NCBI GenBank assembly: GCA_019359125.1
Contig: JAHHHY010000006.1
Span: 62,001-126,000, forward strand
Direction of reading: 5' to 3'
Length of the DNA: 64,000 nucleotides
Source: Pleurocapsa minor GSE-CHR-MK 17-07R
GTDB taxonomy: Bacteria; Chloroflexota; Anaerolineae; Aggregatilineales; Phototrophicaceae
Positions 1-64,000 of this stretch are shown here, in pieces. Below the pieces are notes generated by a model. The model was not told the DNA's origin. It worked only from the letters and a program-made list of their open reading frames with translations, and made no database searches. Numbering within the stretch: the stretch's first letter is position 1; each line of letters begins with the position of its first letter. Position numbers and translations under genes: made by a program.

Positions 1-1
1 G

Positions 2-40
2 GTGTATGCATGGCGCAAGAACGCCCTCGAGTGGGCGTAA
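2..40 (+). CDS. C-terminal tail of upstream nuo-operon gene (partial)
   Basis: An open frame enters from the left edge and reads VYAWRKNALEWA before a TAA stop at 38-40. It ends 26 bases before the nuoH start, so it is probably the last gene of the upstream part of the complex I operon. The twelve visible residues are too few to say which subunit it is. Confidence 0.45.
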   Translation: MYAWRKNALEWA

Positions 41-66
41 CAGCACGTCAGTTTTAGGAGACCTGT

Positions 67-1323
67 ATGGAAGCGGTTTGCGAGAATATTTTTTCCACAC
101 TGGCACCCTGCCTGACCAGCAGCGGCTGGGATCCGTCGCTCGCGCAGTTCGTGTCGATTCTGCTGGGCGTGCTGCTGATCACCACGTTCCCGCTGCTGCT
201 GGCGCTGCTGCTCATCTGGGCAGAGCGTAAAGTGGCGGCCCGCGTGCAGGACCGTCTCGGCCCGAATCGCGTGGGGCCGTTCGGCCTGCTGCAGAATATT
301 GCCGATGCCCTCAAGCTGATCACCAAAGAGGACATCACCCCGGCTGGCGCAGACCGCATCGTGTATAACATGGCGCCGGTCATCGCAGTGCTGTCGGTCA
401 TCCTGATCTGGGCGGTCGTGCCCTTCACGTCCACGAACATCGGCGCCGATCTTGATATCGGCGTGCTGTATTTTGTGGCCATCAGCTCGATTGGCACGCT
501 GGCCATCATGATGGCGGGCTGGAGCAGCAATAATAAATACGCGCTGCTCGGCTCGTTCCGCGTGGTGGCGCAGCTCGTCAGCTATGAAGTGCCGATGGTG
601 CTGGCGCTGCTGGTGCCGGTCATGATCGCAGGCACGATGAGCATGCAGGGGCTGGCGGTTCATCAGCTGGGCATGTGGTTCATCTTCACCGCGCCGGTGT
701 CGGCCATCATCTTCTACGTCAGCAACCTGGCGGAGACGGGCCGCGCGCCATTCGACCTGATCGAAGCGGAATCCGAGCTGGTCGCCGGTTACAACATTGA
801 ATATTCAGGCATGAAGTTCGGCCTGTTTATGGTCAACGAATTCATCCATGCGTTCACCGCCAACGCGCTGTTCACCGTGCTGTTCCTGGGCGCGTGGGCC
901 GGTCCGTTTGCCACAGAAGTGCCGATTCTGGGCTTCGTCTACTTCATGGTGAAGACCGCGCTGCTGTACGTGCCGTCGCTCATCCTGCGCGCCACCGTGC
1001 CGCGCGTCCGCATCGACCAGATGATGGCGTTCAACTGGAAGTTCCTGGTGCCGGTGTCGGTCGTGAACGTGCTGGTGATCGCGCTGGCGCTGAAGATCGC
1101 GCAGGGGCTGGGTCTGACGCCGGAGAACGCGACGGACTTCGTGTCCAACATCCCGCAGACGATCGTGCTGCTGATCGCCAACCTGGTGGTCGTGGTCTTC
1201 GCGCTGACGCTGGTGCGCGGCAGTGTGCGCAAGGAACGTCTGATGACATCAGGCAAACGGGCAGAGCCTGCTGCTGGCGATGCCGAGCAGAAAGCGCTGG
1301 CCGCGACGGTCGCGGGGCATTAA
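67..1323 (+). CDS. nuoH: NADH-quinone oxidoreductase subunit H
   Basis: Membrane subunit of complex I that forms the heel next to the peripheral arm and helps build the quinone chamber. The 418-residue protein has about eight hydrophobic segments. It carries the conserved first-loop signature AERKVAARVQDRLGPNRVG (about residues 50-70) and the acidic AETGRAPFDLIEAESELV stretch (about 222-240) that lines the quinone site in this family. The polar C-terminal extension of about 30 residues is longer than in many homologues. AGGAG at 56-60 sits six bases before the ATG, which settles the start. First complete gene of the visible operon; followed by nuoJ, not nuoI. Confidence 0.97.
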   Translation: MEAVCENIFSTLAPCLTSSGWDPSLAQFVSILLGVLLITTFPLLLALLLIWAERKVAARVQDRLGPNRVGPFGLLQNIADALKLITKEDITPAGADRIVYNMAPVIAVLSVILIWAVVPFTSTNIGADLDIGVLYFVAISSIGTLAIMMAGWSSNNKYALLGSFRVVAQLVSYEVPMVLALLVPVMIAGTMSMQGLAVHQLGMWFIFTAPVSAIIFYVSNLAETGRAPFDLIEAESELVAGYNIEYSGMKFGLFMVNEFIHAFTANALFTVLFLGAWAGPFATEVPILGFVYFMVKTALLYVPSLILRATVPRVRIDQMMAFNWKFLVPVSVVNVLVIALALKIAQGLGLTPENATDFVSNIPQTIVLLIANLVVVVFALTLVRGSVRKERLMTSGKRAEPAAGDAEQKALAATVAGH

Positions 1324-1350
1324 ATTGGTACGGGCGATATTTTCAGGCAA

Positions 1351-1374
1351 AGGGGCGCATATCACAGCGCCCCT
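1351..1374 (+). promoter_or_regulatory. Intercistronic hairpin between nuoH and nuoJ
   Basis: The 80-base nuoH-nuoJ gap holds a perfect inverted repeat: AGGGGCGC at 1351-1358 pairs with GCGCCCCT at 1367-1374 across an eight-base loop. No T-run follows, so it is not an ordinary intrinsic terminator. It may be an mRNA processing or stabilising element. It lies where nuoI is found in many other nuo operons. Confidence 0.45.
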
Positions 1375-1403
1375 GCGCACGCTAAATTAAGGGAAACGAT
1401 CCC

Positions 1404-1928
1404 ATGCTAGAAATCACTCCAAATACGATCGCCTTTCTGGTCTTTGCGCTGCTGTCTGTGGGCGGCGCACTGGGCGTGGTGGTCAGCACAAACCTGATCC
1501 ACGGCGCGTTGTTCCTGATCGTCAGCCTGTTTGGTGGCGCGGGGCTGTTCGTGCTGCTGGCCGCGCCATTCATGGCCGCAGTGCAGATTCTGGTCTACAT
1601 CGGCGCTATCGCCATCCTCATCATCTTCGCGGTCATGCTCACGCGCTCGATGACCAGCCTGAGCGAGATTTTCAATCGCCAGTGGTGGATCAGCGCGATT
1701 GTCGCGGTGGTGATGCTGGGGCTGCTGCTGGTCGGCGCGATTCTGCCGGTGTGGGGGCCGTCTGGCACCAACGCCATGCTGCCCGTCAGCGATGCAGTTG
1801 GCACGACGGTGGATCTGGGCATCGCGCTGGTGGATGGCAACCAGTTCGTGCTTCCCTTTGAAGTGGCCTCGCTGCTGCTGACGGCGGCGATGATTGGTGC
1901 GATTGTGATCGCACGCGATAACGAATAG
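1404..1928 (+). CDS. nuoJ: NADH-quinone oxidoreductase subunit J
   Basis: ND6-like membrane subunit of complex I (174 residues). It has five predicted transmembrane helices and the family hallmark around residues 55-72, AAVQILVYIGAIAILIIFAV, which forms the pi-bulge-containing TM3. A GGGAAA ribosome-binding site lies about seven bases before the ATG. It is followed after a short gap by nuoK, the usual order. The length is normal for the family. Confidence 0.95.
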   Translation: MLEITPNTIAFLVFALLSVGGALGVVVSTNLIHGALFLIVSLFGGAGLFVLLAAPFMAAVQILVYIGAIAILIIFAVMLTRSMTSLSEIFNRQWWISAIVAVVMLGLLLVGAILPVWGPSGTNAMLPVSDAVGTTVDLGIALVDGNQFVLPFEVASLLLTAAMIGAIVIARDNE

Positions 1929-1942
1929 GGCGGGTGGCGACG

Positions 1943-2251
1943 ATGGTTCCATTATGGATGTATCTTGCTGTAGCAGCGATCATGTTCTGCATCGGCACCT
2001 ATGGTGTGCTGGCGCGCCGTAACGCGGTCGCCATTCTGATGAGTGTGGAGCTGATGCTGAGCGCGGTGAATATCAACCTGCTGGCCTTCTGGCGCTATAC
2101 CGCGCCGGAAAACATGGCCGGGCAGGCGTTCGCGGCGTTCGTGTTTGTGGTGGCCGCGGCGGAAGCAGCGGTCGGCCTGGCGATCATTATCTCGGTTTAT
2201 CGCAGCCGTCGTTCGGTTATCGTGGAAGACGTCAACCTGCTGAAGGGCTAG
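1943..2251 (+). CDS. nuoK: NADH-quinone oxidoreductase subunit K
   Basis: ND4L-like subunit of complex I (102 residues from this start), with three transmembrane helices. The two conserved membrane glutamates of the proton path are visible in MSVELMLSAVNINLL and in VVAAAEAAVGLAI. A GTG at 1934 opens the same frame, but AGGGCGGG at 1927-1934 is too close to serve it and is well placed for the ATG at 1943, so the ATG is preferred. Lies 14 bases after nuoJ and is separated from nuoL by 145 bases of repeat DNA. Confidence 0.93.
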   Translation: MVPLWMYLAVAAIMFCIGTYGVLARRNAVAILMSVELMLSAVNINLLAFWRYTAPENMAGQAFAAFVFVVAAAEAAVGLAIIISVYRSRRSVIVEDVNLLKG

Positions 2252-2257
2252 GCGACA

Positions 2258-2366
2258 GTCATGAGTGATGCGTCATGAGTGATGAGTAAAAGAGAGTGTG
2301 GCAAGAGCTTCTTTGTCGCTCGATTAAATAAGCAGCTCATCACTCGTCACTCATCCCTCATCACTG
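2258..2366. repeat. Inverted pair of GTGATGA-type heptamer arrays
   Basis: The nuoK-nuoL gap holds a run of seven-base units (GTCATGA, GTGATGC, GTCATGA, GTGATGA) at about 2258-2286. The same kind of array lies in inverted orientation at about 2334-2366 (ATCACTC, GTCACTC, ATCCCTC, ATCACTG). The two arms could fold into a long imperfect hairpin in the nuo mRNA. The same heptamer recurs near 13790 and 31435. Confidence 0.75.
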
Positions 2367-2396
2367 GTTTCTCTGTCCCTTGAAGGGGAAATAGGT

Positions 2397-4811
2397 ATGG
2401 ACTTAGGGCAGTTTTTAAGTGATGCGAATAATCTGGCGTGGCTGATTCCGGTTGGCCCGCTGCTGGCTTTTCTGGTGATCACGCTGATCACCAACAAGGC
2501 CACGCTGGTGAGTGCCGATGAGGGCGGGCATTATGCCGACCATAATCATCCGGCCTATCCGGGGCTGAAGGTGCCGGTCGTCGCGGACTGGAGCCGTGTG
2601 GCCAGCATCGTCGTCGGCATGAGCGGCGTGATTGCCGCCTGGCTGATCAGCATCGCGGTGGTCACCAATGCCGCTGGCGTGGCTGACTTCGGCAAGTACG
2701 TGCTGGAAAGCTCGGTGCGCTGGATGGACACAGGCGCGGGCGGCTTCAGCATGGGCGTGCTGGTGGACCCGGCGACGGTGGCGATGCTCATCATGGTGCC
2801 GCTGGCCTGTACGCTGATCTTCATCTACTCCATCGGCTACATGGCGCACGACCCGCGTCAGGCGCGCTTCTTCAGCCTGATTGCGCTGTTCTCCGGCGCG
2901 ATGCTCACGCTGGTGGTGGCAGACAACCTGCTGCTGCTGTTCGTGGGCTGGGAAATCATGGGCCTGTGCTCGTTCATGCTGATCGGGTTCTGGTTCGAGA
3001 AGCCCAGCGCGTATAAAGCGGCGGTCAAGGCGTTCACCACCACCCGTGTGGCTGACGTCATCATGCTGCTCGGCATCGCCTACCTGTATGCGGTCACCGG
3101 CACGCTCAGCTTCCGCGAAATTGTGTATAACGTCGAGGTGCTGGAAGGCCTGGCAGAGCTGCCGGCCATCATCATCCCCGGCCTGAGCGCGGCTGGCCTG
3201 ATCGGCATCTGCCTGATCATCGGCACGATCGGCAAGTCGGCCCAGTTCCCGCTGCACGTGTGGCTGCCCGACGCGATGGAAGGCCCCACGCCCGTCAGCG
3301 CGATGATCCATGCGGCCGCGATGGTCAGCGCGGGTATCTTCGCCTTGCTGCGCATGTTCCCGCTGTTCGAGGCGGGCGGCCATCCGCATGATGGCGTGTA
3401 CACTCCGCCGCTGCTGCTGATGGCGATTGCCGGTTCGCTGACCGCCATTTTCGCGGCCACGATTGCGCTGGCGCAGAACGACGTCAAGAAAGTGCTGGCC
3501 TACAGCACGATTTCACAGCTTGGTTTCATGGTCGCCGCGCTGGGTATCGGCGCGTTCGTGGCGGCTTTCTTCCACCTGCTGACGCACGCTTTCTTCAAGG
3601 CGCTGCTGTTCATGGCGTCCGGTTCGGTCATCCACGGCATGGAGCACGGTGAACATCACGTGCATCACCATGCGCATGACGATGAAGACGAACATGACCA
3701 TGCCCACGAGACGCCGCTGCTGGCGGCCGAGTCGCATGGCCACGACGCGCACGACACGGCCTCGCATGACGCCCACGGTCACGATGCGCACGGCCATGGC
3801 GAACATACGGCCCATGCCCCGCATTTCGACCCGCAGGATATGATGAACATGGGCGGCCTGCGTAAGACGATGCCGGTCACCTTTATCACCTTCCTGATCG
3901 GCGGCCTGTCGCTGGCCGGCTTCCCGCTGGTGACCGCCGGCTTCTGGAGCAAGGACGAAATCCTGCTGGACGCCTGGTACGGCGTCACCAATGGTTACGG
4001 CCCGCACGCGCTGGTATTCGTGCTGCTGGCGATTTCCGCCTTCCTGACGGCTTTCTACACCATGCGCCAGATCGGCCTGACCTTCATGGGTGAGGCGCGC
4101 ACGGAAGAAGCCAAACATGCCAACCTGGGCCGCGGCGTCGTCGCCTTCACGATGACGCTGCCGCTGGTGGTGCTGGCCTTCTTCGCCATCTTCGCCGGTT
4201 TCGTCGGCGTGCACCCGGACTTCCCGATTTTCGGCAGCATCTTCAGCCCCAACGGCAACCCGTTCTTCGATTTCATCACCACCTCGCTGGCCGTCAAACC
4301 TGAAAAGGTTGGCTTCTACTGGGTGCCGGTGCTGACCTCGTTTGCGGTCGGCCTGGGCGGCATTGGCCTGGGCTACCTGATGTACTGGCGCAAGCCGCTG
4401 GTCGCCGGCCAGGAAGACCCGCTGGTCAAGATTCTCGGCACGACGCTGCACACCACGCTGAAGAACAAGTACTACTTCGACGAACTGTATACCATCATCT
4501 TCATCCTCCCGGCGCAGTGGTTCAGTAAGAATGTCGCCTACGAGTTCCTGGACAAGGGCGTCATCGACGGCACGCTGCACTTTACGGGCCGCCTGTTTAC
4601 GTGGATCGGCGATTTCATCAAGGTGATGAACGCGTGGCTGATCGACGGCTTTGGCGATGGCCTGTCGGAAATGATCGGCCGCGCAGGCATCTGGTTCCGC
4701 CGTATGCAGAGTGGCAGTGTGCAGCAGTATCTGCTCATTGTCGCGCTGGCGGCGATCGTTATCGTGATCGTCTTCGCCCTCTCGACGGGCGTTTTGCAGG
4801 CAGCCCCGTAA
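2397..4811 (+). CDS. nuoL: NADH-quinone oxidoreductase subunit L
   Basis: Distal antiporter-like proton-pumping subunit of complex I. At 804 residues it is much longer than the roughly 610 of E. coli NuoL. The pumping residues are visible: the TM5 glutamate in LLFVGWEIMGLCSFML and the TM7 lysine in GTIGKSAQFPLHVWLPDA. The C-terminal part matches the long lateral helix plus final anchor helix. Extra length comes from a roughly 45-residue polar insert near the N-terminus and a histidine-rich insert at about residues 415-479 (EHGEHHVHHHAHDDEDEHDH and following) between transmembrane helices. The start ATG follows AAGGGGAAATAGGT. The next gene is nuoM, 16 bases downstream. Confidence 0.96.
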   Translation: MDLGQFLSDANNLAWLIPVGPLLAFLVITLITNKATLVSADEGGHYADHNHPAYPGLKVPVVADWSRVASIVVGMSGVIAAWLISIAVVTNAAGVADFGKYVLESSVRWMDTGAGGFSMGVLVDPATVAMLIMVPLACTLIFIYSIGYMAHDPRQARFFSLIALFSGAMLTLVVADNLLLLFVGWEIMGLCSFMLIGFWFEKPSAYKAAVKAFTTTRVADVIMLLGIAYLYAVTGTLSFREIVYNVEVLEGLAELPAIIIPGLSAAGLIGICLIIGTIGKSAQFPLHVWLPDAMEGPTPVSAMIHAAAMVSAGIFALLRMFPLFEAGGHPHDGVYTPPLLLMAIAGSLTAIFAATIALAQNDVKKVLAYSTISQLGFMVAALGIGAFVAAFFHLLTHAFFKALLFMASGSVIHGMEHGEHHVHHHAHDDEDEHDHAHETPLLAAESHGHDAHDTASHDAHGHDAHGHGEHTAHAPHFDPQDMMNMGGLRKTMPVTFITFLIGGLSLAGFPLVTAGFWSKDEILLDAWYGVTNGYGPHALVFVLLAISAFLTAFYTMRQIGLTFMGEARTEEAKHANLGRGVVAFTMTLPLVVLAFFAIFAGFVGVHPDFPIFGSIFSPNGNPFFDFITTSLAVKPEKVGFYWVPVLTSFAVGLGGIGLGYLMYWRKPLVAGQEDPLVKILGTTLHTTLKNKYYFDELYTIIFILPAQWFSKNVAYEFLDKGVIDGTLHFTGRLFTWIGDFIKVMNAWLIDGFGDGLSEMIGRAGIWFRRMQSGSVQQYLLIVALAAIVIVIVFALSTGVLQAAP

Positions 4812-4827
4812 CTGGTGGGGGAGACGC

Positions 4828-6420
4828 ATGAACATAATCGGTATTGATATCCTCTCGTTTCTGGTAGTCGCTCCCGCGCTGGTGGCGCTCGCCCTGCTGT
4901 TCGTCCCGAACAAGTGGGTCGCGCGCGTCGTCGCGCTGGTCGGTGCCGCCTTCATCGGCGGTGTCGCAGCGGCTGTCTTCTTTGGCTATAACAGCGCCAC
5001 GCCGGGCTTCCAGCTCGTCATTCAGGTGCCCTGGTTCACCCTGCTGGGCTCGTCCTGGCACGTCGGCATCGACGGGGTGAGCGCGGCGATGATCCTGCTG
5101 ACCGGCCTGCTGACGCCGCTGGCCGTGCTGGTGAGCTGGGAAATTGACGATCGCGCCAACACGCATCTGGCGCTGATCCTGTTTTTCGAAACCGGTCTGA
5201 TGGGCGTGTTCGTCGTCCTCGACCTGATGCAGTTCTTCCTGTTCTACGAGCTGTCGCTGGTGCCGATGTACTTCATCATCAACCAGTGGGGCGGCCCGAA
5301 CCGCAAGTATGCCTCGACCAAGTTCTTCATCTACTCACTGGGTGGATCGCTGGGCATGCTGCTGGCCACGCAGCTGATCGGCGGCAGCGCGGGCACCTTC
5401 GACATGACGGTGCTGGCGAATCCGACGACGGGCTGGCCGGCTTTTACGGGCGCGGAAGGCACCTTCCTCGGCATCCCGGTGGGCACGGTCAAGTCGCTGG
5501 CGTTCCTCGGCTTCTTCGTGGCTTTCTGTATCAAGGTGCCGGTCTGGCCGTTCCATACCTGGCTGCCCGACGCGCACTCTGAAGCGCCCACGGCAGGCTC
5601 GATGCTGCTGGCCGGGGTGATGCTCAAGCTGGGCGCGTACGGCTTCCTGCGCATCGTCATCCCATTCTTCCCGGATATCTGGGCCGGCCCGCTGAATATC
5701 CTCGGCATCGAGACTACCTGGGCGCAGATTTTCGCCCTGCTGGCACTGATGGGCGTGGTGTTCGGAGCGTTCGCCGCCTTCGGCCAGACCGACATCAAGC
5801 GCCTGGTCGCCTACAGCTCGGTCAACCACATGGGTTTCGTGGCGATGGGCCTGGCAGTGGCCGCGCTCGTCTACGGCCGCACGGTGCTGGAAGGCACGGT
5901 TGATCCGCAGCTGAACGAAAGCGCGATCATGGCCACCAACGGCGCGGTGTTGCAGATGTTTAACCACGGCCTCAGCAGTGCGGGCATGTTCCTGCTGGCG
6001 GGCGCGATTTACCATAAGACGCACACGCGCGATATGACGCAGTATGGCGGCCTGTGGGTGAAAGCCCCGATTTACGGCGGCGTGTTCATCTTCATGAGCA
6101 TGGCCAGCCTGGGCCTGCCCGGCCTGAACGGCTTTGTGAGTGAATTCCTGGTGGTGCGCGGCTCGTGGATGGTGTTCACCGTCATGACTGCCATCGCCAT
6201 GATCGGCCTGTTGTTCACCGGCTCGTACATCCTCAAGGGGATTCGCGCGGTGCTTCAGGGCCCCTTCAATATGCATTGGAAAGACTATGATCTGGAAATC
6301 ACCGGTCGCGAGCTGATTGCAGTCGCCCCGCTGATGGTGCTCATCCTGATAACGGGTGTGGCGCCTAACTGGATATTGTCGGTCATCAACGCGACCGTAA
6401 CGCGCATCTTTGGCGGCTGA
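4828..6420 (+). CDS. nuoM: NADH-quinone oxidoreductase subunit M (first copy)
   Basis: Antiporter-like proton-pumping subunit of complex I, 530 residues with about 14 transmembrane helices. All key residues of a working pump are visible: the TM5 glutamate in LFYELSLVPMYF, the TM7 lysine in FCIKVPVWPFHTWLPDAH and the TM8 lysine in GVMLKLGAYGF. GGGGGAG lies just before the ATG. It is the more canonical of two adjacent nuoM genes; the second begins 23 bases after its stop. Confidence 0.96.
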   Translation: MNIIGIDILSFLVVAPALVALALLFVPNKWVARVVALVGAAFIGGVAAAVFFGYNSATPGFQLVIQVPWFTLLGSSWHVGIDGVSAAMILLTGLLTPLAVLVSWEIDDRANTHLALILFFETGLMGVFVVLDLMQFFLFYELSLVPMYFIINQWGGPNRKYASTKFFIYSLGGSLGMLLATQLIGGSAGTFDMTVLANPTTGWPAFTGAEGTFLGIPVGTVKSLAFLGFFVAFCIKVPVWPFHTWLPDAHSEAPTAGSMLLAGVMLKLGAYGFLRIVIPFFPDIWAGPLNILGIETTWAQIFALLALMGVVFGAFAAFGQTDIKRLVAYSSVNHMGFVAMGLAVAALVYGRTVLEGTVDPQLNESAIMATNGAVLQMFNHGLSSAGMFLLAGAIYHKTHTRDMTQYGGLWVKAPIYGGVFIFMSMASLGLPGLNGFVSEFLVVRGSWMVFTVMTAIAMIGLLFTGSYILKGIRAVLQGPFNMHWKDYDLEITGRELIAVAPLMVLILITGVAPNWILSVINATVTRIFGG

Positions 6421-6443
6421 CAGGCGCTGGACAGGACATTAGC

Positions 6444-8159
6444 ATGTTGACATTTGGTTTTCCGGTACTCAGTTTAATTATCTTCCTGCCCATCGTGGCG
6501 GCCGTCATCATCCTGCTGATCCCAAAGGAGCAGAAGGACCTGGTGCGCGGCATCGCGATTGCGGCGGCAGGGGCGGTGTTTGGCCTCAGCCTGTTTGTGT
6601 ATCTGGGCTATAACGCCAACCTGGCCAGTATCCAGGCGGCGCAGGACGCGGCCCTCAACGCCGGATTCAGCGTCGGCACGGCTCAGTTTAATGCGACGCT
6701 GGCCTACGTCGAACGGATGGACTGGCTGCCGGCGCTCGGCATCTCGTATCACCTCGCGGTGGACGGCCTGAATGCGCCGATGGTGCTGCTGACCGGCATG
6801 GTCACCGTCACCGGCGTGCTGGTGAGCTGGAAGATTGAAGACCGCACGAAGGAATTCATGGCCTTCTTCCTGCTGCTGGTCTCCGGCGTGTACGGCGTGT
6901 TCGTGGCGATGGACCTGTTCGTGCTGTTCTTCTTCTACGAACTCGCTATCTTCCCGATGTACCTGCTGATCGCGACGTACGGCTGGGTGAAGCTGCGCGA
7001 ATACGCGGCGATGAAGCTCACGCTGTACATCCTCGTCGGCTCGGTGGTCGCGCTGATCGGCGTGATCGCGATGGTGCTGACGGCCTCGAACTTCTTCCTG
7101 TCACCTGAAGGCGCGGTCATCTTCGAGACGGCCAAAGCCAGCGGCCTGCTGCCTGCCAGCGCCCAGACGTTCAGCTTCGACATGACCCAGCTCACGCTGG
7201 CGGGCGAAAGCGGCGCGTTCGACGTGCTCGGCTATGCCGGGTCTGACGTGCTCTCGTTTGCCCGCGTGTGGTTCCCCTTCATCTTCATCGGCTTCGGCGT
7301 GCTGGCGGGTGTGTTCCCCTTCCACAACTGGAGCCCGGACGGCCACGTGGCCGCGCCCACCGCGGTCTCGATGATTCACGCCGGCGTGCTGATGAAGCTG
7401 GGCGCCTATGCGGCCCTGCGCTGCGGTGTGCAGCTCATGCCTGAAGGCGCGCAGGTGCATCTGCCGTGGATCGTCATCCTGACGGTTATCAACGTGGTCT
7501 ACGGCGCGTTTATCGCCTTCCGACAGCGCGACTTCAAATACGTGATTGGCTTCTCGTCGGTCAGCCATATGGGCCTGGTGGCGATGGGCTGGACGACGAT
7601 GAACCTGACCGGCATGACCGGCGCGGGCCTGCAAATGTTCAGCCACGGCGCGATGACGGCGCTGTTCTTCGGTTGCGTGGGCATGGTGTACGACCGCGCC
7701 CACACCCGCGACATCCCCAGCCTGGGCGGCTTCATGAAAGTGCTGCCGTGGGTGGGCTTCGCCTTCATCATCGGCGGTCTCACCAGTATGGGTATGCCCG
7801 GCCTCAGCGGATTCATCGCCGAGTTTACGATCTTTGTGGGGTTATGGCAGGCGTCCCCCGACGTGTCGCTGCAGATTGGCGGTTTCACGTTAAGCAATTA
7901 CTACTCGATCATTGTCATCCTGTCGGCGCTCGGTATCGTGATTACGGCGGCCTACGTGCTGCGTGTCACGGGGCAGGTGTTCTTCGGGGAATATCACCCG
8001 GAGCGCTTCCCCGATGTGGTGCCGCTGACATATCGCGAGAAGTTCGTGCTGGTGTTCCTGGCCGCACCATTGGTTATCCTCGGCGTCCTGCCATCGGTCA
8101 TGGCACCGATGCTGGAAACGGGCCTGCGCCCGGTGCTGACACTGCTTGGGGGGGCATAA
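6444..8159 (+). CDS. nuoM: NuoM-like antiporter subunit (second copy)
   Basis: Second ND4/NuoM paralogue of 571 residues in the same operon. The TM5 glutamate is kept (LFFFYELAIFPMYLL) and so is the TM8 lysine (AGVLMKLGAYAALR). The TM7 lysine, equivalent to E. coli K234 in AVKMPVVPLH, is replaced: the aligned segment reads VLAGVFPFHNWSPDGH, with leucine at that position. It also has an insert of about 35 residues near residues 210-245 with a polar loop. Complexes with two NuoM subunits are known from several phyla. Whether this copy pumps protons or is structural cannot be told from sequence. Confidence 0.9.
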   Translation: MLTFGFPVLSLIIFLPIVAAVIILLIPKEQKDLVRGIAIAAAGAVFGLSLFVYLGYNANLASIQAAQDAALNAGFSVGTAQFNATLAYVERMDWLPALGISYHLAVDGLNAPMVLLTGMVTVTGVLVSWKIEDRTKEFMAFFLLLVSGVYGVFVAMDLFVLFFFYELAIFPMYLLIATYGWVKLREYAAMKLTLYILVGSVVALIGVIAMVLTASNFFLSPEGAVIFETAKASGLLPASAQTFSFDMTQLTLAGESGAFDVLGYAGSDVLSFARVWFPFIFIGFGVLAGVFPFHNWSPDGHVAAPTAVSMIHAGVLMKLGAYAALRCGVQLMPEGAQVHLPWIVILTVINVVYGAFIAFRQRDFKYVIGFSSVSHMGLVAMGWTTMNLTGMTGAGLQMFSHGAMTALFFGCVGMVYDRAHTRDIPSLGGFMKVLPWVGFAFIIGGLTSMGMPGLSGFIAEFTIFVGLWQASPDVSLQIGGFTLSNYYSIIVILSALGIVITAAYVLRVTGQVFFGEYHPERFPDVVPLTYREKFVLVFLAAPLVILGVLPSVMAPMLETGLRPVLTLLGGA

Positions 8160-8162
8160 AAC

Positions 8163-9671
8163 GTGCAACCGTTTGATTTACTGGCAAGTTTACCAGCGAT
8201 AGCAGCAGCCGTCGGCCTGACGATCACCTCGATCGTCGTGCTGGCGCTGGACATGTTCCTGAAGGAATCGCAGCGCCGCAATATCGCGTTCGTGACCGCG
8301 GCGGGCATGTTCCTCACTGCCGGCATGATGCTGGCCTTCTGGATGCCCACCGCGGCCACCGAAGGCCTGTACTGGGGCGGCATGGTGCGCTTCGACATGC
8401 TGGCCACGATGTTCTGCGTGATCGCGCTGCTGGGCGGCGGCATCACCGCGCTCATCACCATCGACGTGGACAAGCTGGGCCGCAGCGGCGAGTATTACCT
8501 CATCATCACGGTATCCACGCTGGGCGCATGCCTGGTCAGCAGCGCGTCTGACCTGATCATGGTGTTCCTCGGCCTGGAGACGATGACGATCCCGCTGTAT
8601 GTGCTGGCAGCCTTCCGCCGCGACGACAAGAAGTCGGCCGAATCGGGCATGAAGTACTTCCTGTTCGGCTCGTTCGCGTCGGCCATCCTGCTCTACGGCC
8701 TCAGCCTGATTTACGGCTTCACCGGCTCCACCAACCTGTACACGATTGCCGAATACATGGGCAGCGATGCCTTCACGGTCAATCTGGTGCCGGTGCTGGT
8801 GGCGATCACGCTGATCGTGGTCGGCTTCGGCTTCAAGATCAGCGCGGCGCCGTTCCACTTCTGGACGCCCGACGTGTATGAAGGCGCGCCCACCCCGGTG
8901 ACGGCCTTCCTGAGCGTGGTCAGCAAAGCGGCCAGCTTCGCCCTGCTGGTGCGTTTCGCGCTGACGGCTTTCCCGCCCGCGCTGGCCATCAACGGCGCGG
9001 AAGTGCAGTTGTTCTGGACCAACCTGGCGGCAGTGCTGGCAGTGGTGTCGATGATCGTCGGCAACCTGATCGCCCTGGCGCAGAAGAATATCAAGCGCAT
9101 GCTGGCCTATTCCAGCATTGCGCAGGCCGGTTACACCCTGATCGGCGTGGCCGCGCTGGCCGCCGATGGCCGCGAACAGGCCGTCGCCGGCATCAGCTAC
9201 TACATGCTGATGTATATGTTCACCAACCTGCTGGCGTTCGGCGTGGTCATCCTGTACTCGAACGCGACCGGCAAGGACGACATCCGCGATTTTGCCGGGC
9301 TCAGCCGCCGCAGCCCGTGGATGGCCATCGCCATGACCATCGCGCTGCTCTCGCTGGCTGGTGTGCCCCCTGGCGCGGGCTTCCTGGGCAAGTTCTTCCT
9401 GTTCCAGGCCGCCGTGCTCAGCAACCTGACGTGGCTGGCGCTGTTCGGCATCCTGATGAGCCTGGTGGCGCTCTACTACTACCTGATCGTCATCAAGTAC
9501 ATGTATGTCGACAAGGGCGAGGACGAAGAACAGGCAATTCCTGTTTCCGGCACGTATCGCTGGACGCTGGCTGTGGTGACGATTGTCGTTATCCTGCTGG
9601 GGTCGTTCGCGGTGCAGCCGATCTTTAACTGGGCTATGGAGGGCGCGCAAACCCTGTTTGCGAGCCTGTAA
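8163..9671 (+). CDS. nuoN: NADH-quinone oxidoreductase subunit N
   Basis: ND2-like antiporter subunit of complex I (502 residues, about 14 helices). Conserved features are the TM5 glutamate in MVFLGLETMTIPLYVLAAF, the TM7 lysine in GFGFKISAAPFHFWTPDVY and the TM8 region GAPTPVTAFLSVVSKAA. The gene starts with GTG at 8163, three bases after the stop of the second nuoM, so it is probably translationally coupled. It closes the complex I operon; a new promoter for the atp genes follows. Confidence 0.95.
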   Translation: MQPFDLLASLPAIAAAVGLTITSIVVLALDMFLKESQRRNIAFVTAAGMFLTAGMMLAFWMPTAATEGLYWGGMVRFDMLATMFCVIALLGGGITALITIDVDKLGRSGEYYLIITVSTLGACLVSSASDLIMVFLGLETMTIPLYVLAAFRRDDKKSAESGMKYFLFGSFASAILLYGLSLIYGFTGSTNLYTIAEYMGSDAFTVNLVPVLVAITLIVVGFGFKISAAPFHFWTPDVYEGAPTPVTAFLSVVSKAASFALLVRFALTAFPPALAINGAEVQLFWTNLAAVLAVVSMIVGNLIALAQKNIKRMLAYSSIAQAGYTLIGVAALAADGREQAVAGISYYMLMYMFTNLLAFGVVILYSNATGKDDIRDFAGLSRRSPWMAIAMTIALLSLAGVPPGAGFLGKFFLFQAAVLSNLTWLALFGILMSLVALYYYLIVIKYMYVDKGEDEEQAIPVSGTYRWTLAVVTIVVILLGSFAVQPIFNWAMEGAQTLFASL

Positions 9672-9739
9672 TGGCAGTGATGCGGGTGCTGGGCAGGGCG
9701 TTTCACATGAACTTCTCAGCACCCGTTTTGTACGTGTAT

Positions 9740-9769
9740 TTGAAAACTGCAAAATGATTGTGATAAAAT
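9740..9769 (+). promoter_or_regulatory. Promoter of the atp operon
   Basis: TTGAAA at 9740-9745 and TAAAAT at 9764-9769 are separated by 18 bases, a good sigma-70-type match. The region is AT-rich compared with the flanking genes and lies 22 bases before the atpI start. This makes the atp genes transcriptionally separable from nuo. Confidence 0.6.
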
Positions 9770-9791
9770 TCTCAACGCGGCGGCATAATCA

Positions 9792-10076
9792 ATGAGTGAC
9801 CAAGAGCCTTCGCGCGTCAAAAACCTTGCGTATGCGGCGATTGCCGGGCAAAGTGGCTGTATGGCCCTGTTCGTGATCGTGATTGCGCTGGTGGCCGGCC
9901 TCTGGCTGGATGCGCAGTTTGGTCTGCGTGGTCCCTTTGTGGTGGGGCTGCTGCTGATGAGTATTCCTGTGAGTTTATTTTTTATGGTGCGCCTTGCGCT
10001 GGGGTCGGTGAAGAATATCCCGCCGCCGCAGCCCACAAAGAACAAGCGCCTGTCTAGCAGCACAGAGGAGGATTGA
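9792..10076 (+). CDS. atpI: AtpI/AtpZ-type ATP synthase accessory protein
   Basis: Small membrane protein of 94 residues with two hydrophobic helices (about residues 20-40 and 48-70) joined by LWLDAQFGLRGPF. This layout is typical of the AtpI/AtpZ family, which helps assemble the c-ring or carry Mg2+/Ca2+ at the head of many bacterial atp operons. The C-terminus is basic and hydrophilic. Its place directly before atpB supports the assignment. The family is short and divergent, so AtpI and AtpZ are hard to tell apart here. Confidence 0.75.
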   Translation: MSDQEPSRVKNLAYAAIAGQSGCMALFVIVIALVAGLWLDAQFGLRGPFVVGLLLMSIPVSLFFMVRLALGSVKNIPPPQPTKNKRLSSSTEED

Positions 10077-10124
10077 TCGTTGAGTCGATTTTTACCGGGT
10101 TTGTATCGTAAAGGAGCGCGTTAG

Positions 10125-11414
10125 ATGGCTACGCGACGCGGTGCGATAGTCTTTGCGATTATCGTCGCATTCCTCGTTGGCTGCTCTGTCATCACGTTTG
10201 CCGTGCTCCCCGGTGCTGGTATTGCCGTCGGCTTGCCGGTCATTATGGTTCCTGGTGAACCGTATGACCCCACGCTGCCGGTAGACAGCTTCCGCTGGAC
10301 CAATACGCTCACTGCGATGGTGTTGGCCACCACTTTTACCCTTGTCTTCCTGGCCTTTGCCTGGCGCGCTTCGAAGGGGTGGACACGTGAAGTGCCCAGC
10401 CGCTTCCAGAGCTGGGTCGAGCTGCTGGGTGGCATTCTGTATAACTTCGCCAAGTCGATGGGCGGCAAGAACGCGCGCGTGCTGTTTCCTCTGGCCGCGT
10501 CGATCTTCATCTTCCTGCTGGCTGCGAACTGGATGAAACTGCTTCCCGGCATTGAAAGCGTCGGCGTGCTGCACTGCGCCGAGGATGGCTTTAGCGGCTA
10601 TCCGGCAATCAGCGTGGGCAGCGGTGCGTATCAGCTCTGGGTCGATGCGCCGCTGGACAGCGGTACCGGCGCAACGCACGAGACCTATGAGCAGTGCAAG
10701 CACTGGAAGGAAGATGGTTCGGTGAAGCCGGCCAAGAGCGACCTCGAAGCTGCGGCCAATCTGCTGCGCGACGAGGAAGCCACGCTGGTGGCAGAGCTGG
10801 AAGCTGCCGGAGCCTCGGCTGAAGAAATTGACGCCCAGGTGAACGCGCTGCGCCTCGAAGTGACCGAGCAGTTCTATCCGGAGGCCTACTACCCGCTGAC
10901 CTATAATCAGCTCAAGACGGGTGTGCTGCCTTACATCTTCGTGGTGACCCCGTATGTGCGCGGTGCAACGACCGACCTGAACCTCACGATTGGCCTCGCG
11001 CTGATCTCGGTGGTGGCTATCCAGGTGTTCGGTGTGATGGCGCAGGGTCCGAACTACTTCCAGAAGTTTGTCAATCTGCGTGCGCTGGGCAATCTGCAGA
11101 AGAAGCCGCTGGGCGCGATTGACTTTATCGTGGGTCTGATCGAAATCATCTCCGAAATCGGTAAGATCATTTCGCTGGCCTTCCGTCTTTTCGGTAACAT
11201 GTTCGCAGGCGGTATTCTGCTGGCGGTTATGTCGTTCCTCGTGGCGATCATCCTGCCCAGTATCTTCATCGGCCTTGAGATCATCGTGACCACCATCCAG
11301 GCGTTCGTGTTCGGTCTGCTCACGCTGGTGTTCAGCGCGCAGGCGATGGAAGGTCACCATGGTGACGAAGAACACGGTCATGGCGACGATCACGCCCACG
11401 CCGAGCAGCATTAA
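10125..11414 (+). CDS. atpB: F0F1 ATP synthase subunit a with large insert
   Basis: Proton-channel subunit of ATP synthase. The essential arginine is in LAFRLFGNMFAGG (about residue 353). At 429 residues it is far longer than typical subunit a (about 240-310). Most of the extra length is a hydrophilic insert of about 110 residues (roughly 143-255), between a helix ending ANWMKLLPG and the one starting YIFVVTPYV. By the usual topology this loop is extracytoplasmic. It holds two cysteines (VLHCAEDG and YEQCKHW) and a likely coiled coil. The C-terminal tail is rich in His and Asp/Glu. The start follows AAAGGAG. Confidence 0.93.
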   Translation: MATRRGAIVFAIIVAFLVGCSVITFAVLPGAGIAVGLPVIMVPGEPYDPTLPVDSFRWTNTLTAMVLATTFTLVFLAFAWRASKGWTREVPSRFQSWVELLGGILYNFAKSMGGKNARVLFPLAASIFIFLLAANWMKLLPGIESVGVLHCAEDGFSGYPAISVGSGAYQLWVDAPLDSGTGATHETYEQCKHWKEDGSVKPAKSDLEAAANLLRDEEATLVAELEAAGASAEEIDAQVNALRLEVTEQFYPEAYYPLTYNQLKTGVLPYIFVVTPYVRGATTDLNLTIGLALISVVAIQVFGVMAQGPNYFQKFVNLRALGNLQKKPLGAIDFIVGLIEIISEIGKIISLAFRLFGNMFAGGILLAVMSFLVAIILPSIFIGLEIIVTTIQAFVFGLLTLVFSAQAMEGHHGDEEHGHGDDHAHAEQH

Positions 11415-11428
11415 TTTCAGTCGATTGA

Positions 11429-11698
<270 letters not shown>

Positions 11699-11721
11699 TC
11701 TTGCACGAGGAGATACTACGG

Positions 11722-12627
11722 ATGAAACTGTCAAAACGTTCGTTTCTGCTCCTGGCCCTGGCCCTGATCGCGACGTTCGCGTTCACCTTCTCGGCTGCCG
11801 CCCAGGAAGAAACTCCCGCTGAAGAAGCGCCTGCCGCTGAAGTCTCGGGTGAAGCCGCTGCTGAAGGCGAAGCTGTCGCTGAAGGCGAAGCCGCTGCCGA
11901 AGAAGCCGCGCCGGCCACCAACCCGCTGACGCCGCTGGGCATCAACACCGGCTTCCTGCTGGCGCAGATTGCCAACTTCCTGCTCATCTTCGGTCTGCTC
12001 ACGGTGTTCCTGTGGCGCCCGATGATGAACATGCTGGACAACCGCGCCGCCAAGATCCAGAAGGGTCTTGAGGATGCTGCCGCTGCTGCCAACGCCCGCC
12101 GCAACGCTGAAGCCGATGCCTCCAAGGTGTTGGAAGAAGCCAAGCGCCAGGCCGCGCTGCTGATCGAAGAAGCCCGCGTGCGTGGCGAAGAAGTGGGCAA
12201 GGTCGCCGCGACTGCCGCCCAGGCCGAAGCCGACTCGATTCGTGCTGACGCCCGCGTGCGCGCTGAAGAAGAAGTCAATCGTCGTCTCGCTGACCTGCGC
12301 GGTCAGGTGGCAGCTATCAGCGTCGCTCTGTCCGAGCGCCTGATCGGCTCCGGCCTGGACGAGCGTCGCCAGCAGGCGCTGGTGAGCGACTTCTTCGCCA
12401 AGGTGCCGCAGGGCGCCCTGAGCATGGCTGGCGACGTTGAAGTCGTCAGCGCGATGCCGCTGTCCGACGCCGAAAAGGCGAAGGTGCAGCAGGAGACCGG
12501 TGCCGCCAGCGTGAACTTCGCTGTGGACCCGAACATCCTGGGTGGCCTGATCGTCCGCTCTGCCGACAAGGTCGTGGACGGTAGCGTCCGCAACAGCCTC
12601 GGCGATCTGGCGAGCCGCCTGCGCTAA
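11722..12627 (+). CDS. atpF: ATP synthase subunit b fused to the C-terminal domain of delta
   Basis: A 301-residue peripheral-stalk protein. Residues 1-28 look like a signal peptide or signal anchor, followed by an Ala/Glu-rich acidic stretch (about 29-63). The b-type membrane helix is about 73-95 (TGFLLAQIANFLLIFGLLTV), then the long charged dimerisation helix to about 200 and a b-like end, ALSERLIGSGLDERR. From about 230 the protein matches the end of AtpH: VEVVSAMPLS and VDPNILGGLIVRSADKVVDG are the classical delta C-terminal motifs. The six-helix N-terminal domain of delta is missing. AGGAG at 11708-11712 supports the ATG at 11722 over a TTG at 11701. Last gene before a strong terminator; no atpA/G/D/C follows. 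Confidence 0.9.
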   Translation: MKLSKRSFLLLALALIATFAFTFSAAAQEETPAEEAPAAEVSGEAAAEGEAVAEGEAAAEEAAPATNPLTPLGINTGFLLAQIANFLLIFGLLTVFLWRPMMNMLDNRAAKIQKGLEDAAAAANARRNAEADASKVLEEAKRQAALLIEEARVRGEEVGKVAATAAQAEADSIRADARVRAEEEVNRRLADLRGQVAAISVALSERLIGSGLDERRQQALVSDFFAKVPQGALSMAGDVEVVSAMPLSDAEKAKVQQETGAASVNFAVDPNILGGLIVRSADKVVDGSVRNSLGDLASRLR

Positions 12628-12650
12628 CCCGCAGTCTTTACAGCCAAATG

Positions 12651-12684
12651 AAAAGCGCGTCCTGTGATGGGACGCGCTTTTTTA
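12651..12684 (+). terminator. Intrinsic terminator of the atp operon
   Basis: AAAGCGCGTCC and GGACGCGCTTT form an 11-bp GC-rich stem with a short loop, followed by a T-run. It lies 24 bases after the atpF stop and shows that the operon ends without F1 genes. Confidence 0.9.
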
Positions 12685-12714
12685 TTTATTGTGTGGCCCG
12701 GGCCGGCCGGTGAC

Positions 12715-13698
<984 letters not shown>

Positions 13699-13786
13699 CG
13701 TGTCCGTCTAGCGATAAACGATACGCTGAGTGTAACGCGTTCCGTGGGCGGTGGGGCTTTTTCTGACCAAACGATCAGGTAAGGGA

Positions 13787-13838
13787 AAGTGCTGAGTGCT
13801 GAGCAATGAGTGCTGAGTGATGCGTGATGAGGGGTGCA
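13787..13838. repeat. GTGCTGA/GTGATGA heptamer array
   Basis: Seven-base units run in tandem: GTGCTGA, GTGCTGA, GCAATGA, GTGCTGA, GTGATGC, GTGATGA. They belong to the same family as the arrays near 2258 and 31435. Located upstream of the DHFR-like gene and of moxR, which is divergent from it. Confidence 0.7.
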
Positions 13839-13961
13839 TTCATGATATTGACCTCACTTCACATAGAGTATAAGCATCACATGTGCCCGTCTACCGAGAC
13901 CATGTTTGACAGGCACACCGCCGTTGAAAATGGAAACAGGCACTCCAGGAGGCCTAACATC

Positions 13962-14519
<558 letters not shown>

Positions 14520-14599
14520 CTGGGATGCCAAATATGCTTTCCCCCCTGATCGCTCCATTCGTTCGCTGGGCGATTATATCAGCGGAGCAGCGATACTTC

Positions 14600-14770
14600 G
14601 CCTGCATTCCGCCGCAGGTTCAAAACCTGCGGCTGCGAAAAACCCAAGTGGCTGAAGCCACTAAAGCGACTGATCCGCCGCAGACTTACAGCATGCTTTC
14701 AGTCCCGGAGGGACTTGGGCACTTCGCAGCCTGGGGTTTTAACCCCAGGCGGAAAAACATACGAATTACA
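14600..14770. repeat. Cluster of REP-like palindromes
   Basis: The roughly 300-base gap before the aldehyde dehydrogenase gene holds palindromes of one family: CCGCAGGTTCAAAACCTGCGG at about 14611, AGTGGCTGAAGCCACT at about 14649, AGTCCCGGAGGGACT at about 14701 and CCTGGGGTTTTAACCCCAGG at about 14731. The same pattern recurs near 35560 and 48800. No gene is seen here. Confidence 0.75.
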
Positions 14771-14818
14771 TGCCCCGTCAGCAACGTACTTTAATGAGCA
14801 AACAGTGCAAAAATCGCT

Positions 14819-17251
14819 CTACTCCCCTGTGGGCAGCCAGATGTTCTTGACCTGCACGGCTTCGTGCAGGAAGGCCTCGTCTTCGCCCTGTTCGCGGCTG
14901 AACCAGTCGACCGGCAGGCCATAGCCCACCCAGGTGCGCTTCATGTTGGCGGCGCTGGCGGCCTCCACAAACGCGCTGCCCTCGGCCGGTCCGAAATACC
15001 ACATCGCATCGACATCGTCATGCTCGGCCAGCGTCTTGCTCAGCACATCGCGCGCGCCGGTGACGATATTGACCACCCCGGCCGGGATGTCGCTCGTCTC
15101 GATCACCTGATAGAAATCGGTCACGACCAGCGGATGCGTCTCGCTGGGGATGGCGACCACAACGCTGCCGCGCGCGATGGCCGGGGCCACCAGCGAGACA
15201 AACGCCAGCAGCGGGTGGTCGTCGGGGCAGGCGATGCCGATCACGCCCAGCGGCTCGTGTGCGGCCAGCGTGATGCCGCGCAGGGTGGTCTCCTGCACCG
15301 TGCCGCCCCACTTGTCGGCCAGCGCAGCGTAGGTGAACAGGCGCGAAATGCTGGCCTCGACCTCGCGGGCGGCGTCTTTCGCTGGGGCGCCCGTCAGCGC
15401 GGCGATGCGCGCGGCAAATTCATCTGCGCGGGCGCTCAGGTTTTCCGCCAGGTAGTACAGGATTTGCGCGCGGTTGTAGCCTGTCCGGCTGCCCCAGCCA
15501 GATGCGGCCGCGTGGGCTGCCTCCACGGCATCGCGGATGTCCTTGCGGTTGCCGTCAGCGGCCTCGCCAGCCAGCGTGCCATCGTGATTTTTGATCACGC
15601 GCACGTAATTGCCATCGCTGCGCGCCTGCTTGCCGCCGATATACAGCTTGGCCGTGCGGTTGATGGCGGGCGCGGCGCTGACGTCAGCATGGCTGTGGCC
15701 GTTCAGCGGGGCGGGGCGCGATGGCACCGCGTCGCCCCATTTCTTCGTCAGGTCGACTTTCGCGGGCTGCGGGCGCGCCTGCCAGACCGGGCGCAGATAC
15801 TCATGCAGGCCTTCCTCGCCGCCCTCACGGCCGAAACCGCTCTCGCGGTAGCCGCCAAAGCCAGACGCGGCGTCGAACATATTGGTGCAGTTCACCCACA
15901 CCGTGCCCGCCTTCACCTTGCGCGCGATATCCAGCGCCAGGTTGATGCTTTCGCTCCAGATGCTGGCCGCCAGGCCGTAGCGCGTGTTATTGGCCAGCGC
16001 GACCGCCTCTTTGTGCGTGCGGAAGGTCATCGCGACGACGACCGGCCCGAAGATTTCTTCCTGCGCCACGGCCATCGAGGATTCGACGTCGGTCAGCAGG
16101 GTGGGCTTGTACCAGCAGCCTTTGGCGGGCAGCTCGACATCCGGCTGAAACAGCGTCGCGCCCTCGGCCACGCCGCGCTTCACCCACGCATCGATGGTAT
16201 CGCGCTGCACCGGGTCGACAATCGCGCCCAGGTCGATCGACTTGTCCAGCGGGTCGCCCACGCGCAGCGTGTTCATGCGCCGCTTCACCTTCGCCAGGAA
16301 GCTGTCCGCGATGCTCTCCTGCACCAGCAGGCGCGATCCGGCGCAGCACACCTGCCCCTGGTTGAACCAGATGGCATCGACCAGGCCTTCGGCCGCGGCG
16401 TCCTGGTCGGCATCCTCAAACACGATAAACGGCGACTTGCCGCCCAGCTCCAGCGACAGCTTCTTGCCGGTGCCAGCCGTCGCCCTGCGGATGACCTTGC
16501 CGACGCCGGTGCTGCCGGTGAAAGCGATCTTGTCGAAGCCCGCGTGATTGACGATGCTCACGCCCGCTTCGTCGCCGCCGGTGGCGATATTGACCACGCC
16601 GGGCGGCAGTCCGGCCTCAGCCAGAATCTCGGCCAGCAGCAGCGCGGTGATGCTGGTGTAGGGCGCCGGTTTCAGCACCACGGTGTTGCCCATGGCGATG
16701 GCCGGGGCGATCTTCCAGGCCAGCATCAGCAACGGAAAGTTCCACGGGATGATCTGGCCAATCACGCCGACCGGCTGATAGCCCGACAGGCGCGTCTCCT
16801 GCACCTGCGCCCAGCCCGCGTGATAGTAAAAGTGGCGGGCGACCAGCGGCACGTCGATATCGCGGCTTTCGCGGATCGGCTTGCCGTTGTCCATCGACTC
16901 GACCACGGCCAGCAGGCGGCTGTGCTTCTGAATCTGGCGGGCGACGGCATACAGGTAGCGGGCGCGGGCATGGCCGGGCAGCGCGCTCCATGCCGGGAAA
17001 GCAGCGCGGGCGGCCTGATATGCCGCGTCGATATCGTCCGCGCCGGCATCGGCCACGTCGGCCATTTTGTCGCCGGTGGCGGGCGCCGTGCTGGTGAAGT
17101 ATTTGCCGCTTTTGGGCGCCTGCCAGGCATTGTTGATGAACAGGTTCAGCTTGCGGCCATGCTCATCCAGCCATGCCTGCGCGGCATTGGTCGCTTCGGG
17201 TGCGGGGCCATAGCTCATGGTGTGAAAAATCTCCGCGATGCGCGAGGTCAT
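14819..17251 (-). CDS. Two-domain aldehyde dehydrogenase, ALDH16-like
   Basis: An 810-residue protein with two tandem aldehyde dehydrogenase domains. Domain 1 (about residues 20-490) is complete: the fold motif IIPWNFPLLMLAWKIAPAIA, the general base in LELGGKSPF and the nucleophilic cysteine in NQGQVCCAGSRLL. Domain 2 (about 540-810) keeps the NAD-binding half but is truncated and lacks the Cys-containing motif, as in the ALDH16 family. It is therefore a likely NAD-dependent aldehyde oxidase with a pseudo-catalytic second half. The frame opens at a GTG at 17275, but CCGGAG before the ATG at 17251 supports that start. It appears monocistronic. Confidence 0.88.
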   Translation of the reverse strand: MTSRIAEIFHTMSYGPAPEATNAAQAWLDEHGRKLNLFINNAWQAPKSGKYFTSTAPATGDKMADVADAGADDIDAAYQAARAAFPAWSALPGHARARYLYAVARQIQKHSRLLAVVESMDNGKPIRESRDIDVPLVARHFYYHAGWAQVQETRLSGYQPVGVIGQIIPWNFPLLMLAWKIAPAIAMGNTVVLKPAPYTSITALLLAEILAEAGLPPGVVNIATGGDEAGVSIVNHAGFDKIAFTGSTGVGKVIRRATAGTGKKLSLELGGKSPFIVFEDADQDAAAEGLVDAIWFNQGQVCCAGSRLLVQESIADSFLAKVKRRMNTLRVGDPLDKSIDLGAIVDPVQRDTIDAWVKRGVAEGATLFQPDVELPAKGCWYKPTLLTDVESSMAVAQEEIFGPVVVAMTFRTHKEAVALANNTRYGLAASIWSESINLALDIARKVKAGTVWVNCTNMFDAASGFGGYRESGFGREGGEEGLHEYLRPVWQARPQPAKVDLTKKWGDAVPSRPAPLNGHSHADVSAAPAINRTAKLYIGGKQARSDGNYVRVIKNHDGTLAGEAADGNRKDIRDAVEAAHAAASGWGSRTGYNRAQILYYLAENLSARADEFAARIAALTGAPAKDAAREVEASISRLFTYAALADKWGGTVQETTLRGITLAAHEPLGVIGIACPDDHPLLAFVSLVAPAIARGSVVVAIPSETHPLVVTDFYQVIETSDIPAGVVNIVTGARDVLSKTLAEHDDVDAMWYFGPAEGSAFVEAASAANMKRTWVGYGLPVDWFSREQGEDEAFLHEAVQVKNIWLPTGE

Positions 17252-17451
17252 GGTTGGGTCTCCGGCAAATGTCACAAGATGCTAGAAGTGTACGCCAAAA
17301 CGCGCGCGATGGGGAGGTGTGCCGATGGGGATGGGGATGTGCCTGAAGAATGTCCGCCGCCAGACGATGCTGAATCTCAGCGCCTCGCAAGGCGCACCGG
17401 GGTCAGGTAATTTGTGAATCGACTTGCACTCGTCTAAATCCGCCAAAACAC

Positions 17452-17482
17452 ACAGGGGGCGCATCAGCACGATGCGCCCCCT
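17452..17482. terminator. Hairpin downstream of the 17514 gene
   Basis: CAGGGGGCGCATC and GATGCGCCCCCTG form a 13-bp stem around a short loop. On the minus strand it lies just after the stop of the 17514-18155 gene and is followed by TGTGTGTTTTGG. This is a plausible but T-poor terminator. Confidence 0.6.
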
Positions 17483-17513
17483 GTCTGCCAAATGACCTGA
17501 GTGCGTGGCACGC

Positions 17514-18155
17514 CTAGCGTCGTCTGCTCAGGAAGCCCCCGCGCCGGAAAATCAGATACCAGATGCCGAACACGGCCGGGCCGATGCAGCAACCTAGTTG
17601 TGCGACAAAGCCGCCCTGCGCGCCGGCGAAATTCCACGCGGTCACGATAGTGCCGTTGGCCAGCGTCAGCGCGAAGGTGATGATCGGTGCGATCACGGTG
17701 AGGAAGATGTTGTTCAGCGCATTGTCCGACTGCACCGCGCCTTCCTGCGAAATCTGGATGCCGGGGGCCAGGGTGGGGATGCCGCCGGGACGCGTGGTGG
17801 GCATGACGACGCCAGGCGGCAGCGTGACCACCACCGAGAGCGTGGCGAAGCCTTGCTGGGACGAAAGGCCGGAGCCGGGCGCGGGCGTTGCGGCGGCAGG
17901 CTGTGAGCTGAAGCTGGAGGCGCTGCCCTGTATCAGCGTCGGCTGGGCGACGAACGCCGAGGCCTCGTTACCGCCGCTGCTGCTGCCATATGGCCGCACG
18001 ACCGCGGGGCGTCCGTCGGCAAACAGCGGCGTAATCGAGGGCAGCGGCTGCTGGGCGCGTGCGGGCTGGCGCTCATCGAGGGCGGAGACCGCCGCCAGCG
18101 CCACACTCATCAGGGCAAGGATGAACACGGCCAGAAAAGCTGTTCTTCGCATCAT
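17514..18155 (-). CDS. Secreted/membrane protein of unknown function
   Basis: A 213-residue protein that I do not recognise. It starts with a signal-peptide-like segment (MMRRTAFLAVFILALMSVAL), followed by a low-complexity Ser/Pro/Ala-rich region (about 35-140). A hydrophobic helix lies at about 155-178 and a second at about 186-203 containing a CC pair (AQLGCCIGPAVFGIW). The C-terminus is basic (RRGGFLSRRR), so it should face the cytoplasm. The frame extends upstream to 18242, but GGGGGA before the ATG pair at 18155 and the signal sequence there favour the shorter start. It is divergent from asnS. Confidence 0.65.
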   Translation of the reverse strand: MMRRTAFLAVFILALMSVALAAVSALDERQPARAQQPLPSITPLFADGRPAVVRPYGSSSGGNEASAFVAQPTLIQGSASSFSSQPAAATPAPGSGLSSQQGFATLSVVVTLPPGVVMPTTRPGGIPTLAPGIQISQEGAVQSDNALNNIFLTVIAPIITFALTLANGTIVTAWNFAGAQGGFVAQLGCCIGPAVFGIWYLIFRRGGFLSRRR

Positions 18156-18271
18156 TGTGGTCGCGTCCCCCGTCTTGCAATTGCGTGCAAGGCATTCAGC
18201 ACAGATATGTGAAACATAACGCAAAAGTGGCCTCACGCGCAAACCGCGACGCCGTTGGTCACCCCCCGCTG

Positions 18272-18280
18272 TGCTATAAT
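18272..18280 (+). promoter_or_regulatory. Extended -10 promoter of asnS
   Basis: TGCTATAAT is a perfect extended -10 element 46 bases before the asnS start. The matching -35 position is weak (CCGTTG). The same TGCTA core is found at other promoters in this window. Confidence 0.6.
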
Positions 18281-18326
18281 TAGGCCAGTTTCAGGCGAAG
18301 ATGACTTATTCAGGATGAGGCAGCAG

Positions 18327-19673
18327 ATGATGGCAGGCAATACGCGCATTTCCGATCTGGCGCAGCATGTGGGCGAGACCGTCACGGTGGGCGGCTGGGT
18401 GAAAGACCGCACCGACCGCGGCAAACTCCAGTTCATCCAGCTGCGTGATGGCAGCGGCGTCATTCAGGTGGTGGCTTACGGGCCAGACCTGCCGCCGGAG
18501 CTGTTTGAGCAGGCTGGCAAGCTGACGCAGGAATCATCGGTCGAGATTACCGGCGTGGTGAAAGAGAACCCGAAGGCGCTGAAAAGCATCCCGGCGGGCT
18601 ATGAACTCAGCCTGCAAGGCATGAAAGTCTACCAGATTGCCGAGGATTACCCGATCACGCCGAAAGAACACGGCGTCGAATTCCTGATGGACAATCGCCA
18701 CCTGTGGCTGCGCAGCTCGCGCCAGTGGGCGATTATGCGCATCCGCGCCACCATCATCCATGAGCTGCGCAACTGGCTGGACAACGCGGGTTATCTGCTG
18801 GTCGATACGCCGATCATCACCCCGGCCGCCGGCGAGAATACGACCTCGCTGTTCGAGATTGACTATCACGGCGAACAGGCCTATCTGGCGCAGACCGGCC
18901 AGTTATACAACGAGGCCAACATGATGGCCTTTGGCCAGGTGTATACCTTCGGCCCCACGTTCCGCGCCGAAAAGAGCAAGACGCGCCGTCATCTGATGGA
19001 ATTCTGGATGCTGGAGCCGGAAGTCGCGTTTATGGACCTCGATGGCCTGATCGACCTGGAAGAACGCCTGATCAGCCATGTCATCCGAGCCGTGCTGGAC
19101 AAGCATCCGCAGGAGCTGGCGATCCTGGAACGCGATATCAGCAGGCTGGAAAAAGCGGCCAGCGCCCCGTATGCGCGCATCAGCTATGACGATGCCATCG
19201 CGCTGCTGCAAAAGCTGCACGATGCCGAGACCGATCCGGAAAAGAAAGACCTGCTGAAAATTAGCTGGGGCGAGGACTTTGGCGCGCCGCATGAAACCGC
19301 CATCGCCGACAGCTTCGACAAGCCGGTGTTCGTCACGCGCTACCCGACCGCCATCAAGGCGTTCTACATGCAGCCGACCGAAGGCCGCCCGGAAACCTGC
19401 GAGTCGACCGACCTGCTGGCCCCGGAAGGCTATGGCGAAGTGACCGGCGGCAGCGTTCGCATCTGGGATGCCGACCTGATTGAAGAAAAAGTGCAGACGA
19501 TGGGCCTGGGCCGCGAGGCGTATGCATGGTATCTGGACTTGCGTCGCTTCGGCAGCGTGCCGCATGCCGGTTTCGGCCTGGGGCTGGAGCGTACCGTGGC
19601 CTGGATCTGCGGCCTGCAGCATGTCCGCGAGACGATTCCCTACGCGCGCATGCTCAACCGCAAGTATCCGTAG
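18327..19673 (+). CDS. asnS: Asparagine--tRNA ligase
   Basis: Class II aminoacyl-tRNA synthetase of 448 residues. The N-terminal OB-fold anticodon-binding domain (about 5-110; VTVGGWVKDRTDRGKLQFIQ) precedes the catalytic core. Motif 2 is FGPTFRAEKSKTRRHLMEFW and motif 3 is GFGLGLERTVAWICG. The TRRHLMEFWMLEPE sequence fits AsnRS and its close archaeal-type AspRS relatives; the C-terminus RETIPYARMLNRKYP fits bacterial AsnS. The ATG at 18327 is chosen because the OB fold starts right after it and GAGG lies eight bases upstream; the frame is open from 18255. Confidence 0.92.
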   Translation: MMAGNTRISDLAQHVGETVTVGGWVKDRTDRGKLQFIQLRDGSGVIQVVAYGPDLPPELFEQAGKLTQESSVEITGVVKENPKALKSIPAGYELSLQGMKVYQIAEDYPITPKEHGVEFLMDNRHLWLRSSRQWAIMRIRATIIHELRNWLDNAGYLLVDTPIITPAAGENTTSLFEIDYHGEQAYLAQTGQLYNEANMMAFGQVYTFGPTFRAEKSKTRRHLMEFWMLEPEVAFMDLDGLIDLEERLISHVIRAVLDKHPQELAILERDISRLEKAASAPYARISYDDAIALLQKLHDAETDPEKKDLLKISWGEDFGAPHETAIADSFDKPVFVTRYPTAIKAFYMQPTEGRPETCESTDLLAPEGYGEVTGGSVRIWDADLIEEKVQTMGLGREAYAWYLDLRRFGSVPHAGFGLGLERTVAWICGLQHVRETIPYARMLNRKYP

Positions 19674-19691
19674 GCTGTGACCAGCGGTATA

Positions 19692-19953
19692 AGGGCGGAC
19701 AACGCGGGCGTTGTCCCTACGAAACATGCCCTTGTAGGGACGCGGCCTGCCGCGTATGCCGCGACAAATTATTCTGTGGCATCAGGGCGGACAACGCGGG
19801 CGTTGTCCCTACAAAACATGCCCTTGCAGGGACGCGGCCTGCCGCGTCCGCCGCGACAAATTATTCTGTGGCATCAGGGCGGACAACGCAGGCGTTGTCC
19901 CTACGAAACATGCCAACGTAGGGACGCGGCCTGCCGCGTCCGCCTGCGCGAAA
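19692..19953. repeat. 92-bp tandem repeat, three units, with palindromic cores
   Basis: The asnS-trpS gap is filled by three units starting at 19692, 19784 and 19876. Each holds two palindromes: one built on GGACAACGC/GCGTTGTCC and one on GGGACGCGGC/GCCGCGTCC. A conserved spacer, GCGACAAATTATTCTGTGGC, joins the units. The cores match single palindromes near 31501 and 35640. No gene is seen. The two flanking genes converge here. Confidence 0.85.
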
Positions 19954-19958
19954 TACCC

Positions 19959-20975
19959 CTACAGCCGAAACATCCCCATCGCCTCGCGAACGAGGCCCAT
20001 CGTCGCTTCGGCCTCGGCGCGATGCAGGCGCGTGCCTTCACGCAGCACATCCATGATTTCGTCCGGGCGCTGCACGTAATAAGCGCGGCGTTCGCGGATC
20101 GGCTCGAGGAAGGCATTGATCGCGGCGGCCAGCTTGCGCTTCACCTCCACGTCGCCCACTTTCCCCTGCACATAGCGTTCCTTCAGGTCGTTGACCTCAT
20201 CCACGTTCGGGTTAAACGCGTCGTGGTAGATGAATACCGGGTTGCCCTCGACCTTGCCGGGGATATCGGCGCGCACGCGGTTCGGGTCGGTATACATGCC
20301 GCGCACCTTCTGGTTCACGGTTTCGGCATCATCGCTCAGGTAAATCGCGTTATTGAGCGACTTGCTCATCTTGCCCTGGCCATCGGTGCCGATCAGCGAC
20401 GGCACATCCCCAATCAACACATCGGGAATCGGGAACACCTCGCCGTACAGGTAGTTGAAGCGGCGCGCAATCTCACGCGTCACCTCGATATGGCTCTCGT
20501 TGTCTTTGCCCACCGGCACCAGATGCGCGCGCGGCAGCAGGATGTCGGCCGCCTGCAGCACCGGATAGCCCAGCAGGCCAAACGGCATGCCTTCGTCCAT
20601 GTGCGCCGCCGCCGCCATATCCTTCAGGCTGGGCACACGCTCCAGGCGCGCGACGGTGATCATCATCTCGAAAATCAGGTTCAGCTCATAGATTTCCGGC
20701 ATCGCGCTTTGCAGGTAAATCGCGCTGCGGGCCGGGTCGATGCCCACCGCCAGATAATCGATCACCATCTCGCGGATATTGTCTGAAAGCTGGGCGATAT
20801 GCTCGCGCTCCGGCTTGGTCGTCAGCGTGTGCAGGTCGGCCACGATGAAATGGCACTGATATTCGTCCTGCAGGCGGACGCGGTTTTTCATTGAACCCAC
20901 ATAGTGGCCCAGATGCATCTTGCCAGTCGGGCGGTCGCCCGTCAGGATGCGCTTTTTAGCGGTGGCGCTGGTCAT
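19959..20975 (-). CDS. trpS: Tryptophan--tRNA ligase
   Basis: Class I aminoacyl-tRNA synthetase of 338 residues, normal bacterial length. The HIGH signature is HLGHYVGS near residue 21 (within [16 protein letters not shown]). KMSKS is present unchanged in [27 protein letters not shown] and [20 protein letters not shown] are typical TrpRS segments. The start follows CGAGGA. No T-box motif is visible in the upstream 80 bases, which hold only a small palindrome (CACAGGCTGTAATGCCTGTG). Appears monocistronic. Confidence 0.95.
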
Positions 20976-21160
20976 GCGAACTGTCCTCGGAAGGGAAGAT
21001 TAAAGCGCGATGCACAGGCATTACAGCCTGTGCCCACGGTCTCACACTGGACGAATTGTATGCCCGCGCGCCAAGCCCGTCAACACGGTCAGCGTTCCCT
21101 AATCATGGTCGTAACGTGATGAGAAATCCTTAAACAATTCCCCCCGCTGTGACGGCCTTA

Positions 21161-21169
21161 TGCTAGTAT
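21161..21169 (+). promoter_or_regulatory. Extended -10 promoter of the lipoprotein gene
   Basis: TGCTAGTAT matches the TGnTAnnAT extended -10 pattern, 55 bases before the start at 21225. No good -35 box is seen. Confidence 0.4.
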
Positions 21170-21224
21170 CCCCGTATCGGAAGCATGATCGACCTCCAAA
21201 CTTAGTGTTTTATCGGAACGCACC

Positions 21225-21968
21225 ATGAACAAGCCACTGTGGACCGCGGCCCTGCTGTGTATCTGTGCCGCACAAATCGCAGCGTGCCAGCCCGCGCCAT
21301 TCTCCCCTCAGCCCACTGAGAATACGCTCTTCAACGCCGATTCCGGCCGCCCCGAATCAGATGCGTCTGGCGAGTCACAGTCCAATATCATCAATGGCAC
21401 CGTGGGCGCTGTTCCCGTGTCTGTCGCCAAACCCGACGGCTGGACGACCGTCGTGAACGATGACAGCATGGCCCTGATGCAGCATAACCCATCGCTGGCC
21501 ACCGGGGTCAGCAGCCCGGACAGCGGCATCATTATCACGCTGTTCACGCCCAACCCGGAAGATATGCAGGTTCCCCCGGCGCCGTCCGATGAGCACAATC
21601 ATGCGCTGTGGATGCTGCGCCACGTCGTGGAAATGCCGTCGATTATCGGCCTGAACGCGGTCGCCAGCGCGCCCGTCGCGTTCGACTGGAACGGCCATCC
21701 CGCTGCCTATTATCTGCTCACCGGCCAGATGGACAAGCGCGCCATCGTGCTGGCCGTATCGCTGATCGACGGCCCCCTGACCGGCATCAATATTTCCATG
21801 CCGGAAACGCATCTGGCCGACGCGCACAGCCTGCTGGGCGAGGTCTTTGCCGACTTCACGGTGGATGGCGAGCGGCTGGGCGGCGATGCGCTGAATGTCC
21901 TGCCGAACCCGCTGGTCTTCCCCGTCAGCGGCGCGTCAGGCAGATTGCAGGCCCTGATTGGCGGCTGA
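21225..21968 (+). CDS. Putative lipoprotein of unknown function
   Basis: A 247-residue exported protein. The N-terminus is a type II signal peptide with the lipobox IAAC, giving the lipidated Cys at residue 21, then a Ser/Pro/Asn-rich linker (to about 55). The rest is a globular domain that begins VPVSVAKPDGWTTVVNDDSM and is reminiscent of PsbP/DUF1795-like folds with alternating beta strands. No catalytic motif is recognised. It lies 81 bases before the VanW gene's promoter on the same strand, so the two may both work at the cell surface. The function is unknown. Confidence 0.7.
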   Translation: MNKPLWTAALLCICAAQIAACQPAPFSPQPTENTLFNADSGRPESDASGESQSNIINGTVGAVPVSVAKPDGWTTVVNDDSMALMQHNPSLATGVSSPDSGIIITLFTPNPEDMQVPPAPSDEHNHALWMLRHVVEMPSIIGLNAVASAPVAFDWNGHPAAYYLLTGQMDKRAIVLAVSLIDGPLTGINISMPETHLADAHSLLGEVFADFTVDGERLGGDALNVLPNPLVFPVSGASGRLQALIGG

Positions 21969-22040
21969 CGCCGGTTGTGCCGAAAACAACCTTTTGCCCT
22001 GCGCTTGGCCCGCCGAATGGTGAGGCGCGGCCTCAGCTCG

Positions 22041-22049
22041 TGGTATGAT
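22041..22049 (+). promoter_or_regulatory. Extended -10 promoter of the VanW gene
   Basis: TGGTATGAT is an extended -10 match 35 bases before the ATG at 22085. A -35 box is not obvious. Confidence 0.45.
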
Positions 22050-22084
22050 TGCAGCAGTCCATAAGACAAGAGACCACTGGCCTG

Positions 22085-23968
22085 ATGAATCAATACGCCC
22101 CGCCAAATTACCCTGACCCTGTGATTGACGACTATGAGCCCGGGCTGAATCCGTGGTGGATTCGCCTGCCCATCCTGGCCATCACCGGCGCCGTGCTGTT
22201 CGGCATCATCCTGGTGGTGGCGGTGACCGGCTTTCAGATTGTGTATGGCGCGCGCATCGTGCCGAATGTGTGGGTGGGCAGCCTGAACGTGGGCGGCATG
22301 ACCACGCTGGAGGCCGAAACGGCCGTCTCGGAAACCGTGCGCTATGCCGATGACACCGTCTTCACCTTCCGCGATGGCGACCGCCTGTGGCAGGCCACGG
22401 CCCGCGAACTGGGCGTGAATGTCGATACCGAGCAGACGGTGGCAGCGGCCTTTGCCGTGGGCCACGGGCAGGGCCTGTTTGACAACATCGTCGATCAGGT
22501 GCTGGCCTGGCTGAATGGCGCCAGCATCCCGCCCGTCATCACCTTTGACCAGAGCGCGGCGGCGGCGTTCGTGGCGCGCATGTCGGCTGAGGTCAACATG
22601 CCGGCCAGCGATGCCACGCTCGTCATCAACGGGACGGATATTCAGGCGCAGGCCGGTTCTGCCGGGCGCACGCTGGATGTGGGCAATACGCTGGCACGGC
22701 TGAACAGCGCCATCAGCAGCATGCAGAACGGCGGCGAAATTCCGCTGTCGGTGATTGAGCACGTGCCGCGCACGCTCGATTCCGCGCTGGCGGCAGACAA
22801 GGCGCGCATCGCGCTGTCGTCGCCGATCATGCTGGTGGCCGATGATGGACGCGGCGGCTCGCTGGGGCCGTGGCTGATTCCGGTCGACCAGATTCAGGCG
22901 CTGCTGCGCGTCGAGACGGTGACCCTGCCCGATGGCGCGCTGTCGTATGATGTCACGGTCGATCCTTCGGTCTATCGCTCCTCCCTGGAAGCGCTGGCCC
23001 AGGGGCTGATCGTCCCGGCGCAGAACGGCCGCTTCACCTTTGATGAGACAACCGGCCAGCTTCAGAATATCCAGGCCGCGGTCGATGGCCGCCGGCTGAA
23101 TGTGGAGCAGACGCTGGCGCGCATCAGCGAGGCTGTGTTTAACCCGACCGAGCGCGTGGTGCCGCTGGCCTTCGACTATGAGCTGGCGCAGTATCACAAC
23201 GGCGTCACCGCTGCTGAACTGGGCATCACCGAGCTGATCAGCGAAGGCGTGAGCTTTTATACCGGCTCCACCGAGGCGCGGCGCACCAACATCAGTGTGT
23301 CGATTGCGCGCTTCAACGGCCTGATTATCCCGCCGGGCGCGATTTTCTCGTTTAACGAACACGTCGGCGATATCTCGCCCGAAGAAGGTTTCGTCGATGG
23401 CTTCGTCATCGTCGGCAACCAGACGGTGCGCGGCGTCGGCGGTGGCGTATGCCAGGTCAGCACGACGGCCTTCCGCGCCGCGTTCTACGGCGGCTTCCCG
23501 ATTGTCGAACGCTATGCGCACGGCTATCGCGTCGGCTATTACGAGATTGGCGATCCCGAAGGCGTGGGCATGGACGCCGCGATTTACACGCCGGAGCTGG
23601 ATTTCCGCTTCCTGAACGACACCGATTATCATCTGCTGATCGAGGCCTTCATCGACCCGACGACCAACAGCGCGCATTTCCGCCTGTACAGCACCAATCC
23701 CGGACGACGCGTGGTCAAGGGGCAGGCCGAAGTCGTGGATACCCAGCCACCCGCCGAGACGCGTTTCGTGGCCAATGCGGACCTCGCACCCGGCCAGCAG
23801 CTTCAGGTGGACTGGCCCGCTGAAGGCTCGTATGTGCGGGTGCCGCGCATCATCACCGACCTGAACGGGAACGAGATTTCGCGTGAGTTTATCGCCAGCC
23901 AGTACCAGCCGTGGGGCGCGGTGGTGCAGGTGGCCCCGGGCGACCCGCGCCTGGCAGGCGGCACGTAA
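22085..23968 (+). CDS. VanW/YoaR-family membrane-anchored protein
   Basis: A 627-residue surface protein. A cytoplasmic Pro/Asp-rich N-terminus is followed by one membrane helix (about 27-52). The extracytoplasmic part starts with two peptidoglycan-binding-4-like repeats (about 60-330; the VGGMTTLEAETAVSE type). The VanW domain (about 390-540) has its hallmark GVGGGVCQVSTTAFRAAFYG and IPPGAIFSFNEHVGD. A C-terminal G5-like or beta domain follows. VanW proteins occur next to vancomycin-resistance genes in some bacteria, but the biochemical role is unknown; a cell-envelope role is likely. The ATG at 22085 is preferred over a TTG at 22049, which overlaps the promoter. Confidence 0.85.
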   Translation: MNQYAPPNYPDPVIDDYEPGLNPWWIRLPILAITGAVLFGIILVVAVTGFQIVYGARIVPNVWVGSLNVGGMTTLEAETAVSETVRYADDTVFTFRDGDRLWQATARELGVNVDTEQTVAAAFAVGHGQGLFDNIVDQVLAWLNGASIPPVITFDQSAAAAFVARMSAEVNMPASDATLVINGTDIQAQAGSAGRTLDVGNTLARLNSAISSMQNGGEIPLSVIEHVPRTLDSALAADKARIALSSPIMLVADDGRGGSLGPWLIPVDQIQALLRVETVTLPDGALSYDVTVDPSVYRSSLEALAQGLIVPAQNGRFTFDETTGQLQNIQAAVDGRRLNVEQTLARISEAVFNPTERVVPLAFDYELAQYHNGVTAAELGITELISEGVSFYTGSTEARRTNISVSIARFNGLIIPPGAIFSFNEHVGDISPEEGFVDGFVIVGNQTVRGVGGGVCQVSTTAFRAAFYGGFPIVERYAHGYRVGYYEIGDPEGVGMDAAIYTPELDFRFLNDTDYHLLIEAFIDPTTNSAHFRLYSTNPGRRVVKGQAEVVDTQPPAETRFVANADLAPGQQLQVDWPAEGSYVRVPRIITDLNGNEISREFIASQYQPWGAVVQVAPGDPRLAGGT

Positions 23969-24007
23969 TCCGGCCAATGGCATGACCTGTAGCCTACAAA
24001 GAGCGAT

Positions 24008-24183
24008 GAACCGCCAAGACGCCAAGAGCGCCAGGAAACAACCTTCTAGAGATGGGATACGCTCGTGAATAACCGGTGACTGTGTAAAGGTCGAGCACCA
24101 TAACCGGTGATGGATCTGAAGAGTCACTGCCAGACGCTCACTCTATGCATTTTGTCTTGGCGCTCCTGGCGTCTTGGCGGTTC
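24008..24183. repeat. Inverted repeat with CGCCAAGA-type arms
   Basis: In the 376-base gap before the ABC permease gene, an arm at 24008-24036 (GAACCGCCAAGACGCC and following) is repeated in inverse orientation at 24154-24183, nearly perfectly over 30 bases. Between the arms, ATAACCGGTGA occurs twice (about 24068 and 24102). No gene is seen in this gap. Confidence 0.7.
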
Positions 24184-24344
24184 AGATCGTCGTTAAGGTA
24201 AAGTCTATGGGCGGCACGGAATCCGGCCAAGCGTGCGCTTTCCTGTAACTTTCAGCAGGGATAATACGTAAGGGTAACCAGCACATGGGCGGCGCTCGTC
24301 GCCCATGTTTATCGCCAACACACAAGCAAAGCAGGCACTCATTT

Positions 24345-27005
24345 ATGTTTGGACGCATCGCTTATTACCTGCGCTACGCCTGGCGCAATCTGCGGCGCAG
24401 CGGCCGCTGGACGGGCTTCGCCATTTTCTGCATCGCGGCCGGTGTGGCCGCCGTCGTCGCCCTGCGTTCGCTGGGCCTGGCCATCGGTGACTCGCTGGTG
24501 GACAACGTGCGCGCCCAGAACAAGGGCGACATCACGCTGTCACGCGGCAGCAACGCGGGCGGTTTTTCGTTCGGCGTGGGCCAGGACGAAAATGACGTTT
24601 TCGCCGCGACCAACCTGGCGCGTTTTGAGGAATGGGCGCGTGAGAATAACGCGACCTATTCGGCCTATTTTCAGGCCGGCGGCGTGCAGATCACCCGCGT
24701 CGACCAGACCAGCGCCGGGCGTCCGCAGTTTGTCAGTGTGTTCCTGATCGACCCGCTGACGTTCCCGCCAGACCGCCCGATTGAGGCCTCGCTGCCTGCT
24801 GGCACGCCGCTGTCCAGCCTGCTCAGCGAACCGCACACGATCGTCATCAGCCAGAACCTGGCCGACCAGCAGGGCATCGCGATGGGCGACAGCGTGCGCG
24901 TCAGCGGCACCGAGACGCCATATACGGTGACCGGCATCGTGCCTACCGAGCTGGAAGCGGGCGTGTCGAACCTGTTCGCCGCCTTCTTCGGCTTCGCTTA
25001 TGTCAATCGCGCTGAGGCGGCTGAAATGCAGCTTCCCACCCAGCCCGACACCATTTCGGTGGTGCTGGCGCCGGGCACGCCGGTCGACCGCGTCGTTGAC
25101 ATTTCACGCGAGCTGATCGGCCTGACCGAAGCCCGTCGTGCGCGCACCACCCCGGAGCTGCTGGAGCAGAACGCCCAGATTGGCGACATCATCGGGCGCT
25201 TCATCGTGATTATGGGCCTGGGCGCGCTGCTGATCGGCGGCGTGGGCATCATCAACACGATGCTGGTCATGGTGGGGCGGCGCAGCAATGAGATTGCCGC
25301 CATCAAGACCTTCGGCGTGAAGGGGCGGCAGGTGGCCGCCATGTTCCTCAGCGAGGCATTCCTGCTGGGCGTGATGGGCAGCATTGTCGGCTGTATCGCC
25401 GGGCTGCTGCTGTCGCGCGCCGTCAACAGCTATGGCGAGGCTTTCCTGCAGCAGCGCCTGCCCACGACCATCTATCCTGAGGCCATCCTGTTTGGCCTGA
25501 CGATGGGCATCGTGGTCACGCTGGTGTTTGGCATCCTGCCCGTGCTGACGGCCATCAAGATTCGCCCTGCGCAGATCCTGCGCCCGAATGAAACGGTCGT
25601 GCCCGCTGCGGGCTGCCTGACCTCCGGGCTGGTGCTGCTGCTGGTCATCCTCGTCATCGGCGGCATTGCCGGGCAGATTCTGGGCAATATCCCGGTCGGC
25701 ATGATCGGCATGGCGGTCACGCTGGTGCTGCTGGGCATCATCACCGGGCTGCTGTGGTGCGTGGTGTGGCTGGTCAGCAAGCTGCCCACCTTCGGCAATC
25801 CCGACCTGCGCCTGGCGCTGCGCAACTTCACCTCACGCCGCATCCGCACGGCCAATACCCTGCTGGCGCTGTCGACCGGCATGTTCGCGCTCAGCAGCAT
25901 TTCGTTTGTGGGCGCGGGCACGCGTGAACTGCTCAACATCCAGCTCACGCAGACATTTGGCGGCAACGTGTTGATTTTCCCGCTGGCCAGCCTGGTCTCA
26001 CCGGCACTGGCCGAAACCACGCTGAACGCGCAGCTCAATAACACCGAGGGCATCCTGTATCGCACGCGCATCCGCACCGCCAACGCCGAAATGCTGCTGG
26101 TCGATGGTCTTGTGCCGCCCGAAAGCGACTTTCAGGCGCTGATGGAAGAAGAAGCCCCGCGCGGCGCACAACGGTTCTTCAGCAATGTACAGTTGCAGCT
26201 TCGTGAAAGCACCGACCCGAACGCCCAGCCGCCGGCCGTGAGCGCCGGTCGCACCTTCATGCCAGAGGATGAGGGCCAGCGCGTGATGCTCATCAGTGGC
26301 GATTTCGTCACCCAGTCGGCGGGCATCGTGCTGGGCAGCGTCGTGCGCATGCAGATTGAGGATGAACCATACGACTTCACCGTGATTGGCGTGCTGCAGA
26401 ACGCGGGCGGCCTGTTCTCCGGCGCGGCGCAGTATGTCGTGCCGCCGGGGGCGCTGCCGGAAAGCGCGTTTGACGGCTTCTCGCTGAGCGCGCTGCAGGT
26501 GGCCCCGGAGAACCTCAATCAGGTGCTGCTCGACCTGTCTGCCAACCCGCTGCTGCTCTCGATCGACATCAGCTTCATCGACGGGCTGCTCTCGCGCATC
26601 ATCACGCAGTTCAGCGCCATCCCCACGGTAGTCGGGCTGCTGTCGCTGCTGGCGGCGGCCGTGGCGATGGCCAATACCGTCTCGCTGGCGACGCTGGAGC
26701 GCAGGCGGCAGATCGGCATCCTGAAAAGCATCGGCCTGAAAAGCGGGCGCGTGCTGTGGGTGATGCTGCTGGAAAACACGATCATCGGCCTGCTGGGCGG
26801 GCTGCTGGGGCTGGGGCTGTCGGCGCTGATGGTGGGCATCTTCACCGCGCTGGGCCAGGGGGCCGCGATTCCGCTGCCCAGTGACTCGGTGCCGGTCGCC
26901 ATCGCGCTGCTGCTGACGGCCATCGGCATCGCCGTAGCCGCCACGCTGCTGAGCGCGCGCCCTGCCACGCGCGAGCGCGTCACAAATGTGCTAAGGTATG
27001 AGTAG
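24345..27005 (+). CDS. ABC transporter permease, FtsX/MacB-like, two modules
   Basis: An 886-residue membrane protein. The N-terminal RYAWRNLRRSGRWTGF is typical of LolC/MacB-type permeases. It then has a first periplasmic domain, a first FtsX domain (about 290-430, with GRRSNEIAAIKTFGVKGRQV), a second repeat starting LRNFTSRRIRTANTLLALS, and a second FtsX domain at about 755-880 (LERRRQIGILKSIGLKSGRV). Such double-module permeases export lipoproteins, peptides or drugs with a separate ATPase. No ATPase gene is adjacent. The frame is open from 24285, but the typical N-terminus starts at the ATG at 24345. Confidence 0.85.
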   Translation: MFGRIAYYLRYAWRNLRRSGRWTGFAIFCIAAGVAAVVALRSLGLAIGDSLVDNVRAQNKGDITLSRGSNAGGFSFGVGQDENDVFAATNLARFEEWARENNATYSAYFQAGGVQITRVDQTSAGRPQFVSVFLIDPLTFPPDRPIEASLPAGTPLSSLLSEPHTIVISQNLADQQGIAMGDSVRVSGTETPYTVTGIVPTELEAGVSNLFAAFFGFAYVNRAEAAEMQLPTQPDTISVVLAPGTPVDRVVDISRELIGLTEARRARTTPELLEQNAQIGDIIGRFIVIMGLGALLIGGVGIINTMLVMVGRRSNEIAAIKTFGVKGRQVAAMFLSEAFLLGVMGSIVGCIAGLLLSRAVNSYGEAFLQQRLPTTIYPEAILFGLTMGIVVTLVFGILPVLTAIKIRPAQILRPNETVVPAAGCLTSGLVLLLVILVIGGIAGQILGNIPVGMIGMAVTLVLLGIITGLLWCVVWLVSKLPTFGNPDLRLALRNFTSRRIRTANTLLALSTGMFALSSISFVGAGTRELLNIQLTQTFGGNVLIFPLASLVSPALAETTLNAQLNNTEGILYRTRIRTANAEMLLVDGLVPPESDFQALMEEEAPRGAQRFFSNVQLQLRESTDPNAQPPAVSAGRTFMPEDEGQRVMLISGDFVTQSAGIVLGSVVRMQIEDEPYDFTVIGVLQNAGGLFSGAAQYVVPPGALPESAFDGFSLSALQVAPENLNQVLLDLSANPLLLSIDISFIDGLLSRIITQFSAIPTVVGLLSLLAAAVAMANTVSLATLERRRQIGILKSIGLKSGRVLWVMLLENTIIGLLGGLLGLGLSALMVGIFTALGQGAAIPLPSDSVPVAIALLLTAIGIAVAATLLSARPATRERVTNVLRYE

Positions 27006-27011
27006 GGAATA

Positions 27012-27104
27012 GAAGTTAAAAGGCGAAAGTTAAAAGGTAAAAAGGGACAGGCAGTTCAATCGCCGCTCTCCCTTTTTAACTTTTGCCTTTTAACCTTTAA
27101 CTTC
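27012..27104. repeat. Inverted pair of AGTTAAA-type heptamer arrays
   Basis: Arm 1 (27012-27047) consists of AGTTAAA, AGGCGAA, AGTTAAA, AGGTAAA. Arm 2 (27069-27104) is an inverted 36-base array of the same heptamers. The arms can pair over most of their length. A single partial array of the same family lies at 52944-52970. Confidence 0.75.
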
Positions 27105-27120
27105 TCCCGAAGGGAGACTC

Positions 27121-27591
27121 ATGGACCAAATGGGCGAACAGGTAGGCTTTGGGGTGGTGGCGCTGATCATCGCGGGGTGCGGGTGCCTGCTGGTGATTGC
27201 CATCCCGTTTGTGCTGCTGGCCGCGCGCTTCATGGGCGGCAGCGTGAAGGCGATGGTGGGCGAAGTGCTCGGCCTTGTACGCTCGCCCAAACCGGAGGCT
27301 CCGCCGGAGGATACCTCCAGGCCGCCGCCGGACTTTCGCGCCATGGCCAAACGCCAGGCCGACGACTTCGACGCGCTGGTGGCGCAGAAGCAAAGCGGCC
27401 GCTCCACCGTGACCGGGCAGTCATTCGGTGCGCCGCTGGGCCCGCCCCCGCCGAGGGATGGCGGGCTGGAACCTGCCCGGCCCCCGCGCGATCCGTTTGC
27501 GCAGGATAACGATCTGCGCCGGCGCACGCCTGATCACCCGGCCAATCCGGATGACGATATGCTGGGCGGCATGGACGATTTCGGGCTGTAA
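27121..27591 (+). CDS. Small single-pass membrane protein, unknown
   Basis: A 156-residue protein. One hydrophobic segment lies at about 8-36 (GVVALIIAGCGCLLVIAIPF), with a CGC motif. The rest is hydrophilic, very Pro/Arg/Asp-rich and probably disordered, and ends DDDMLGGMDDFGL. The start has a clear GAAGGGAGA. It follows the ABC permease after an inverted-repeat hairpin and may be cotranscribed with it. I recognise no domain. Confidence 0.65.
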   Translation: MDQMGEQVGFGVVALIIAGCGCLLVIAIPFVLLAARFMGGSVKAMVGEVLGLVRSPKPEAPPEDTSRPPPDFRAMAKRQADDFDALVAQKQSGRSTVTGQSFGAPLGPPPPRDGGLEPARPPRDPFAQDNDLRRRTPDHPANPDDDMLGGMDDFGL

Positions 27592-27635
27592 GGCGGGCGT
27601 CAGGCAATCGTAGTCTCGTTAGGGCACCGGCTGTG

Positions 27636-27644
27636 TGCTATCAT
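27636..27644 (+). promoter_or_regulatory. Extended -10 promoter of the glycosyltransferase gene
   Basis: TGCTATCAT closely matches the extended -10 of asnS. If used, transcription starts near 27651. This rules out the GTG at 27635 as the start codon of the next gene. Confidence 0.45.
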
Positions 27645-27688
27645 TCGGCCACCGTGCAGGACAAGGGCGCAAGCCGGCGGAATTTGCT

Positions 27689-29281
27689 GTGCCATATAAG
27701 TCGGGCGGAAAACGACGAAACAATGTCATCTTTGGCGTCGGCCACTCGATCTGGGGCAGCACGCCCCCTTCGCCTATCCCGGAGCGCGTGCTCGATGGTA
27801 TCCCCGGATTCCTGGCCTGGATGGCGCTGCTGCTGAGTATCGCCAGCGCGGTCGCCTTTCCGCAGGTCATCCTGCTGGTGGCCGCCCTGCTGGGCCTGTA
27901 TTCCAGCGCCCGCTTTCTGCTGGCCGGCATCGCCAACGCCAAAGGCCTGAAGCTGATCAAGCAGTGGGAAAATACCGACTGGCACGCGAAATACAATCAG
28001 GACGCCACGCCTGACAGCCTGCCGTGGGACTGCGTGCATCACCTCGTCATCATCCCCAACTACAAAGAACCGATGCAGATTCTGCGGGCCACGCTGAAGA
28101 ATCTGGCCCAGCAGGATGTCGCGCGCACGCAGATGACCGTCATCCTGGCGATGGAAGCCAGCGAAGAAGGCGCCGACGCCAAAGCACGCGAGCTGGTGAA
28201 CGAGTTCTCGAAAGACTTTGCCAATATCCTGTTTTCGGTGCATCCGGCTGGCCTGCCCGGCGAGATTCGCGGCAAGAGTGCCAACGAAGCCTGGGCCGGG
28301 CGGTCTGCCAAGCTGAGGCTGGTGGACGAGCTGGGGCTGGATATGGACCACATCGTCGTCAGCACGATGGATGCCGATACCCTGTGGCACCCGAAGTACT
28401 TTTCCGCGCTGACCTATCTGTTTGCCACCCATCCGGAACGCCACATCGGCTACTGGCAGTCGCCTATTCGTTATCACGCCAATGTGTGGGACATCAGCCC
28501 GCTGATGCGCCTGGTGAATGCCTATTCGACCGCGTTCGAGCTGGCCTATCTGGCGGCCCCGTGGTGGATGCCCATGCCAATATCGTCGTACTCGCTTAGC
28601 CTGCGCCTGCTGCATACCAGCGGCTACTGGGACACCGACGTGATCGCCGAAGACTGGCATATGTACATCAAGGCCTTTTTTGCCAGTGGCGCACGCGTGA
28701 ATTTGCAGCCGATTTTCCTGCCGTTTCTGGCGACAGCCACCACCGGCGACACCTTATGGGCGGCCATCAAGAACCGCTATCAGCAGACGCTGCGCCATGC
28801 GTGGGGCAGCAAGGAAGTAGGCTACATCATCGCCAAGATGCTGGAGCACCCGGAAATCCATTTCTGGAGCGCGTTTTCGCTGCTGCTGCGCGTCGCCCAT
28901 GATATCCTGCTGGCTGGTGCCGGCTGGGTCACGCTGACGGTGGGGGCACAGCTTCCCGTGCTGCTGCATCCCAGCATCGCGCCGCCGATTCCCGACATCC
29001 TGGCGGACCCGCTGCTGCTGCTCAATTATCCGGCCTGGGCCATGATTTCGATTTCCGGCGCGCTGATCGTCGTGCTGGGCATGCTGTTCTGGGTGCAGGA
29101 CGTGATTATGCGCCCGCCGCGCAAGCGCCCGCGCACGGTGGCCGAGTCGCTGCTGACGCTGCTCAGCTTCCCGCTGCTGCCTTTCCTGACACTGATCTTC
29201 GTCGCGCTGCCGGTGATGCAGGCACAGACGCGTCTGCTGATCGGCTCCTCGCTGACCTACCGCGTCGCCCCCAAAATTTAG
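27689..29281 (+). CDS. Membrane glycosyltransferase, family 2 type
   Basis: About 530 residues. Two N-terminal helices (about 36-75) precede a GT-A domain with HHLVIIPNYKEPMQILRATL, the metal-binding STMDADTLWHPKYF and the acceptor-side motif DVIAEDWHMYIKAFF. Three to four C-terminal helices follow (from about residue 400). This layout resembles processive or polyprenyl-linked GT2 enzymes, with catalysis on the cytoplasmic face. The donor is unknown. The frame is open from 27635, but GGCGGA before the GTG at 27689 and the promoter at 27636 favour the later start. Its stop overlaps the stop of the convergent tetR gene by four bases. Confidence 0.82.
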   Translation: MPYKSGGKRRNNVIFGVGHSIWGSTPPSPIPERVLDGIPGFLAWMALLLSIASAVAFPQVILLVAALLGLYSSARFLLAGIANAKGLKLIKQWENTDWHAKYNQDATPDSLPWDCVHHLVIIPNYKEPMQILRATLKNLAQQDVARTQMTVILAMEASEEGADAKARELVNEFSKDFANILFSVHPAGLPGEIRGKSANEAWAGRSAKLRLVDELGLDMDHIVVSTMDADTLWHPKYFSALTYLFATHPERHIGYWQSPIRYHANVWDISPLMRLVNAYSTAFELAYLAAPWWMPMPISSYSLSLRLLHTSGYWDTDVIAEDWHMYIKAFFASGARVNLQPIFLPFLATATTGDTLWAAIKNRYQQTLRHAWGSKEVGYIIAKMLEHPEIHFWSAFSLLLRVAHDILLAGAGWVTLTVGAQLPVLLHPSIAPPIPDILADPLLLLNYPAWAMISISGALIVVLGMLFWVQDVIMRPPRKRPRTVAESLLTLLSFPLLPFLTLIFVALPVMQAQTRLLIGSSLTYRVAPKI

Positions 29282-29928
29282 CGCGCGGGCGCGTCAGCCC
29301 CTGACGGCTTCTGCGGCAGCGACACCCTGAGCGCCCACAACACCCCATAAGCCGACAGGTCAAACATCATGCGCGCCATCTGTTGGGAGGTGAACGGCAT
29401 GTCGTTGTCCAGCCACCAGCGCACCAGGCCGATCTCACCCCCGGCCAGAAAAGCAGCGATGAAGTCCAGCGGAATATGCGGCGGCTGGTCTTTTGGCGCC
29501 AGCGGCCTGAGGAAATCTTCCGCCATCATGTGGCGCAGATAATCGAGGATCGTCAGCAGCACCTTCGACGACCCTTTTTCGCTGAGCAGGGCGCGGTAAA
29601 ACTTCGCATGCTTCTGCACATGCTGAAAGTCGATATCTGTATAGAACGATTCCGGAATGCCATGTTTCTGCACCGTCTCGCGTGAAGCCGAAATGTGCTC
29701 GTGCAGGGCCAGGTCGTCATACACATCGATCAGGCTGCGCGTGAGCAGGTGATCCTTGTCTTTGTAGTGCAGATAAAAGGTCGTCCGGCTGACATTGGCG
29801 CGATCCACGATGTCCTGGATGGTCACGTTGTCGTAGCCGATTTCCGTCACCAGCTCCATCAGGGCATCGCGCAGCATCGCCTGAGTGCGGGCGATCCGTC
29901 GGTCTATCTTGCGTACTCGTTCGGCCAT
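29278..29928 (-). CDS. TetR/AcrR-family transcriptional regulator
   Basis: A 216-residue repressor. The N-terminal helix-turn-helix is classical (about 12-58): MLRDALMELVTEIGYDNVTI followed by RANVSRTTFYLHYKDKDHLL. The C-terminal ligand-binding domain resembles TetR_C_33-type folds. The gene is divergent from a cytochrome P450 gene, and two imperfect palindromes with the half-site TGTTCAGTAA lie in between; one overlaps the start codon of this gene. It probably represses itself and the P450 in response to a hydrophobic ligand. Confidence 0.9.
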   Translation of the reverse strand: MAERVRKIDRRIARTQAMLRDALMELVTEIGYDNVTIQDIVDRANVSRTTFYLHYKDKDHLLTRSLIDVYDDLALHEHISASRETVQKHGIPESFYTDIDFQHVQKHAKFYRALLSEKGSSKVLLTILDYLRHMMAEDFLRPLAPKDQPPHIPLDFIAAFLAGGEIGLVRWWLDNDMPFTSQQMARMMFDLSAYGVLWALRVSLPQKPSGADAPAR

Positions 29929-29952
29929 TTTGTGGACACCTGTTCAGTAAAC
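29927..29952. promoter_or_regulatory. Candidate TetR operator 1 (overlaps tetR start)
   Basis: The half-site TGTTCAGTAAAC at 29941-29952 pairs imperfectly (8 of 12) with 29927-29938 across a two-base centre. The same half-site is found in operator 2. The position over the tetR start codon suggests autorepression. Confidence 0.45.
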
Positions 29953-30005
29953 TACATGCTGCTCAAATCGCTTGTTGACAACTTTCGGCATACCGCTATG
30001 CTTGC

Positions 30006-30030
30006 GTTATTGTACAGTATGTTCAGTAAC
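30006..30030. promoter_or_regulatory. Candidate TetR operator 2 (before P450)
   Basis: A 25-base imperfect palindrome: GTTATTGTACAG, a central T, then ATGTTCAGTAAC (9 of 12 positions symmetric). It ends 18 bases before the P450 start, in the expected position for repression. Confidence 0.6.
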
Positions 30031-30048
30031 TAATGGAGTGTCAACAAG

Positions 30049-31425
30049 ATGCTGCGTGAAGATTCACAGGTACACCCGAATTCTGTCCTCGATGCGTCTG
30101 GCCTGCTGACTGCCGTCGGCCTGATGCGCGATCTCGAGCGCGACTTTCTGGGCACGAGCAAGTCCTGGTTTGATGAGTACGGCGATATTGTCTATGTCAA
30201 AACGCCGGGTTTCGATCAGGTGGTGCTGCGCCATCCGGATGATATCCACGATGTGCTGGTCGGGCGCTCGGATATCTTCATCAAAGACGCGACGTACACC
30301 GATCCCCAGCGCGGGCTGTTCAAATTCCTGGGCAACGGCCTGCTGAACAGCAATGGCAGCTTCTGGAAGCGCCAGCGCAAGCTGACCGCGCCTGCGCTGC
30401 ATCACCGGCGCGTGGCCGGCTATTTTGACATGATGGTCGAAAGCACGAACCGGATGCTGGACGGCTGGGTGGGGCAGCACACGGTGGATGTGGAAGCAGC
30501 GATGATGCACACCACGCTGGACATCGTCACGCGCTCGCTGTTCAACACGGCTATCCCGCTGGACGCGCCACGCATCGCCGGGGCCATGGATGTGATTCAG
30601 GATTTCGTCGGCCGCCAGAATTCGCCTGCCGGGCTGCTGCCAGAATGGATGAATATTCCCGCGCTGATTCGTGAATCGCGCGCCTCAGGCGAGCTGGACG
30701 AGATCGTGTATCGTATCATCCGCGAACGGCGCGCACAGGGCGAACATGATACCGGCGACCTGCTGTCGATGCTGCTGGCCGCTCGTGACGATGACGGCCA
30801 GCCGATGAGCGACGTGCAAATCCGCGACGAAATCGTGACCATGTTCCTGGCCGGCCATGAGACGACCGCCAATACCATGAACTGGACCTGGGTGCTGCTG
30901 GCCCAGAATCCCGATGCCGAGCGCCTGCTGCACGAAGAAATCGACCGCGTGCTCGATGGCGGCCGCCGCACGCCGACGCTGGAAGACCTGAAGGCGATGC
31001 CCTACAGCCTGCAAATCATCAAGGAATCGATGCGCCTGTATCCGGTGGCCTTTACCTTCAGCCGCATGCCTACCGAGGATGTCATGCTGGGCGATGTGCT
31101 GGTCAAGAAGGGGACCAGCGTGGTGGTGCTCAGCTACTGGACGCATCACGACCCGCGCTGGTGGCCGAACCCGGAAGCCTTTGACCCGACGCGCTTTTCG
31201 CCCGAAAACGAGGCGAACCAGCGCAAATACGCCTACCTGCCGTTTGGCGGTGGCCCGCGTGTCTGCGTGGGCAATGGCTTCGCCATGATGGAGGCCCAGC
31301 TTATGCTGGTGATGATCGCGTCGCGCTATCGCCTGCGCCTGAACGGCCCCGCGCCGGAAATTGACCCGCTGCTGACCATACGCGTCAAAGGTGACCTGAA
31401 GATGGCGCTGGAGGCGAGGAATTAA
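30049..31425 (+). CDS. Cytochrome P450
   Basis: Haem-thiolate monooxygenase of 458 residues, soluble (no membrane anchor). Oxygen-binding I-helix motif FLAGHETTANTMNW, ExxR in IIKESMRLYP, and the haem loop FGGGPRVCVGNGFA with the axial cysteine. The overall pattern is close to the CYP102/CYP4-like fatty-acid hydroxylase group, but without a fused reductase. No ferredoxin gene is adjacent, so the redox partner is unknown. The substrate is probably hydrophobic, and the divergent TetR gene suggests substrate induction. GGAG lies before the ATG. Confidence 0.93.
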   Translation: MLREDSQVHPNSVLDASGLLTAVGLMRDLERDFLGTSKSWFDEYGDIVYVKTPGFDQVVLRHPDDIHDVLVGRSDIFIKDATYTDPQRGLFKFLGNGLLNSNGSFWKRQRKLTAPALHHRRVAGYFDMMVESTNRMLDGWVGQHTVDVEAAMMHTTLDIVTRSLFNTAIPLDAPRIAGAMDVIQDFVGRQNSPAGLLPEWMNIPALIRESRASGELDEIVYRIIRERRAQGEHDTGDLLSMLLAARDDDGQPMSDVQIRDEIVTMFLAGHETTANTMNWTWVLLAQNPDAERLLHEEIDRVLDGGRRTPTLEDLKAMPYSLQIIKESMRLYPVAFTFSRMPTEDVMLGDVLVKKGTSVVVLSYWTHHDPRWWPNPEAFDPTRFSPENEANQRKYAYLPFGGGPRVCVGNGFAMMEAQLMLVMIASRYRLRLNGPAPEIDPLLTIRVKGDLKMALEARN

Positions 31426-31430
31426 GGGAG

Positions 31431-31588
31431 AGTGATGGGTAATGAGTGATGGGTGATGAGTGATGCGTGGCCAGGGATAGCCTATTATTCCCGGCAGTAG
31501 GGACAACGCCCGCGTTGTCCGGTGCGGGATGGTTGTTTCTGACGAAAGAGGTGCATTTACGTAGGGGCTTGGCATGCCAAGCCCCTAC
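31431..31588. repeat. Heptamer array and two REP-like palindromes
   Basis: 31431-31472 is a GTGATGG/GTAATGA/GTGATGA heptamer array. At 31501-31520 lies the palindrome GGACAACGCCCGCGTTGTCC. At 31561-31588 lies a perfect 28-base palindrome built on GTAGGGGCTTGGCA. Both palindromes belong to the family seen at 19692 and 44540. This lies between convergent genes. Confidence 0.8.
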
Positions 31589-31627
31589 AACCGCCTGCAA
31601 TCCCGGAAATTCGCAATACGCCACGCC

Positions 31628-32155
31628 CTATTTGAATCCGACCTCGATATACGGGTCGCCGCCGTCCTTCACCTTGCCGCTGCTGACCACCACCAAGCGC
31701 GGGTCGGCGCTCCGGACGCGCTCCAGGCGCTCGTGCGGCTGGATATTTTCCCAGCTTGAAAAGACAGCCGTGAAGGTGGTCGTGTTTGGGTCAAAGCGCA
31801 CATCGCGCGGGTTCGTGCCTGCATAGGTGAAGATATTCAGGACTTCGCCCATCGGCAGCGCCTTGTAAGCGGGCTGTCGCTCAACCGGGCGGGCCGCCGG
31901 GCCGACAGGCTGTTGTGTCGGCGTCGCTTGAGGCTGTGCGGCTGGCAGGTTCGTCCCGCTGGGCAGCCCCTTCAGCAGGTCGGCCAGCTCGACCGCGGCC
32001 TTGTAGTAGGCCTCAGCGATGCCACGCGTGTAGGCCGAGCGTGGATCGTTTGCGTCGCCCGCTTTGGCATCGCGGGCATAATCCCGCGCCAGCATCGTCC
32101 AGCGATTTGCCAGCCCGCGCAGTGCTGACATCGTGTCCTGAGATTGATCCGCCAT
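31628..32155 (-). CDS. Hypothetical protein with a conserved C-terminal domain
   Basis: A 175-residue soluble protein. The N-terminal part (about 5-65) is helical with LADLLKGLPSGTNLP at its end. A Pro/Gln/Ala-rich linker (68-95) leads to a compact C-terminal domain (about 98-175) that starts YKALPMGEVLNIFTYAG and has several short strands. No known motif is recognised. Codon use looks like that of its neighbours, and there is a plausible start after a GC-poor leader. It is probably monocistronic. Confidence 0.6.
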   Translation of the reverse strand: MADQSQDTMSALRGLANRWTMLARDYARDAKAGDANDPRSAYTRGIAEAYYKAAVELADLLKGLPSGTNLPAAQPQATPTQQPVGPAARPVERQPAYKALPMGEVLNIFTYAGTNPRDVRFDPNTTTFTAVFSSWENIQPHERLERVRSADPRLVVVSSGKVKDGGDPYIEVGFK

Positions 32156-32249
32156 AATCCGCCGCCTGTGTCGTGGTTAGTCGCCAGTATGCTGCAATTA
32201 TTCCGATTGTAGCGCGTTTTGGGCCGGGTATCGCTATGGATCGATTGGC

Positions 32250-33569
32250 CTAGTCGCCGGCCGCCGTGGGAACTGGAACTGCCTCCGCCGGAATCTCGCC
32301 CGCGGCAGCAGGCTGTGGCGCGACCAGATCGCCCTCGCGGTACTGCCTGAGGATGGGCAGGCCAGCCGCCATCGCCGCCACCGCGATAATCGTGCCGATG
32401 CCGCCCGAAATCACGCTGAAAGGCGCCCCGAACGCGCGCGCCATGATGCCTGCTTCAAACTCGCCAAGCTGTGGCCCGCCCATGAAGAACACCATGTTCA
32501 CGCCCAGCATACGCCCGCGCAGATGGTCTGGCGTGACCAGCAGGCGGATGGCATTGCGGATGACCATGCTGATGGCGTCGGCCAGTCCGGCGAAAGCCAG
32601 CGCGAACATCGACAGCCAGAAGATATTCGACAGGCCGAACACGATCGTCGCCGCGCCATAGGCCGCCACCGACCATAATAGCAGCTTGCCCTGCTGTTTG
32701 ATGCGCCCGGCGAAATGTGCCATCGCCACCGAGCCAACGACCGCGCCGATGCTGGGCGCGGCATACAGCAGGCCATAGCCTTCCTCGCCCACGCGCAGCA
32801 CATCGGCCGCATAAATCGGCAGCAGCGCCATCGCCGACGAGAAGAACGTGGCGATGAAGTCGAGCGACATGGTGCTCCACAGCAGCGGCGTGCGGCGCAC
32901 AAAGCGCAGCCCCTCCAGCATATTATCCAGCGTGACCGGCACGCGTTCCTGCGGCTTCATCGGCGGCAGTTTGACCAGCAGCAGCGTCAGCACGACCGGG
33001 ATGAAGCTCAGTCCGTTGATCAGGTAGGCAGCCCCCGCGCCAGCGCGCGCCAGCACGATGCCAGCCAGCACCGGGCCGATCATCAGCGATAGCTCCACCA
33101 GCACCACATTCACGCGCACGGCGCTGCTCATGTATTCGCGCGGCACCAGATTGGGCATCAGCGCCTGCCAGGCGGGCTTGTCGAAGGCCGAGACCGCCGA
33201 GAGCGCCGCCGTCAGCAGATAGAGCAGCCCGACGGTCGCGCCGCCGCTGAAGGTGAAGACGGCCATCACGCAGGCGATCACGCCCATCAGCAGGCTGACC
33301 ACGATCATCAGCTTGCGCCGGTCGTAGGCATCGGCCACCACACCGCCAAACAGTGACAGCAGGATGATCGGCACCACGCGCACCAGCCCCACCAGGCCCA
33401 GCGCGGCGGCGTCGCCGGTCAGCTCGTAAATGTGCCAGCTGATCGCGGCCAGCTGCATCCAGCTCCCGATGAAGCTGACCGCCTGGGCCATAAACATCCA
33501 GCGAAACGCCGGGAAACGCAGCACGCTCCAGGTGGAGCCGTCGGCGCTGTGGGGGGTGGGGTGCGACAT
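32250..33569 (-). CDS. MFS transporter, EntS-like (MFS_3)
   Basis: A 439-residue permease with 12 predicted helices. The N-terminus FPAFRWMFMAQAVSFIGSWM and the loop motif GGVVADAYDRRKLMIV are typical of the EntS/MFS_3 family of siderophore or drug exporters. A second copy of the loop motif lies between helices 8 and 9 (AHFAGRIKQQGKLL). The tail is Ala/Pro-rich. The start is placed at the ATG at 33569 after GGGAA, because the 43 residues upstream in frame are not conserved-looking. The substrate cannot be predicted. Confidence 0.87.
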   Translation of the reverse strand: MSHPTPHSADGSTWSVLRFPAFRWMFMAQAVSFIGSWMQLAAISWHIYELTGDAAALGLVGLVRVVPIILLSLFGGVVADAYDRRKLMIVVSLLMGVIACVMAVFTFSGGATVGLLYLLTAALSAVSAFDKPAWQALMPNLVPREYMSSAVRVNVVLVELSLMIGPVLAGIVLARAGAGAAYLINGLSFIPVVLTLLLVKLPPMKPQERVPVTLDNMLEGLRFVRRTPLLWSTMSLDFIATFFSSAMALLPIYAADVLRVGEEGYGLLYAAPSIGAVVGSVAMAHFAGRIKQQGKLLLWSVAAYGAATIVFGLSNIFWLSMFALAFAGLADAISMVIRNAIRLLVTPDHLRGRMLGVNMVFFMGGPQLGEFEAGIMARAFGAPFSVISGGIGTIIAVAAMAAGLPILRQYREGDLVAPQPAAAGEIPAEAVPVPTAAGD

Positions 33570-33706
33570 GGCAGGGGTTCCCGTTTGCGGTTGGTTTTGC
33601 GGACACGCAGGGACAATGCCTGGGTTGGCTGCTGCCCGATTCTGATGGATAAGTGTAAACAGAACGCCCGCGCTGTATAGTGCCAGGCGACCAGCCATCG
33701 TATTAG

Positions 33707-33735
33707 TTGTGCCAAATATGGGCCGGTGCTAGACT
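33707..33735 (+). promoter_or_regulatory. Promoter of the 33773 gene
   Basis: TTGTGC (33707-33712) and TAGACT (33730-33735) are 17 bases apart, with an extended TGC before the -10. The -10 lies 38 bases before the ATG at 33773. Confidence 0.5.
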
Positions 33736-33772
33736 GCCTGTAGTGCCACATAACCGAATGCTGGATTGCACC

Positions 33773-35503
33773 ATGGCCAGACGAAGGTACGCCCCGCTTC
33801 AGTATGATCAGGAAAAGGGGGACGCGCATAAGCAGCACGACAGCGCCCCGAAACCAGCAGCCATTCAACAGCAAAAACAGAAAACCAACGACGAGTCTCC
33901 GCAGGGGCAGGCGGACAATACGCTTGACCAGGTCGGGGCGCAGTCTCCCGCGCCGGTGCGCCAGGCTGCCGTGCTGCGCATGCAGCAGAACATGGGCAAC
34001 CGGGCGATTGCCCGCGCGATTGGCGGCGAACGGCGCACGCTTCAGGCCGATGTCTTTCAGGGCGACAGCAAGCTGGAGGCGGTGCTGAACGACGAAGATC
34101 GGCTGGCTCGCGGCCAGTCTGGCGAATCGGTGCGCAAGGTGCAGGAAGCCCTGCTGCGCGACGGCGAAGCACTGCCCCAGTTCGGCGCAGACGGGTCGTA
34201 TGGCGGCGAAACCGAAACCGCCGTCAAAAAGTTCAAGGCGAAGCACAGCCTGGGGTCGACCGCCTTTGGCGATGTCGGGCCGGGCACCATGAGCAAGCTG
34301 GACGAATTAAACGCGGGCGGCAAGAAAGAAACGCCGCCGCAGCCGAAGAAAGACCCGAATGTGGTCAATCCGGCGCTGGAAGCCATGCTCGACCGGGTGG
34401 GAGCGGAATATGTGAAGATGCTGCGCGAACAGGACCAGGCGCTGGTCGATTTTGAGCGCGACATGGTCAAGCCGGAAGTCGAAAACCCGAATCTGTTCAC
34501 CAACCTGCTCAAGCTGGCGGCCGACAAGCTGATCTCGCACCTGATGCCGCCGCCCGGTGGCCTGTTGTTCCAGGGCGTGCTGGGCAGCTTCAAGCTCAAG
34601 GCGTCCGACGAGGAAGCTTCGGTCGTCGCCAAGCTGGCTTCGGCGGGCATCGAGAAGATTTTTGAGGCGATTGACAGCGAGGCCAAAGCCAAGATCGCTG
34701 CCGAGCTGGACAGCACAACCGTGAGCGGGGATGCCGGTTCGCTGCAAACCTTTGTCGATGCCCAGCGTAATGCGCTGTTCAGCTCCACCATCAGCGCGAT
34801 GAACGCGCTCAGCAGTTCCAAGCCGGAATTGCGAGAATTCCAGCCCGAAGATGCCGGCCACGAAGACGATATCGGCACGGAGAATGACCCGCGTTTCGTG
34901 CGCGCCATCAAGCTGGTGCAGTCGGTGTCGGACCGCATCTCGGCGGCCAAAGACGCGCAGTACCTCAGCACGGTGCAGCAGTGGTCGGCCTATCAGGCGC
35001 AGATTACGCTGGGCACCACGCCGACAGTCAATCCGAATGGCAAGGGCGATGTGCAGGGCACCAACCTCAGCGACCCGAAGCTGGCCTCCGCTAGCCGCAC
35101 CTCGGTCGCCGGCCTGCTCGATATCCGCATCGCCAACCTGAGCAAAGAGAATGCCACCCAGCCGATCAAAGTGGTGTCGGCGCGGGTGCGCGGGCTGAGC
35201 GAAAAAGTCCGCGAACAGCTCAACAGCAAGTTCGCCAGCAAGAAGCTGTCGGAAATCGGCTTCCCGCGCCGCGTGATGGATGGCCTGCCGCCGATCACCG
35301 CGCATGATATCCGCATCGGGCGCAATGAAATGGGCACCGAGTCATTCAAGACCGGCGAGATTACCGAGGAAGGGCGCGCCTGGCTGGAAGAACGCGGCGG
35401 CTCCGAATCGGCCGGGATGGTGGTCGTGATGGACGAAATCGACAACCTGACCGTGGCGCAGCTGGGCGGCATTCAGGCTCCCGCCGCTGAGGTGGATTTC
35501 TAG
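33773..35503 (+). CDS. eCIS-associated-like protein with peptidoglycan-binding-type domain
   Basis: A 576-residue soluble protein. The N-terminal 60 residues are Lys/Gln-rich and disordered. At about 66-82 lies VLRMQQNMGNRAIARAI, which resembles the LQRTxGNRAxxRL signature common in proteins encoded with extracellular contractile injection systems. Residues about 110-160 look like a peptidoglycan-binding-1 repeat (GQSGESVRKVQEALLRDG with FGADGSYGGETETAVKKFK). The remaining 400 residues are largely helical and match nothing I know. It has its own promoter. No tail, sheath or baseplate genes lie nearby, so it is an orphan. Start chosen downstream of the promoter. Confidence 0.65.
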   Translation: MARRRYAPLQYDQEKGDAHKQHDSAPKPAAIQQQKQKTNDESPQGQADNTLDQVGAQSPAPVRQAAVLRMQQNMGNRAIARAIGGERRTLQADVFQGDSKLEAVLNDEDRLARGQSGESVRKVQEALLRDGEALPQFGADGSYGGETETAVKKFKAKHSLGSTAFGDVGPGTMSKLDELNAGGKKETPPQPKKDPNVVNPALEAMLDRVGAEYVKMLREQDQALVDFERDMVKPEVENPNLFTNLLKLAADKLISHLMPPPGGLLFQGVLGSFKLKASDEEASVVAKLASAGIEKIFEAIDSEAKAKIAAELDSTTVSGDAGSLQTFVDAQRNALFSSTISAMNALSSSKPELREFQPEDAGHEDDIGTENDPRFVRAIKLVQSVSDRISAAKDAQYLSTVQQWSAYQAQITLGTTPTVNPNGKGDVQGTNLSDPKLASASRTSVAGLLDIRIANLSKENATQPIKVVSARVRGLSEKVREQLNSKFASKKLSEIGFPRRVMDGLPPITAHDIRIGRNEMGTESFKTGEITEEGRAWLEERGGSESAGMVVVMDEIDNLTVAQLGGIQAPAAEVDF

Positions 35504-35559
35504 AGGGCATGATGTCCAACGCGACACGCGTTTCGAAAGGCCGTTTCTCGTCCCGCCGC

Positions 35560-35712
35560 CTGGGGCTCAAAGCCCCAGGCTACGAGAAGCCCAAGTCCCT
35601 GAAGGGACTGGAAGCCAATCTATTGAAATACGCATTCAGGCGGACGATGCGGGCATCGTCCCTACATCTGCGACGACAGCAGACACCGGTAGGGACGAGG
35701 CCTGCCTCGTCC
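35560..35712. repeat. REP-like palindromes downstream of 33773 gene
   Basis: Contains CTGGGGCTCAAAGCCCCAG (about 35561), AAGTCCCTGAAGGGACT (about 35593), a GGACGATGCGGGCATCGTCC palindrome (about 35642) and a GGGACGAGGCCTGCCTCGTCC palindrome (about 35693). Two repeat families are mixed here. It lies between convergent genes. Confidence 0.75.
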
Positions 35713-35723
35713 GTGTTGTGTGT

Positions 35724-36215
35724 TCACCCCCGGAAGCGCGCCTGAAGCATCGGCAGCAGCCCGCCAGCATCGAGAATGGCCTGCACGCCGGGCGGGGGCG
35801 GCGTATAGGTGAAGCGCGCCTCGCCCACAAAAATCTCGCCTGCGGCCTGGTCGATGCGGATGATGTCGCCTGTCGCGACGGCATCGCGCAGGCCGGGGCA
35901 CACGATCGGCAGCACGCCATTGTTCACACAGTTACGGAAGTACAGCCCGTTGAAGCTGGCTGCGATGATCGCCACCACGCCGGCATATTTCAGCGCGGTC
36001 ACGGCCTGTTCGCGGCTGCTGCCACAGCCCCAGTTGCGCCCGGCGACGATCACATCGCCCGGCCGGGCCTGAGTCGCGAACGACGGGTCGAGGTCCTCCA
36101 GCGCATGCGCCGCGAAGTCTTTCGGGTCGCGCACCTTGTAGGTGTATTTGCCGGGGAAAATCACATCGGTATTCACATTGTCGCCATAGGCCCAGGCGCG
36201 ATGGCTGCTCGTCAT
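35724..36215 (-). CDS. lysU: Homoaconitase small subunit (aconitase swivel domain)
   Basis: Small subunit of a two-part homoaconitase or isopropylmalate-dehydratase-type enzyme, 163 residues. Swivel-domain motifs are visible: [13 protein letters not shown] near the N-terminus, [14 protein letters not shown] and [18 protein letters not shown]. The substrate-recognition loop reads YKVRDP rather than the YLRTT type of leucine-specific LeuD. In this lysine cluster the likely reaction is homocitrate to homoisocitrate. It overlaps the end of the large-subunit gene by four bases, so it is translationally coupled. Last gene of the cluster. A leucine-pathway role cannot be excluded by sequence alone. 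Confidence 0.85.
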
Positions 36216-37468
36216 GACAAAAACTCCCCGGGGTCGGTGATGCGGCCGGTGATCGCGCTGGCCGCCACCACATACGGGTTGGCCAGGTAGATACTCGCGT
36301 CAGACGTGCCCATGCGGCCCTTGAAATTGCGGTTCGCGCTGCTGATGGTGGCCTCGCCCGGCGCGGGCACGCCCATGTGGTTGCCCATGCACGGGCCGCA
36401 TCCCGGCGTGCCGATGGTCGCGCCCGCTTCCAGCAAAATACTCAGTGTGCCGTCTGCGGCGGCGCGTTTGAGCGCCTCGGCACTGGACGGGATGACCAGC
36501 GTGCGGATGCTGACACGGCGGCCTTTCAGCACGCGTGCCGCCGCGACCAGGTCCTCGTATTTGCCGTTGGTGCAGGTGCCCAGAAAGGCCTGCTGCACGA
36601 CCTCGCCATACAGGTCACCCGCCGGGGCGACATTATCCGGCTGATGCGGGCGCGCCACCACAGGCCGCAGGCTCCCAATATCGATATGAATATCTTCGGC
36701 ATATTCAGCGTCGGCATCGGGATACAGCGGCGTGTAATTGCGCTGGCGTTTCGCTTCCAGATAGTCGAACACGCGCTGGTTGGGCGGCATATACGCGCTC
36801 ATCGCGCCAAACTCGGCCATCATGTTGGGCAGCACGCTGCGCTCGTCGATGCTCAGCGCGTCCAGCGCGTCGCCCGCGAATTCCACGCTGCGGTATTCGC
36901 CGCCGTCGATGCCGTGCGCGCCAATCAGGTGCAGGCTGACATCCTTGGTGGTCACGCCGGGGGAGAGCGCCCCGGTCAGCGTGACGCGCATCGACTCCGG
37001 CACGCGCAGCCATAATTCGCCCACCGCCCACAGCGCGGCCATCTCGGTGCGGCCGACGCCCATGCCGAACGCGCCCATCCAGCCGAAATGCGGCGTGTGG
37101 CTGTCTGACCCGAAGATGACCTCGCCGGGCAGCACCAGCGCTTCCTCGCTGATGACCTGGTGGCAGATGCCGCGCCCCACCTCGAAGAAATGGCGGATGC
37201 CCTGTTCAGCCACCCAGGCGCGAATCTCGGCATGGTTGAGCGCGTGGTCGGTCGTGGGCGCAGGCACGGCATGGTCGAGCGTGATGCACACGCGCTCAGG
37301 ATGCAGGATGCGTTGTGCGCCGGTCTGCAAAAACGTCTTGCGGATGGCGGCGGTGTTGTCGTGGCTGAAGATCACGTCTGGCCGCACATCCAGCAGGTCG
37401 CCCGCCCGCGCTGATGCCACGCCTGCCGCCCGCGCCAGCGCCTTTTCGGCAAAGGTGTATCCGGTCAT
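36212..37468 (-). CDS. lysT: Homoaconitase large subunit
   Basis: Fe-S dehydratase subunit of 418 residues. The 4Fe-4S cysteines are in [16 protein letters not shown] and [13 protein letters not shown]. The early motif [13 protein letters not shown] and the active-site segment [20 protein letters not shown] are typical of the LeuC/LysT group. With lysU it should isomerise homocitrate to homoisocitrate in the aminoadipate route to lysine. The position within the LysW cluster supports LysT over LeuC. There are 51 bases between it and the split ATP-grasp gene upstream, so it may be read from the same transcript. Confidence 0.87.
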
Positions 37469-37519
37469 TGATTGCTCTTTCGCACCCCAGACTTCATGAA
37501 AGTAAGACGGGCTGTATGC

Positions 37520-38302
37520 TTATTCCGCACGAATCCATTCGATCACATAGTCACGGTATGCCTGCCAGATTTCCGGGAAGCGTGACACGTTGGGAATATG
37601 ATTCACTTCCAGCAGGTAGCGCGTGCCATCGTCGCCAACCATATAATCGTTCGCGATGACTTCAAGCCCAAACGCTGCTTTGACCTGCTTTGTATCGGCC
37701 ACCAATTCAGGATCAGGGGGCATAAAGTCGGCAGTATCATGATGAATCGACTTCAGCCAGTCATCGCCTTCCAGTTTGATTTGCCAGACCTGGTCACCAA
37801 TAATGACCACACGCACGGCACTGCCGCTGATGAACGGTTCAACGACCGCCGCTTCCTGCCCTGTCTATAATCCGGTAAAGCGTTCCTTGTTTTCGCCGCA
37901 GTGCCAGTTTCCCCACTTCGCTACCGACTCATGTGCCGCTTCATACGGTGCTCTGCCAGAAGAAAAGTCGCGCGGAGCGCCGAAGCGCGTATGCTCCAGC
38001 GCGCGCAGCAACCCCGGCAGTTTCAGGCGGAGATCGAGCATCGCCCGCGGGTTTGGCAGGCAAGGACCGCCCCAGAAATTCAGTCCGGTGATGAAATCGA
38101 GATCATTATCATAAATGGCGTGATAGACCAGTTTTTTCACGGGTACATAACGTGGGCGGCTTTCTGTCTCGACCCACAACTTACCGGATTGCACCATGAT
38201 CGCTGGCAGGGTGACGCGCGCAAAAACGGGCACATCGAGCGCCCGGCTCAGTTCCGCGCCTTCTTCCTCATCCAGCCCGACGATACAGATATATTCTCTC
38301 AT
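37520..38302 (-). pseudogene. ATP-grasp (RimK-like) gene interrupted by an in-frame TAG
   Basis: Two open frames in the same phase, 37865-38302 (145 codons) and 37520-37864, are separated by one TAG at 37865-37867. Read through, they give one protein of about 259 residues. The N-terminal part has RYVPVKKLVYHAIYDNDLDF. The C-terminal part has the ATP-grasp pattern VVEPFISGSAVRVVIIGDQV, DDWLKSIHH and the metal-binding YLLEVNHIPNV. There is no frameshift. TAG is used as a normal stop by other genes here, for example at 14517-14519. So this is either a recent nonsense mutation, a sequence error or a readthrough site. The substrate is unknown. Confidence 0.8.
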
Positions 38303-38399
38303 GATAGACCGTTATGAACTTTTATGAACCTTATGCCAATTTTACCATGCCGAAGTTTGGCATGAACAGCGTGCGTTTTGCCTATGACCCCGCTCAGGG

Positions 38400-39540
38400 T
38401 CATTGACCAGAAACAGCATGTTCCTCGGCGGCCTGATGCAGCAGCGCATCGACCTGCGCCAGCGTCAGCGTGGCCTGGTCTGCCTGCGCCTTGACGATCT
38501 GCGTCACGTGCTTGACGATGCTGTCGGGCAGCGTCAGCCCCAGCTTCATGGCGCGGTCGCGAATCGTGTTCCAGCCGGTCAGGCGGTGGCCGATGGCGAT
38601 TTCACGGCTCAGGCCAAAGTCCGCCGGATTCAGCACCTCATACGTGTTCGGGTCGGCCAGCACTGCTTTGGCATGGATGCCCGCCTTGTGGATGAACGCG
38701 CTCGCGCCGGTGATGTAGTTGTTGAAGGGGATGCCGATATGGCAGAACTCGGCGATCATTGCGTCCAGGATGGGCAGCATCGGCAGGTTGTATTTCGCCA
38801 CATAGGCGCGGTCGAGCGTGTACAGCCGCGCCACCAGCCCGCCCAGCGGGGTGATGCCGTTGCGTTCGCCGATGCCCAGGATGGTGGTGTCGATGTGGGT
38901 GGCCCCGGCCTCCAGCGCCGCGCACGCATTGGCAATCGCGCAGCCGCTGTCATTGTGCCCGTGAAACTCGATGTCCAGACCGGTCAGGCGGACGAGCTGA
39001 TGCACCAGCGCGTACACCTGGTTGGGCGTGGCAAAGCCGACCGTATCGGCCACGCCCAGCCGGTTGACATAGCCGGTGTCGGCCACCGCCAGATACACGC
39101 GCAGCAGGTCGCTTTCGCGCGACCGAAAGCTGTCTTCGGTGCTGAAGCGCAGGATGATGTCGGGCGATTGTTCGCGCACGAACGTGATCACGTCCAGCGC
39201 GGTGTCGATCACCTGGGCGATATTCTTGCCGTGGCTGTGCTGCATCAGCTGGGGCGATGTGCCGATGACGATGTCGATGCCGTGCACGCCGGTATCCAGC
39301 GCACGCAGCACGTCCTCGCGGGCACAGCGCACATGCGTCAGGATGCGCGGGCGCAGCCCCATGCCCACGACCGAGCGGATATCGGCCTCGCTCTGCGGGC
39401 TGGCCAGCGGCGATGTCATCTCGATCATCTCCGCGCCAAATTCGTCCAGCAGCGCGGCGATTTCCATCTTCTGTTCGGTATTGAAGGTCGCAGTGCTGAA
39501 CTGCTCGCCTTCCCTCAGCGTGCTCTCGATGACCGAAAAA

Positions 39541-39554
<14 letters not shown>
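38400..39554 (-). CDS. lysS: Homocitrate synthase
   Basis: DRE-TIM metallolyase of 384 residues, catalysing the first step of the aminoadipate pathway: 2-oxoglutarate plus acetyl-CoA to homocitrate. Conserved segments are [15 protein letters not shown], the metal-binding [33 protein letters not shown] and the C-terminal [19 protein letters not shown]. The RxGEQF motif and His pattern fit homocitrate synthase rather than isopropylmalate synthase, and its LysW-cluster context agrees. It overlaps lysJ by 14 bases at its 5' end. No leucine-type regulatory domain (LeuA_dimer) is present, since the protein ends after the helical subdomain. Confidence 0.92.
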
Positions 39555-40725
<1,171 letters not shown>

Positions 40726-40757
40726 GGTGATGTCCTTGCTCTCTTGTCGTTTTTCGG

Positions 40758-41561
40758 TCAGGCGCTGATATGCGTGCCAGCGCCGGTCAGCGCGGCGTCC
40801 AGCGGCGCATCGATGCGCGCGTCGCTCAGGATGACGCGGGGCACGCCGCCTTCCAGCGCCCGCTCGGCGGCCATCACTTTTTTCTTCATGCGCCCGGCAG
40901 CGTAGCCCGCGTACTGGGGCATCTGCGCCGCGCTGAAGCCCGTAATCAGCGAATCCGCGTCGGCCACGTCGCGCAGCAGACCGGGCACATTGCTGAGGAT
41001 GACGAGTGCATCGGCGCGCAGCGTGACCGCGATCAGCGCGGCGGCCAGGTCGCCGTCCACATTCAGGCGTTCGCCCGCCGTCCCCAGCGCGATTGGCGAG
41101 ACGACCGGCGTCAGGCCGGCATCGAGCAGGGCGGTCAGCGCCGCGCCGTCCGCCGACTGGAGCGCGCCGGAAAAGTCGTCACGGATAATCACGCTGCGCC
41201 CGTCGACCAGCCCGCGGATGGCGGTTTTGCGTTCGCCGCGCAGCACGCTCACGCCAGACAGCCCGGCAGCGCGCCCGCCCGCATGCGCCAGCGCCGCGGT
41301 CACACGGGTATTCACGCCGCCCGCCGCCGCGCAGAACAGCTCCAGCATGGCCGCGTCGGTGTAGCGCGAAGTGTGTCCACCGGGCGAGCTGATCGTGCGC
41401 ACGGGCACATTGGCCTGCGCCGCCAGCGTATTGGCCGCGTCGGATGCGCCGTGCACGATGACCCAGCGCTCACCGGTTGCTGCCCGCCGCGCGATGTTCT
41501 GTACGGCCGCCGTCGGGTCGATGCCCGCGCCGCCGCCAATTTTCAGGACAAAAACTGCCAT
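40758..41561 (-). CDS. lysZ: [LysW]-aminoadipate kinase
   Basis: Amino-acid kinase fold protein of 267 residues, related to ArgB. Visible motifs: KIGGGAGI near the N-terminus for phosphate binding, VIVHGASDAAN, NVDGDLAAALIA and LILSNV-type LVILSNVPGLL, and AGRMKKKVMAAERAL. It phosphorylates the side-chain carboxyl of aminoadipate bound to LysW. It lies between lysJ (32 bases downstream) and lysY; a block of about 350 bases of tandem repeat separates it from lysY. Confidence 0.9.
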   Translation of the reverse strand: MAVFVLKIGGGAGIDPTAAVQNIARRAATGERWVIVHGASDAANTLAAQANVPVRTISSPGGHTSRYTDAAMLELFCAAAGGVNTRVTAALAHAGGRAAGLSGVSVLRGERKTAIRGLVDGRSVIIRDDFSGALQSADGAALTALLDAGLTPVVSPIALGTAGERLNVDGDLAAALIAVTLRADALVILSNVPGLLRDVADADSLITGFSAAQMPQYAGYAAGRMKKKVMAAERALEGGVPRVILSDARIDAPLDAALTGAGTHISA

Positions 41562-41634
41562 ACATCACCTTCGCATCTTTTGGGCAAGGCATGCCTTGCC
41601 GCTACAGGAATTCCGTGGTTGTTTGAGGCTTTGT

Positions 41635-41917
41635 AACCTCTCCCTGCGTCGCTGCGCTCCGCCGTCCCTCTCCACTGCGTAGCGAGGGACAGTAGGCGTA
41701 TGCTGGTGGTCGAAAATACGCCCTGAGTCATCCCCTCGTCCACGTTGTGGAGAGGGGAGTGAGGGGAGAGGTGGTTCAACCTCTCCCTGCGTCGCTGCGC
41801 TCCGCCGTCCCTCTCCACTGCGTAGCGAGGGACAAAAGGCGTACGCTGCTGGCCGAAAATACGCCCTGAGTCATCCCCTCTTCCACATCGTGGAGACGGG
41901 ACCGAGGGGAGAGGTTA
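41635..41917. repeat. 143-bp tandem duplication inside the lys cluster
   Basis: The 353-base gap between lysY and lysZ holds two near-identical 143-base units starting at 41635 and 41778. Each contains CCCTGCGTCGCTGCGCTCCG, a palindromic stretch CACTGCGTAGCGAGGGAC, and GAAAATACGCCCTGAGTCAT. A single related copy lies at 48704-48766. The far end of the second unit runs into the last codons of lysY. A small palindrome (GGCAAGGCATGCCTTGCC) lies at about 41582. No gene is seen. Confidence 0.85.
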
Positions 41918-42946
41918 CGGATACACCCCGCCGAAGCCGAGCGCGGTCGTCTCGTCGAAGCCGCACATCAGGTTCATGCACTGCACGGCGCTGCCAGCCG
42001 CGCCTTTGCCCAGGTTATCGATGGCGCACAGCAGTGCCGCACGGCCATTTTCCGGGTCCAGCTCCCAGCCGACATCGGCGTAATTGGTGCCGGCCAGCAG
42101 GCGCGGCTCCGGATGCCGATGGAAGCCGGTCTTGTCATGCACCACGCGCACGAACGGCTGGTCGGCGCCCCAGGCACTGCGATAGGCCGCCCACAGGTCT
42201 TTTTCCGCCACGCCGGGCAGGTCCACATATACGGCGGCCGCTGCGCCGCGCACCAGCTCCACGCTGGTTACGGCCATGCGGATGTTCACGCCGCCCAGCG
42301 ACTGGCGCACCTCGGCTTCATGGCGGTGGCCGGTCATGGCAAACGGACGCACCACGCCAGCCCGCGCCGGGTGATGGCTGCTGTCTGACGGCGAACGGCC
42401 GGCCTCGCTGCTGCCCACTTTGACATCGGCCACCAGCGGCGCGGACGCGGGAATCAGTTGTGCGCGATGCGCCGCATATAACGCCAGCGTGACAGCGGTC
42501 GCGTTGCAGCCCACGCCGCTGGCATACTGCGCCCCGCGCAGCGCGTCGCGGTTCAGCTCTGGCAGGCCGTAGACGAAGCGTTCGAGCCAGTCGGGCGCGG
42601 CATGCGGCTCGCCGTACGTCTGCTGATACACGGCCGGGTCGCGCAGGCGAAAATCCGCGCTCAGGTCGATGATGCGTTCGGCCAGCCCGGCATAACGCGC
42701 AATCTGTTTCTGCGCCTCGCCGTGGGGCAGCGCCAGGAACAGCACATCGACCGGCTCCAGCGCGGCCTGTCCGATGAACTTAAGCGTGGTGCGCCCGCGC
42801 AGATGCGGATGCACCTGATAGGCGAATTTCCCGGCGAAGCTCTCGCTGGTGATGGCCGCTATCTCCACGCCCGGATGATCGAGCAGGAAACGCAGCAGGT
42901 CGCCGCCCGTGTAGCCGGATGCCCCGACGATGCCGACGCGGATCAT
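41915..42946 (-). CDS. lysY: [LysW]-aminoadipyl phosphate reductase
   Basis: ArgC-type semialdehyde dehydrogenase of 343 residues. The NADP-binding N-terminus is MIRVGIVGASGYTGGDLLR, and the nucleophile is Cys147 in YASGVGCNATAVTLALYA. Later segments IDLSADFRLRD and NLGKGAAGSAVQCMN are hallmarks of the ArgC/LysY family. It reduces LysW-aminoadipyl phosphate to the semialdehyde. The frame is open upstream to 43147, but that part overlaps lysX; the ATG at 42946 overlaps the lysX stop by four bases and is clearly the true start. Confidence 0.92.
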   Translation of the reverse strand: MIRVGIVGASGYTGGDLLRFLLDHPGVEIAAITSESFAGKFAYQVHPHLRGRTTLKFIGQAALEPVDVLFLALPHGEAQKQIARYAGLAERIIDLSADFRLRDPAVYQQTYGEPHAAPDWLERFVYGLPELNRDALRGAQYASGVGCNATAVTLALYAAHRAQLIPASAPLVADVKVGSSEAGRSPSDSSHHPARAGVVRPFAMTGHRHEAEVRQSLGGVNIRMAVTSVELVRGAAAAVYVDLPGVAEKDLWAAYRSAWGADQPFVRVVHDKTGFHRHPEPRLLAGTNYADVGWELDPENGRAALLCAIDNLGKGAAGSAVQCMNLMCGFDETTALGFGGVYP

Positions 42947-43833
42947 TGAGCCGACTCCACGCGTGCCTGGGCCGTCTGGATGGCGTAGTTCACCACGCGC
43001 TCGGCGATATTCACGCCGGTCGGCGCGCTCGAATTGCGGAATTCCATCGTGTGATTGATCTCGTTGATGCTCAGCCCGCGTGACGGGTCCTCGAACACGT
43101 CCAGCGCCAGCACGCCGCCGCCCACGGCACGCGCCGCCCGCAGGCACAGGTCGTTCAGTTCAGGCGTGACCGGGCAGTTGGAGGCGGTGCCGCCGCGCGC
43201 GGTATTAGTGATCCAGTGCGGCGACGTGCGGTAGATGGCGCAGATGGTCTCGTCGCCCACCACAAAGGCGCGGATGTCGCGTCCGGGCTTGTCGATGTAT
43301 TCCTGCGCGTAGAACGTGTGGTGCGTGTAGCTGCCCAGCGTCTGTCGGTGCTCGATGATCGATTCGGCCGCATTACGGTCATCCACCCGCGCCAGCAGTC
43401 GGCCCCACGAGCCAGTGACCGGCTTCAGCACGGCCGGATAGGTCAGGTCTTCCAGTGCAGCCAGCGTCGAGGCTTCGTCGAAGGCGACGCGGGCGTTTGG
43501 CTGGGCGATGCCCGCCCGCGCCAGCGCCAGCGTGGTCAGCAGCTTGTCGGCGCACACAGCGGCGGTGGCATAGCTGTTGATCGTCTCGATGCCCCACGCG
43601 TTCAGGATGGCCTGCAAGTACATCCCGCGTGAGGTGCTGACGCAGCGTTCCAGCACCACGGCATAGTCAGCCCACGGTCGGCCCGACGGCGCGATCTGTT
43701 CGCCGCCCGCCGTCAGGTCGATATTGGCGTCGCGGTCGAGGATGATGTCCGGCTCGATGCCGCGTGCACGAAAGGCCTCGACCAGCAGCTTTTCTTCCGG
43801 ACGGATATGCGTGACGAGGATGGCGATCTGCAC
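42943..43833 (-). CDS. lysX: [LysW]-aminoadipate ligase
   Basis: ATP-grasp ligase of 296 residues that attaches aminoadipate to the C-terminal glutamate of LysW. ATP-grasp elements: VLKPVTGSWGRLLARV, YAQEYIDKPGRDIRAFVVGD, and the C-terminal metal-binding INEINHTMEFRNS, a LysX/ArgX hallmark. The TARGGTASNCP loop is also typical. It begins two bases after lysW, so the carrier and its ligase are cotranslated. The LysX/ArgX split (aminoadipate versus glutamate) is not certain from sequence, but homocitrate synthase in the cluster favours LysX. Confidence 0.92.
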   Translation of the reverse strand: MQIAILVTHIRPEEKLLVEAFRARGIEPDIILDRDANIDLTAGGEQIAPSGRPWADYAVVLERCVSTSRGMYLQAILNAWGIETINSYATAAVCADKLLTTLALARAGIAQPNARVAFDEASTLAALEDLTYPAVLKPVTGSWGRLLARVDDRNAAESIIEHRQTLGSYTHHTFYAQEYIDKPGRDIRAFVVGDETICAIYRTSPHWITNTARGGTASNCPVTPELNDLCLRAARAVGGGVLALDVFEDPSRGLSINEINHTMEFRNSSAPTGVNIAERVVNYAIQTAQARVESAQ

Positions 43834-43835
43834 GA

Positions 43836-44012
43836 TTATTCGCCCCAGTCTTCCTGGAGTTCCGGCGCGTAGTCCAGCTCGACCGGGTTCAGGCTGAGCA
43901 CTTCCAGCTCGGTGCCGCAGTCCGGGCAGGCGACCAGCTCGTTGAGCAGGGTGTTGGCGGCGAGGGCCATTTCAGCGGCGCATTCGGGGCAGGTGGCGGT
44001 GTTGTGGGTCAT
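43836..44012 (-). CDS. lysW: Amino-group carrier protein LysW
   Basis: A 58-residue acidic carrier protein. It has a zinc ribbon with Cys8, Cys11, Cys29 and Cys32 (CPEC and CPDC) and ends in the family hallmark EDWGE. The terminal glutamate is the site where aminoadipate is attached for lysine synthesis. The frame is open upstream to 44039, but the homologous protein starts at the ATG at 44012, preceded by GAGAGA. First structural gene of the cluster. It lies downstream of two leader-peptide/terminator units. Confidence 0.95.
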   Translation of the reverse strand: MTHNTATCPECAAEMALAANTLLNELVACPDCGTELEVLSLNPVELDYAPELQEDWGE

Positions 44013-44090
44013 GATGGTTCTCTCGTGCTTTCTGGCCACAGGGCCTGTTCTCGATGTGATTTACGGATACTGCTGAAAAACGACTGTCTT

Positions 44091-44134
44091 GAAAAGAAAA
44101 GCCGCCGTCCGGTGTGTGACCTGGACGGCGGCTT
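44091..44134 (-). terminator. Intrinsic terminator 2 before lysW (candidate attenuator)
   Basis: On the minus strand a 12-bp GC-rich stem (AAGCCGCCGTCC at 44134-44123 with GGACGGCGGCTT at 44110-44099) is followed by TTTTCTTTTC. It points toward lysW and lies 79 bases before its start, directly after leader peptide 2. A terminator in this place must be conditional if lysW is transcribed from upstream. Confidence 0.85.
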
Positions 44135-44163
44135 GTTTACGACGCGGGAACGCGCAAACGCAG

Positions 44164-44223
44164 CTATCCAGATCTTTCGACCGGCTTCTTGCTCTGCTTG
44201 CTCTGCTTCAGGCTGACGTTCAT
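44164..44223 (-). CDS. Leader peptide 2, Lys-rich (candidate attenuator peptide)
   Basis: A 19-codon frame, MNVSLKQSKQSKKPVERSG, with four Lys codons in eight positions (AAG at each) in the repeated 9-base unit AAGCAGAGC. GAGAGAG lies five to eleven bases before the ATG. An upstream in-frame ATG at 44256-44254 would add MQFLRQVERDT. It ends 29 bases before terminator 2. The position before the lysine biosynthesis genes and the Lys content suggest a sensor of charged lysyl-tRNA. Too short for any homology statement. Confidence 0.5.
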   Translation of the reverse strand: MNVSLKQSKQSKKPVERSG

Positions 44224-44269
44224 CGTGTCTCTCTCAACTTGTCTTAAAAACTGCATCGCGTCCCGGAAC

Positions 44270-44297
44270 AAAAAAAACCTGCCGCTCGGGCAGGTTT
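44270..44297 (-). terminator. Intrinsic terminator 1 before lysW (candidate attenuator)
   Basis: A perfect 9-bp stem (AAACCTGCC at 44297-44289 with GGCAGGTTT at 44283-44275), a five-base loop CGAGC and eight consecutive Ts. It lies 49 bases after the stop of leader peptide 1. CTCGGG at 44344-44339 can pair with CCCGAG at 44290-44285, which would open the terminator stem. Confidence 0.88.
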
Positions 44298-44346
44298 CTG
44301 ATTTCAGGTCGCGTGTGCGTCGCTGGAAACGAAAAAGTCCCGAGGG

Positions 44347-44397
44347 TTAGCTCCGGCTGCGCTTCTTCGACTTCAGGGCAATACGCACAAACTGCAT
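44347..44397 (-). CDS. Leader peptide 1, Lys/Arg-rich (candidate attenuator peptide)
   Basis: A 16-codon frame, MQFVRIALKSKKRSRS, preceded by AAGGTG at a good distance. The Lys codons AAG TCG AAG AAG lie in a stretch (CGAAGAAG, 44369-44362) that can pair with CTTTTTCG at 44337-44330. That pairing would cross, and so exclude, the CTCGGG:CCCGAG pairing that opens terminator 1. A ribosome stalled at these Lys codons would therefore favour readthrough. It shares its first codons (ATG CAG TTT) with the longer form of leader 2, as if the unit had been duplicated. Confidence 0.55.
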   Translation of the reverse strand: MQFVRIALKSKKRSRS

Positions 44398-44431
44398 GGC
44401 TGGCAACACCTTATTTACACATAACGACAGA

Positions 44432-44461
44432 AGAATAGCGCACCACGGGGAATGTGCGCAA
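44432..44461 (-). promoter_or_regulatory. Candidate promoter of the lysine cluster
   Basis: On the minus strand TTGCGC (44461-44456) and TATTCT (44437-44432) are 18 bases apart. Transcription would start near 44425, giving a leader RNA that includes both leader peptides and both terminators before lysW. Confidence 0.4.
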
Positions 44462-44539
44462 GGGGTGATATATGGGACATTGTGCATGAACATTCCTGTG
44501 CAGCCTGCCCAGCACGGGATAAAGATGCATGAGGTTGGG

Positions 44540-44815
44540 TCTCGTAGGGGCTTGGCATGCCTTGCCCCATGGGCACCAAGTTAAGATGATTTTTCTCCTA
44601 ACTGCCGGGCGGACACGCAGGTCCGCCCGGCTACATTCCTCGCGGACAAACAGTTGCAACCGCGAGTTTGTTTTCCTTCAAATCCGAGCGACTCCGAGTA
44701 GGGGCGGACCTATGTGTCCGCCCTGGAGGACCAAAATCCGACTGAATCCTCGGCGAGAATTTCTAAATTGGTTCCTATGGGGCAAGTCATGCCTTGCCCC
44801 TACGGCGAAGATTCT
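44540..44815. repeat. Cluster of REP-like palindromes
   Basis: Upstream of the lysine leader region and downstream of patB lie four palindromes: GGGGCTTGGCATGCCTTGCCCC (about 44547), GCCGGGCGGAC/GTCCGCCCGGC (44604-44635), GGGGCGGAC/GTCCGCCC (about 44700-44726) and GGGGCAAGTCATGCCTTGCCCC (about 44778). They are of the same family as at 31561 and 19692. No gene is seen between 44462 and 44828. Confidence 0.75.
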
Positions 44816-44828
44816 CGGCTAACCCGCC

Positions 44829-46004
44829 TTACCCCAGCGCCTGAACCGCTGCACGCATGCGCTCCAGGGCATCCATCAGCGTCTCGCGCGAGCAGCCAAA
44901 GTTGATACGCACGAAGCCCTTGCCCGCCTCGCCAAAGGCTGCGCCGTCGTTGAAGCCAACCTTGCCCGTATCGATGAAATACTGCGCGGGGCTGGTGCCT
45001 TCGGGCAGCGGCAGCGAGCGGCAGTCCACCCACGCCAGATAGGTTGCGTCGGGAATGGTGACCGGCAGGCCGGGCATATTCTCGTGCAGATAATCGACCA
45101 GCACGTCGCGGTTGGCCTGCAAATAGGGCATGACCTCCTCCAGATAATGGCCGCATTCGGTGTAGGCCGACAGCGCGCCGACCATGCCGAACGCGCTGGT
45201 GTGCTGGCCGGTCATCCAGGCGCGGGTCTGGAAGGCTGTGAACAGCGCCTCGTCGGTGATGACCGCGTAGCCGAGGCCCAGCCCGGGGATATTGAACGCC
45301 TTGCTGGGCGCATTCAGCGTGATGGTGCGCGCGGCGATTTCCGGCGAGAGCGAGGCCAGCGCGTTGTGTGTGCGCCCGTCAAAATGCAGGTCGCTGTGGA
45401 TTTCGTCGCTCACCACCAGCAGGTTGTGGCGCAGCGCGATCTCGGCCACACGCTCCAGCTCGGCGCGGGTATACGACCGGCCGACCGGGTTGTGCGGGTT
45501 GCAGAACAGCCACATGCGCGTATCCGGCGTGATGGCCGCCTCGATCGCATCGAAGTCCATCTCGTAGCGCAGTACGCCATCGGTCACGCTGGAGACCAGC
45601 GGCACATCCACCAGCCGCTGCCCCTGGTGGGCGACCGAGCTGAGGAACGGCGGATAGATCGGCGAATTGAGCAGGATGCCACTGCCCTGCGCGCCAGCGA
45701 TGAAGGCGGCGATATTCAGCCCGCTGACCAGATTGGGCAGCAGCAGCACGCGCTCGGCCGTCGCAGCAGACACGCCATAACGGTTGCGCATGCGGGCAGC
45801 GATGACCTCGCGCAGGTCTTTGCTGTCCATCGCATAGCCGAACATGCCGTGTTCGGTCAGGCGGTGGAGCGCAGCGATGACCGGGCGCGGCGAATAAAAA
45901 TCGGTGTCGGCCACCCACAGCGGCAGCACGTCCGGCGCAAAGAAATTCCATTTCACGCCATCAAACTCGCGGTGGGCGAGCGGCGAAGGAGGCAAAAATG
46001 TCAT
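44829..46004 (-). CDS. PatB/MalY-type C-S lyase (cystathionine beta-lyase-like)
   Basis: Fold-type I PLP enzyme of 391 residues. The opening FDGVKWNFFAPDVLPLWVADTDF is the PatB/MalY signature, followed by NPHNPVGRSYTRAEL, VVSDEIHSDLHFDGR and the PLP lysine in LNAPSKAFNIPGLG. It probably cleaves cystathionine or cysteine conjugates to pyruvate, ammonia and a thiol. The frame is open to 46070, but AGGGAA before the ATG at 46004 supports the start. It is 20 bases downstream of the PP2C-like gene on the same strand, so cotranscription is possible. Confidence 0.9.
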   Translation of the reverse strand: MTFLPPSPLAHREFDGVKWNFFAPDVLPLWVADTDFYSPRPVIAALHRLTEHGMFGYAMDSKDLREVIAARMRNRYGVSAATAERVLLLPNLVSGLNIAAFIAGAQGSGILLNSPIYPPFLSSVAHQGQRLVDVPLVSSVTDGVLRYEMDFDAIEAAITPDTRMWLFCNPHNPVGRSYTRAELERVAEIALRHNLLVVSDEIHSDLHFDGRTHNALASLSPEIAARTITLNAPSKAFNIPGLGLGYAVITDEALFTAFQTRAWMTGQHTSAFGMVGALSAYTECGHYLEEVMPYLQANRDVLVDYLHENMPGLPVTIPDATYLAWVDCRSLPLPEGTSPAQYFIDTGKVGFNDGAAFGEAGKGFVRINFGCSRETLMDALERMRAAVQALG

Positions 46005-46023
46005 GTGAGCGTGTTCCCTTGTG

Positions 46024-48147
46024 TTATTGGCCCCGCTGAAGCGCATAAATCGTGCTGCCGGATGCCGCATAGATCAGGTCATTGTTGGAATCGACCGCTA
46101 CGTCGGCCAGCTCGGCAAACTGCCGGTCTTCCGACGGGCGATAGCTGGCCGCCCGCGTGCCCGCGTGCGTGGTCTGATAGATGGTGAACAGGTCACGCGT
46201 GACGATGTACATCATCAGGTCGGTCGGGTTGGTATTCATGTACATGCGGTTGACGTTCGCCAGGCTTTGCCCTTCCGGGAAATTGGAGAAGGCGAAGCCG
46301 ACGCGCTGGGCGCTGGTGTATTTCAGCAGCGCGCCGTCAGACAGCAGCACGTACAGCGAGCCGGGGGTATCGATGGCGAAGCCGACTGCGCTGCGGATAT
46401 CCGGGCGGCCTTCGCCGACGAAGTATTCCACCGGCGCATTCGGGAACGATCCGCCGCTGGCGTCGTAGCGCCACACCTGGTTGGCGCCGGGGTCAAGCAC
46501 GTACAGGCGGCCCTGCCAGAACTGCATCTGCGTGGGGCGCACCCATGTGCTGGTGTTCAGCCGCTGGGCCGAGCACTGTTGGGTGAAGCGGGGCGGGCAG
46601 TTAATCAGCACGCCCTGGTCATCCAGCGCGGTAATCACGCTGCCCTGCTGCAGGCCGGCGTTGTTCTCGGCCCAGGTGATGTCGATGATATCGCCCACGG
46701 TGAACTGGTTGACGATGCCGCCGCGGCGCATGGCCGCGATCGGCTGGCGCGTGCCCGGCGAGACAGACAGGCCGTCCGGGTTGAGCGTGATGCGATAGAC
46801 GATATCGTTGCCATTGTCCAGCGCATACAGGTCCTGGCCTTGCAGCACGAGGCGCGTGAGCACGGCGCTGGGCAAGGTCTCCACCACGGTGGTGGGCCGC
46901 CGGTCGATTCCCACCAGGGCGTCGGTCACCGTCTGCGCTTCATTCGCCAGCGCGATCATCTGCGGGTCATTCGGGTTCAGGCTGTCGCAGCGGGCCACCA
47001 CGGCGTTGACCGCGCTCCATGCCGCCAGCGTGCCGCGCACGTCGGACGAATCGATGCTGCGCGCCAGGCTGGCCGCCTGATACGCCTGCGTCACGCACAG
47101 GTCAAACTCGCTCTGGCCGGTGCCGCTCAGCCAGAAACCGACCACCACCAGCACAACCACCACCGGGATGAGCAGCGCCAGCGCGGCCATCAGCGGCGTG
47201 CTGCTGTCCGACTTTTTGGCCGGGTCTTTCTCTGGCAGCACCAGGTCGACCGCGTCGTTCAGGTTATCGATGGCGGCGGCGGTGCCCAGCGCGGCGGACC
47301 CAACTGCACGGCGCAGCCCGTCCCCACGCGTGTCTGACCGGCGTGGCGCAGGTTCCTCGCGGCTGCTGGTTGCAGGGCGGTCTTCCTCCACCACGACTTC
47401 CGGCGCAGGCGTAATCACCTCGCCACGCGTGCTCTCCACCACCGGCACCGGTAGCGGCGACGGTTCCTCTGGCGGCACAAATTCAATCGCGGTGGCCGTC
47501 AGCGTGCCTGCGGCGGCCTCTTTCAGCGCCAGCAGCACATCGCCAATATCGTCCCGCGTCATCGCTGCGCGCACGCTGTCGTAATTCAGGTCGGCCAGCA
47601 TGACATCGGCCAGCAGCAGGCGCGCGCCTTCCTTGACCTGATACATCGCCATCTTGACATCGGGCGACATGCGCACGCCCAGCGGCATGCCAAACACCTG
47701 TTCGTCGTTGCTGAATTCGCTGGGGAACGGCTGCACCTCGTCGTCCGAGCGGAACAGGGCCACGCCAGAGCCGATGCGCGCCAGATACAGGTCCGAGCCT
47801 TTCATCACGGCACACAGCAGCGTCGCCTCGTAATGCGCGCCATGAAGCTGATTGTGCTCGTACAGGTTTTCGTTCAGATGGGCCAGTGCTGCGCGGATGC
47901 CGGCCGTCACGCTGCCCGAGCTGTTGAAGTAGCGCTCGGCGCATAACTGCGCCATCTGCTCGTAAAACAGGGCGGGGGCGGCGGTGTCTCCAGACGGCAG
48001 CACAAGCACAAAAAAGGTGTCTGTCTCACGCCCGCGCGCGGCCTTCTTCGGCGCGACTTCCACCAGCGCGCCGGGCGGCATCATGCTGATCGAGCGGCCG
48101 TTGACCACATACAGGTGTCCGACGAGTGCTTCAAATTCCAGTGCCAT
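46024..48147 (-). CDS. PP2C-like pseudophosphatase with membrane helix and beta-propeller
   Basis: A 707-residue protein with three parts. Residues 1-220 resemble a PPM/PP2C phosphatase, for example SDLYLARIGSGVALFRSDDE and GARLLLADVMLADLN, but the metal-binding Asp motifs (DGMGGH, DG) are absent. A Pro/Glu-rich linker and one membrane helix (about 312-337, MAALALLIPVVVVLVVVGFW) follow. The extracytoplasmic 370 residues look like an NHL/WD-type propeller with repeated LYALDNGNDIVYRI-like and LYVLDPGANQVWRY-like blades. The start is placed at 48147 because TACAAT just before an upstream ATG at 48183 looks like its -10 box. The function is unknown. Confidence 0.7.
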   Translation of the reverse strand: MALEFEALVGHLYVVNGRSISMMPPGALVEVAPKKAARGRETDTFFVLVLPSGDTAAPALFYEQMAQLCAERYFNSSGSVTAGIRAALAHLNENLYEHNQLHGAHYEATLLCAVMKGSDLYLARIGSGVALFRSDDEVQPFPSEFSNDEQVFGMPLGVRMSPDVKMAMYQVKEGARLLLADVMLADLNYDSVRAAMTRDDIGDVLLALKEAAAGTLTATAIEFVPPEEPSPLPVPVVESTRGEVITPAPEVVVEEDRPATSSREEPAPRRSDTRGDGLRRAVGSAALGTAAAIDNLNDAVDLVLPEKDPAKKSDSSTPLMAALALLIPVVVVLVVVGFWLSGTGQSEFDLCVTQAYQAASLARSIDSSDVRGTLAAWSAVNAVVARCDSLNPNDPQMIALANEAQTVTDALVGIDRRPTTVVETLPSAVLTRLVLQGQDLYALDNGNDIVYRITLNPDGLSVSPGTRQPIAAMRRGGIVNQFTVGDIIDITWAENNAGLQQGSVITALDDQGVLINCPPRFTQQCSAQRLNTSTWVRPTQMQFWQGRLYVLDPGANQVWRYDASGGSFPNAPVEYFVGEGRPDIRSAVGFAIDTPGSLYVLLSDGALLKYTSAQRVGFAFSNFPEGQSLANVNRMYMNTNPTDLMMYIVTRDLFTIYQTTHAGTRAASYRPSEDRQFAELADVAVDSNNDLIYAASGSTIYALQRGQ

Positions 48148-48315
48148 GCGTGTCTGACTCTCCAGCGTCTTACTGGCCTCCATTGTAGCGCATGGCGGCG
48201 GGCATGGGAACTGACCCCGAAACAGGCTGCCCCTGAATCACCCATTCCAAAAATCGCGCCCGCGGGTTTCCGGGCTAAAATGATGGCTGTCTCACCTGTA
48301 TGGAGGGTCCCCATC

Positions 48316-48684
48316 ATGCCTGTCATCCACCGGCTGCATCATGCGCAGATCACGATTCCTAAAGGGGCTGAGGACGCTGCCCGCGAATTTTACATCGGGC
48401 TGCTGGGCCTGAACGAAGTGGAAAAGCCAGCTTCATTGAAGGGGCGCGGTGGCTTCTGGCTGGCCGTGGGCGACCAGCAGGTGCATGTGGGGACAGAGGA
48501 CGGCGTCGACCGCATGGCGACCAAGGCGCATCTGGCCTATCAGGTGGACGATGTCGCCGCGTGGGAAAATCTGCTGCGCCACCACGGCGTCGCCATGGCC
48601 GAATCTGTGCCGATTCCGGGCTTCGTCCGTTTCGAATGCCGCGACCCGTTTGGCAACCGCATGGAGTTCATCCAGCCTGAATGA
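48316..48684 (+). CDS. Glyoxalase/VOC-family protein
   Basis: A 122-residue protein of the vicinal-oxygen-chelate fold. It has the N-terminal HRLHHAQITIPKGAEDAARE, the central FWLAVGDQQVHVGTED and the end FVRFECRDPFGNRMEFIQ, with His and Glu at the places where metal ligands sit in this fold. Single-domain proteins of this size dimerise; the substrate is unknown. GGAGG at 48302-48306 fixes the start. TAAAAT at about 48278 may be its -10 box. It is followed by repeats, with no operon. Confidence 0.85.
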   Translation: MPVIHRLHHAQITIPKGAEDAAREFYIGLLGLNEVEKPASLKGRGGFWLAVGDQQVHVGTEDGVDRMATKAHLAYQVDDVAAWENLLRHHGVAMAESVPIPGFVRFECRDPFGNRMEFIQPE

Positions 48685-48703
48685 GCATGTTCTGCTAGGC
48701 GCC

Positions 48704-48960
48704 TCACCCTGCGTCGCTGCGCTCCGCCGTCCCTCTCCACGTCGTGGAGAGGGACAAAACGCATATGCCTCTGGTCGAAAGGTGGCGGTGGGTCATCACC
48801 TGCCGCCCCGGGTTCAAAACCCGGGGCTACCAACCGACAAGTCCCTGAAGGGACTATTCTCAGGTTGCTGCGCTGAATGCTTACCTCAAGATATGGCTTT
48901 TCAGTCCCTTCAGGGACTTGGGCTTCTCGTAGCCTGAGGTTTTGAACCTCAGGCGGCGGT
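48704..48960. repeat. Mixed repeats between VOC and shikimate-dehydrogenase-like genes
   Basis: The 307-base gap holds one copy of the lys-cluster 143-base repeat (48704-48766: CCCTGCGTCGCTGCGCTCCG, then CTCTCCACGTCGTGGAGAG). Two pairs of REP-like palindromes follow: CCCCGGGTTCAAAACCCGGGG (about 48806), AAGTCCCTGAAGGGACT (about 48839), AGTCCCTTCAGGGACT (about 48904) and GCCTGAGGTTTTGAACCTCAGGC (about 48930). No gene is seen. Confidence 0.8.
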
Positions 48961-48991
48961 GGAGCGAGAGGACCGAGGGACGAGGCCGCCG

Positions 48992-49945
48992 TTATCCCTG
49001 TCCCGCGCGCGACTGTGAGGCGATGCGCGCCAGCGCATCGAACACGCCGCCTTCGATCGGCTGGTGCAGCACCTCGGCCACCACCTGCGTCCAGCCATAC
49101 AGGAAGTAATTCCAGCCGTCCTCGACATGCAGATGGCGCGCCTGTTTCTGGGCCAGCGCCTGATGCATGAAGCGCAGCTCGCCCCGGTAATTCAGCTCCC
49201 ACACGACGGCGTGCATCGGGAACACGGCCTCGTCCGTCAGCGGCGAGCCGGGGAGGTCTTTGCCCATGCCGGTGGCATTGATAATCACGCTGTGCGCGGG
49301 CATGGCCGCCAGCAGTCGATCGCTGTCCGGCTCGGTGGCCGCCTGATGCAGCTCAAAGGTGATGTCTGATCCCTGGGCGGCGGCCATCGTCTCCAGCTCC
49401 AGCAGGCGCGCCGGGCTGCGGTCGGTCACGACGATGCGCCGTGGCCGGTCTGATGCATGCATCAGATGCAGCGCGATGGCCGCGCCCGCCCCGCCAGCAC
49501 CGAGGCACAATACCTCCCCGCCGGTGCGCGCAAAATGGTCATGCGCCAGCAGCGCGTTCAGCGTCCTGCCCGACGAAATCGGGTCTTTGGCATGGCCGAT
49601 CAGCCGGCCGTCGCGCTTGGAAATAGACGAGATTTCATGCGTGATATGCGCGTAGGCGTCCAGCTCGTCAAACAACGGGCGCGAGGCTGCCAGCAGATCG
49701 AGCTTGTGCGTGGTCACCAGCCCGCCCAGCGAATACGGATCATGCTTGATGAAGGCGACCATCTCGCGGTAGTGCGATGGCTTGTCATGCAGCGGAAAGT
49801 CGATACCCTCGATGACGACTTCCGGGCGTCCCAGCGCCTCCATCCAGCGCGGAAAAATCGTCATGATCGAGCTTTTGCGCGTGGTGACCCCGATGAAGAA
49901 AAAGGTGGGCACGTCACGCGGATGCAGCGGCAGGTGTTGGGTCAT
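48992..49945 (-). CDS. Shikimate/quinate dehydrogenase-like protein
   Basis: A 317-residue NAD(P)-dependent dehydrogenase of the AroE superfamily. The N-terminal substrate domain has a Lys at the catalytic position (LVTTHKLDLL). The Rossmann motif is VLCLGAGGAGAAIALHL, and SVIINATGMGKDLPGSPL matches the family's NATPxG region. The Asp partner is less obvious than in true AroE, and the context is sugar metabolism, so the substrate is probably not shikimate. It is preceded by two genes on the same strand (18 bases gap), likely an operon. Confidence 0.8.
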   Translation of the reverse strand: MTQHLPLHPRDVPTFFFIGVTTRKSSIMTIFPRWMEALGRPEVVIEGIDFPLHDKPSHYREMVAFIKHDPYSLGGLVTTHKLDLLAASRPLFDELDAYAHITHEISSISKRDGRLIGHAKDPISSGRTLNALLAHDHFARTGGEVLCLGAGGAGAAIALHLMHASDRPRRIVVTDRSPARLLELETMAAAQGSDITFELHQAATEPDSDRLLAAMPAHSVIINATGMGKDLPGSPLTDEAVFPMHAVVWELNYRGELRFMHQALAQKQARHLHVEDGWNYFLYGWTQVVAEVLHQPIEGGVFDALARIASQSRAGQG

Positions 49946-49963
49946 GGTGTGGCGATTCTCCTG

Positions 49964-50929
49964 TCAGACGACGCGAAAGCGGGGGACATCGCCGCGCAGC
50001 ACGGCCAGGCATTCGTCCACCGCCATGCGGCCCATCGTGTTCGAGGCGCTGTCGCTGTTGCCGGCGATATGCGGCGTGACGATGACCTGCGGATGCGCGA
50101 TCAGCGGGCTGTCGGGCGGCGGCGGCTCATGCGTGAAAGCATCCAGCGCGGCCCCGCCCACCTGCCCGTCGTCCAGCCCGGCCACCAGCGCAGCATCGTC
50201 AATCAGGTCGCCGCGCGCGGTGTTGATCAGATAAGCGCCGCGCTTCATGTGCGCGATAAAGCGCCCGTCCACCAGACTGCGCGTCTCCGGCGTGACCGGC
50301 AGGTGCAGCGAGACAATATCGCTGGCGGCCAGCAGCCCGTCCAGGTCGGATGGCGTCACGTCCTGCGCCCGCATCGCCTCCGCGGTCACGAACGGATCAT
50401 AGGCCACGATGTGCATGCCCAGCGGACGGGCAAACAGGGCCGTCTTTCGGGCAATCGCCCCGAAGCCGACCAGCCCCAGCGTCTTGCCTTCCAGCGAGGT
50501 GCCATTGACGCGGCTCCATTCGCCGCCCTTCAGCCGGTCATGCGCCGACACCATCTTGCGCGACAGCGCGATCATGAAGCCAAGGGTCAGCTCGGCCACA
50601 GCCGACGCATTCGCGCCCGGCGTATTGGTCACAGTGATGCCGCGCGCGCGCGCCGTGTCCAGGTCGACGCGCTCGGTGCCGATGCCATAGCGGGCGATGA
50701 CCTGCAAATCACCCGCGTCGGCCAGTGCGTCCGCGTCGATTACATCCAGACCGGCGATATAGCCGTGCACGCCGGGCAGCAGCGCGCGCACTTCGGCGCT
50801 GGTCAGCGGGCGCGGATGCGGATTTTCGATCACCTCACCGACGGCGGCGCGCAGTTCGTCCCACAGGCGCGGGTCGCCACGGCCAAAGCTGGTGGGCGTC
50901 ACCAGCACGCGGCAGTCTTTCAGGTCCAC
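49964..50929 (-). CDS. D-2-hydroxyacid dehydrogenase (SerA/phosphoglycerate-dehydrogenase-like)
   Basis: NAD-dependent dehydrogenase of 321 residues. The NAD-binding motif is TLGLVGFGAIARKTALFA. The catalytic Arg, Glu and His lie in LINTARGDLIDDAAL, ALDAFTHEPPPPDSPL and VTPHIAGNSDS, the expected order. There is no ACT domain, so it is not a full regulatory SerA. It starts with GTG, three bases after the stop of the cupin isomerase gene, so the two are coupled. It probably acts on a sugar-derived hydroxyacid. Confidence 0.88.
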   Translation of the reverse strand: MDLKDCRVLVTPTSFGRGDPRLWDELRAAVGEVIENPHPRPLTSAEVRALLPGVHGYIAGLDVIDADALADAGDLQVIARYGIGTERVDLDTARARGITVTNTPGANASAVAELTLGFMIALSRKMVSAHDRLKGGEWSRVNGTSLEGKTLGLVGFGAIARKTALFARPLGMHIVAYDPFVTAEAMRAQDVTPSDLDGLLAASDIVSLHLPVTPETRSLVDGRFIAHMKRGAYLINTARGDLIDDAALVAGLDDGQVGGAALDAFTHEPPPPDSPLIAHPQVIVTPHIAGNSDSASNTMGRMAVDECLAVLRGDVPRFRVV

Positions 50930-50932
50930 AGA

Positions 50933-51508
50933 TCAGCCTCCCCAGCGCGGGTTGTCGATGATGGTCGGCTGGCCATCGCGTTCCACCAGCAGCTTGCGGA
51001 AGCCATACTTCTCGATCGTGCTGTAGTCGTGGCCGCTGTGGCCGGGATAGGCGAAGAAGATGACGAAGTCCTCGTCGGCGCTCAGATTGACCGAGCGATG
51101 CGCCCAGTTCGGCAGCACATACAGCACGCGGCCGGGGACCAGAAACTCGACGGCCGTCTCGCCTGCTTCGGTCTCCATGACCATCGCGCCGGTCCCCTTC
51201 AGGCACATATACACCTCGCCGGTGTCGCGCACGGTGTGGAAATGGCCTTTGGTCATCGCATACTCGTCACCGACTTTGCCGGGATGCAGGATGCTGATGC
51301 CGTGCAGGATTTCGCCCGTCAGCTCTGGCCGCCGGATTTCATAGACTTCGTAGCTGAGCGGGTCGCCAGCGGCAATGATCGCCTCGTGTGCGGCCTTGTC
51401 CAGATACTGGCCTTTGAGCGCCGAATACTGCCGCCGGATATAGTTGTCGTAGGCTGTGGGAATAAACGTGCCAGGCGTCAGGTCAAAGCTGAAGGGAATC
51501 GTTTTCAT
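50933..51508 (-). CDS. Cupin-type glucose-6-phosphate isomerase
   Basis: A 191-residue cupin phosphoglucose isomerase (archaeal-type cPGI). The metal-binding signature is complete: HGISILHPGKVGDEYAMTKG followed by HFH, then GEVYMCLKGTGAM and the second His in LPNWAHRSVN. It interconverts glucose-6-phosphate and fructose-6-phosphate in the cytoplasm. First gene of the three-gene set ending at 48992. A GAGA-type ribosome-binding site precedes the ATG. Confidence 0.9.
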   Translation of the reverse strand: MKTIPFSFDLTPGTFIPTAYDNYIRRQYSALKGQYLDKAAHEAIIAAGDPLSYEVYEIRRPELTGEILHGISILHPGKVGDEYAMTKGHFHTVRDTGEVYMCLKGTGAMVMETEAGETAVEFLVPGRVLYVLPNWAHRSVNLSADEDFVIFFAYPGHSGHDYSTIEKYGFRKLLVERDGQPTIIDNPRWGG

Positions 51509-51669
51509 GATCGTCTCTTTTAAATGAGGCTGTCGTAAAGCCCTTCAAGCATAGCAAAACGGGGGCAACTTCGCATGAGGCCGGCTTTTGCTTTACGGGG
51601 CGCCCGCGCTACACTGGCACTTTGCTGTGAGCATATTTTGTCAGACTGCAATCATAAAGGATGGGCCAG

Positions 51670-52329
51670 ATGACTCAGGATCGTATTGCCGCACTGGAGG
51701 CCGTGGCCGGGCGGGTGCGCGTGTGCACGCTGTGCCGCCTGTCGGAGACACGCACGAACGCCGTGCCCGGCGCGGGCAATCCGCTGGCAGAAATCCTGTT
51801 CATCGGCGAGGGGCCAGGGTTCAATGAAGACAAACAGGGGCTGCCCTTCGTGGGGCAGTCGGGCAAATACCTGGAAAAGCTGCTGGCGCTGATCGGCCTG
51901 ACGCGCGCCGATGTGTTTATCGCCAATGTGGTCAAGTGTCGTCCGCCGGAAAACCGCGATCCGCTGCCCGATGAGAGCAGCGCGTGCAAGCCGTATCTGG
52001 ACGAACAGGAGATGCTGATCGACCCGTTTGTGGTGGTCACGCTGGGGCGCTTCAGCATGGCGCGCTACTTCACCAACGCGAAAATCACGCAGATTCACGG
52101 CCAGCCCAAATATGAGGACCGGCGCGCCATCCTGCCGCTGTTTCATCCGGCGGCCGTGCTGCGTAATCCCGGCTTGCAGGATGCGATGGCCGCGGATTTT
52201 CGCCGCATCCCGGAGCTGGTGGCCGAGATGAAAGCGCGCCGTCAGGGAGGTGCATCGGCGGCCGCACCTTCAGGCGACGGCAGCGGCGGGGACGCGTCAG
52301 GTAAGCCGACGCAGCTTTCGCTGTTCTAG
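51670..52329 (+). CDS. Type-4 uracil-DNA glycosylase (Fe-S)
   Basis: A family 4 uracil-DNA glycosylase of 219 residues. The 4Fe-4S ligands Cys19, Cys22 (CTLC), Cys90 (VVKCRPPENR) and Cys106 are all in place. The active-site motif is GEGPGFNEDKQGLPFVGQSG, and the second motif is LFHPAAVLRNP. The 30-residue Gly/Ala-rich tail ends in QLSLF, which resembles a beta-clamp-binding peptide (QLxLF). AAAGG at 51656-51660 suits the ATG at 51670 better than the one at 51661. Monocistronic base-excision repair gene. Confidence 0.92.
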   Translation: MTQDRIAALEAVAGRVRVCTLCRLSETRTNAVPGAGNPLAEILFIGEGPGFNEDKQGLPFVGQSGKYLEKLLALIGLTRADVFIANVVKCRPPENRDPLPDESSACKPYLDEQEMLIDPFVVVTLGRFSMARYFTNAKITQIHGQPKYEDRRAILPLFHPAAVLRNPGLQDAMAADFRRIPELVAEMKARRQGGASAAAPSGDGSGGDASGKPTQLSLF

Positions 52330-52381
52330 AAAGGGCACTGTATTTTCTGTCAGTTGAAGCAGATGAGGTTCAGTACACGCT

Positions 52382-52942
52382 ATGGGAAAGTTTTTTGACA
52401 GCATCACGCCAGACCATATCGAGTTCATCCAGAAGCAGCGGATGTTCTTCGTCGCTACTGCGCCGCTGAGCGCGGACGGGCACATCAATATGTCGCCCAA
52501 GGGGCTGGACAGTTTTCGTTATCTGGGCGGGAACACGGTCGGCTATCTGGACTTGACGGGCAGCGGCAACGAAACCTCGGCGCATGTGGCCGAAAACAGC
52601 CGCATCACCCTGATGTTCTGCGCGTTTGAAGGCCCGCCGAATATCATGCGCCTGTATGGACGCGGGCAGGTCGCCCTGCCGGGCACGCCGGAATGGGACG
52701 TGCTGGCCCCGCACTTTGAGATCATTCCCGGTGCGCGCCAGATCATCACCGCTGAAATCAGCAAGGTGCAGACCTCGTGCGGCTTTGCCGTGCCGCTCTA
52801 CGACTTCGTCGAGGACCGCCCGACGCTGGTGCGCTGGGCAGAAACCAAAGGCGAGGACGGCCTGAACGAGTATCGCCAGAAGAAGAATGTGTGCAGCATC
52901 GACGGCCTGCCCACGCCGCTGGCGGGGGTTGAGGGGCGCTAA
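52382..52942 (+). CDS. Pyridoxamine 5'-phosphate oxidase family protein
   Basis: A 186-residue flavin-binding split-barrel protein: FFVATAPLSADGHINMSPKG, then LTGSGNETSAHVAENSRITL and RLYGRGQVAL. This is the pattern of the PNPOx-like family with a C-terminal extension (CGFAVPLYDFVEDRPTLVRW). Such proteins bind FMN, F420 or haem and reduce unknown substrates. It follows udg at 52 bases on the same strand and may share its transcript. A true PdxH role is unlikely, because the PdxH C-terminal domain is missing. Confidence 0.85.
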   Translation: MGKFFDSITPDHIEFIQKQRMFFVATAPLSADGHINMSPKGLDSFRYLGGNTVGYLDLTGSGNETSAHVAENSRITLMFCAFEGPPNIMRLYGRGQVALPGTPEWDVLAPHFEIIPGARQIITAEISKVQTSCGFAVPLYDFVEDRPTLVRWAETKGEDGLNEYRQKKNVCSIDGLPTPLAGVEGR

Positions 52943-52986
52943 AGGTTACAAGGCGAAAGTTAAAAGGGGGGATGGGTGATAGCTTC

Positions 52987-53008
52987 CGGGCGCGTCGCGA
53001 CGCGCCCG
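52987..53008. terminator. 22-base perfect palindrome between convergent genes
   Basis: A perfectly self-complementary stretch built on CGGGCGCGTCG lies between the PNPOx-like gene and prfA, which converge. No T-run follows on either side. An AGTTAAA-type heptamer remnant lies just upstream (52944-52970). It is a possible bidirectional stop signal or a repeat-family member. Confidence 0.4.
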
Positions 53009-53072
53009 TCGTGGTTCTACGCTCAGTTACATATGTCCGGGAAACGCAGGCATTCCCCTCATCACCCCGTAA

Positions 53073-54149
53073 TTATTCCATGCCGCCGGCCAGCTTTTCC
53101 GCCTGGTCCTGCGCGATCAGCTCATCGATGAACATGTCGATATCGCCATTCATCACGGCGGGCAGGTTATAGCTGGTCACGTTGATGCGGTGGTCGGTCA
53201 CGCGGTTCTGCGGATAGTTATAGGTGCGGATTTTCTCGCTGCGGTCGCCGGTGCCCACCTGGCTGCGGCGGTCGGCGTCCTGGGCGCTGCGCTGGCGCTC
53301 CATCTCCATCTCATACAGGCGCGCGATCAGCACCTGCTTGGCGCGGATGCGGTTCTGAAGCTGGCTGCGCTCGTCCTGCACGGCCACCACCAGGCCGGTG
53401 GGGATGTGCGTCATGCGCACGGCGCTGTCGGTGGTGTTCACGCTCTGGCCGCCCGCGCCGCCGCTGCGATACACGTCCACGCGCACGTCGCTCATATCAA
53501 GCTGCACGTCCACTTCGTCCATTTCAGCCATCACCGCCACGGTGACCGTGCTGGTGTGGATGCGCCCCTGGCTTTCCGTGGCCGGCACGCGCTGCACACG
53601 GTGCACGCCGCTCTCGAATTTCATGCGGCTGTACACGTTATCGCCCTTGATCTGAAACTGGATTTCCTTGAAGCCGCCCACGCCGGTGTCGCTCTGGTCG
53701 ATGACTTCGATCTTCCAGCCGTAGCGCATGGCATACAGGCTGTACATGCGGAACAGGTCTGCGGCAAACAGGCCGGATTCGTCACCACCTGCGCCGGCCC
53801 TGATTTCGATGATGACGTTCTTCTCGTCGCGCACGTCTTTGGGCAGCAGCAGCACGCGCAGTTGTTCTTCAAGCGCGGTCGTGCTTTCGGTCAGTGACTG
53901 CAATTCTTCCTGCGCCATCTCGCGCAGTTCAGGGTCCGTCTCGGCATCGACCATCTCACGCGCTTCTTCCAGTTCGCTTTTCTGGCGCATGAAGGTGCGA
54001 TATGTTTCGACGATGGTGGTGATGGCGCTGCGTTCTTTGCTGTATTCGGCAATCTTCGCGTAATCGCCCATCACCTCCGGCTCTGACAGCAGGCGGTCCA
54101 GCTCCTGATAGCGGGATTCAATTGCGGCGAGTTTTTCTGGCATGCCCAT
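53073..54149 (-). CDS. prfA: Peptide chain release factor 1
   Basis: Class I release factor of 358 residues, normal length. The GGQ tripeptide that triggers peptide release is at 233-235 ([20 protein letters not shown]). The codon-recognition tripeptide is PAT at 189-191, which fits RF1 (UAA/UAG) rather than RF2. Helical domain 1 begins [19 protein letters not shown]. Since RF1 reads UAG, its presence shows that UAG is a normal stop here. No prmC gene follows it within the window. Confidence 0.96.
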
Positions 54150-54327
54150 AGTGCGCGTCTTTTCGCTGATCTGGTGTGTGTTTTCAGCCCCTGATTATAG
54201 GTGACAAGCGGGGTATTTTTACAGGGCTGTCCGGCCAATCGTGCATCGCCCATCTGGAGGTTGTGTCATCAGGCAGGATGCGCTACTTTAATTCTATGAT
54301 GTAAACCGACAGGGAGCAGGGAACCGG

Positions 54328-55248
54328 ATGGCACAGAAACAAGGCGGCTCAAAGCGCGCATTGCGGAATGTCGCTGCACTGATCGTGGGCGGCGGGCTGG
54401 CGCTGCGTTATCGCAGCAGGCGCATGCGCGCGCGGGCAATGCCGCGAAAAGTGGCCGAAGACATGGTGCTCATCCCGGATCGGGAAGACAACAGCGAGGT
54501 GCCGCTGGAAAAGGGGATCAATTTCCGCGATATCGGCGGCTACCGCACGAAAGACGGGCGCATGGTGAAGCGCGCCCGCGTGTATCGCTGCGGCGCGCTG
54601 GGCGAGCTGACGGATAACGATCTCAAAACGCTGGAATCGCTGAACGTGCGCCGCGTGTTTGACCTGCGCCTGCGCGAAGAGACCGAGCGCAATCCCGACC
54701 GCCTGCCCGAAGGCGCGCAGTATTTTCCCCTGCCGGTGACGGCTGGCGCCAGCTCGGTGGGGCGCATTATCGAGCTGCTGAAGAATATCGACCAGGTGGA
54801 CGAATTTGTGGTCGATAACTACACGCGCAACCTGGTGGATGCCGAGGCGCATACGTTTGGTACCATCCTGCGCGCGATTGCCGAGGTCGAAGATGACGGC
54901 TCATCCGTGATTCACTGTACGGCCGGCAAAGACCGCACCGGCGTCGCGGTCGCGGTGCTGCTCAGCTTCCTGGGTGTGGATGACGAGACGATCGCCGCCG
55001 ATTACTCGCTCAGCAACCGCGCCTATCCGATTTTCTACCAGCAAATGATCGACACCATGACGCCTTTCCGCCGCATCGGCATCCTGGCTGGCGACCTGAC
55101 CGACCTGCTGGTGGCCGACCCGGAGAGCATCCGCCGCACCCTGAAGTATATGTATGAGACCTATGGCACGGCGGAGCAGTACCTGCTGACCAAAGGCGGG
55201 CTGGATCAGGCGGTGCTGGACAAGCTGAAGGCCCGCCTGCTGGAATAG
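54328..55248 (+). CDS. Tyrosine-protein phosphatase, MptpB-like
   Basis: A 306-residue protein with a basic N-terminal helix (about 12-28, NVAALIVGGGLALRYRSRRM) that may anchor it to the membrane. The phosphatase domain opens INFRDIGGYRTKDGRMVKRA, as in the DSP/MptpB family. The P-loop is HCTAGKDRTGVAVAVLL, with the catalytic Cys and Arg and the Lys-Asp typical of phosphatases able to use Tyr, Ser or phosphoinositides. It converges with the DinB-like gene; the stops are seven bases apart. Confidence 0.88.
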   Translation: MAQKQGGSKRALRNVAALIVGGGLALRYRSRRMRARAMPRKVAEDMVLIPDREDNSEVPLEKGINFRDIGGYRTKDGRMVKRARVYRCGALGELTDNDLKTLESLNVRRVFDLRLREETERNPDRLPEGAQYFPLPVTAGASSVGRIIELLKNIDQVDEFVVDNYTRNLVDAEAHTFGTILRAIAEVEDDGSSVIHCTAGKDRTGVAVAVLLSFLGVDDETIAADYSLSNRAYPIFYQQMIDTMTPFRRIGILAGDLTDLLVADPESIRRTLKYMYETYGTAEQYLLTKGGLDQAVLDKLKARLLE

Positions 55249-55254
55249 ACCGTC

Positions 55255-55728
55255 TTACCAGCCGTGCATCACGCCGATGCCGTCGATCTGGCGCATGTGG
55301 TTGTCGCAATGATTCGCATAACGGCGGGCGATTTCCTCCACCGTGACCTGTCCCCATTCAGGATGCGACACCGGCCGCGCCCAGTCGGCTTCCGTCAGGG
55401 CCTCCAGCAGCGCGACGAAACGCACATGCAGACCGCGTAAAATTTCCAGTGAGGGCGCCAGCGGCAGTGCATAATCCGGCTGCTTGGCCCAGGCATCCTG
55501 ATCATAGGTGGGCACCATCGGGTTCTCGCTGTGCAGCGGCAGGCGGAAGCGGAAATTCGCGCTCATGTGGCTGTCGGCGCAGTGATGCACGATCTGGCGC
55601 GCTGACCATTCGCTGGGCGCGGTGCGCTGGTCCAGCTGCGCGTCGGTCAGGCCATACAGGCGCATGGTCAGGCGGGCAGGGAATTCACGCAGGGTGGCGA
55701 TATACTGCTGGCGTTCGGCTGCTGGCAT
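55255..55728 (-). CDS. DinB/YfiT-like metal-dependent protein
   Basis: A 157-residue four-helix protein of the DinB_2 superfamily. The three metal-binding His residues can be placed in ARQIVHHCADSHM, and in RYANHCDNHMRQI at the C-terminus. Relatives transfer bacillithiol or mycothiol, or isomerise small molecules; the function here is unknown. The frame is open to 55755, but AAGAGAG before the ATG at 55728 is the better start. It is divergent from the 55874 gene. Confidence 0.85.
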   Translation of the reverse strand: MPAAERQQYIATLREFPARLTMRLYGLTDAQLDQRTAPSEWSARQIVHHCADSHMSANFRFRLPLHSENPMVPTYDQDAWAKQPDYALPLAPSLEILRGLHVRFVALLEALTEADWARPVSHPEWGQVTVEEIARRYANHCDNHMRQIDGIGVMHGW

Positions 55729-55873
55729 GGCGGCTCTCTTTCGCTGATAAAACATGGACGCATATCAGGGTACGGCTGAAACTGACGGCGTGCAACTGCC
55801 TGCCCAGTCCACCTGCACACAGGCTGCGCTCATCCAGCGTTCAGCGAAGCGGGGTACGCTGTGCCCCTCGCTG

Positions 55874-56260
55874 ATGAGCTTTGGCCTCGATGGTATGAAC
55901 TTCATCCTGGGACTGAAAAGACGCCGTATTGAAGACCGTATTATGGCGCTGGCGCACAAGGTGGAGGTGTCGCAAAAGGGCGCCGCCTGGCTGGACCGTG
56001 AACACCTGTGGGACTTCATCTATGCGTGGCACGACCTGCTGAAATACTATGAAGACACGGAGGACACGGTGGTGGGCGCCCAGCTCATCAAACAGGCGCT
56101 CGTGTTTGGCGGCATCTTGCGCGACGTGATAGAAAATGAGACGATCAGCCTGCGCCGCCGTGAGCGCGCGCAAATGGGCCTGATGGAGCTGCACATGCAG
56201 GTGGATGCCGTGCTGCATCAGGTGGAACGTAACGTCGTGGAAAAAGGACACACACCCTGA
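55874..56260 (+). CDS. Hypothetical helical protein upstream of GT4 gene
   Basis: About 128 residues, mostly charged alpha helix: IEDRIMALAHKVEVSQKGAA and ALVFGGILRDVIENETISLR, with a heptad-like C-terminus. I recognise no domain. The start is uncertain: frame open from 55754, ATGs at 55874 and 55895, no clear ribosome-binding site for either. Its TGA stop overlaps the apparent CTG start of the following glycosyltransferase gene (CTGA), so the two are probably translated together. Confidence 0.55.
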   Translation: MSFGLDGMNFILGLKRRRIEDRIMALAHKVEVSQKGAAWLDREHLWDFIYAWHDLLKYYEDTEDTVVGAQLIKQALVFGGILRDVIENETISLRRRERAQMGLMELHMQVDAVLHQVERNVVEKGHTP

Positions 56261-57396
56261 ACAAACCGCTGCATCTTGGCTTCATCGCCGCAGACCTGAC
56301 GCATAAACACGGCTGGGCGCACTACTCGCTCAGCCTGCTGACGGCGCTGGCGGCGCAGGGCGTGCGGGTGACGGCGCTGTTGCCGCACAACTCGCCCATG
56401 CCCGCGCTGGAAGGCGTGACGCTGCATGCGGTGCTGCCATCGGTGGAGCCGATCGCGAAGGGCCTGCTGGCCTCGATGATCCGGCTGACGCCAGCAGCCG
56501 CCCGCCTGCTGCGCCCGTGTGACCTGATACACTGCGCGGTCGAGCCCTTTGCCCCGCTGGCGGCTGCCTGTGCTGCCGGCAAGCCGCTGATCGTGACCGG
56601 GCACGGCTCGTATGTGCGCGCTACCCAGATGCGCCCGTTCCCGGCCAATGTCGCCTATCGCTATGCGCTGCGCCGGGGGATGCTGGCCTGCGTCAGCCAT
56701 TACACCGAGCGACAGTCGCGGCTGGCGCTGGGGGATGATATCCGCACGGTCGTCATCCCCAATGGGGTGGATGTGGCGCGCTTCGCCGGGCTGGGCCAGC
56801 CCCCGGACGGCGACAAAGAGGGCCTGCTGGTCTTGAGCGTGGGCGCAGTGAAGGCGCGCAAAGGCACGCTGAATCTGGTGCGCGCTGTGGCCGCCGCGCG
56901 GGCGAAGTCGCCGCTGCCGATCCGCTGCGTGATCGCGGGCACGCTGTCTGAATCAGCCTATGTGGCCGAGGTTCGCGCTGAAATCGACCGGCTGGGCGCT
57001 GGGGACTTTATTGCCTTGCCCGGTCGCGTGCCCGATGCCGAGCTGTTGGCGCTGTACGCGCAGGCGGATATCTTCGCGCTGCCCAGCCTGAATGCCGGCT
57101 GGCGCTTCGAGGGCTTTGGCTTGTCGCTGCTGGAGGCCAGTGCTGCCGGCCTGCCCGTCATCGGCTCGCGCGATTGCGGTGCTGAAGACGCGGTGGAAGA
57201 TGGCGTGACTGGCCTGCTGGTGCCGCAGGATGCTGGTCAGATAGACGCCGCGCTGACGGATGCGATCCTGACGCTGGCCGCAGACCCTGCGCTGCGTCGG
57301 CGGATGGGCGCTGCCGGGCGGGCCCGCGCTGCGCACATGACGTGGGACCACACAGCCTCGAAGCTGATCGCACTGTATCGCAAATGCCTGTCATAA
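56257..57396 (+). CDS. Glycosyltransferase family 4, apparent CTG start
   Basis: A GT-B glycosyltransferase of about 380 residues. The C-terminal donor domain has LLVLSVGAVKARKGTLNLVR, the loop FALPSLNAGWRFEGFGLSLL and the EASAAGLPVIGSRDCGAED motif with the catalytic Glu pair, as in sugar transferases using NDP-sugars. The N-terminal Rossmann strand (PLHLGFIAADLTHKHGWAHY) lies before the first ATG/GTG/TTG codon in frame (GTG at 56362). The only sensible start is CTG at 56257, eight bases after AAGGA and overlapping the upstream TGA. It probably makes part of a surface glycan or glycolipid. Confidence 0.82.
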   Translation: MNKPLHLGFIAADLTHKHGWAHYSLSLLTALAAQGVRVTALLPHNSPMPALEGVTLHAVLPSVEPIAKGLLASMIRLTPAAARLLRPCDLIHCAVEPFAPLAAACAAGKPLIVTGHGSYVRATQMRPFPANVAYRYALRRGMLACVSHYTERQSRLALGDDIRTVVIPNGVDVARFAGLGQPPDGDKEGLLVLSVGAVKARKGTLNLVRAVAAARAKSPLPIRCVIAGTLSESAYVAEVRAEIDRLGAGDFIALPGRVPDAELLALYAQADIFALPSLNAGWRFEGFGLSLLEASAAGLPVIGSRDCGAEDAVEDGVTGLLVPQDAGQIDAALTDAILTLAADPALRRRMGAAGRARAAHMTWDHTASKLIALYRKCLS

Positions 57397-57406
57397 ACAA
57401 AGAAAT

Positions 57407-57421
57407 ATTACAACATGTAAT
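57407..57421. promoter_or_regulatory. Palindromic operator-like site before the BLUF gene
   Basis: ATTACA, a three-base centre and TGTAAT form a perfect 15-base palindrome about 70 bases before the BLUF start, just downstream of the GT4 stop. A related string, TGTAATCTTTTTG, lies upstream of the second P450 (about 59580). Possible binding site of a shared regulator. Confidence 0.45.
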
Positions 57422-57493
57422 CTTTCTTAACACTTGCTGTTTTCACGTGCCGATACAATAGAGTCATGATTGACATCATGGAGGATATAAACA

Positions 57494-57916
57494 ATGGGAA
57501 TGATTTCACTGGTGTACGTGAGCTCTGCCTCGCACGACATGCGCGATGACGAACTGAAGGCAATTCTGGAGGTGAGCCGAAGGAACAACGAAAAGTGCGA
57601 TGTGACCGGCATGCTGCTGTATCGCGATGGCTTCTTCATTCAGGCGCTGGAAGGCGAAGAAGACACCGTGATGGAGGTCTTTGAGAAGATCAAACGCGAT
57701 GATCGCCACAAGAATGTCATCCTGGTCTATCGGAATCAGACCACGCAGCGCATGTTTGGAAGCTGGAAGATGGGCTTCAACAAGCTGCGCGACACGGAAG
57801 AGAAGATTGAAGGTTATACCACCTGGCTGAGGAGGCCGACGGCCGAGTTCCTGACCGAAGAGCCCAGCCGCGCCCGCCTGCTGCTGGAAAGCTTCCGCGA
57901 GCACACGTTCTTCTAA
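57494..57916 (+). CDS. BLUF-domain blue-light photoreceptor
   Basis: A standalone flavin-binding BLUF protein of 140 residues. The photoactive triad is in place: Tyr8, Asn32 and Gln50 (spacing identical to AppA Tyr21, Asn45, Gln63). The semi-conserved Trp91 lies in MFGSWKMGF. The C-terminal 40 residues form a helical cap, as in short BLUF proteins such as PixD and BlrB. No output domain is fused, so it must act through a partner. TACAAT at about 57454 may be its -10 box. It ends in a strong terminator. Confidence 0.93.
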   Translation: MGMISLVYVSSASHDMRDDELKAILEVSRRNNEKCDVTGMLLYRDGFFIQALEGEEDTVMEVFEKIKRDDRHKNVILVYRNQTTQRMFGSWKMGFNKLRDTEEKIEGYTTWLRRPTAEFLTEEPSRARLLLESFREHTFF

Positions 57917-57928
57917 GCACTTCCCCCC

Positions 57929-57964
57929 AACGAAAACAGGACACCTGCGTGTCCTGTTTTCGTT
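57929..57964 (+). terminator. Intrinsic hairpin after the BLUF gene
   Basis: A perfect 16-bp stem with four-base loop: AACGAAAACAGGACAC pairs with GTGTCCTGTTTTCGTT. The stem itself supplies TTTT, and no longer T-run follows. A sister copy of this module lies at 59785-59814, with the same AAGCACTTCCCCCC lead-in. Confidence 0.75.
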
Positions 57965-58092
57965 ACCTGCTTTGCTGCATCTTCCAGACTCATGTCTCTG
58001 GCACCGTGGCACATCCTATATCAGCAGATTCAGCCACTTTACCCTCGAACCACATCCTCACAGGTGCTTTCGACCCGATGCCTGATCGTTGA

Positions 58093-59487
58093 CTACCTGC
58101 GTTTCTCCAGGCGAACCCACAGACCATCTTTTGGCGTGAGCGTGGTTGACAGTGCGATCTGTGGCTGCTGATCTGTCACCGGATGAACGATATAGCGTTG
58201 CATCAGGCGGGAGAGGATCAGTGCGCCTTCCATCAGCGCGAAATCTTTGCCGATACACAGTCGCTGTCCGGCACCGAAAGGCATCCAGGCCTGTGGATGT
58301 CGGCCTTTGGCCGCATCTGGTGCGAAGTTCTCAGGATCAAAGCTGTCTGGTGTGGCCCAGAATTCCGGATGTCGATGGATTGTCAGGGGCACTGCCGCAA
58401 CCATTTGCCCAGCTTTGATGGCGTAGCCGCCGATCACATCATCTTCAACCGCTGTGCGGGGCAACCAGAAGACCGGCGGATACAGCCGCATGGTTTCTTC
58501 CATTACCATGCGCGGATACTGAAGCTGCATCAGGTCTTCAAATACCGGGGTACGGTTTCCCAGGACATCATGCACCTGTGTTGCCATTTTGTCGGTTACA
58601 TGCTGATGCTGGGTCAGCATAAATGTCGCCCACGTCATCGCAATCGATGTTGTTTCGTACCCGGCGAGGAAGATTGTCGCTGCTTCATCCCGAATTTCCT
58701 TATCACTGAGTGGCATCCCGGTTTCGTCATCAACCAGGTGCAGGAACATATTGAGCAGGTCATCGCCGGTATCTTTCACGAGGCGGCGCTGCGCAATCAA
58801 CGTATACAGGTACGCATCCACCTGTTCGAGCATCGCGTGGAACCTGTTGCGCCCGGGCGCAGGCATCCATTTGGGTAATTTGCCGTACACCATGTTCTTG
58901 AGCATGTAATCGAGCGCATAGCTCATTGCCTCGCCCAGTCTGTCGGCATCATGTTCATCAAGTGCACGCCCAAACATGCTGCGCACGATCACCTTCATCG
59001 TGATATTTGCATAGGCTTTGGCGATATCAAAAGGTTCGCCGGAAGCAGCGCGCGCATCCCAGTCGCGCATCCCGTCATCGATGGCTTCCATCATCAGCGT
59101 AACAAGACCAGCAAGCTTTTGACGGTGAAAATGCGGTTGAATCATCCGACGCTGACGCCGCCAGTAATTGCCCTCGCTGGTCACCAGGCCATCGCCGATG
59201 ACCTCGCGCACGCTGGCCCACATTTCGCCACCTTTGGCGTAGTTGGATAAATTATCGCGCAGAATGTGTTGTGCATAATCCGGATGGTTCAGCATAACAA
59301 TACTGACCAGCCCAAGATCCAGCGTGTAGATATCGCCGTGTTCGCGCCACGCATTCATCAGATAGTCGGTCTGATGCCGTAACACGCCCGGAATCGATCC
59401 GACGACCGGAAATCCGCTGGTGCGGGGCGGATTGCGCGGTGCATCCTGTACGGCTGCGGAGGTGAGAGATTTGTTGAACTGCTGCAT
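58093..59487 (-). CDS. Cytochrome P450 (second copy)
   Basis: Haem monooxygenase of 464 residues. I-helix IFLAGYETTSIAMTW, ExxR in VMEETMRLYPPV, and haem loop FGAGQRLCIGKDFALMEG. The N-terminal proline-rich hinge is PRNPPRTSGFPVVGSIPG, and there is no membrane anchor. It is more similar to the CYP102-type clan than to the P450 at 30049, and AGYETT replaces AGHETT. GC content looks lower than in adjacent genes, and the gene is flanked by the two copies of a terminator module, which suggests acquisition as a block. No redox partner is nearby. Confidence 0.92.
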   Translation of the reverse strand: MQQFNKSLTSAAVQDAPRNPPRTSGFPVVGSIPGVLRHQTDYLMNAWREHGDIYTLDLGLVSIVMLNHPDYAQHILRDNLSNYAKGGEMWASVREVIGDGLVTSEGNYWRRQRRMIQPHFHRQKLAGLVTLMMEAIDDGMRDWDARAASGEPFDIAKAYANITMKVIVRSMFGRALDEHDADRLGEAMSYALDYMLKNMVYGKLPKWMPAPGRNRFHAMLEQVDAYLYTLIAQRRLVKDTGDDLLNMFLHLVDDETGMPLSDKEIRDEAATIFLAGYETTSIAMTWATFMLTQHQHVTDKMATQVHDVLGNRTPVFEDLMQLQYPRMVMEETMRLYPPVFWLPRTAVEDDVIGGYAIKAGQMVAAVPLTIHRHPEFWATPDSFDPENFAPDAAKGRHPQAWMPFGAGQRLCIGKDFALMEGALILSRLMQRYIVHPVTDQQPQIALSTTLTPKDGLWVRLEKRR

Positions 59488-59784
59488 TTACATGACTCCA
59501 TGACTTTGTGAGCTTTCACAGTCACTATAGGGCATGGAGCGCCTACAAAGCGCTTATTTTCCGCCTAACGCAATGACTTTTGTAATCTTTTTGAAGATTT
59601 TTACAATCTCGGCTGCTTAGCTATAGCCAGCGCGGTTTGTTTCAGACGATGAAGACAAGTAACACGTGAGGGCAATTGCTGCATCATGCAAGATTTCATC
59701 TCTGGGGCTGGTGTCTTTGTCGCTCACCCTCGTTGAATAAGCGTATGCCTGTGCCGTGTGGGAAGCACTTCCCCCCCCCCAAAC
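59488..59784. other. Intergenic region between P450 and recA
   Basis: An AT-rich gap with no gene. On the minus strand TATAGT at 59529-59524 may be the P450 -10 box. Around 59575-59612 lies TGTAATCTTTTTGAAGA followed by TTTTTACAATC, an imperfect inverted repeat similar to the motif before the BLUF gene. A run of at least ten Cs at about 59771-59780 precedes the recA terminator. Confidence 0.4.
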
Positions 59785-59814
59785 AAAACAGGACACCCGG
59801 GTGTCCTGTTTTTT
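59785..59814. terminator. Bidirectional terminator after recA
   Basis: AAAACAGGACACCC and GGGTGTCCTGTTTT form a perfect 28-base palindrome, with T-runs on the plus strand and TTTTGTTT on the minus strand. It lies 28 bases after the recA stop and is a near copy of the hairpin at 57929. Confidence 0.85.
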
Positions 59815-59841
59815 ATTACGCTGATGGCATTATCTTCGCAC

Positions 59842-60963
<1,122 letters not shown>

Positions 60964-60971
60964 TCTCTACG

Positions 60972-61029
60972 ATTATAGAACGAAACAGCGCATCGTGCGC
61001 TTTCTGTTAGAATAGCATATTTGTTCTAT
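60972..61029 (-). promoter_or_regulatory. recA promoter with palindromes
   Basis: On the minus strand TATAAT (60977-60972) is the -10 box. Its -35 region overlaps the palindrome AGCGCA-CGA-TGCGCT (61001-60987). Further upstream lies TAGAACAAATATGCTATTCTA (about 61029-61009), an imperfect palindrome. Either could be an SOS operator. Neither matches the GAAC-N4-GTTC box of Gram-positive LexA. Confidence 0.4.
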
Positions 61030-61040
61030 TTAAGCAAGCG

Positions 61041-62003
61041 TTAAGTAGAAATTGTGTTCGGCAGATGGGACTCTGCCTTGGCAGCCTGCCGCCGCAGGTT
61101 GAGCCACAGCCAGATGCGGGGTAGAGAGGCATCGCCGAACAGCAAAAGCGCGCCGAAGAACCTGAAGAATTTTGCGGGCGGCGGGCGGAAGGCCAGCGCG
61201 CGGGCCCAGTCACGGCGCGCATCAGACCAATGTCCGCGCACCAGCCGCGACAGACCGTGCCGCGCAAATGCTGCTGCTGCCTCGGCTGCATAGCTGCGGG
61301 GCAGCCCGGCCCCGCCATGACGTTTCGCTACTGCCTCGATCTCGTCCCAGCGCGCCAGACTGCCGCGGAACGTTTTGGCACTGCTGTACAGGCGCTCTTT
61401 GGCAAACACGATCGGCACGTAGCGCATGGTGAACTGTTTCGCCACGCGCATCCAGTACTCATAGTCCAGCGTGTAATGCAGCGACGCATCCAGCTCGCCG
61501 CACGTGTGCCACACCCGTGCCCACCAGAATGTCCCCGGCTGGACAATATCATCACAGATGTCGATCAGAGACTCGGCGTCCACCTGGCGCACATGTGCGC
61601 GCACACCATATTCGCGTTCATGTGCGTCGATGGCGATCACGTCGCCGTACACAAAATCGACGTCCGGGTGCGCCAGCAGGTATTCAACGGCGGCACGGAT
61701 GGCGCCAGGGGTGTAGTAGTCATCGGAATTCATCCACGCCAGGATGTCGCCAGTGGCCAGGCGCATGCCTTTGTTGATGGCGTCGGCCTGCCCGTCATCC
61801 GGCTCCAGAATCAGCGTGATGCGGTCGGCATAGGTGAGCAGCAGCTCGCGCGTGCCGTCGGTGCTGCCGCCGTCCAGCACGATATATTCGATGTTGGGGT
61901 AGTCCTGGGAAAGCACGCTTTCAAGCGTTTTCTCGATGTAGGCGCGCTGATTGAAAGAGGGGGTGATGATGCTGACCAGCGGCAGGTCGGCGCGGTTGTC
62001 CAC
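61041..62003 (-). CDS. Glycosyltransferase family 2
   Basis: A GT-A enzyme of 320 residues. The N-terminus LVSIITPSFNQRAYIEKTLE, the nucleotide-binding YIVLDGGSTDGTRELL and the metal-binding LAWMNSDDYYTPGAI are typical of GT2 inverting transferases for surface polysaccharides. The C-terminal 100 residues are Ala/Arg-rich helices. GTG start with GAGGA upstream. Cytoplasmic, with no transmembrane helix except a weak one near the C-terminus (RFFGALLLFGDASL). It is divergent from ppk. Confidence 0.88.
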   Translation of the reverse strand: MDNRADLPLVSIITPSFNQRAYIEKTLESVLSQDYPNIEYIVLDGGSTDGTRELLLTYADRITLILEPDDGQADAINKGMRLATGDILAWMNSDDYYTPGAIRAAVEYLLAHPDVDFVYGDVIAIDAHEREYGVRAHVRQVDAESLIDICDDIVQPGTFWWARVWHTCGELDASLHYTLDYEYWMRVAKQFTMRYVPIVFAKERLYSSAKTFRGSLARWDEIEAVAKRHGGAGLPRSYAAEAAAAFARHGLSRLVRGHWSDARRDWARALAFRPPPAKFFRFFGALLLFGDASLPRIWLWLNLRRQAAKAESHLPNTIST

Positions 62004-62121
62004 GGCGATTTATCCTCATGCGGCGACAGCATTAGGGTATAGCAAACAACAGCATGATGCAAAGGGTCACTTTGGGCTGCAACGCCCGGTCACACTTTCC
62101 CCCTGTTCCAGCCCATATTGC

Positions 62122-62151
62122 TTTACTTTTAACAATAAATACCCGTATATT
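62122..62151 (+). promoter_or_regulatory. Candidate promoter of ppk
   Basis: TTTACT (62122-62127) and TATATT (62146-62151) are 18 bases apart in an AT-rich stretch 47 bases before the ppk start. Confidence 0.4.
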
Positions 62152-62197
62152 GATGCAACATTGTTTTTATTCATGAGCACCACACCGGACAACCCAC

Positions 62198-64000
62198 ATG
62201 TGCGCCGCCCTCCAGATCAAAATCGATGATGCTGCTTTGCCGCCCCTGAATCCCGATAACTATATCAATCGGGAGCTGAGCTGGATTGAGTTCAACAAGC
62301 GCGTGCTGGCCCAGGCGAAGGACCCACGCGTGCCGCTGCTGGAACGCATCAAGTTTCTCGCCATTGTCAGCAGCAATACCGACGAATTTTTCATGGTGCG
62401 TGTGGCGTCGATTCACACCAAGGCGCGCAATGGCTCCAGCGGCTCGCGCCCGGATGGGCACACGCCCGCCCAGCTGATGGAACTCATTCGTGAGCGTGTG
62501 GGCGCGCTGATGGCCGACCAGCGCATCCTGATGCAGGAGCTGCTGGCCGAGCTGGCGGGCGAGGGCGTGACGATCACCACGGTGAACACGCGTTCGCGTG
62601 CAGAGCGCCAGGCCCTGACCCGCTATTTTGCCGAAGAAATCTATCCGATCCTGACGCCGCTGGCGGTGGACCACGCGCGTCCGTTTCCCTTCATCAGCAA
62701 TCTCAGCCTGAACCTGGCCGTTTGCCTGCGCCGCGGCGAGGACGATGATATCGAGTTTGTGCGCATCAAGATTCCCGAACAGGCGCCGCGGCTGGTCAGG
62801 ATGAGCGATGTGCTGCGCAAGTATGGCGACGATCATGCCCGGGAACAGTATGCGCGCGTCGTCGCCGGGCCGGACGAAGTGTTTGTGTGGATTGAAGACG
62901 TGATGGCCGCCAATCTGGACATGCTGTTTCCCGGCATGGAGATTCTGGAGGAAGCACCGTTCCGCATCACGCGCAATGCCGATATTGACTACGAGCATGA
63001 GCTGGAAGACGATGACGGCGACGGCAGCTATGTCGATATCATGGCGTTCGTGGAAGAAAGCGTAAAAGAACGCCGCTTTGGCTCGGTGGTGCGGCTGTCG
63101 CTCCCGCAGCAGACCAGCCCGCGTATCACCGAGACGCTGGCCAAGGCGCTGAATGTCGATCCGCGCCAGGATGTCTATAGGGTCAATGGGGCGCTGGGCG
63201 GGGCCAGCCTGTTTCAGGTGGCCGGCGTCGATCGTCCGCACCTGAAGTATCCGTCGCATGCGCCGCGCCAGCCGCTGCCACAGGACGAGAATATCTTCGA
63301 CCAGATCGCCATGCAGGATATCCTGCTGCATCATCCCTATGATTCATTTGCGCCGGTGGAGACATTTTTCCGCACGGCGGCCACCGATCCCAACGTGCTG
63401 GCCATCAAGGCGACGCTGTATCGCGTCGGGCGCAACTCGCCGATCGTGCAGGCGCTGCTGGATGCCCGTGACAACAACAAACAGGTCGCCGTGCTGGTGG
63501 AGCTGAAAGCCCGCTTTGACGAGGACAATAACCTGCAATGGGCGCGCGCGCTGGAAGAAAAAGGCGTGCACGTGACCTATGGCGTGGAAGAACTGCCGGT
63601 CAAGACGCACGCCAAGATTGCCATGGTGGTGCGCCGCGAGGGCGATACGGTCAACCGCTATGTGCATCTGGGCACGGGCAACTACAACAGCAGCACCGCC
63701 CGCCTGTACACCGACCTGGGCCTGCTGACGGCCAACCGCGAGATTGCCGACGACGCCACGCGCCTGTTTAACCGGCTGACGGGCTATGCGCCGGATACCC
63801 GCTACAACCGCCTGCTGGTGGCGCCGGAGTATCTGCTGCCGGGGCTGGTGACGCTGATCGACCATGAAATTGCGGCGGCGCGCCAGGGCAAAGATGCGCG
63901 CATCATCTTCAAGATGAACCAGCTTGAGGAAGACCTGGTCATCCGCAAGCTGTACGAGGCATCGCAGGCCGGCGTGCAGATCGACATGCTGGTGCGCGGG
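62198..64000 (+). CDS. ppk: Polyphosphate kinase (5' part, cut by window end)
   Basis: PPK1, which makes polyphosphate from ATP. The first 601 codons are visible; the gene runs off the window. The N-terminal domain opens YINRELSWIEFNKRVLAQAK, with SSNTDEFFMVRVASI. The head domain has RPFPFISNLSLNLAV. The catalytic core shows PYDSFAPVETFFRTAATDPN, AIKATLYRVGRNSPI, and the phosphorylated histidine in YVHLGTGNYNSSTARLYTD (about residue 490). An acidic insert (about 267-277, ELEDDDGDGSY) is unusual. The ATG at 62198 is the only candidate start in frame close to the conserved region, though its ribosome-binding site is weak. Confidence 0.95.
   Translation, partial: MCAALQIKIDDAALPPLNPDNYINRELSWIEFNKRVLAQAKDPRVPLLERIKFLAIVSSNTDEFFMVRVASIHTKARNGSSGSRPDGHTPAQLMELIRERVGALMADQRILMQELLAELAGEGVTITTVNTRSRAERQALTRYFAEEIYPILTPLAVDHARPFPFISNLSLNLAVCLRRGEDDDIEFVRIKIPEQAPRLVRMSDVLRKYGDDHAREQYARVVAGPDEVFVWIEDVMAANLDMLFPGMEILEEAPFRITRNADIDYEHELEDDDGDGSYVDIMAFVEESVKERRFGSVVRLSLPQQTSPRITETLAKALNVDPRQDVYRVNGALGGASLFQVAGVDRPHLKYPSHAPRQPLPQDENIFDQIAMQDILLHHPYDSFAPVETFFRTAATDPNVLAIKATLYRVGRNSPIVQALLDARDNNKQVAVLVELKARFDEDNNLQWARALEEKGVHVTYGVEELPVKTHAKIAMVVRREGDTVNRYVHLGTGNYNSSTARLYTDLGLLTANREIADDATRLFNRLTGYAPDTRYNRLLVAPEYLLPGLVTLIDHEIAAARQGKDARIIFKMNQLEEDLVIRKLYEASQAGVQIDMLVRG

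Follow-up and report, generated by a model that had tools for sequence, protein, structure and literature searches.

We begin with the leader that precedes lysW on the minus strand of the window (the whole stretch of DNA that was analysed, 64,000 nucleotides), which we read as a tandem, two-stage attenuator: two ribosome-mediated switches in series, both responding to the same signal, that would sense the charging of lysyl-tRNA and control a LysW-type lysine operon. We put the probability of this reading at roughly 0.88. The sequence contributes the frames, the terminators, the covarying antiterminators, the conservation and the gene context, and ribosome masks are modelled on top of these; translation, stalling, termination and the AND behaviour of the units are what we infer. 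An earlier note, made from the window's letters, had proposed tandem ribosome-mediated lysine attenuation here, and conservation, reading frame, covariation and gene context now support that proposal strongly.

In the proposed mechanism, a ribosome with plentiful Lys-tRNA would reach the stop codon of the leader frame and cover a strand B, which in unit 1 closely follows the stop codon and in unit 2 lies within the last sense codons; the terminator would then form and transcription would end. With Lys-tRNA in short supply, the ribosome would wait on the Lys codons, leaving B free to pair with a strand D before the 3' arm of the terminator is made, and with B and D paired the RNA polymerase would read on. 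Since transcription arrives at lysW only after passing both units, the output of two same-signal switches in series should be close to an AND.

The features of the window are collected in Table 1. Reading the sequence confirms the two Lys-codon frames, each with its terminator, that had been described on the minus strand before lysW, and the coordinates given for the four pairing segments of unit 1 (CGAAGAAG, CTCGGG, CTTTTTCG and CCCGAG) are exact. The 9-bp terminator with eight Ts and the 12-bp terminator are both borne out as well: folded alone, terminator 1 has an energy of -15.1 kcal/mol (z -4.3) and terminator 2 of -27.7 kcal/mol (z -8.3), and none of 200 shuffles is as good in either case. 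A simple terminator scan of 43900-44700 gives one terminator-like site against 1.2 expected in shuffles, so the scan by itself is no evidence for terminators. What had been called a plausible promoter is not upheld, as the consensus scan gives none and the TTGCGC/TATTCT pair, picked by eye, is a weak match. Two further minus-strand observations concern the surroundings of the leader. A GC-rich inverted repeat (CCGGGCGGAC...GTCCGCCCGG, 44605-44630) lies downstream of the patB-like gene and has no T-run, and a 145-aa frame (37868-38302) between the homocitrate synthase and the homoaconitase-like gene has no NCBIfam match.

Table 1. Features of the lysine cluster and of the leader before lysW (positions in the window)
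Feature	Positions	Strand	Basis
lysW, first gene past the leader (ATG 44012)	43836-44012	minus	NCBIfam TIGR01206 over cut-off
lysX	42943-43833	minus	NCBIfam TIGR02144 over cut-off
argC-like reductase, lysY by place	41915-42952	minus	NCBIfam TIGR01850 over cut-off
lysZ	40758-41561	minus	NCBIfam NF010659 over cut-off
argD/lysJ-like aminotransferase	39541-40725	minus	best match NF042418 (LysJ) below cut-off; TIGR00707 over cut-off
homocitrate synthase (hcs)	38400-39554	minus	NCBIfam TIGR02146 over cut-off
homoaconitase large-subunit-like gene, lysT by place	36218-37462	minus	TIGR01343 and NF001614 over cut-off; 58% identical to the L213 counterpart
patB-like gene upstream, same strand as leader	44829-46070	minus	
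promoter-like pair TTGCGC - 18 nt - TATTCT, weak match	44432-44461	minus	by eye; absent from consensus scan
leader peptide 1 frame, MQFVRIALKSKKRSRS	ATG 44397 to TAA 44347	minus	read from sequence; K clusters kept in frame in relatives
leader 1 Lys codons	44373-44371, 44367-44365, 44364-44362	minus	
segment A1, CGAAGAAG, Lys codons, partner of C1	44362-44369	minus	A:C duplex test
segment B1, CTCGGG, putative unit-1 antiterminator strand, just after stop codon	44339-44344	minus	B:D duplex, covariation
segment C1, CTTTTTCG, partner of Lys codons	44330-44337	minus	A:C duplex test; pairing also in minimum-energy fold
segment D1, CCCGAG, terminator 1 5' arm and loop	44285-44290	minus	B:D duplex, covariation
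intrinsic terminator 1, 9-bp core AAACCTGCC/GGCAGGTTT, eight T at 44277-44270	44270-44299	minus	scan, folding, alignment
purine-rich GAGAGAGA ahead of leader 2	44235-44228	minus	
leader peptide 2 frame, MNVSLKQSKQSKKPVERSG	ATG 44223 to TAG 44164	minus	relatives read SKKKQSKKPxxRSG and similar
segment B2, GATCTGGA, within the three R-S-G codons that end leader 2, putative antiterminator strand	44167-44174	minus	B:D duplex, covariation
segment D2, TCCAGGTC, terminator 2 5' arm and loop	44118-44125	minus	B:D duplex, covariation
intrinsic terminator 2, 12-bp outer stem 44134-44099, tail TTTTCTTTT	44092-44134	minus	folding, alignment

We turn to the relatives of the window. A LysX scan yields 80 named loci, and the titles of nearly all of them give Chloroflexi or Anaerolineae. 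lysW is located by motif in 74 of them; L024, L036 and L040 were read by eye, all with units, and L072, L074 and L075 were left out of the lysW upstream reading. Counting the window itself and six additional distinct regions from family genomes, there are 81 distinct lysW upstream regions. Eight of the 50 loci L082-L131 are not located by the lysW motif and are not among the 81; by eye, each of the eight has at least one Lys-rich frame. Relatives were where the earlier note had proposed to look for conserved Lys codons, frames and terminators, and they are found there: a short frame with a Lys cluster stands upstream of lysW in 75 of the 81 regions, and a terminator at or over the score cut follows the Lys-rich frame in 74 (L070 left out). 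The regions with no Lys-rich frame are L062, L073, L076, L080, L081 and L126, with a weaker frame of two Lys in L062. Examples of unit-1 peptides are MLNFGLIKKAKKTQPDL (L007) and MSAIGSAIELKKVKKTNTH (L050), and the unit-2 peptide of L005 ends in SKKKQSKKPDTRSG. The Lys residues are kept while those between them vary (KKAKK, KKVKK, KKSKK and KKDKK; KKKQSKK and KQKKQDKK). Arg directly follows the unit-1 K cluster in the window, L003, L009, L011, L017 and L019, and most relatives have another residue there; as this Arg is not conserved, we reject the earlier suggestion that Arg codons link lysine to arginine supply.

Are these frames real, or do they arise by chance? K clusters were chosen by DNA pattern alone, namely two AAR pairs 1 or 2 codons apart, then a T-run. 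An ATG within 90 nt is open in the Lys frame for 82 of the 83 clusters so chosen and in the other two frames for 5/83 and 5/83; a stop codon comes within 60 nt in the Lys frame for all 83, versus 32 and 39 in the others. This bias (82/83 against 5/83), with Lys kept among relatives, points to a frame rich in codons for the end product, as a leader-peptide attenuator should have. Ahead of the K cluster, a third-position excess is absent (100/124/98 at positions 1/2/3, in 58 non-independent pairs of unit 1), so only the Lys codons look selected as protein; protein-level selection in the N-terminal part of the leader is rejected, as there is no codon-position bias. The same data bear on the idea that the region is an uncharacterised metabolite- or protein-binding leader RNA in which the Lys codons are incidental. 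The region does fold better than shuffles, with z -2.0 for unit 1 and -3.5 for unit 2, but such an RNA would leave the bias of the Lys frame unexpected and no Rfam family matches at gathering score, and we hold it to be very improbable. The lysine riboswitch (L-box) and the T-box were also considered; neither has a match at gathering score in the window, and by that test neither is present. A permissive Rfam search of 43900-44600 gives four weak sRNA/miRNA matches, the best being an sRNA family with E 0.032 at half its gathering score.

A unit finder, which takes an ATG frame of 10-40 aa with at least four K in six residues and a terminator within 160 nt, was run on the 80 loci (about 0.62 Mb of DNA, or 1,244,946 bases when both strands are counted). 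It returns 74 units upstream of lysW and four elsewhere. These four lie upstream of lysX in L024, L036 and L040, where the lysW motif failed, and in the 80 loci no finder unit lies away from lysW/lysX. The two units of the window fall below the Lys-density cut of the finder, with no more than three Lys in any six residues, and taken by itself the window is thus less strong as evidence than the relatives are.

The pairing between B and D was examined with a duplex test, in which the sequence that follows the final Lys codon (B) is given its best pairing with the terminator 5' arm and loop (D); L070 was left out, and for unit 1 of L010 the frame used is an overlapping one. For 74 unit-1s the mean duplex energy within the own locus is -15.45 kcal/mol versus -11.85 (sd 0.27) when permuted, and for 30 unit-2s it is -18.8 versus -14.73 kcal/mol (sd 0.51); in both cases 0/2000 permutations are as good. 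Among the matched changes are GTCCGGG/CCCGGAC (L005), GTATGGG/CCCATAC (L057), TCAGGC/GCCTGA (L033) and GTGGGC/GCCCAC (L031). The earlier note had seen no clear antiterminator for unit 2. One is found, GATCTGGA (44174-44167) with TCCAGGTC (44125-44118), which form eight pairs, one of them G-U, and have counterparts in the relatives. Of the two crossing pairings claimed for unit 1, both are supported, with 0/2000 permutations as good for each: the own locus is better than 2000 of 2000 permutations also when the Lys codons are paired with the stretch after B. Their roles are to be read differently, as the decisive pairing would be CTCGGG:CCCGAG, and the Lys-codon:CTTTTTCG pairing, which crosses it as in a pseudoknot, is taken as a competing or auxiliary fold. 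The Lys-codon hairpin of unit 2 is weakly supported (17/2000 permutations as good).

Covariation in related genomes, the check that had been proposed for these pairings, is found for the antiterminators and the terminators of both units. In the unit-1 antiterminator alignment 92.7% of the cells are paired, with a score of 0.396 versus 0.180 shuffled and at most 59.0% paired when slid; in that of unit 2 the values are 87.2%, 0.207 versus 0.129, and at most 53.4%. Terminator 1 has 93.9% of its cells paired (45 aligned rows) and terminator 2 has 94.7% (28 aligned rows). Two covariation measures lie within shuffles, namely pairs changed on both sides (61/500 shuffles as high for the unit-1 antiterminator, 246/500 for that of unit 2) and further pair types (77/500 and 218/500), so the support comes from the percentage paired, the cells changed on both sides and the covariation score. 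The unit-1 alignment holds 45 of the 69 listed segments, and the omitted ones, which are partly near-copies, are L010, L012, L013, L015, L020, L021, L027, L029, L037, L045, L047, L049, L051, L053, L054, L059, L064-L066, L069, L107, L109, L117 and L118; the row of the window is one column out of register in B. The distant L068, L071, L077, L078 and L079 are excluded from this alignment and from the ribosome-mask folding of unit 1, and L071 and L078 from both for unit 2. On the sequence, then, an intrinsic terminator lies between leader and first gene, together with an antiterminator that would exclude it, as in a leader-peptide attenuator.

We next consider the position of the ribosome. For 69 unit-1s and 28 unit-2s the RNA was folded with the nucleotides under the ribosome kept unpaired. 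At the stage that precedes the 3' arm, a ribosome on the last Lys codon is predicted to leave the antiterminator more than half formed in 64/69 unit-1s and 26/28 unit-2s, and a ribosome on the stop codon in 4/69 and 0/28; with no ribosome the model gives 27/69 and 22/28. After the 3' arm has been added, equilibrium folding with a stalled ribosome gives a more than half formed terminator in 54/69 unit-1s and 27/28 unit-2s, and the terminator is favoured in 58/69 and 27/28 with no ribosome and in 68/69 and 28/28 with the ribosome on the stop codon. Masking of the Lys codons had been proposed earlier as a check on the leader, and its outcome is divided: the antiterminator does form before the 3' arm, but the terminator mostly wins after it. 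Since the terminator wins at equilibrium even when the ribosome is stalled, the switch must, on this model, be kinetic, a behaviour that fold programs do not prove. For unit 1 of the window at the late stage, the antiterminator is favoured with 43 nt before the ATG and the terminator with 20 nt, so that the outcome depends on the transcript start; with the longer 5' end, the model gives a full switch at equilibrium. In unit 2 of the window the terminator wins at the late stage in every ribosome state. Unit 1 of L006, L008, L013 and L016 has an early stop well upstream of B, where a modelled stop-codon ribosome leaves B unmasked, and it may work differently.

Does the unit precede lysine genes elsewhere? 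From 45 lysW-linked rows, that of the window among them, a covariance model of unit 1 was made (R1) and searched against 98 family genomes with stricter filters, at which weak matches are lost. It has matches in 82 of the 98, each within 1 kb upstream of lysX and on the same strand. Leaving aside the weak or truncated LysX matches of G021, G022, G033, G043 and G044, there are 87 genomes with a good LysX, of which G007, G018, G031, G047 and G048 have no R1 match near lysX; by eye, G018 and G031 have weaker Lys-rich frames, and G007 has a partial match. Ten of 95 R1 matches are not upstream of lysX. Eight of those, in 7/98 genomes, stand before a homocitrate-synthase frame that has a lysT-like frame after it. 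A lysU-like frame comes next in 6/7 of these split homocitrate-synthase operons, and in L212 the contig ends; the gene names come from reading of the frames, except lysT of L213, which was searched. A second Lys leader with hairpin and T-run is present at five hcs loci (L212-L216), and one leader at the near-copies L217 and L218. As the matches at hcs operons were absent from the building set of R1, they are independent evidence tying the unit to lysine synthesis. R1 matches in G058 (4190243) and G059 (709145), with E 0.0039 and 0.0052, are ends of long coding frames and are rejected for that reason. The window's genome has hcs and lysT inside the lysW cluster and no second R1 match at E 0.1 or better. 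Partial R2 matches occur elsewhere in that genome, for example G000:C10:264411-264456 (model positions 61-106).

These placements weigh on two other explanations. As a same-strand gene, the patB-like one, ends upstream, the hairpins might be plain terminators of that gene accompanied by chance short frames; but the units stand before lysW in most relatives examined and also before separate hcs operons, and the finder gave none away from lysW/lysX, so that conservation contradicts the idea and we give it next to no credence. The leaders might instead be arrest peptides, or sensors of a general slowdown of translation, that respond to something other than lysyl-tRNA charging. Runs of basic residues could by themselves slow ribosomes, and the KK-x-KK motif is tight and the PxxRSG ending of unit 2 conserved. 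That ending is explained at the RNA level, since strand B2 lies within the last three sense codons; moreover, the Lys residues persist while the intervening ones vary, and the R1 matches in the 98 family genomes precede lysine genes, bar the two weak coding matches. We regard arrest peptides as quite unlikely and retain lysyl-tRNA charging as the signal that the leaders would sense.

Beyond the family, a survey of the class covered 40 lysW regions from about 38 families, with lysW located in 38 and two regions shorter than 700 nt. A Lys-rich short frame followed by a T-run is seen in 11/38 and no such frame in 27/38; the trait is therefore not shared by the whole class. Two Lys-rich frames are present in L136, L152 and L160, from other families of the class, with a short second tail in L152; the leader peptides of these three are unlike those of the window's family.

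A LysX tree of 81 rows has 34 with two units, 42 with one and 5 with none (the tandem label was set from the peptides for L012, L019, L020, L024 and L040, and the single label for L036 and L062). The tandem label changes 10 times on the tree against a shuffled mean of 26.2, and the starred branches force at least three changes. Tandem rows are spread over many branches and one 30-row clade has 29 single rows, which we read, direction of change included, as two units that are probably old and were lost repeatedly. L009 and L079, in records titled Bacteroidetes and Halieaceae, have lysine clusters among the Anaerolineae rows of the tree and are perhaps mis-binned MAG contigs. The tree also gives some ground for supposing that only one unit of the window is regulatory and the other a decaying remnant: single rows include L003, among those nearest the window, the label is forced to change as noted, and Lys codons are fewer in the window's units than in those of most relatives. 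Yet both units of the window keep frame, terminator and B:D pairing, the terminators and antiterminators of both covary among relatives, and paired units recur before a second operon. We judge a remnant to be improbable and keep the reading of two working units in series.

The lysine cluster of Thermus thermophilus is reportedly (about 2005) under transcriptional control by a lysine-responsive leader peptide. By that account it shares with our system the kind of pathway and such a leader peptide; ours differs in belonging to Chloroflexota, another phylum, and in having two units in series with two antiterminators. The classical trp/his/leu attenuators, with Actinobacteria examples in PMC1262725, likewise combine a short frame of cognate codons, an intrinsic terminator and an alternative antiterminator; here, in contrast, the codons are Lys, the lineage is Chloroflexota, the units are two in series and the antiterminator strand of unit 2 would lie inside the leader coding sequence. 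The same paper reports no conserved RNA structures upstream of Actinobacteria lysine operons (PMC1262725). The leader of Salmonella mgtCBR also contains two successive short frames that both affect transcription (PMC3641672). There, one signal is ATP and the other proline, and the stem-loops are unlike intrinsic terminators, whereas both units of the window carry Lys codons and intrinsic terminators and no pair of different signals is seen. ErmB induction reportedly needs both of two leader peptides for one signal, erythromycin (PMC8274638); it differs in that an antibiotic acts there on a resistance gene by way of translational attenuation, and not amino-acid starvation by way of transcription termination. 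Duplicated switches in series before one operon are also known as tandem T-boxes, as tandem riboswitches and, in some rimP leaders, as a doubled terminator (PMC9413887, PMC3641672 and PMC2965389); these have no leader peptide, and the window matches no Rfam family.

According to the authors of a 2010 survey (PMC2965389), who add a Firmicutes case of their own, leader-peptide systems had until then been known to them from Proteobacteria and Actinobacteria only. Among the matches listed in a search of the open-licence literature, we find neither Chloroflexota Lys-leader attenuators nor same-signal transcription attenuators in series, and no description of the Thermus leader, which does not imply their absence from print. 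The Thermus case would be another exception to the survey statement. As far as this limited search goes, the mechanism would be the known one of a leader-peptide attenuator, and what appears new is the pair of same-signal units in series and their place in Chloroflexota.

We lean, with less assurance than for the leader itself, towards a wider reading: an old lysine regulon of a Chloroflexota family, with hints of it in other parts of the class, made of ribosome attenuators in series that share one signal, use differently built antiterminators, stand before two separate operons and act more sharply and with less leak than one would. The benefit of two same-signal units would presumably be this lower leak and a steeper response. 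R1 provides a sequence model that marks lysine operons in genomes of the family, and a lysine attenuator that is kept across a large Chloroflexota family and often doubled would offer a natural test of why cells chain like attenuators, in terms of sensitivity and leak.
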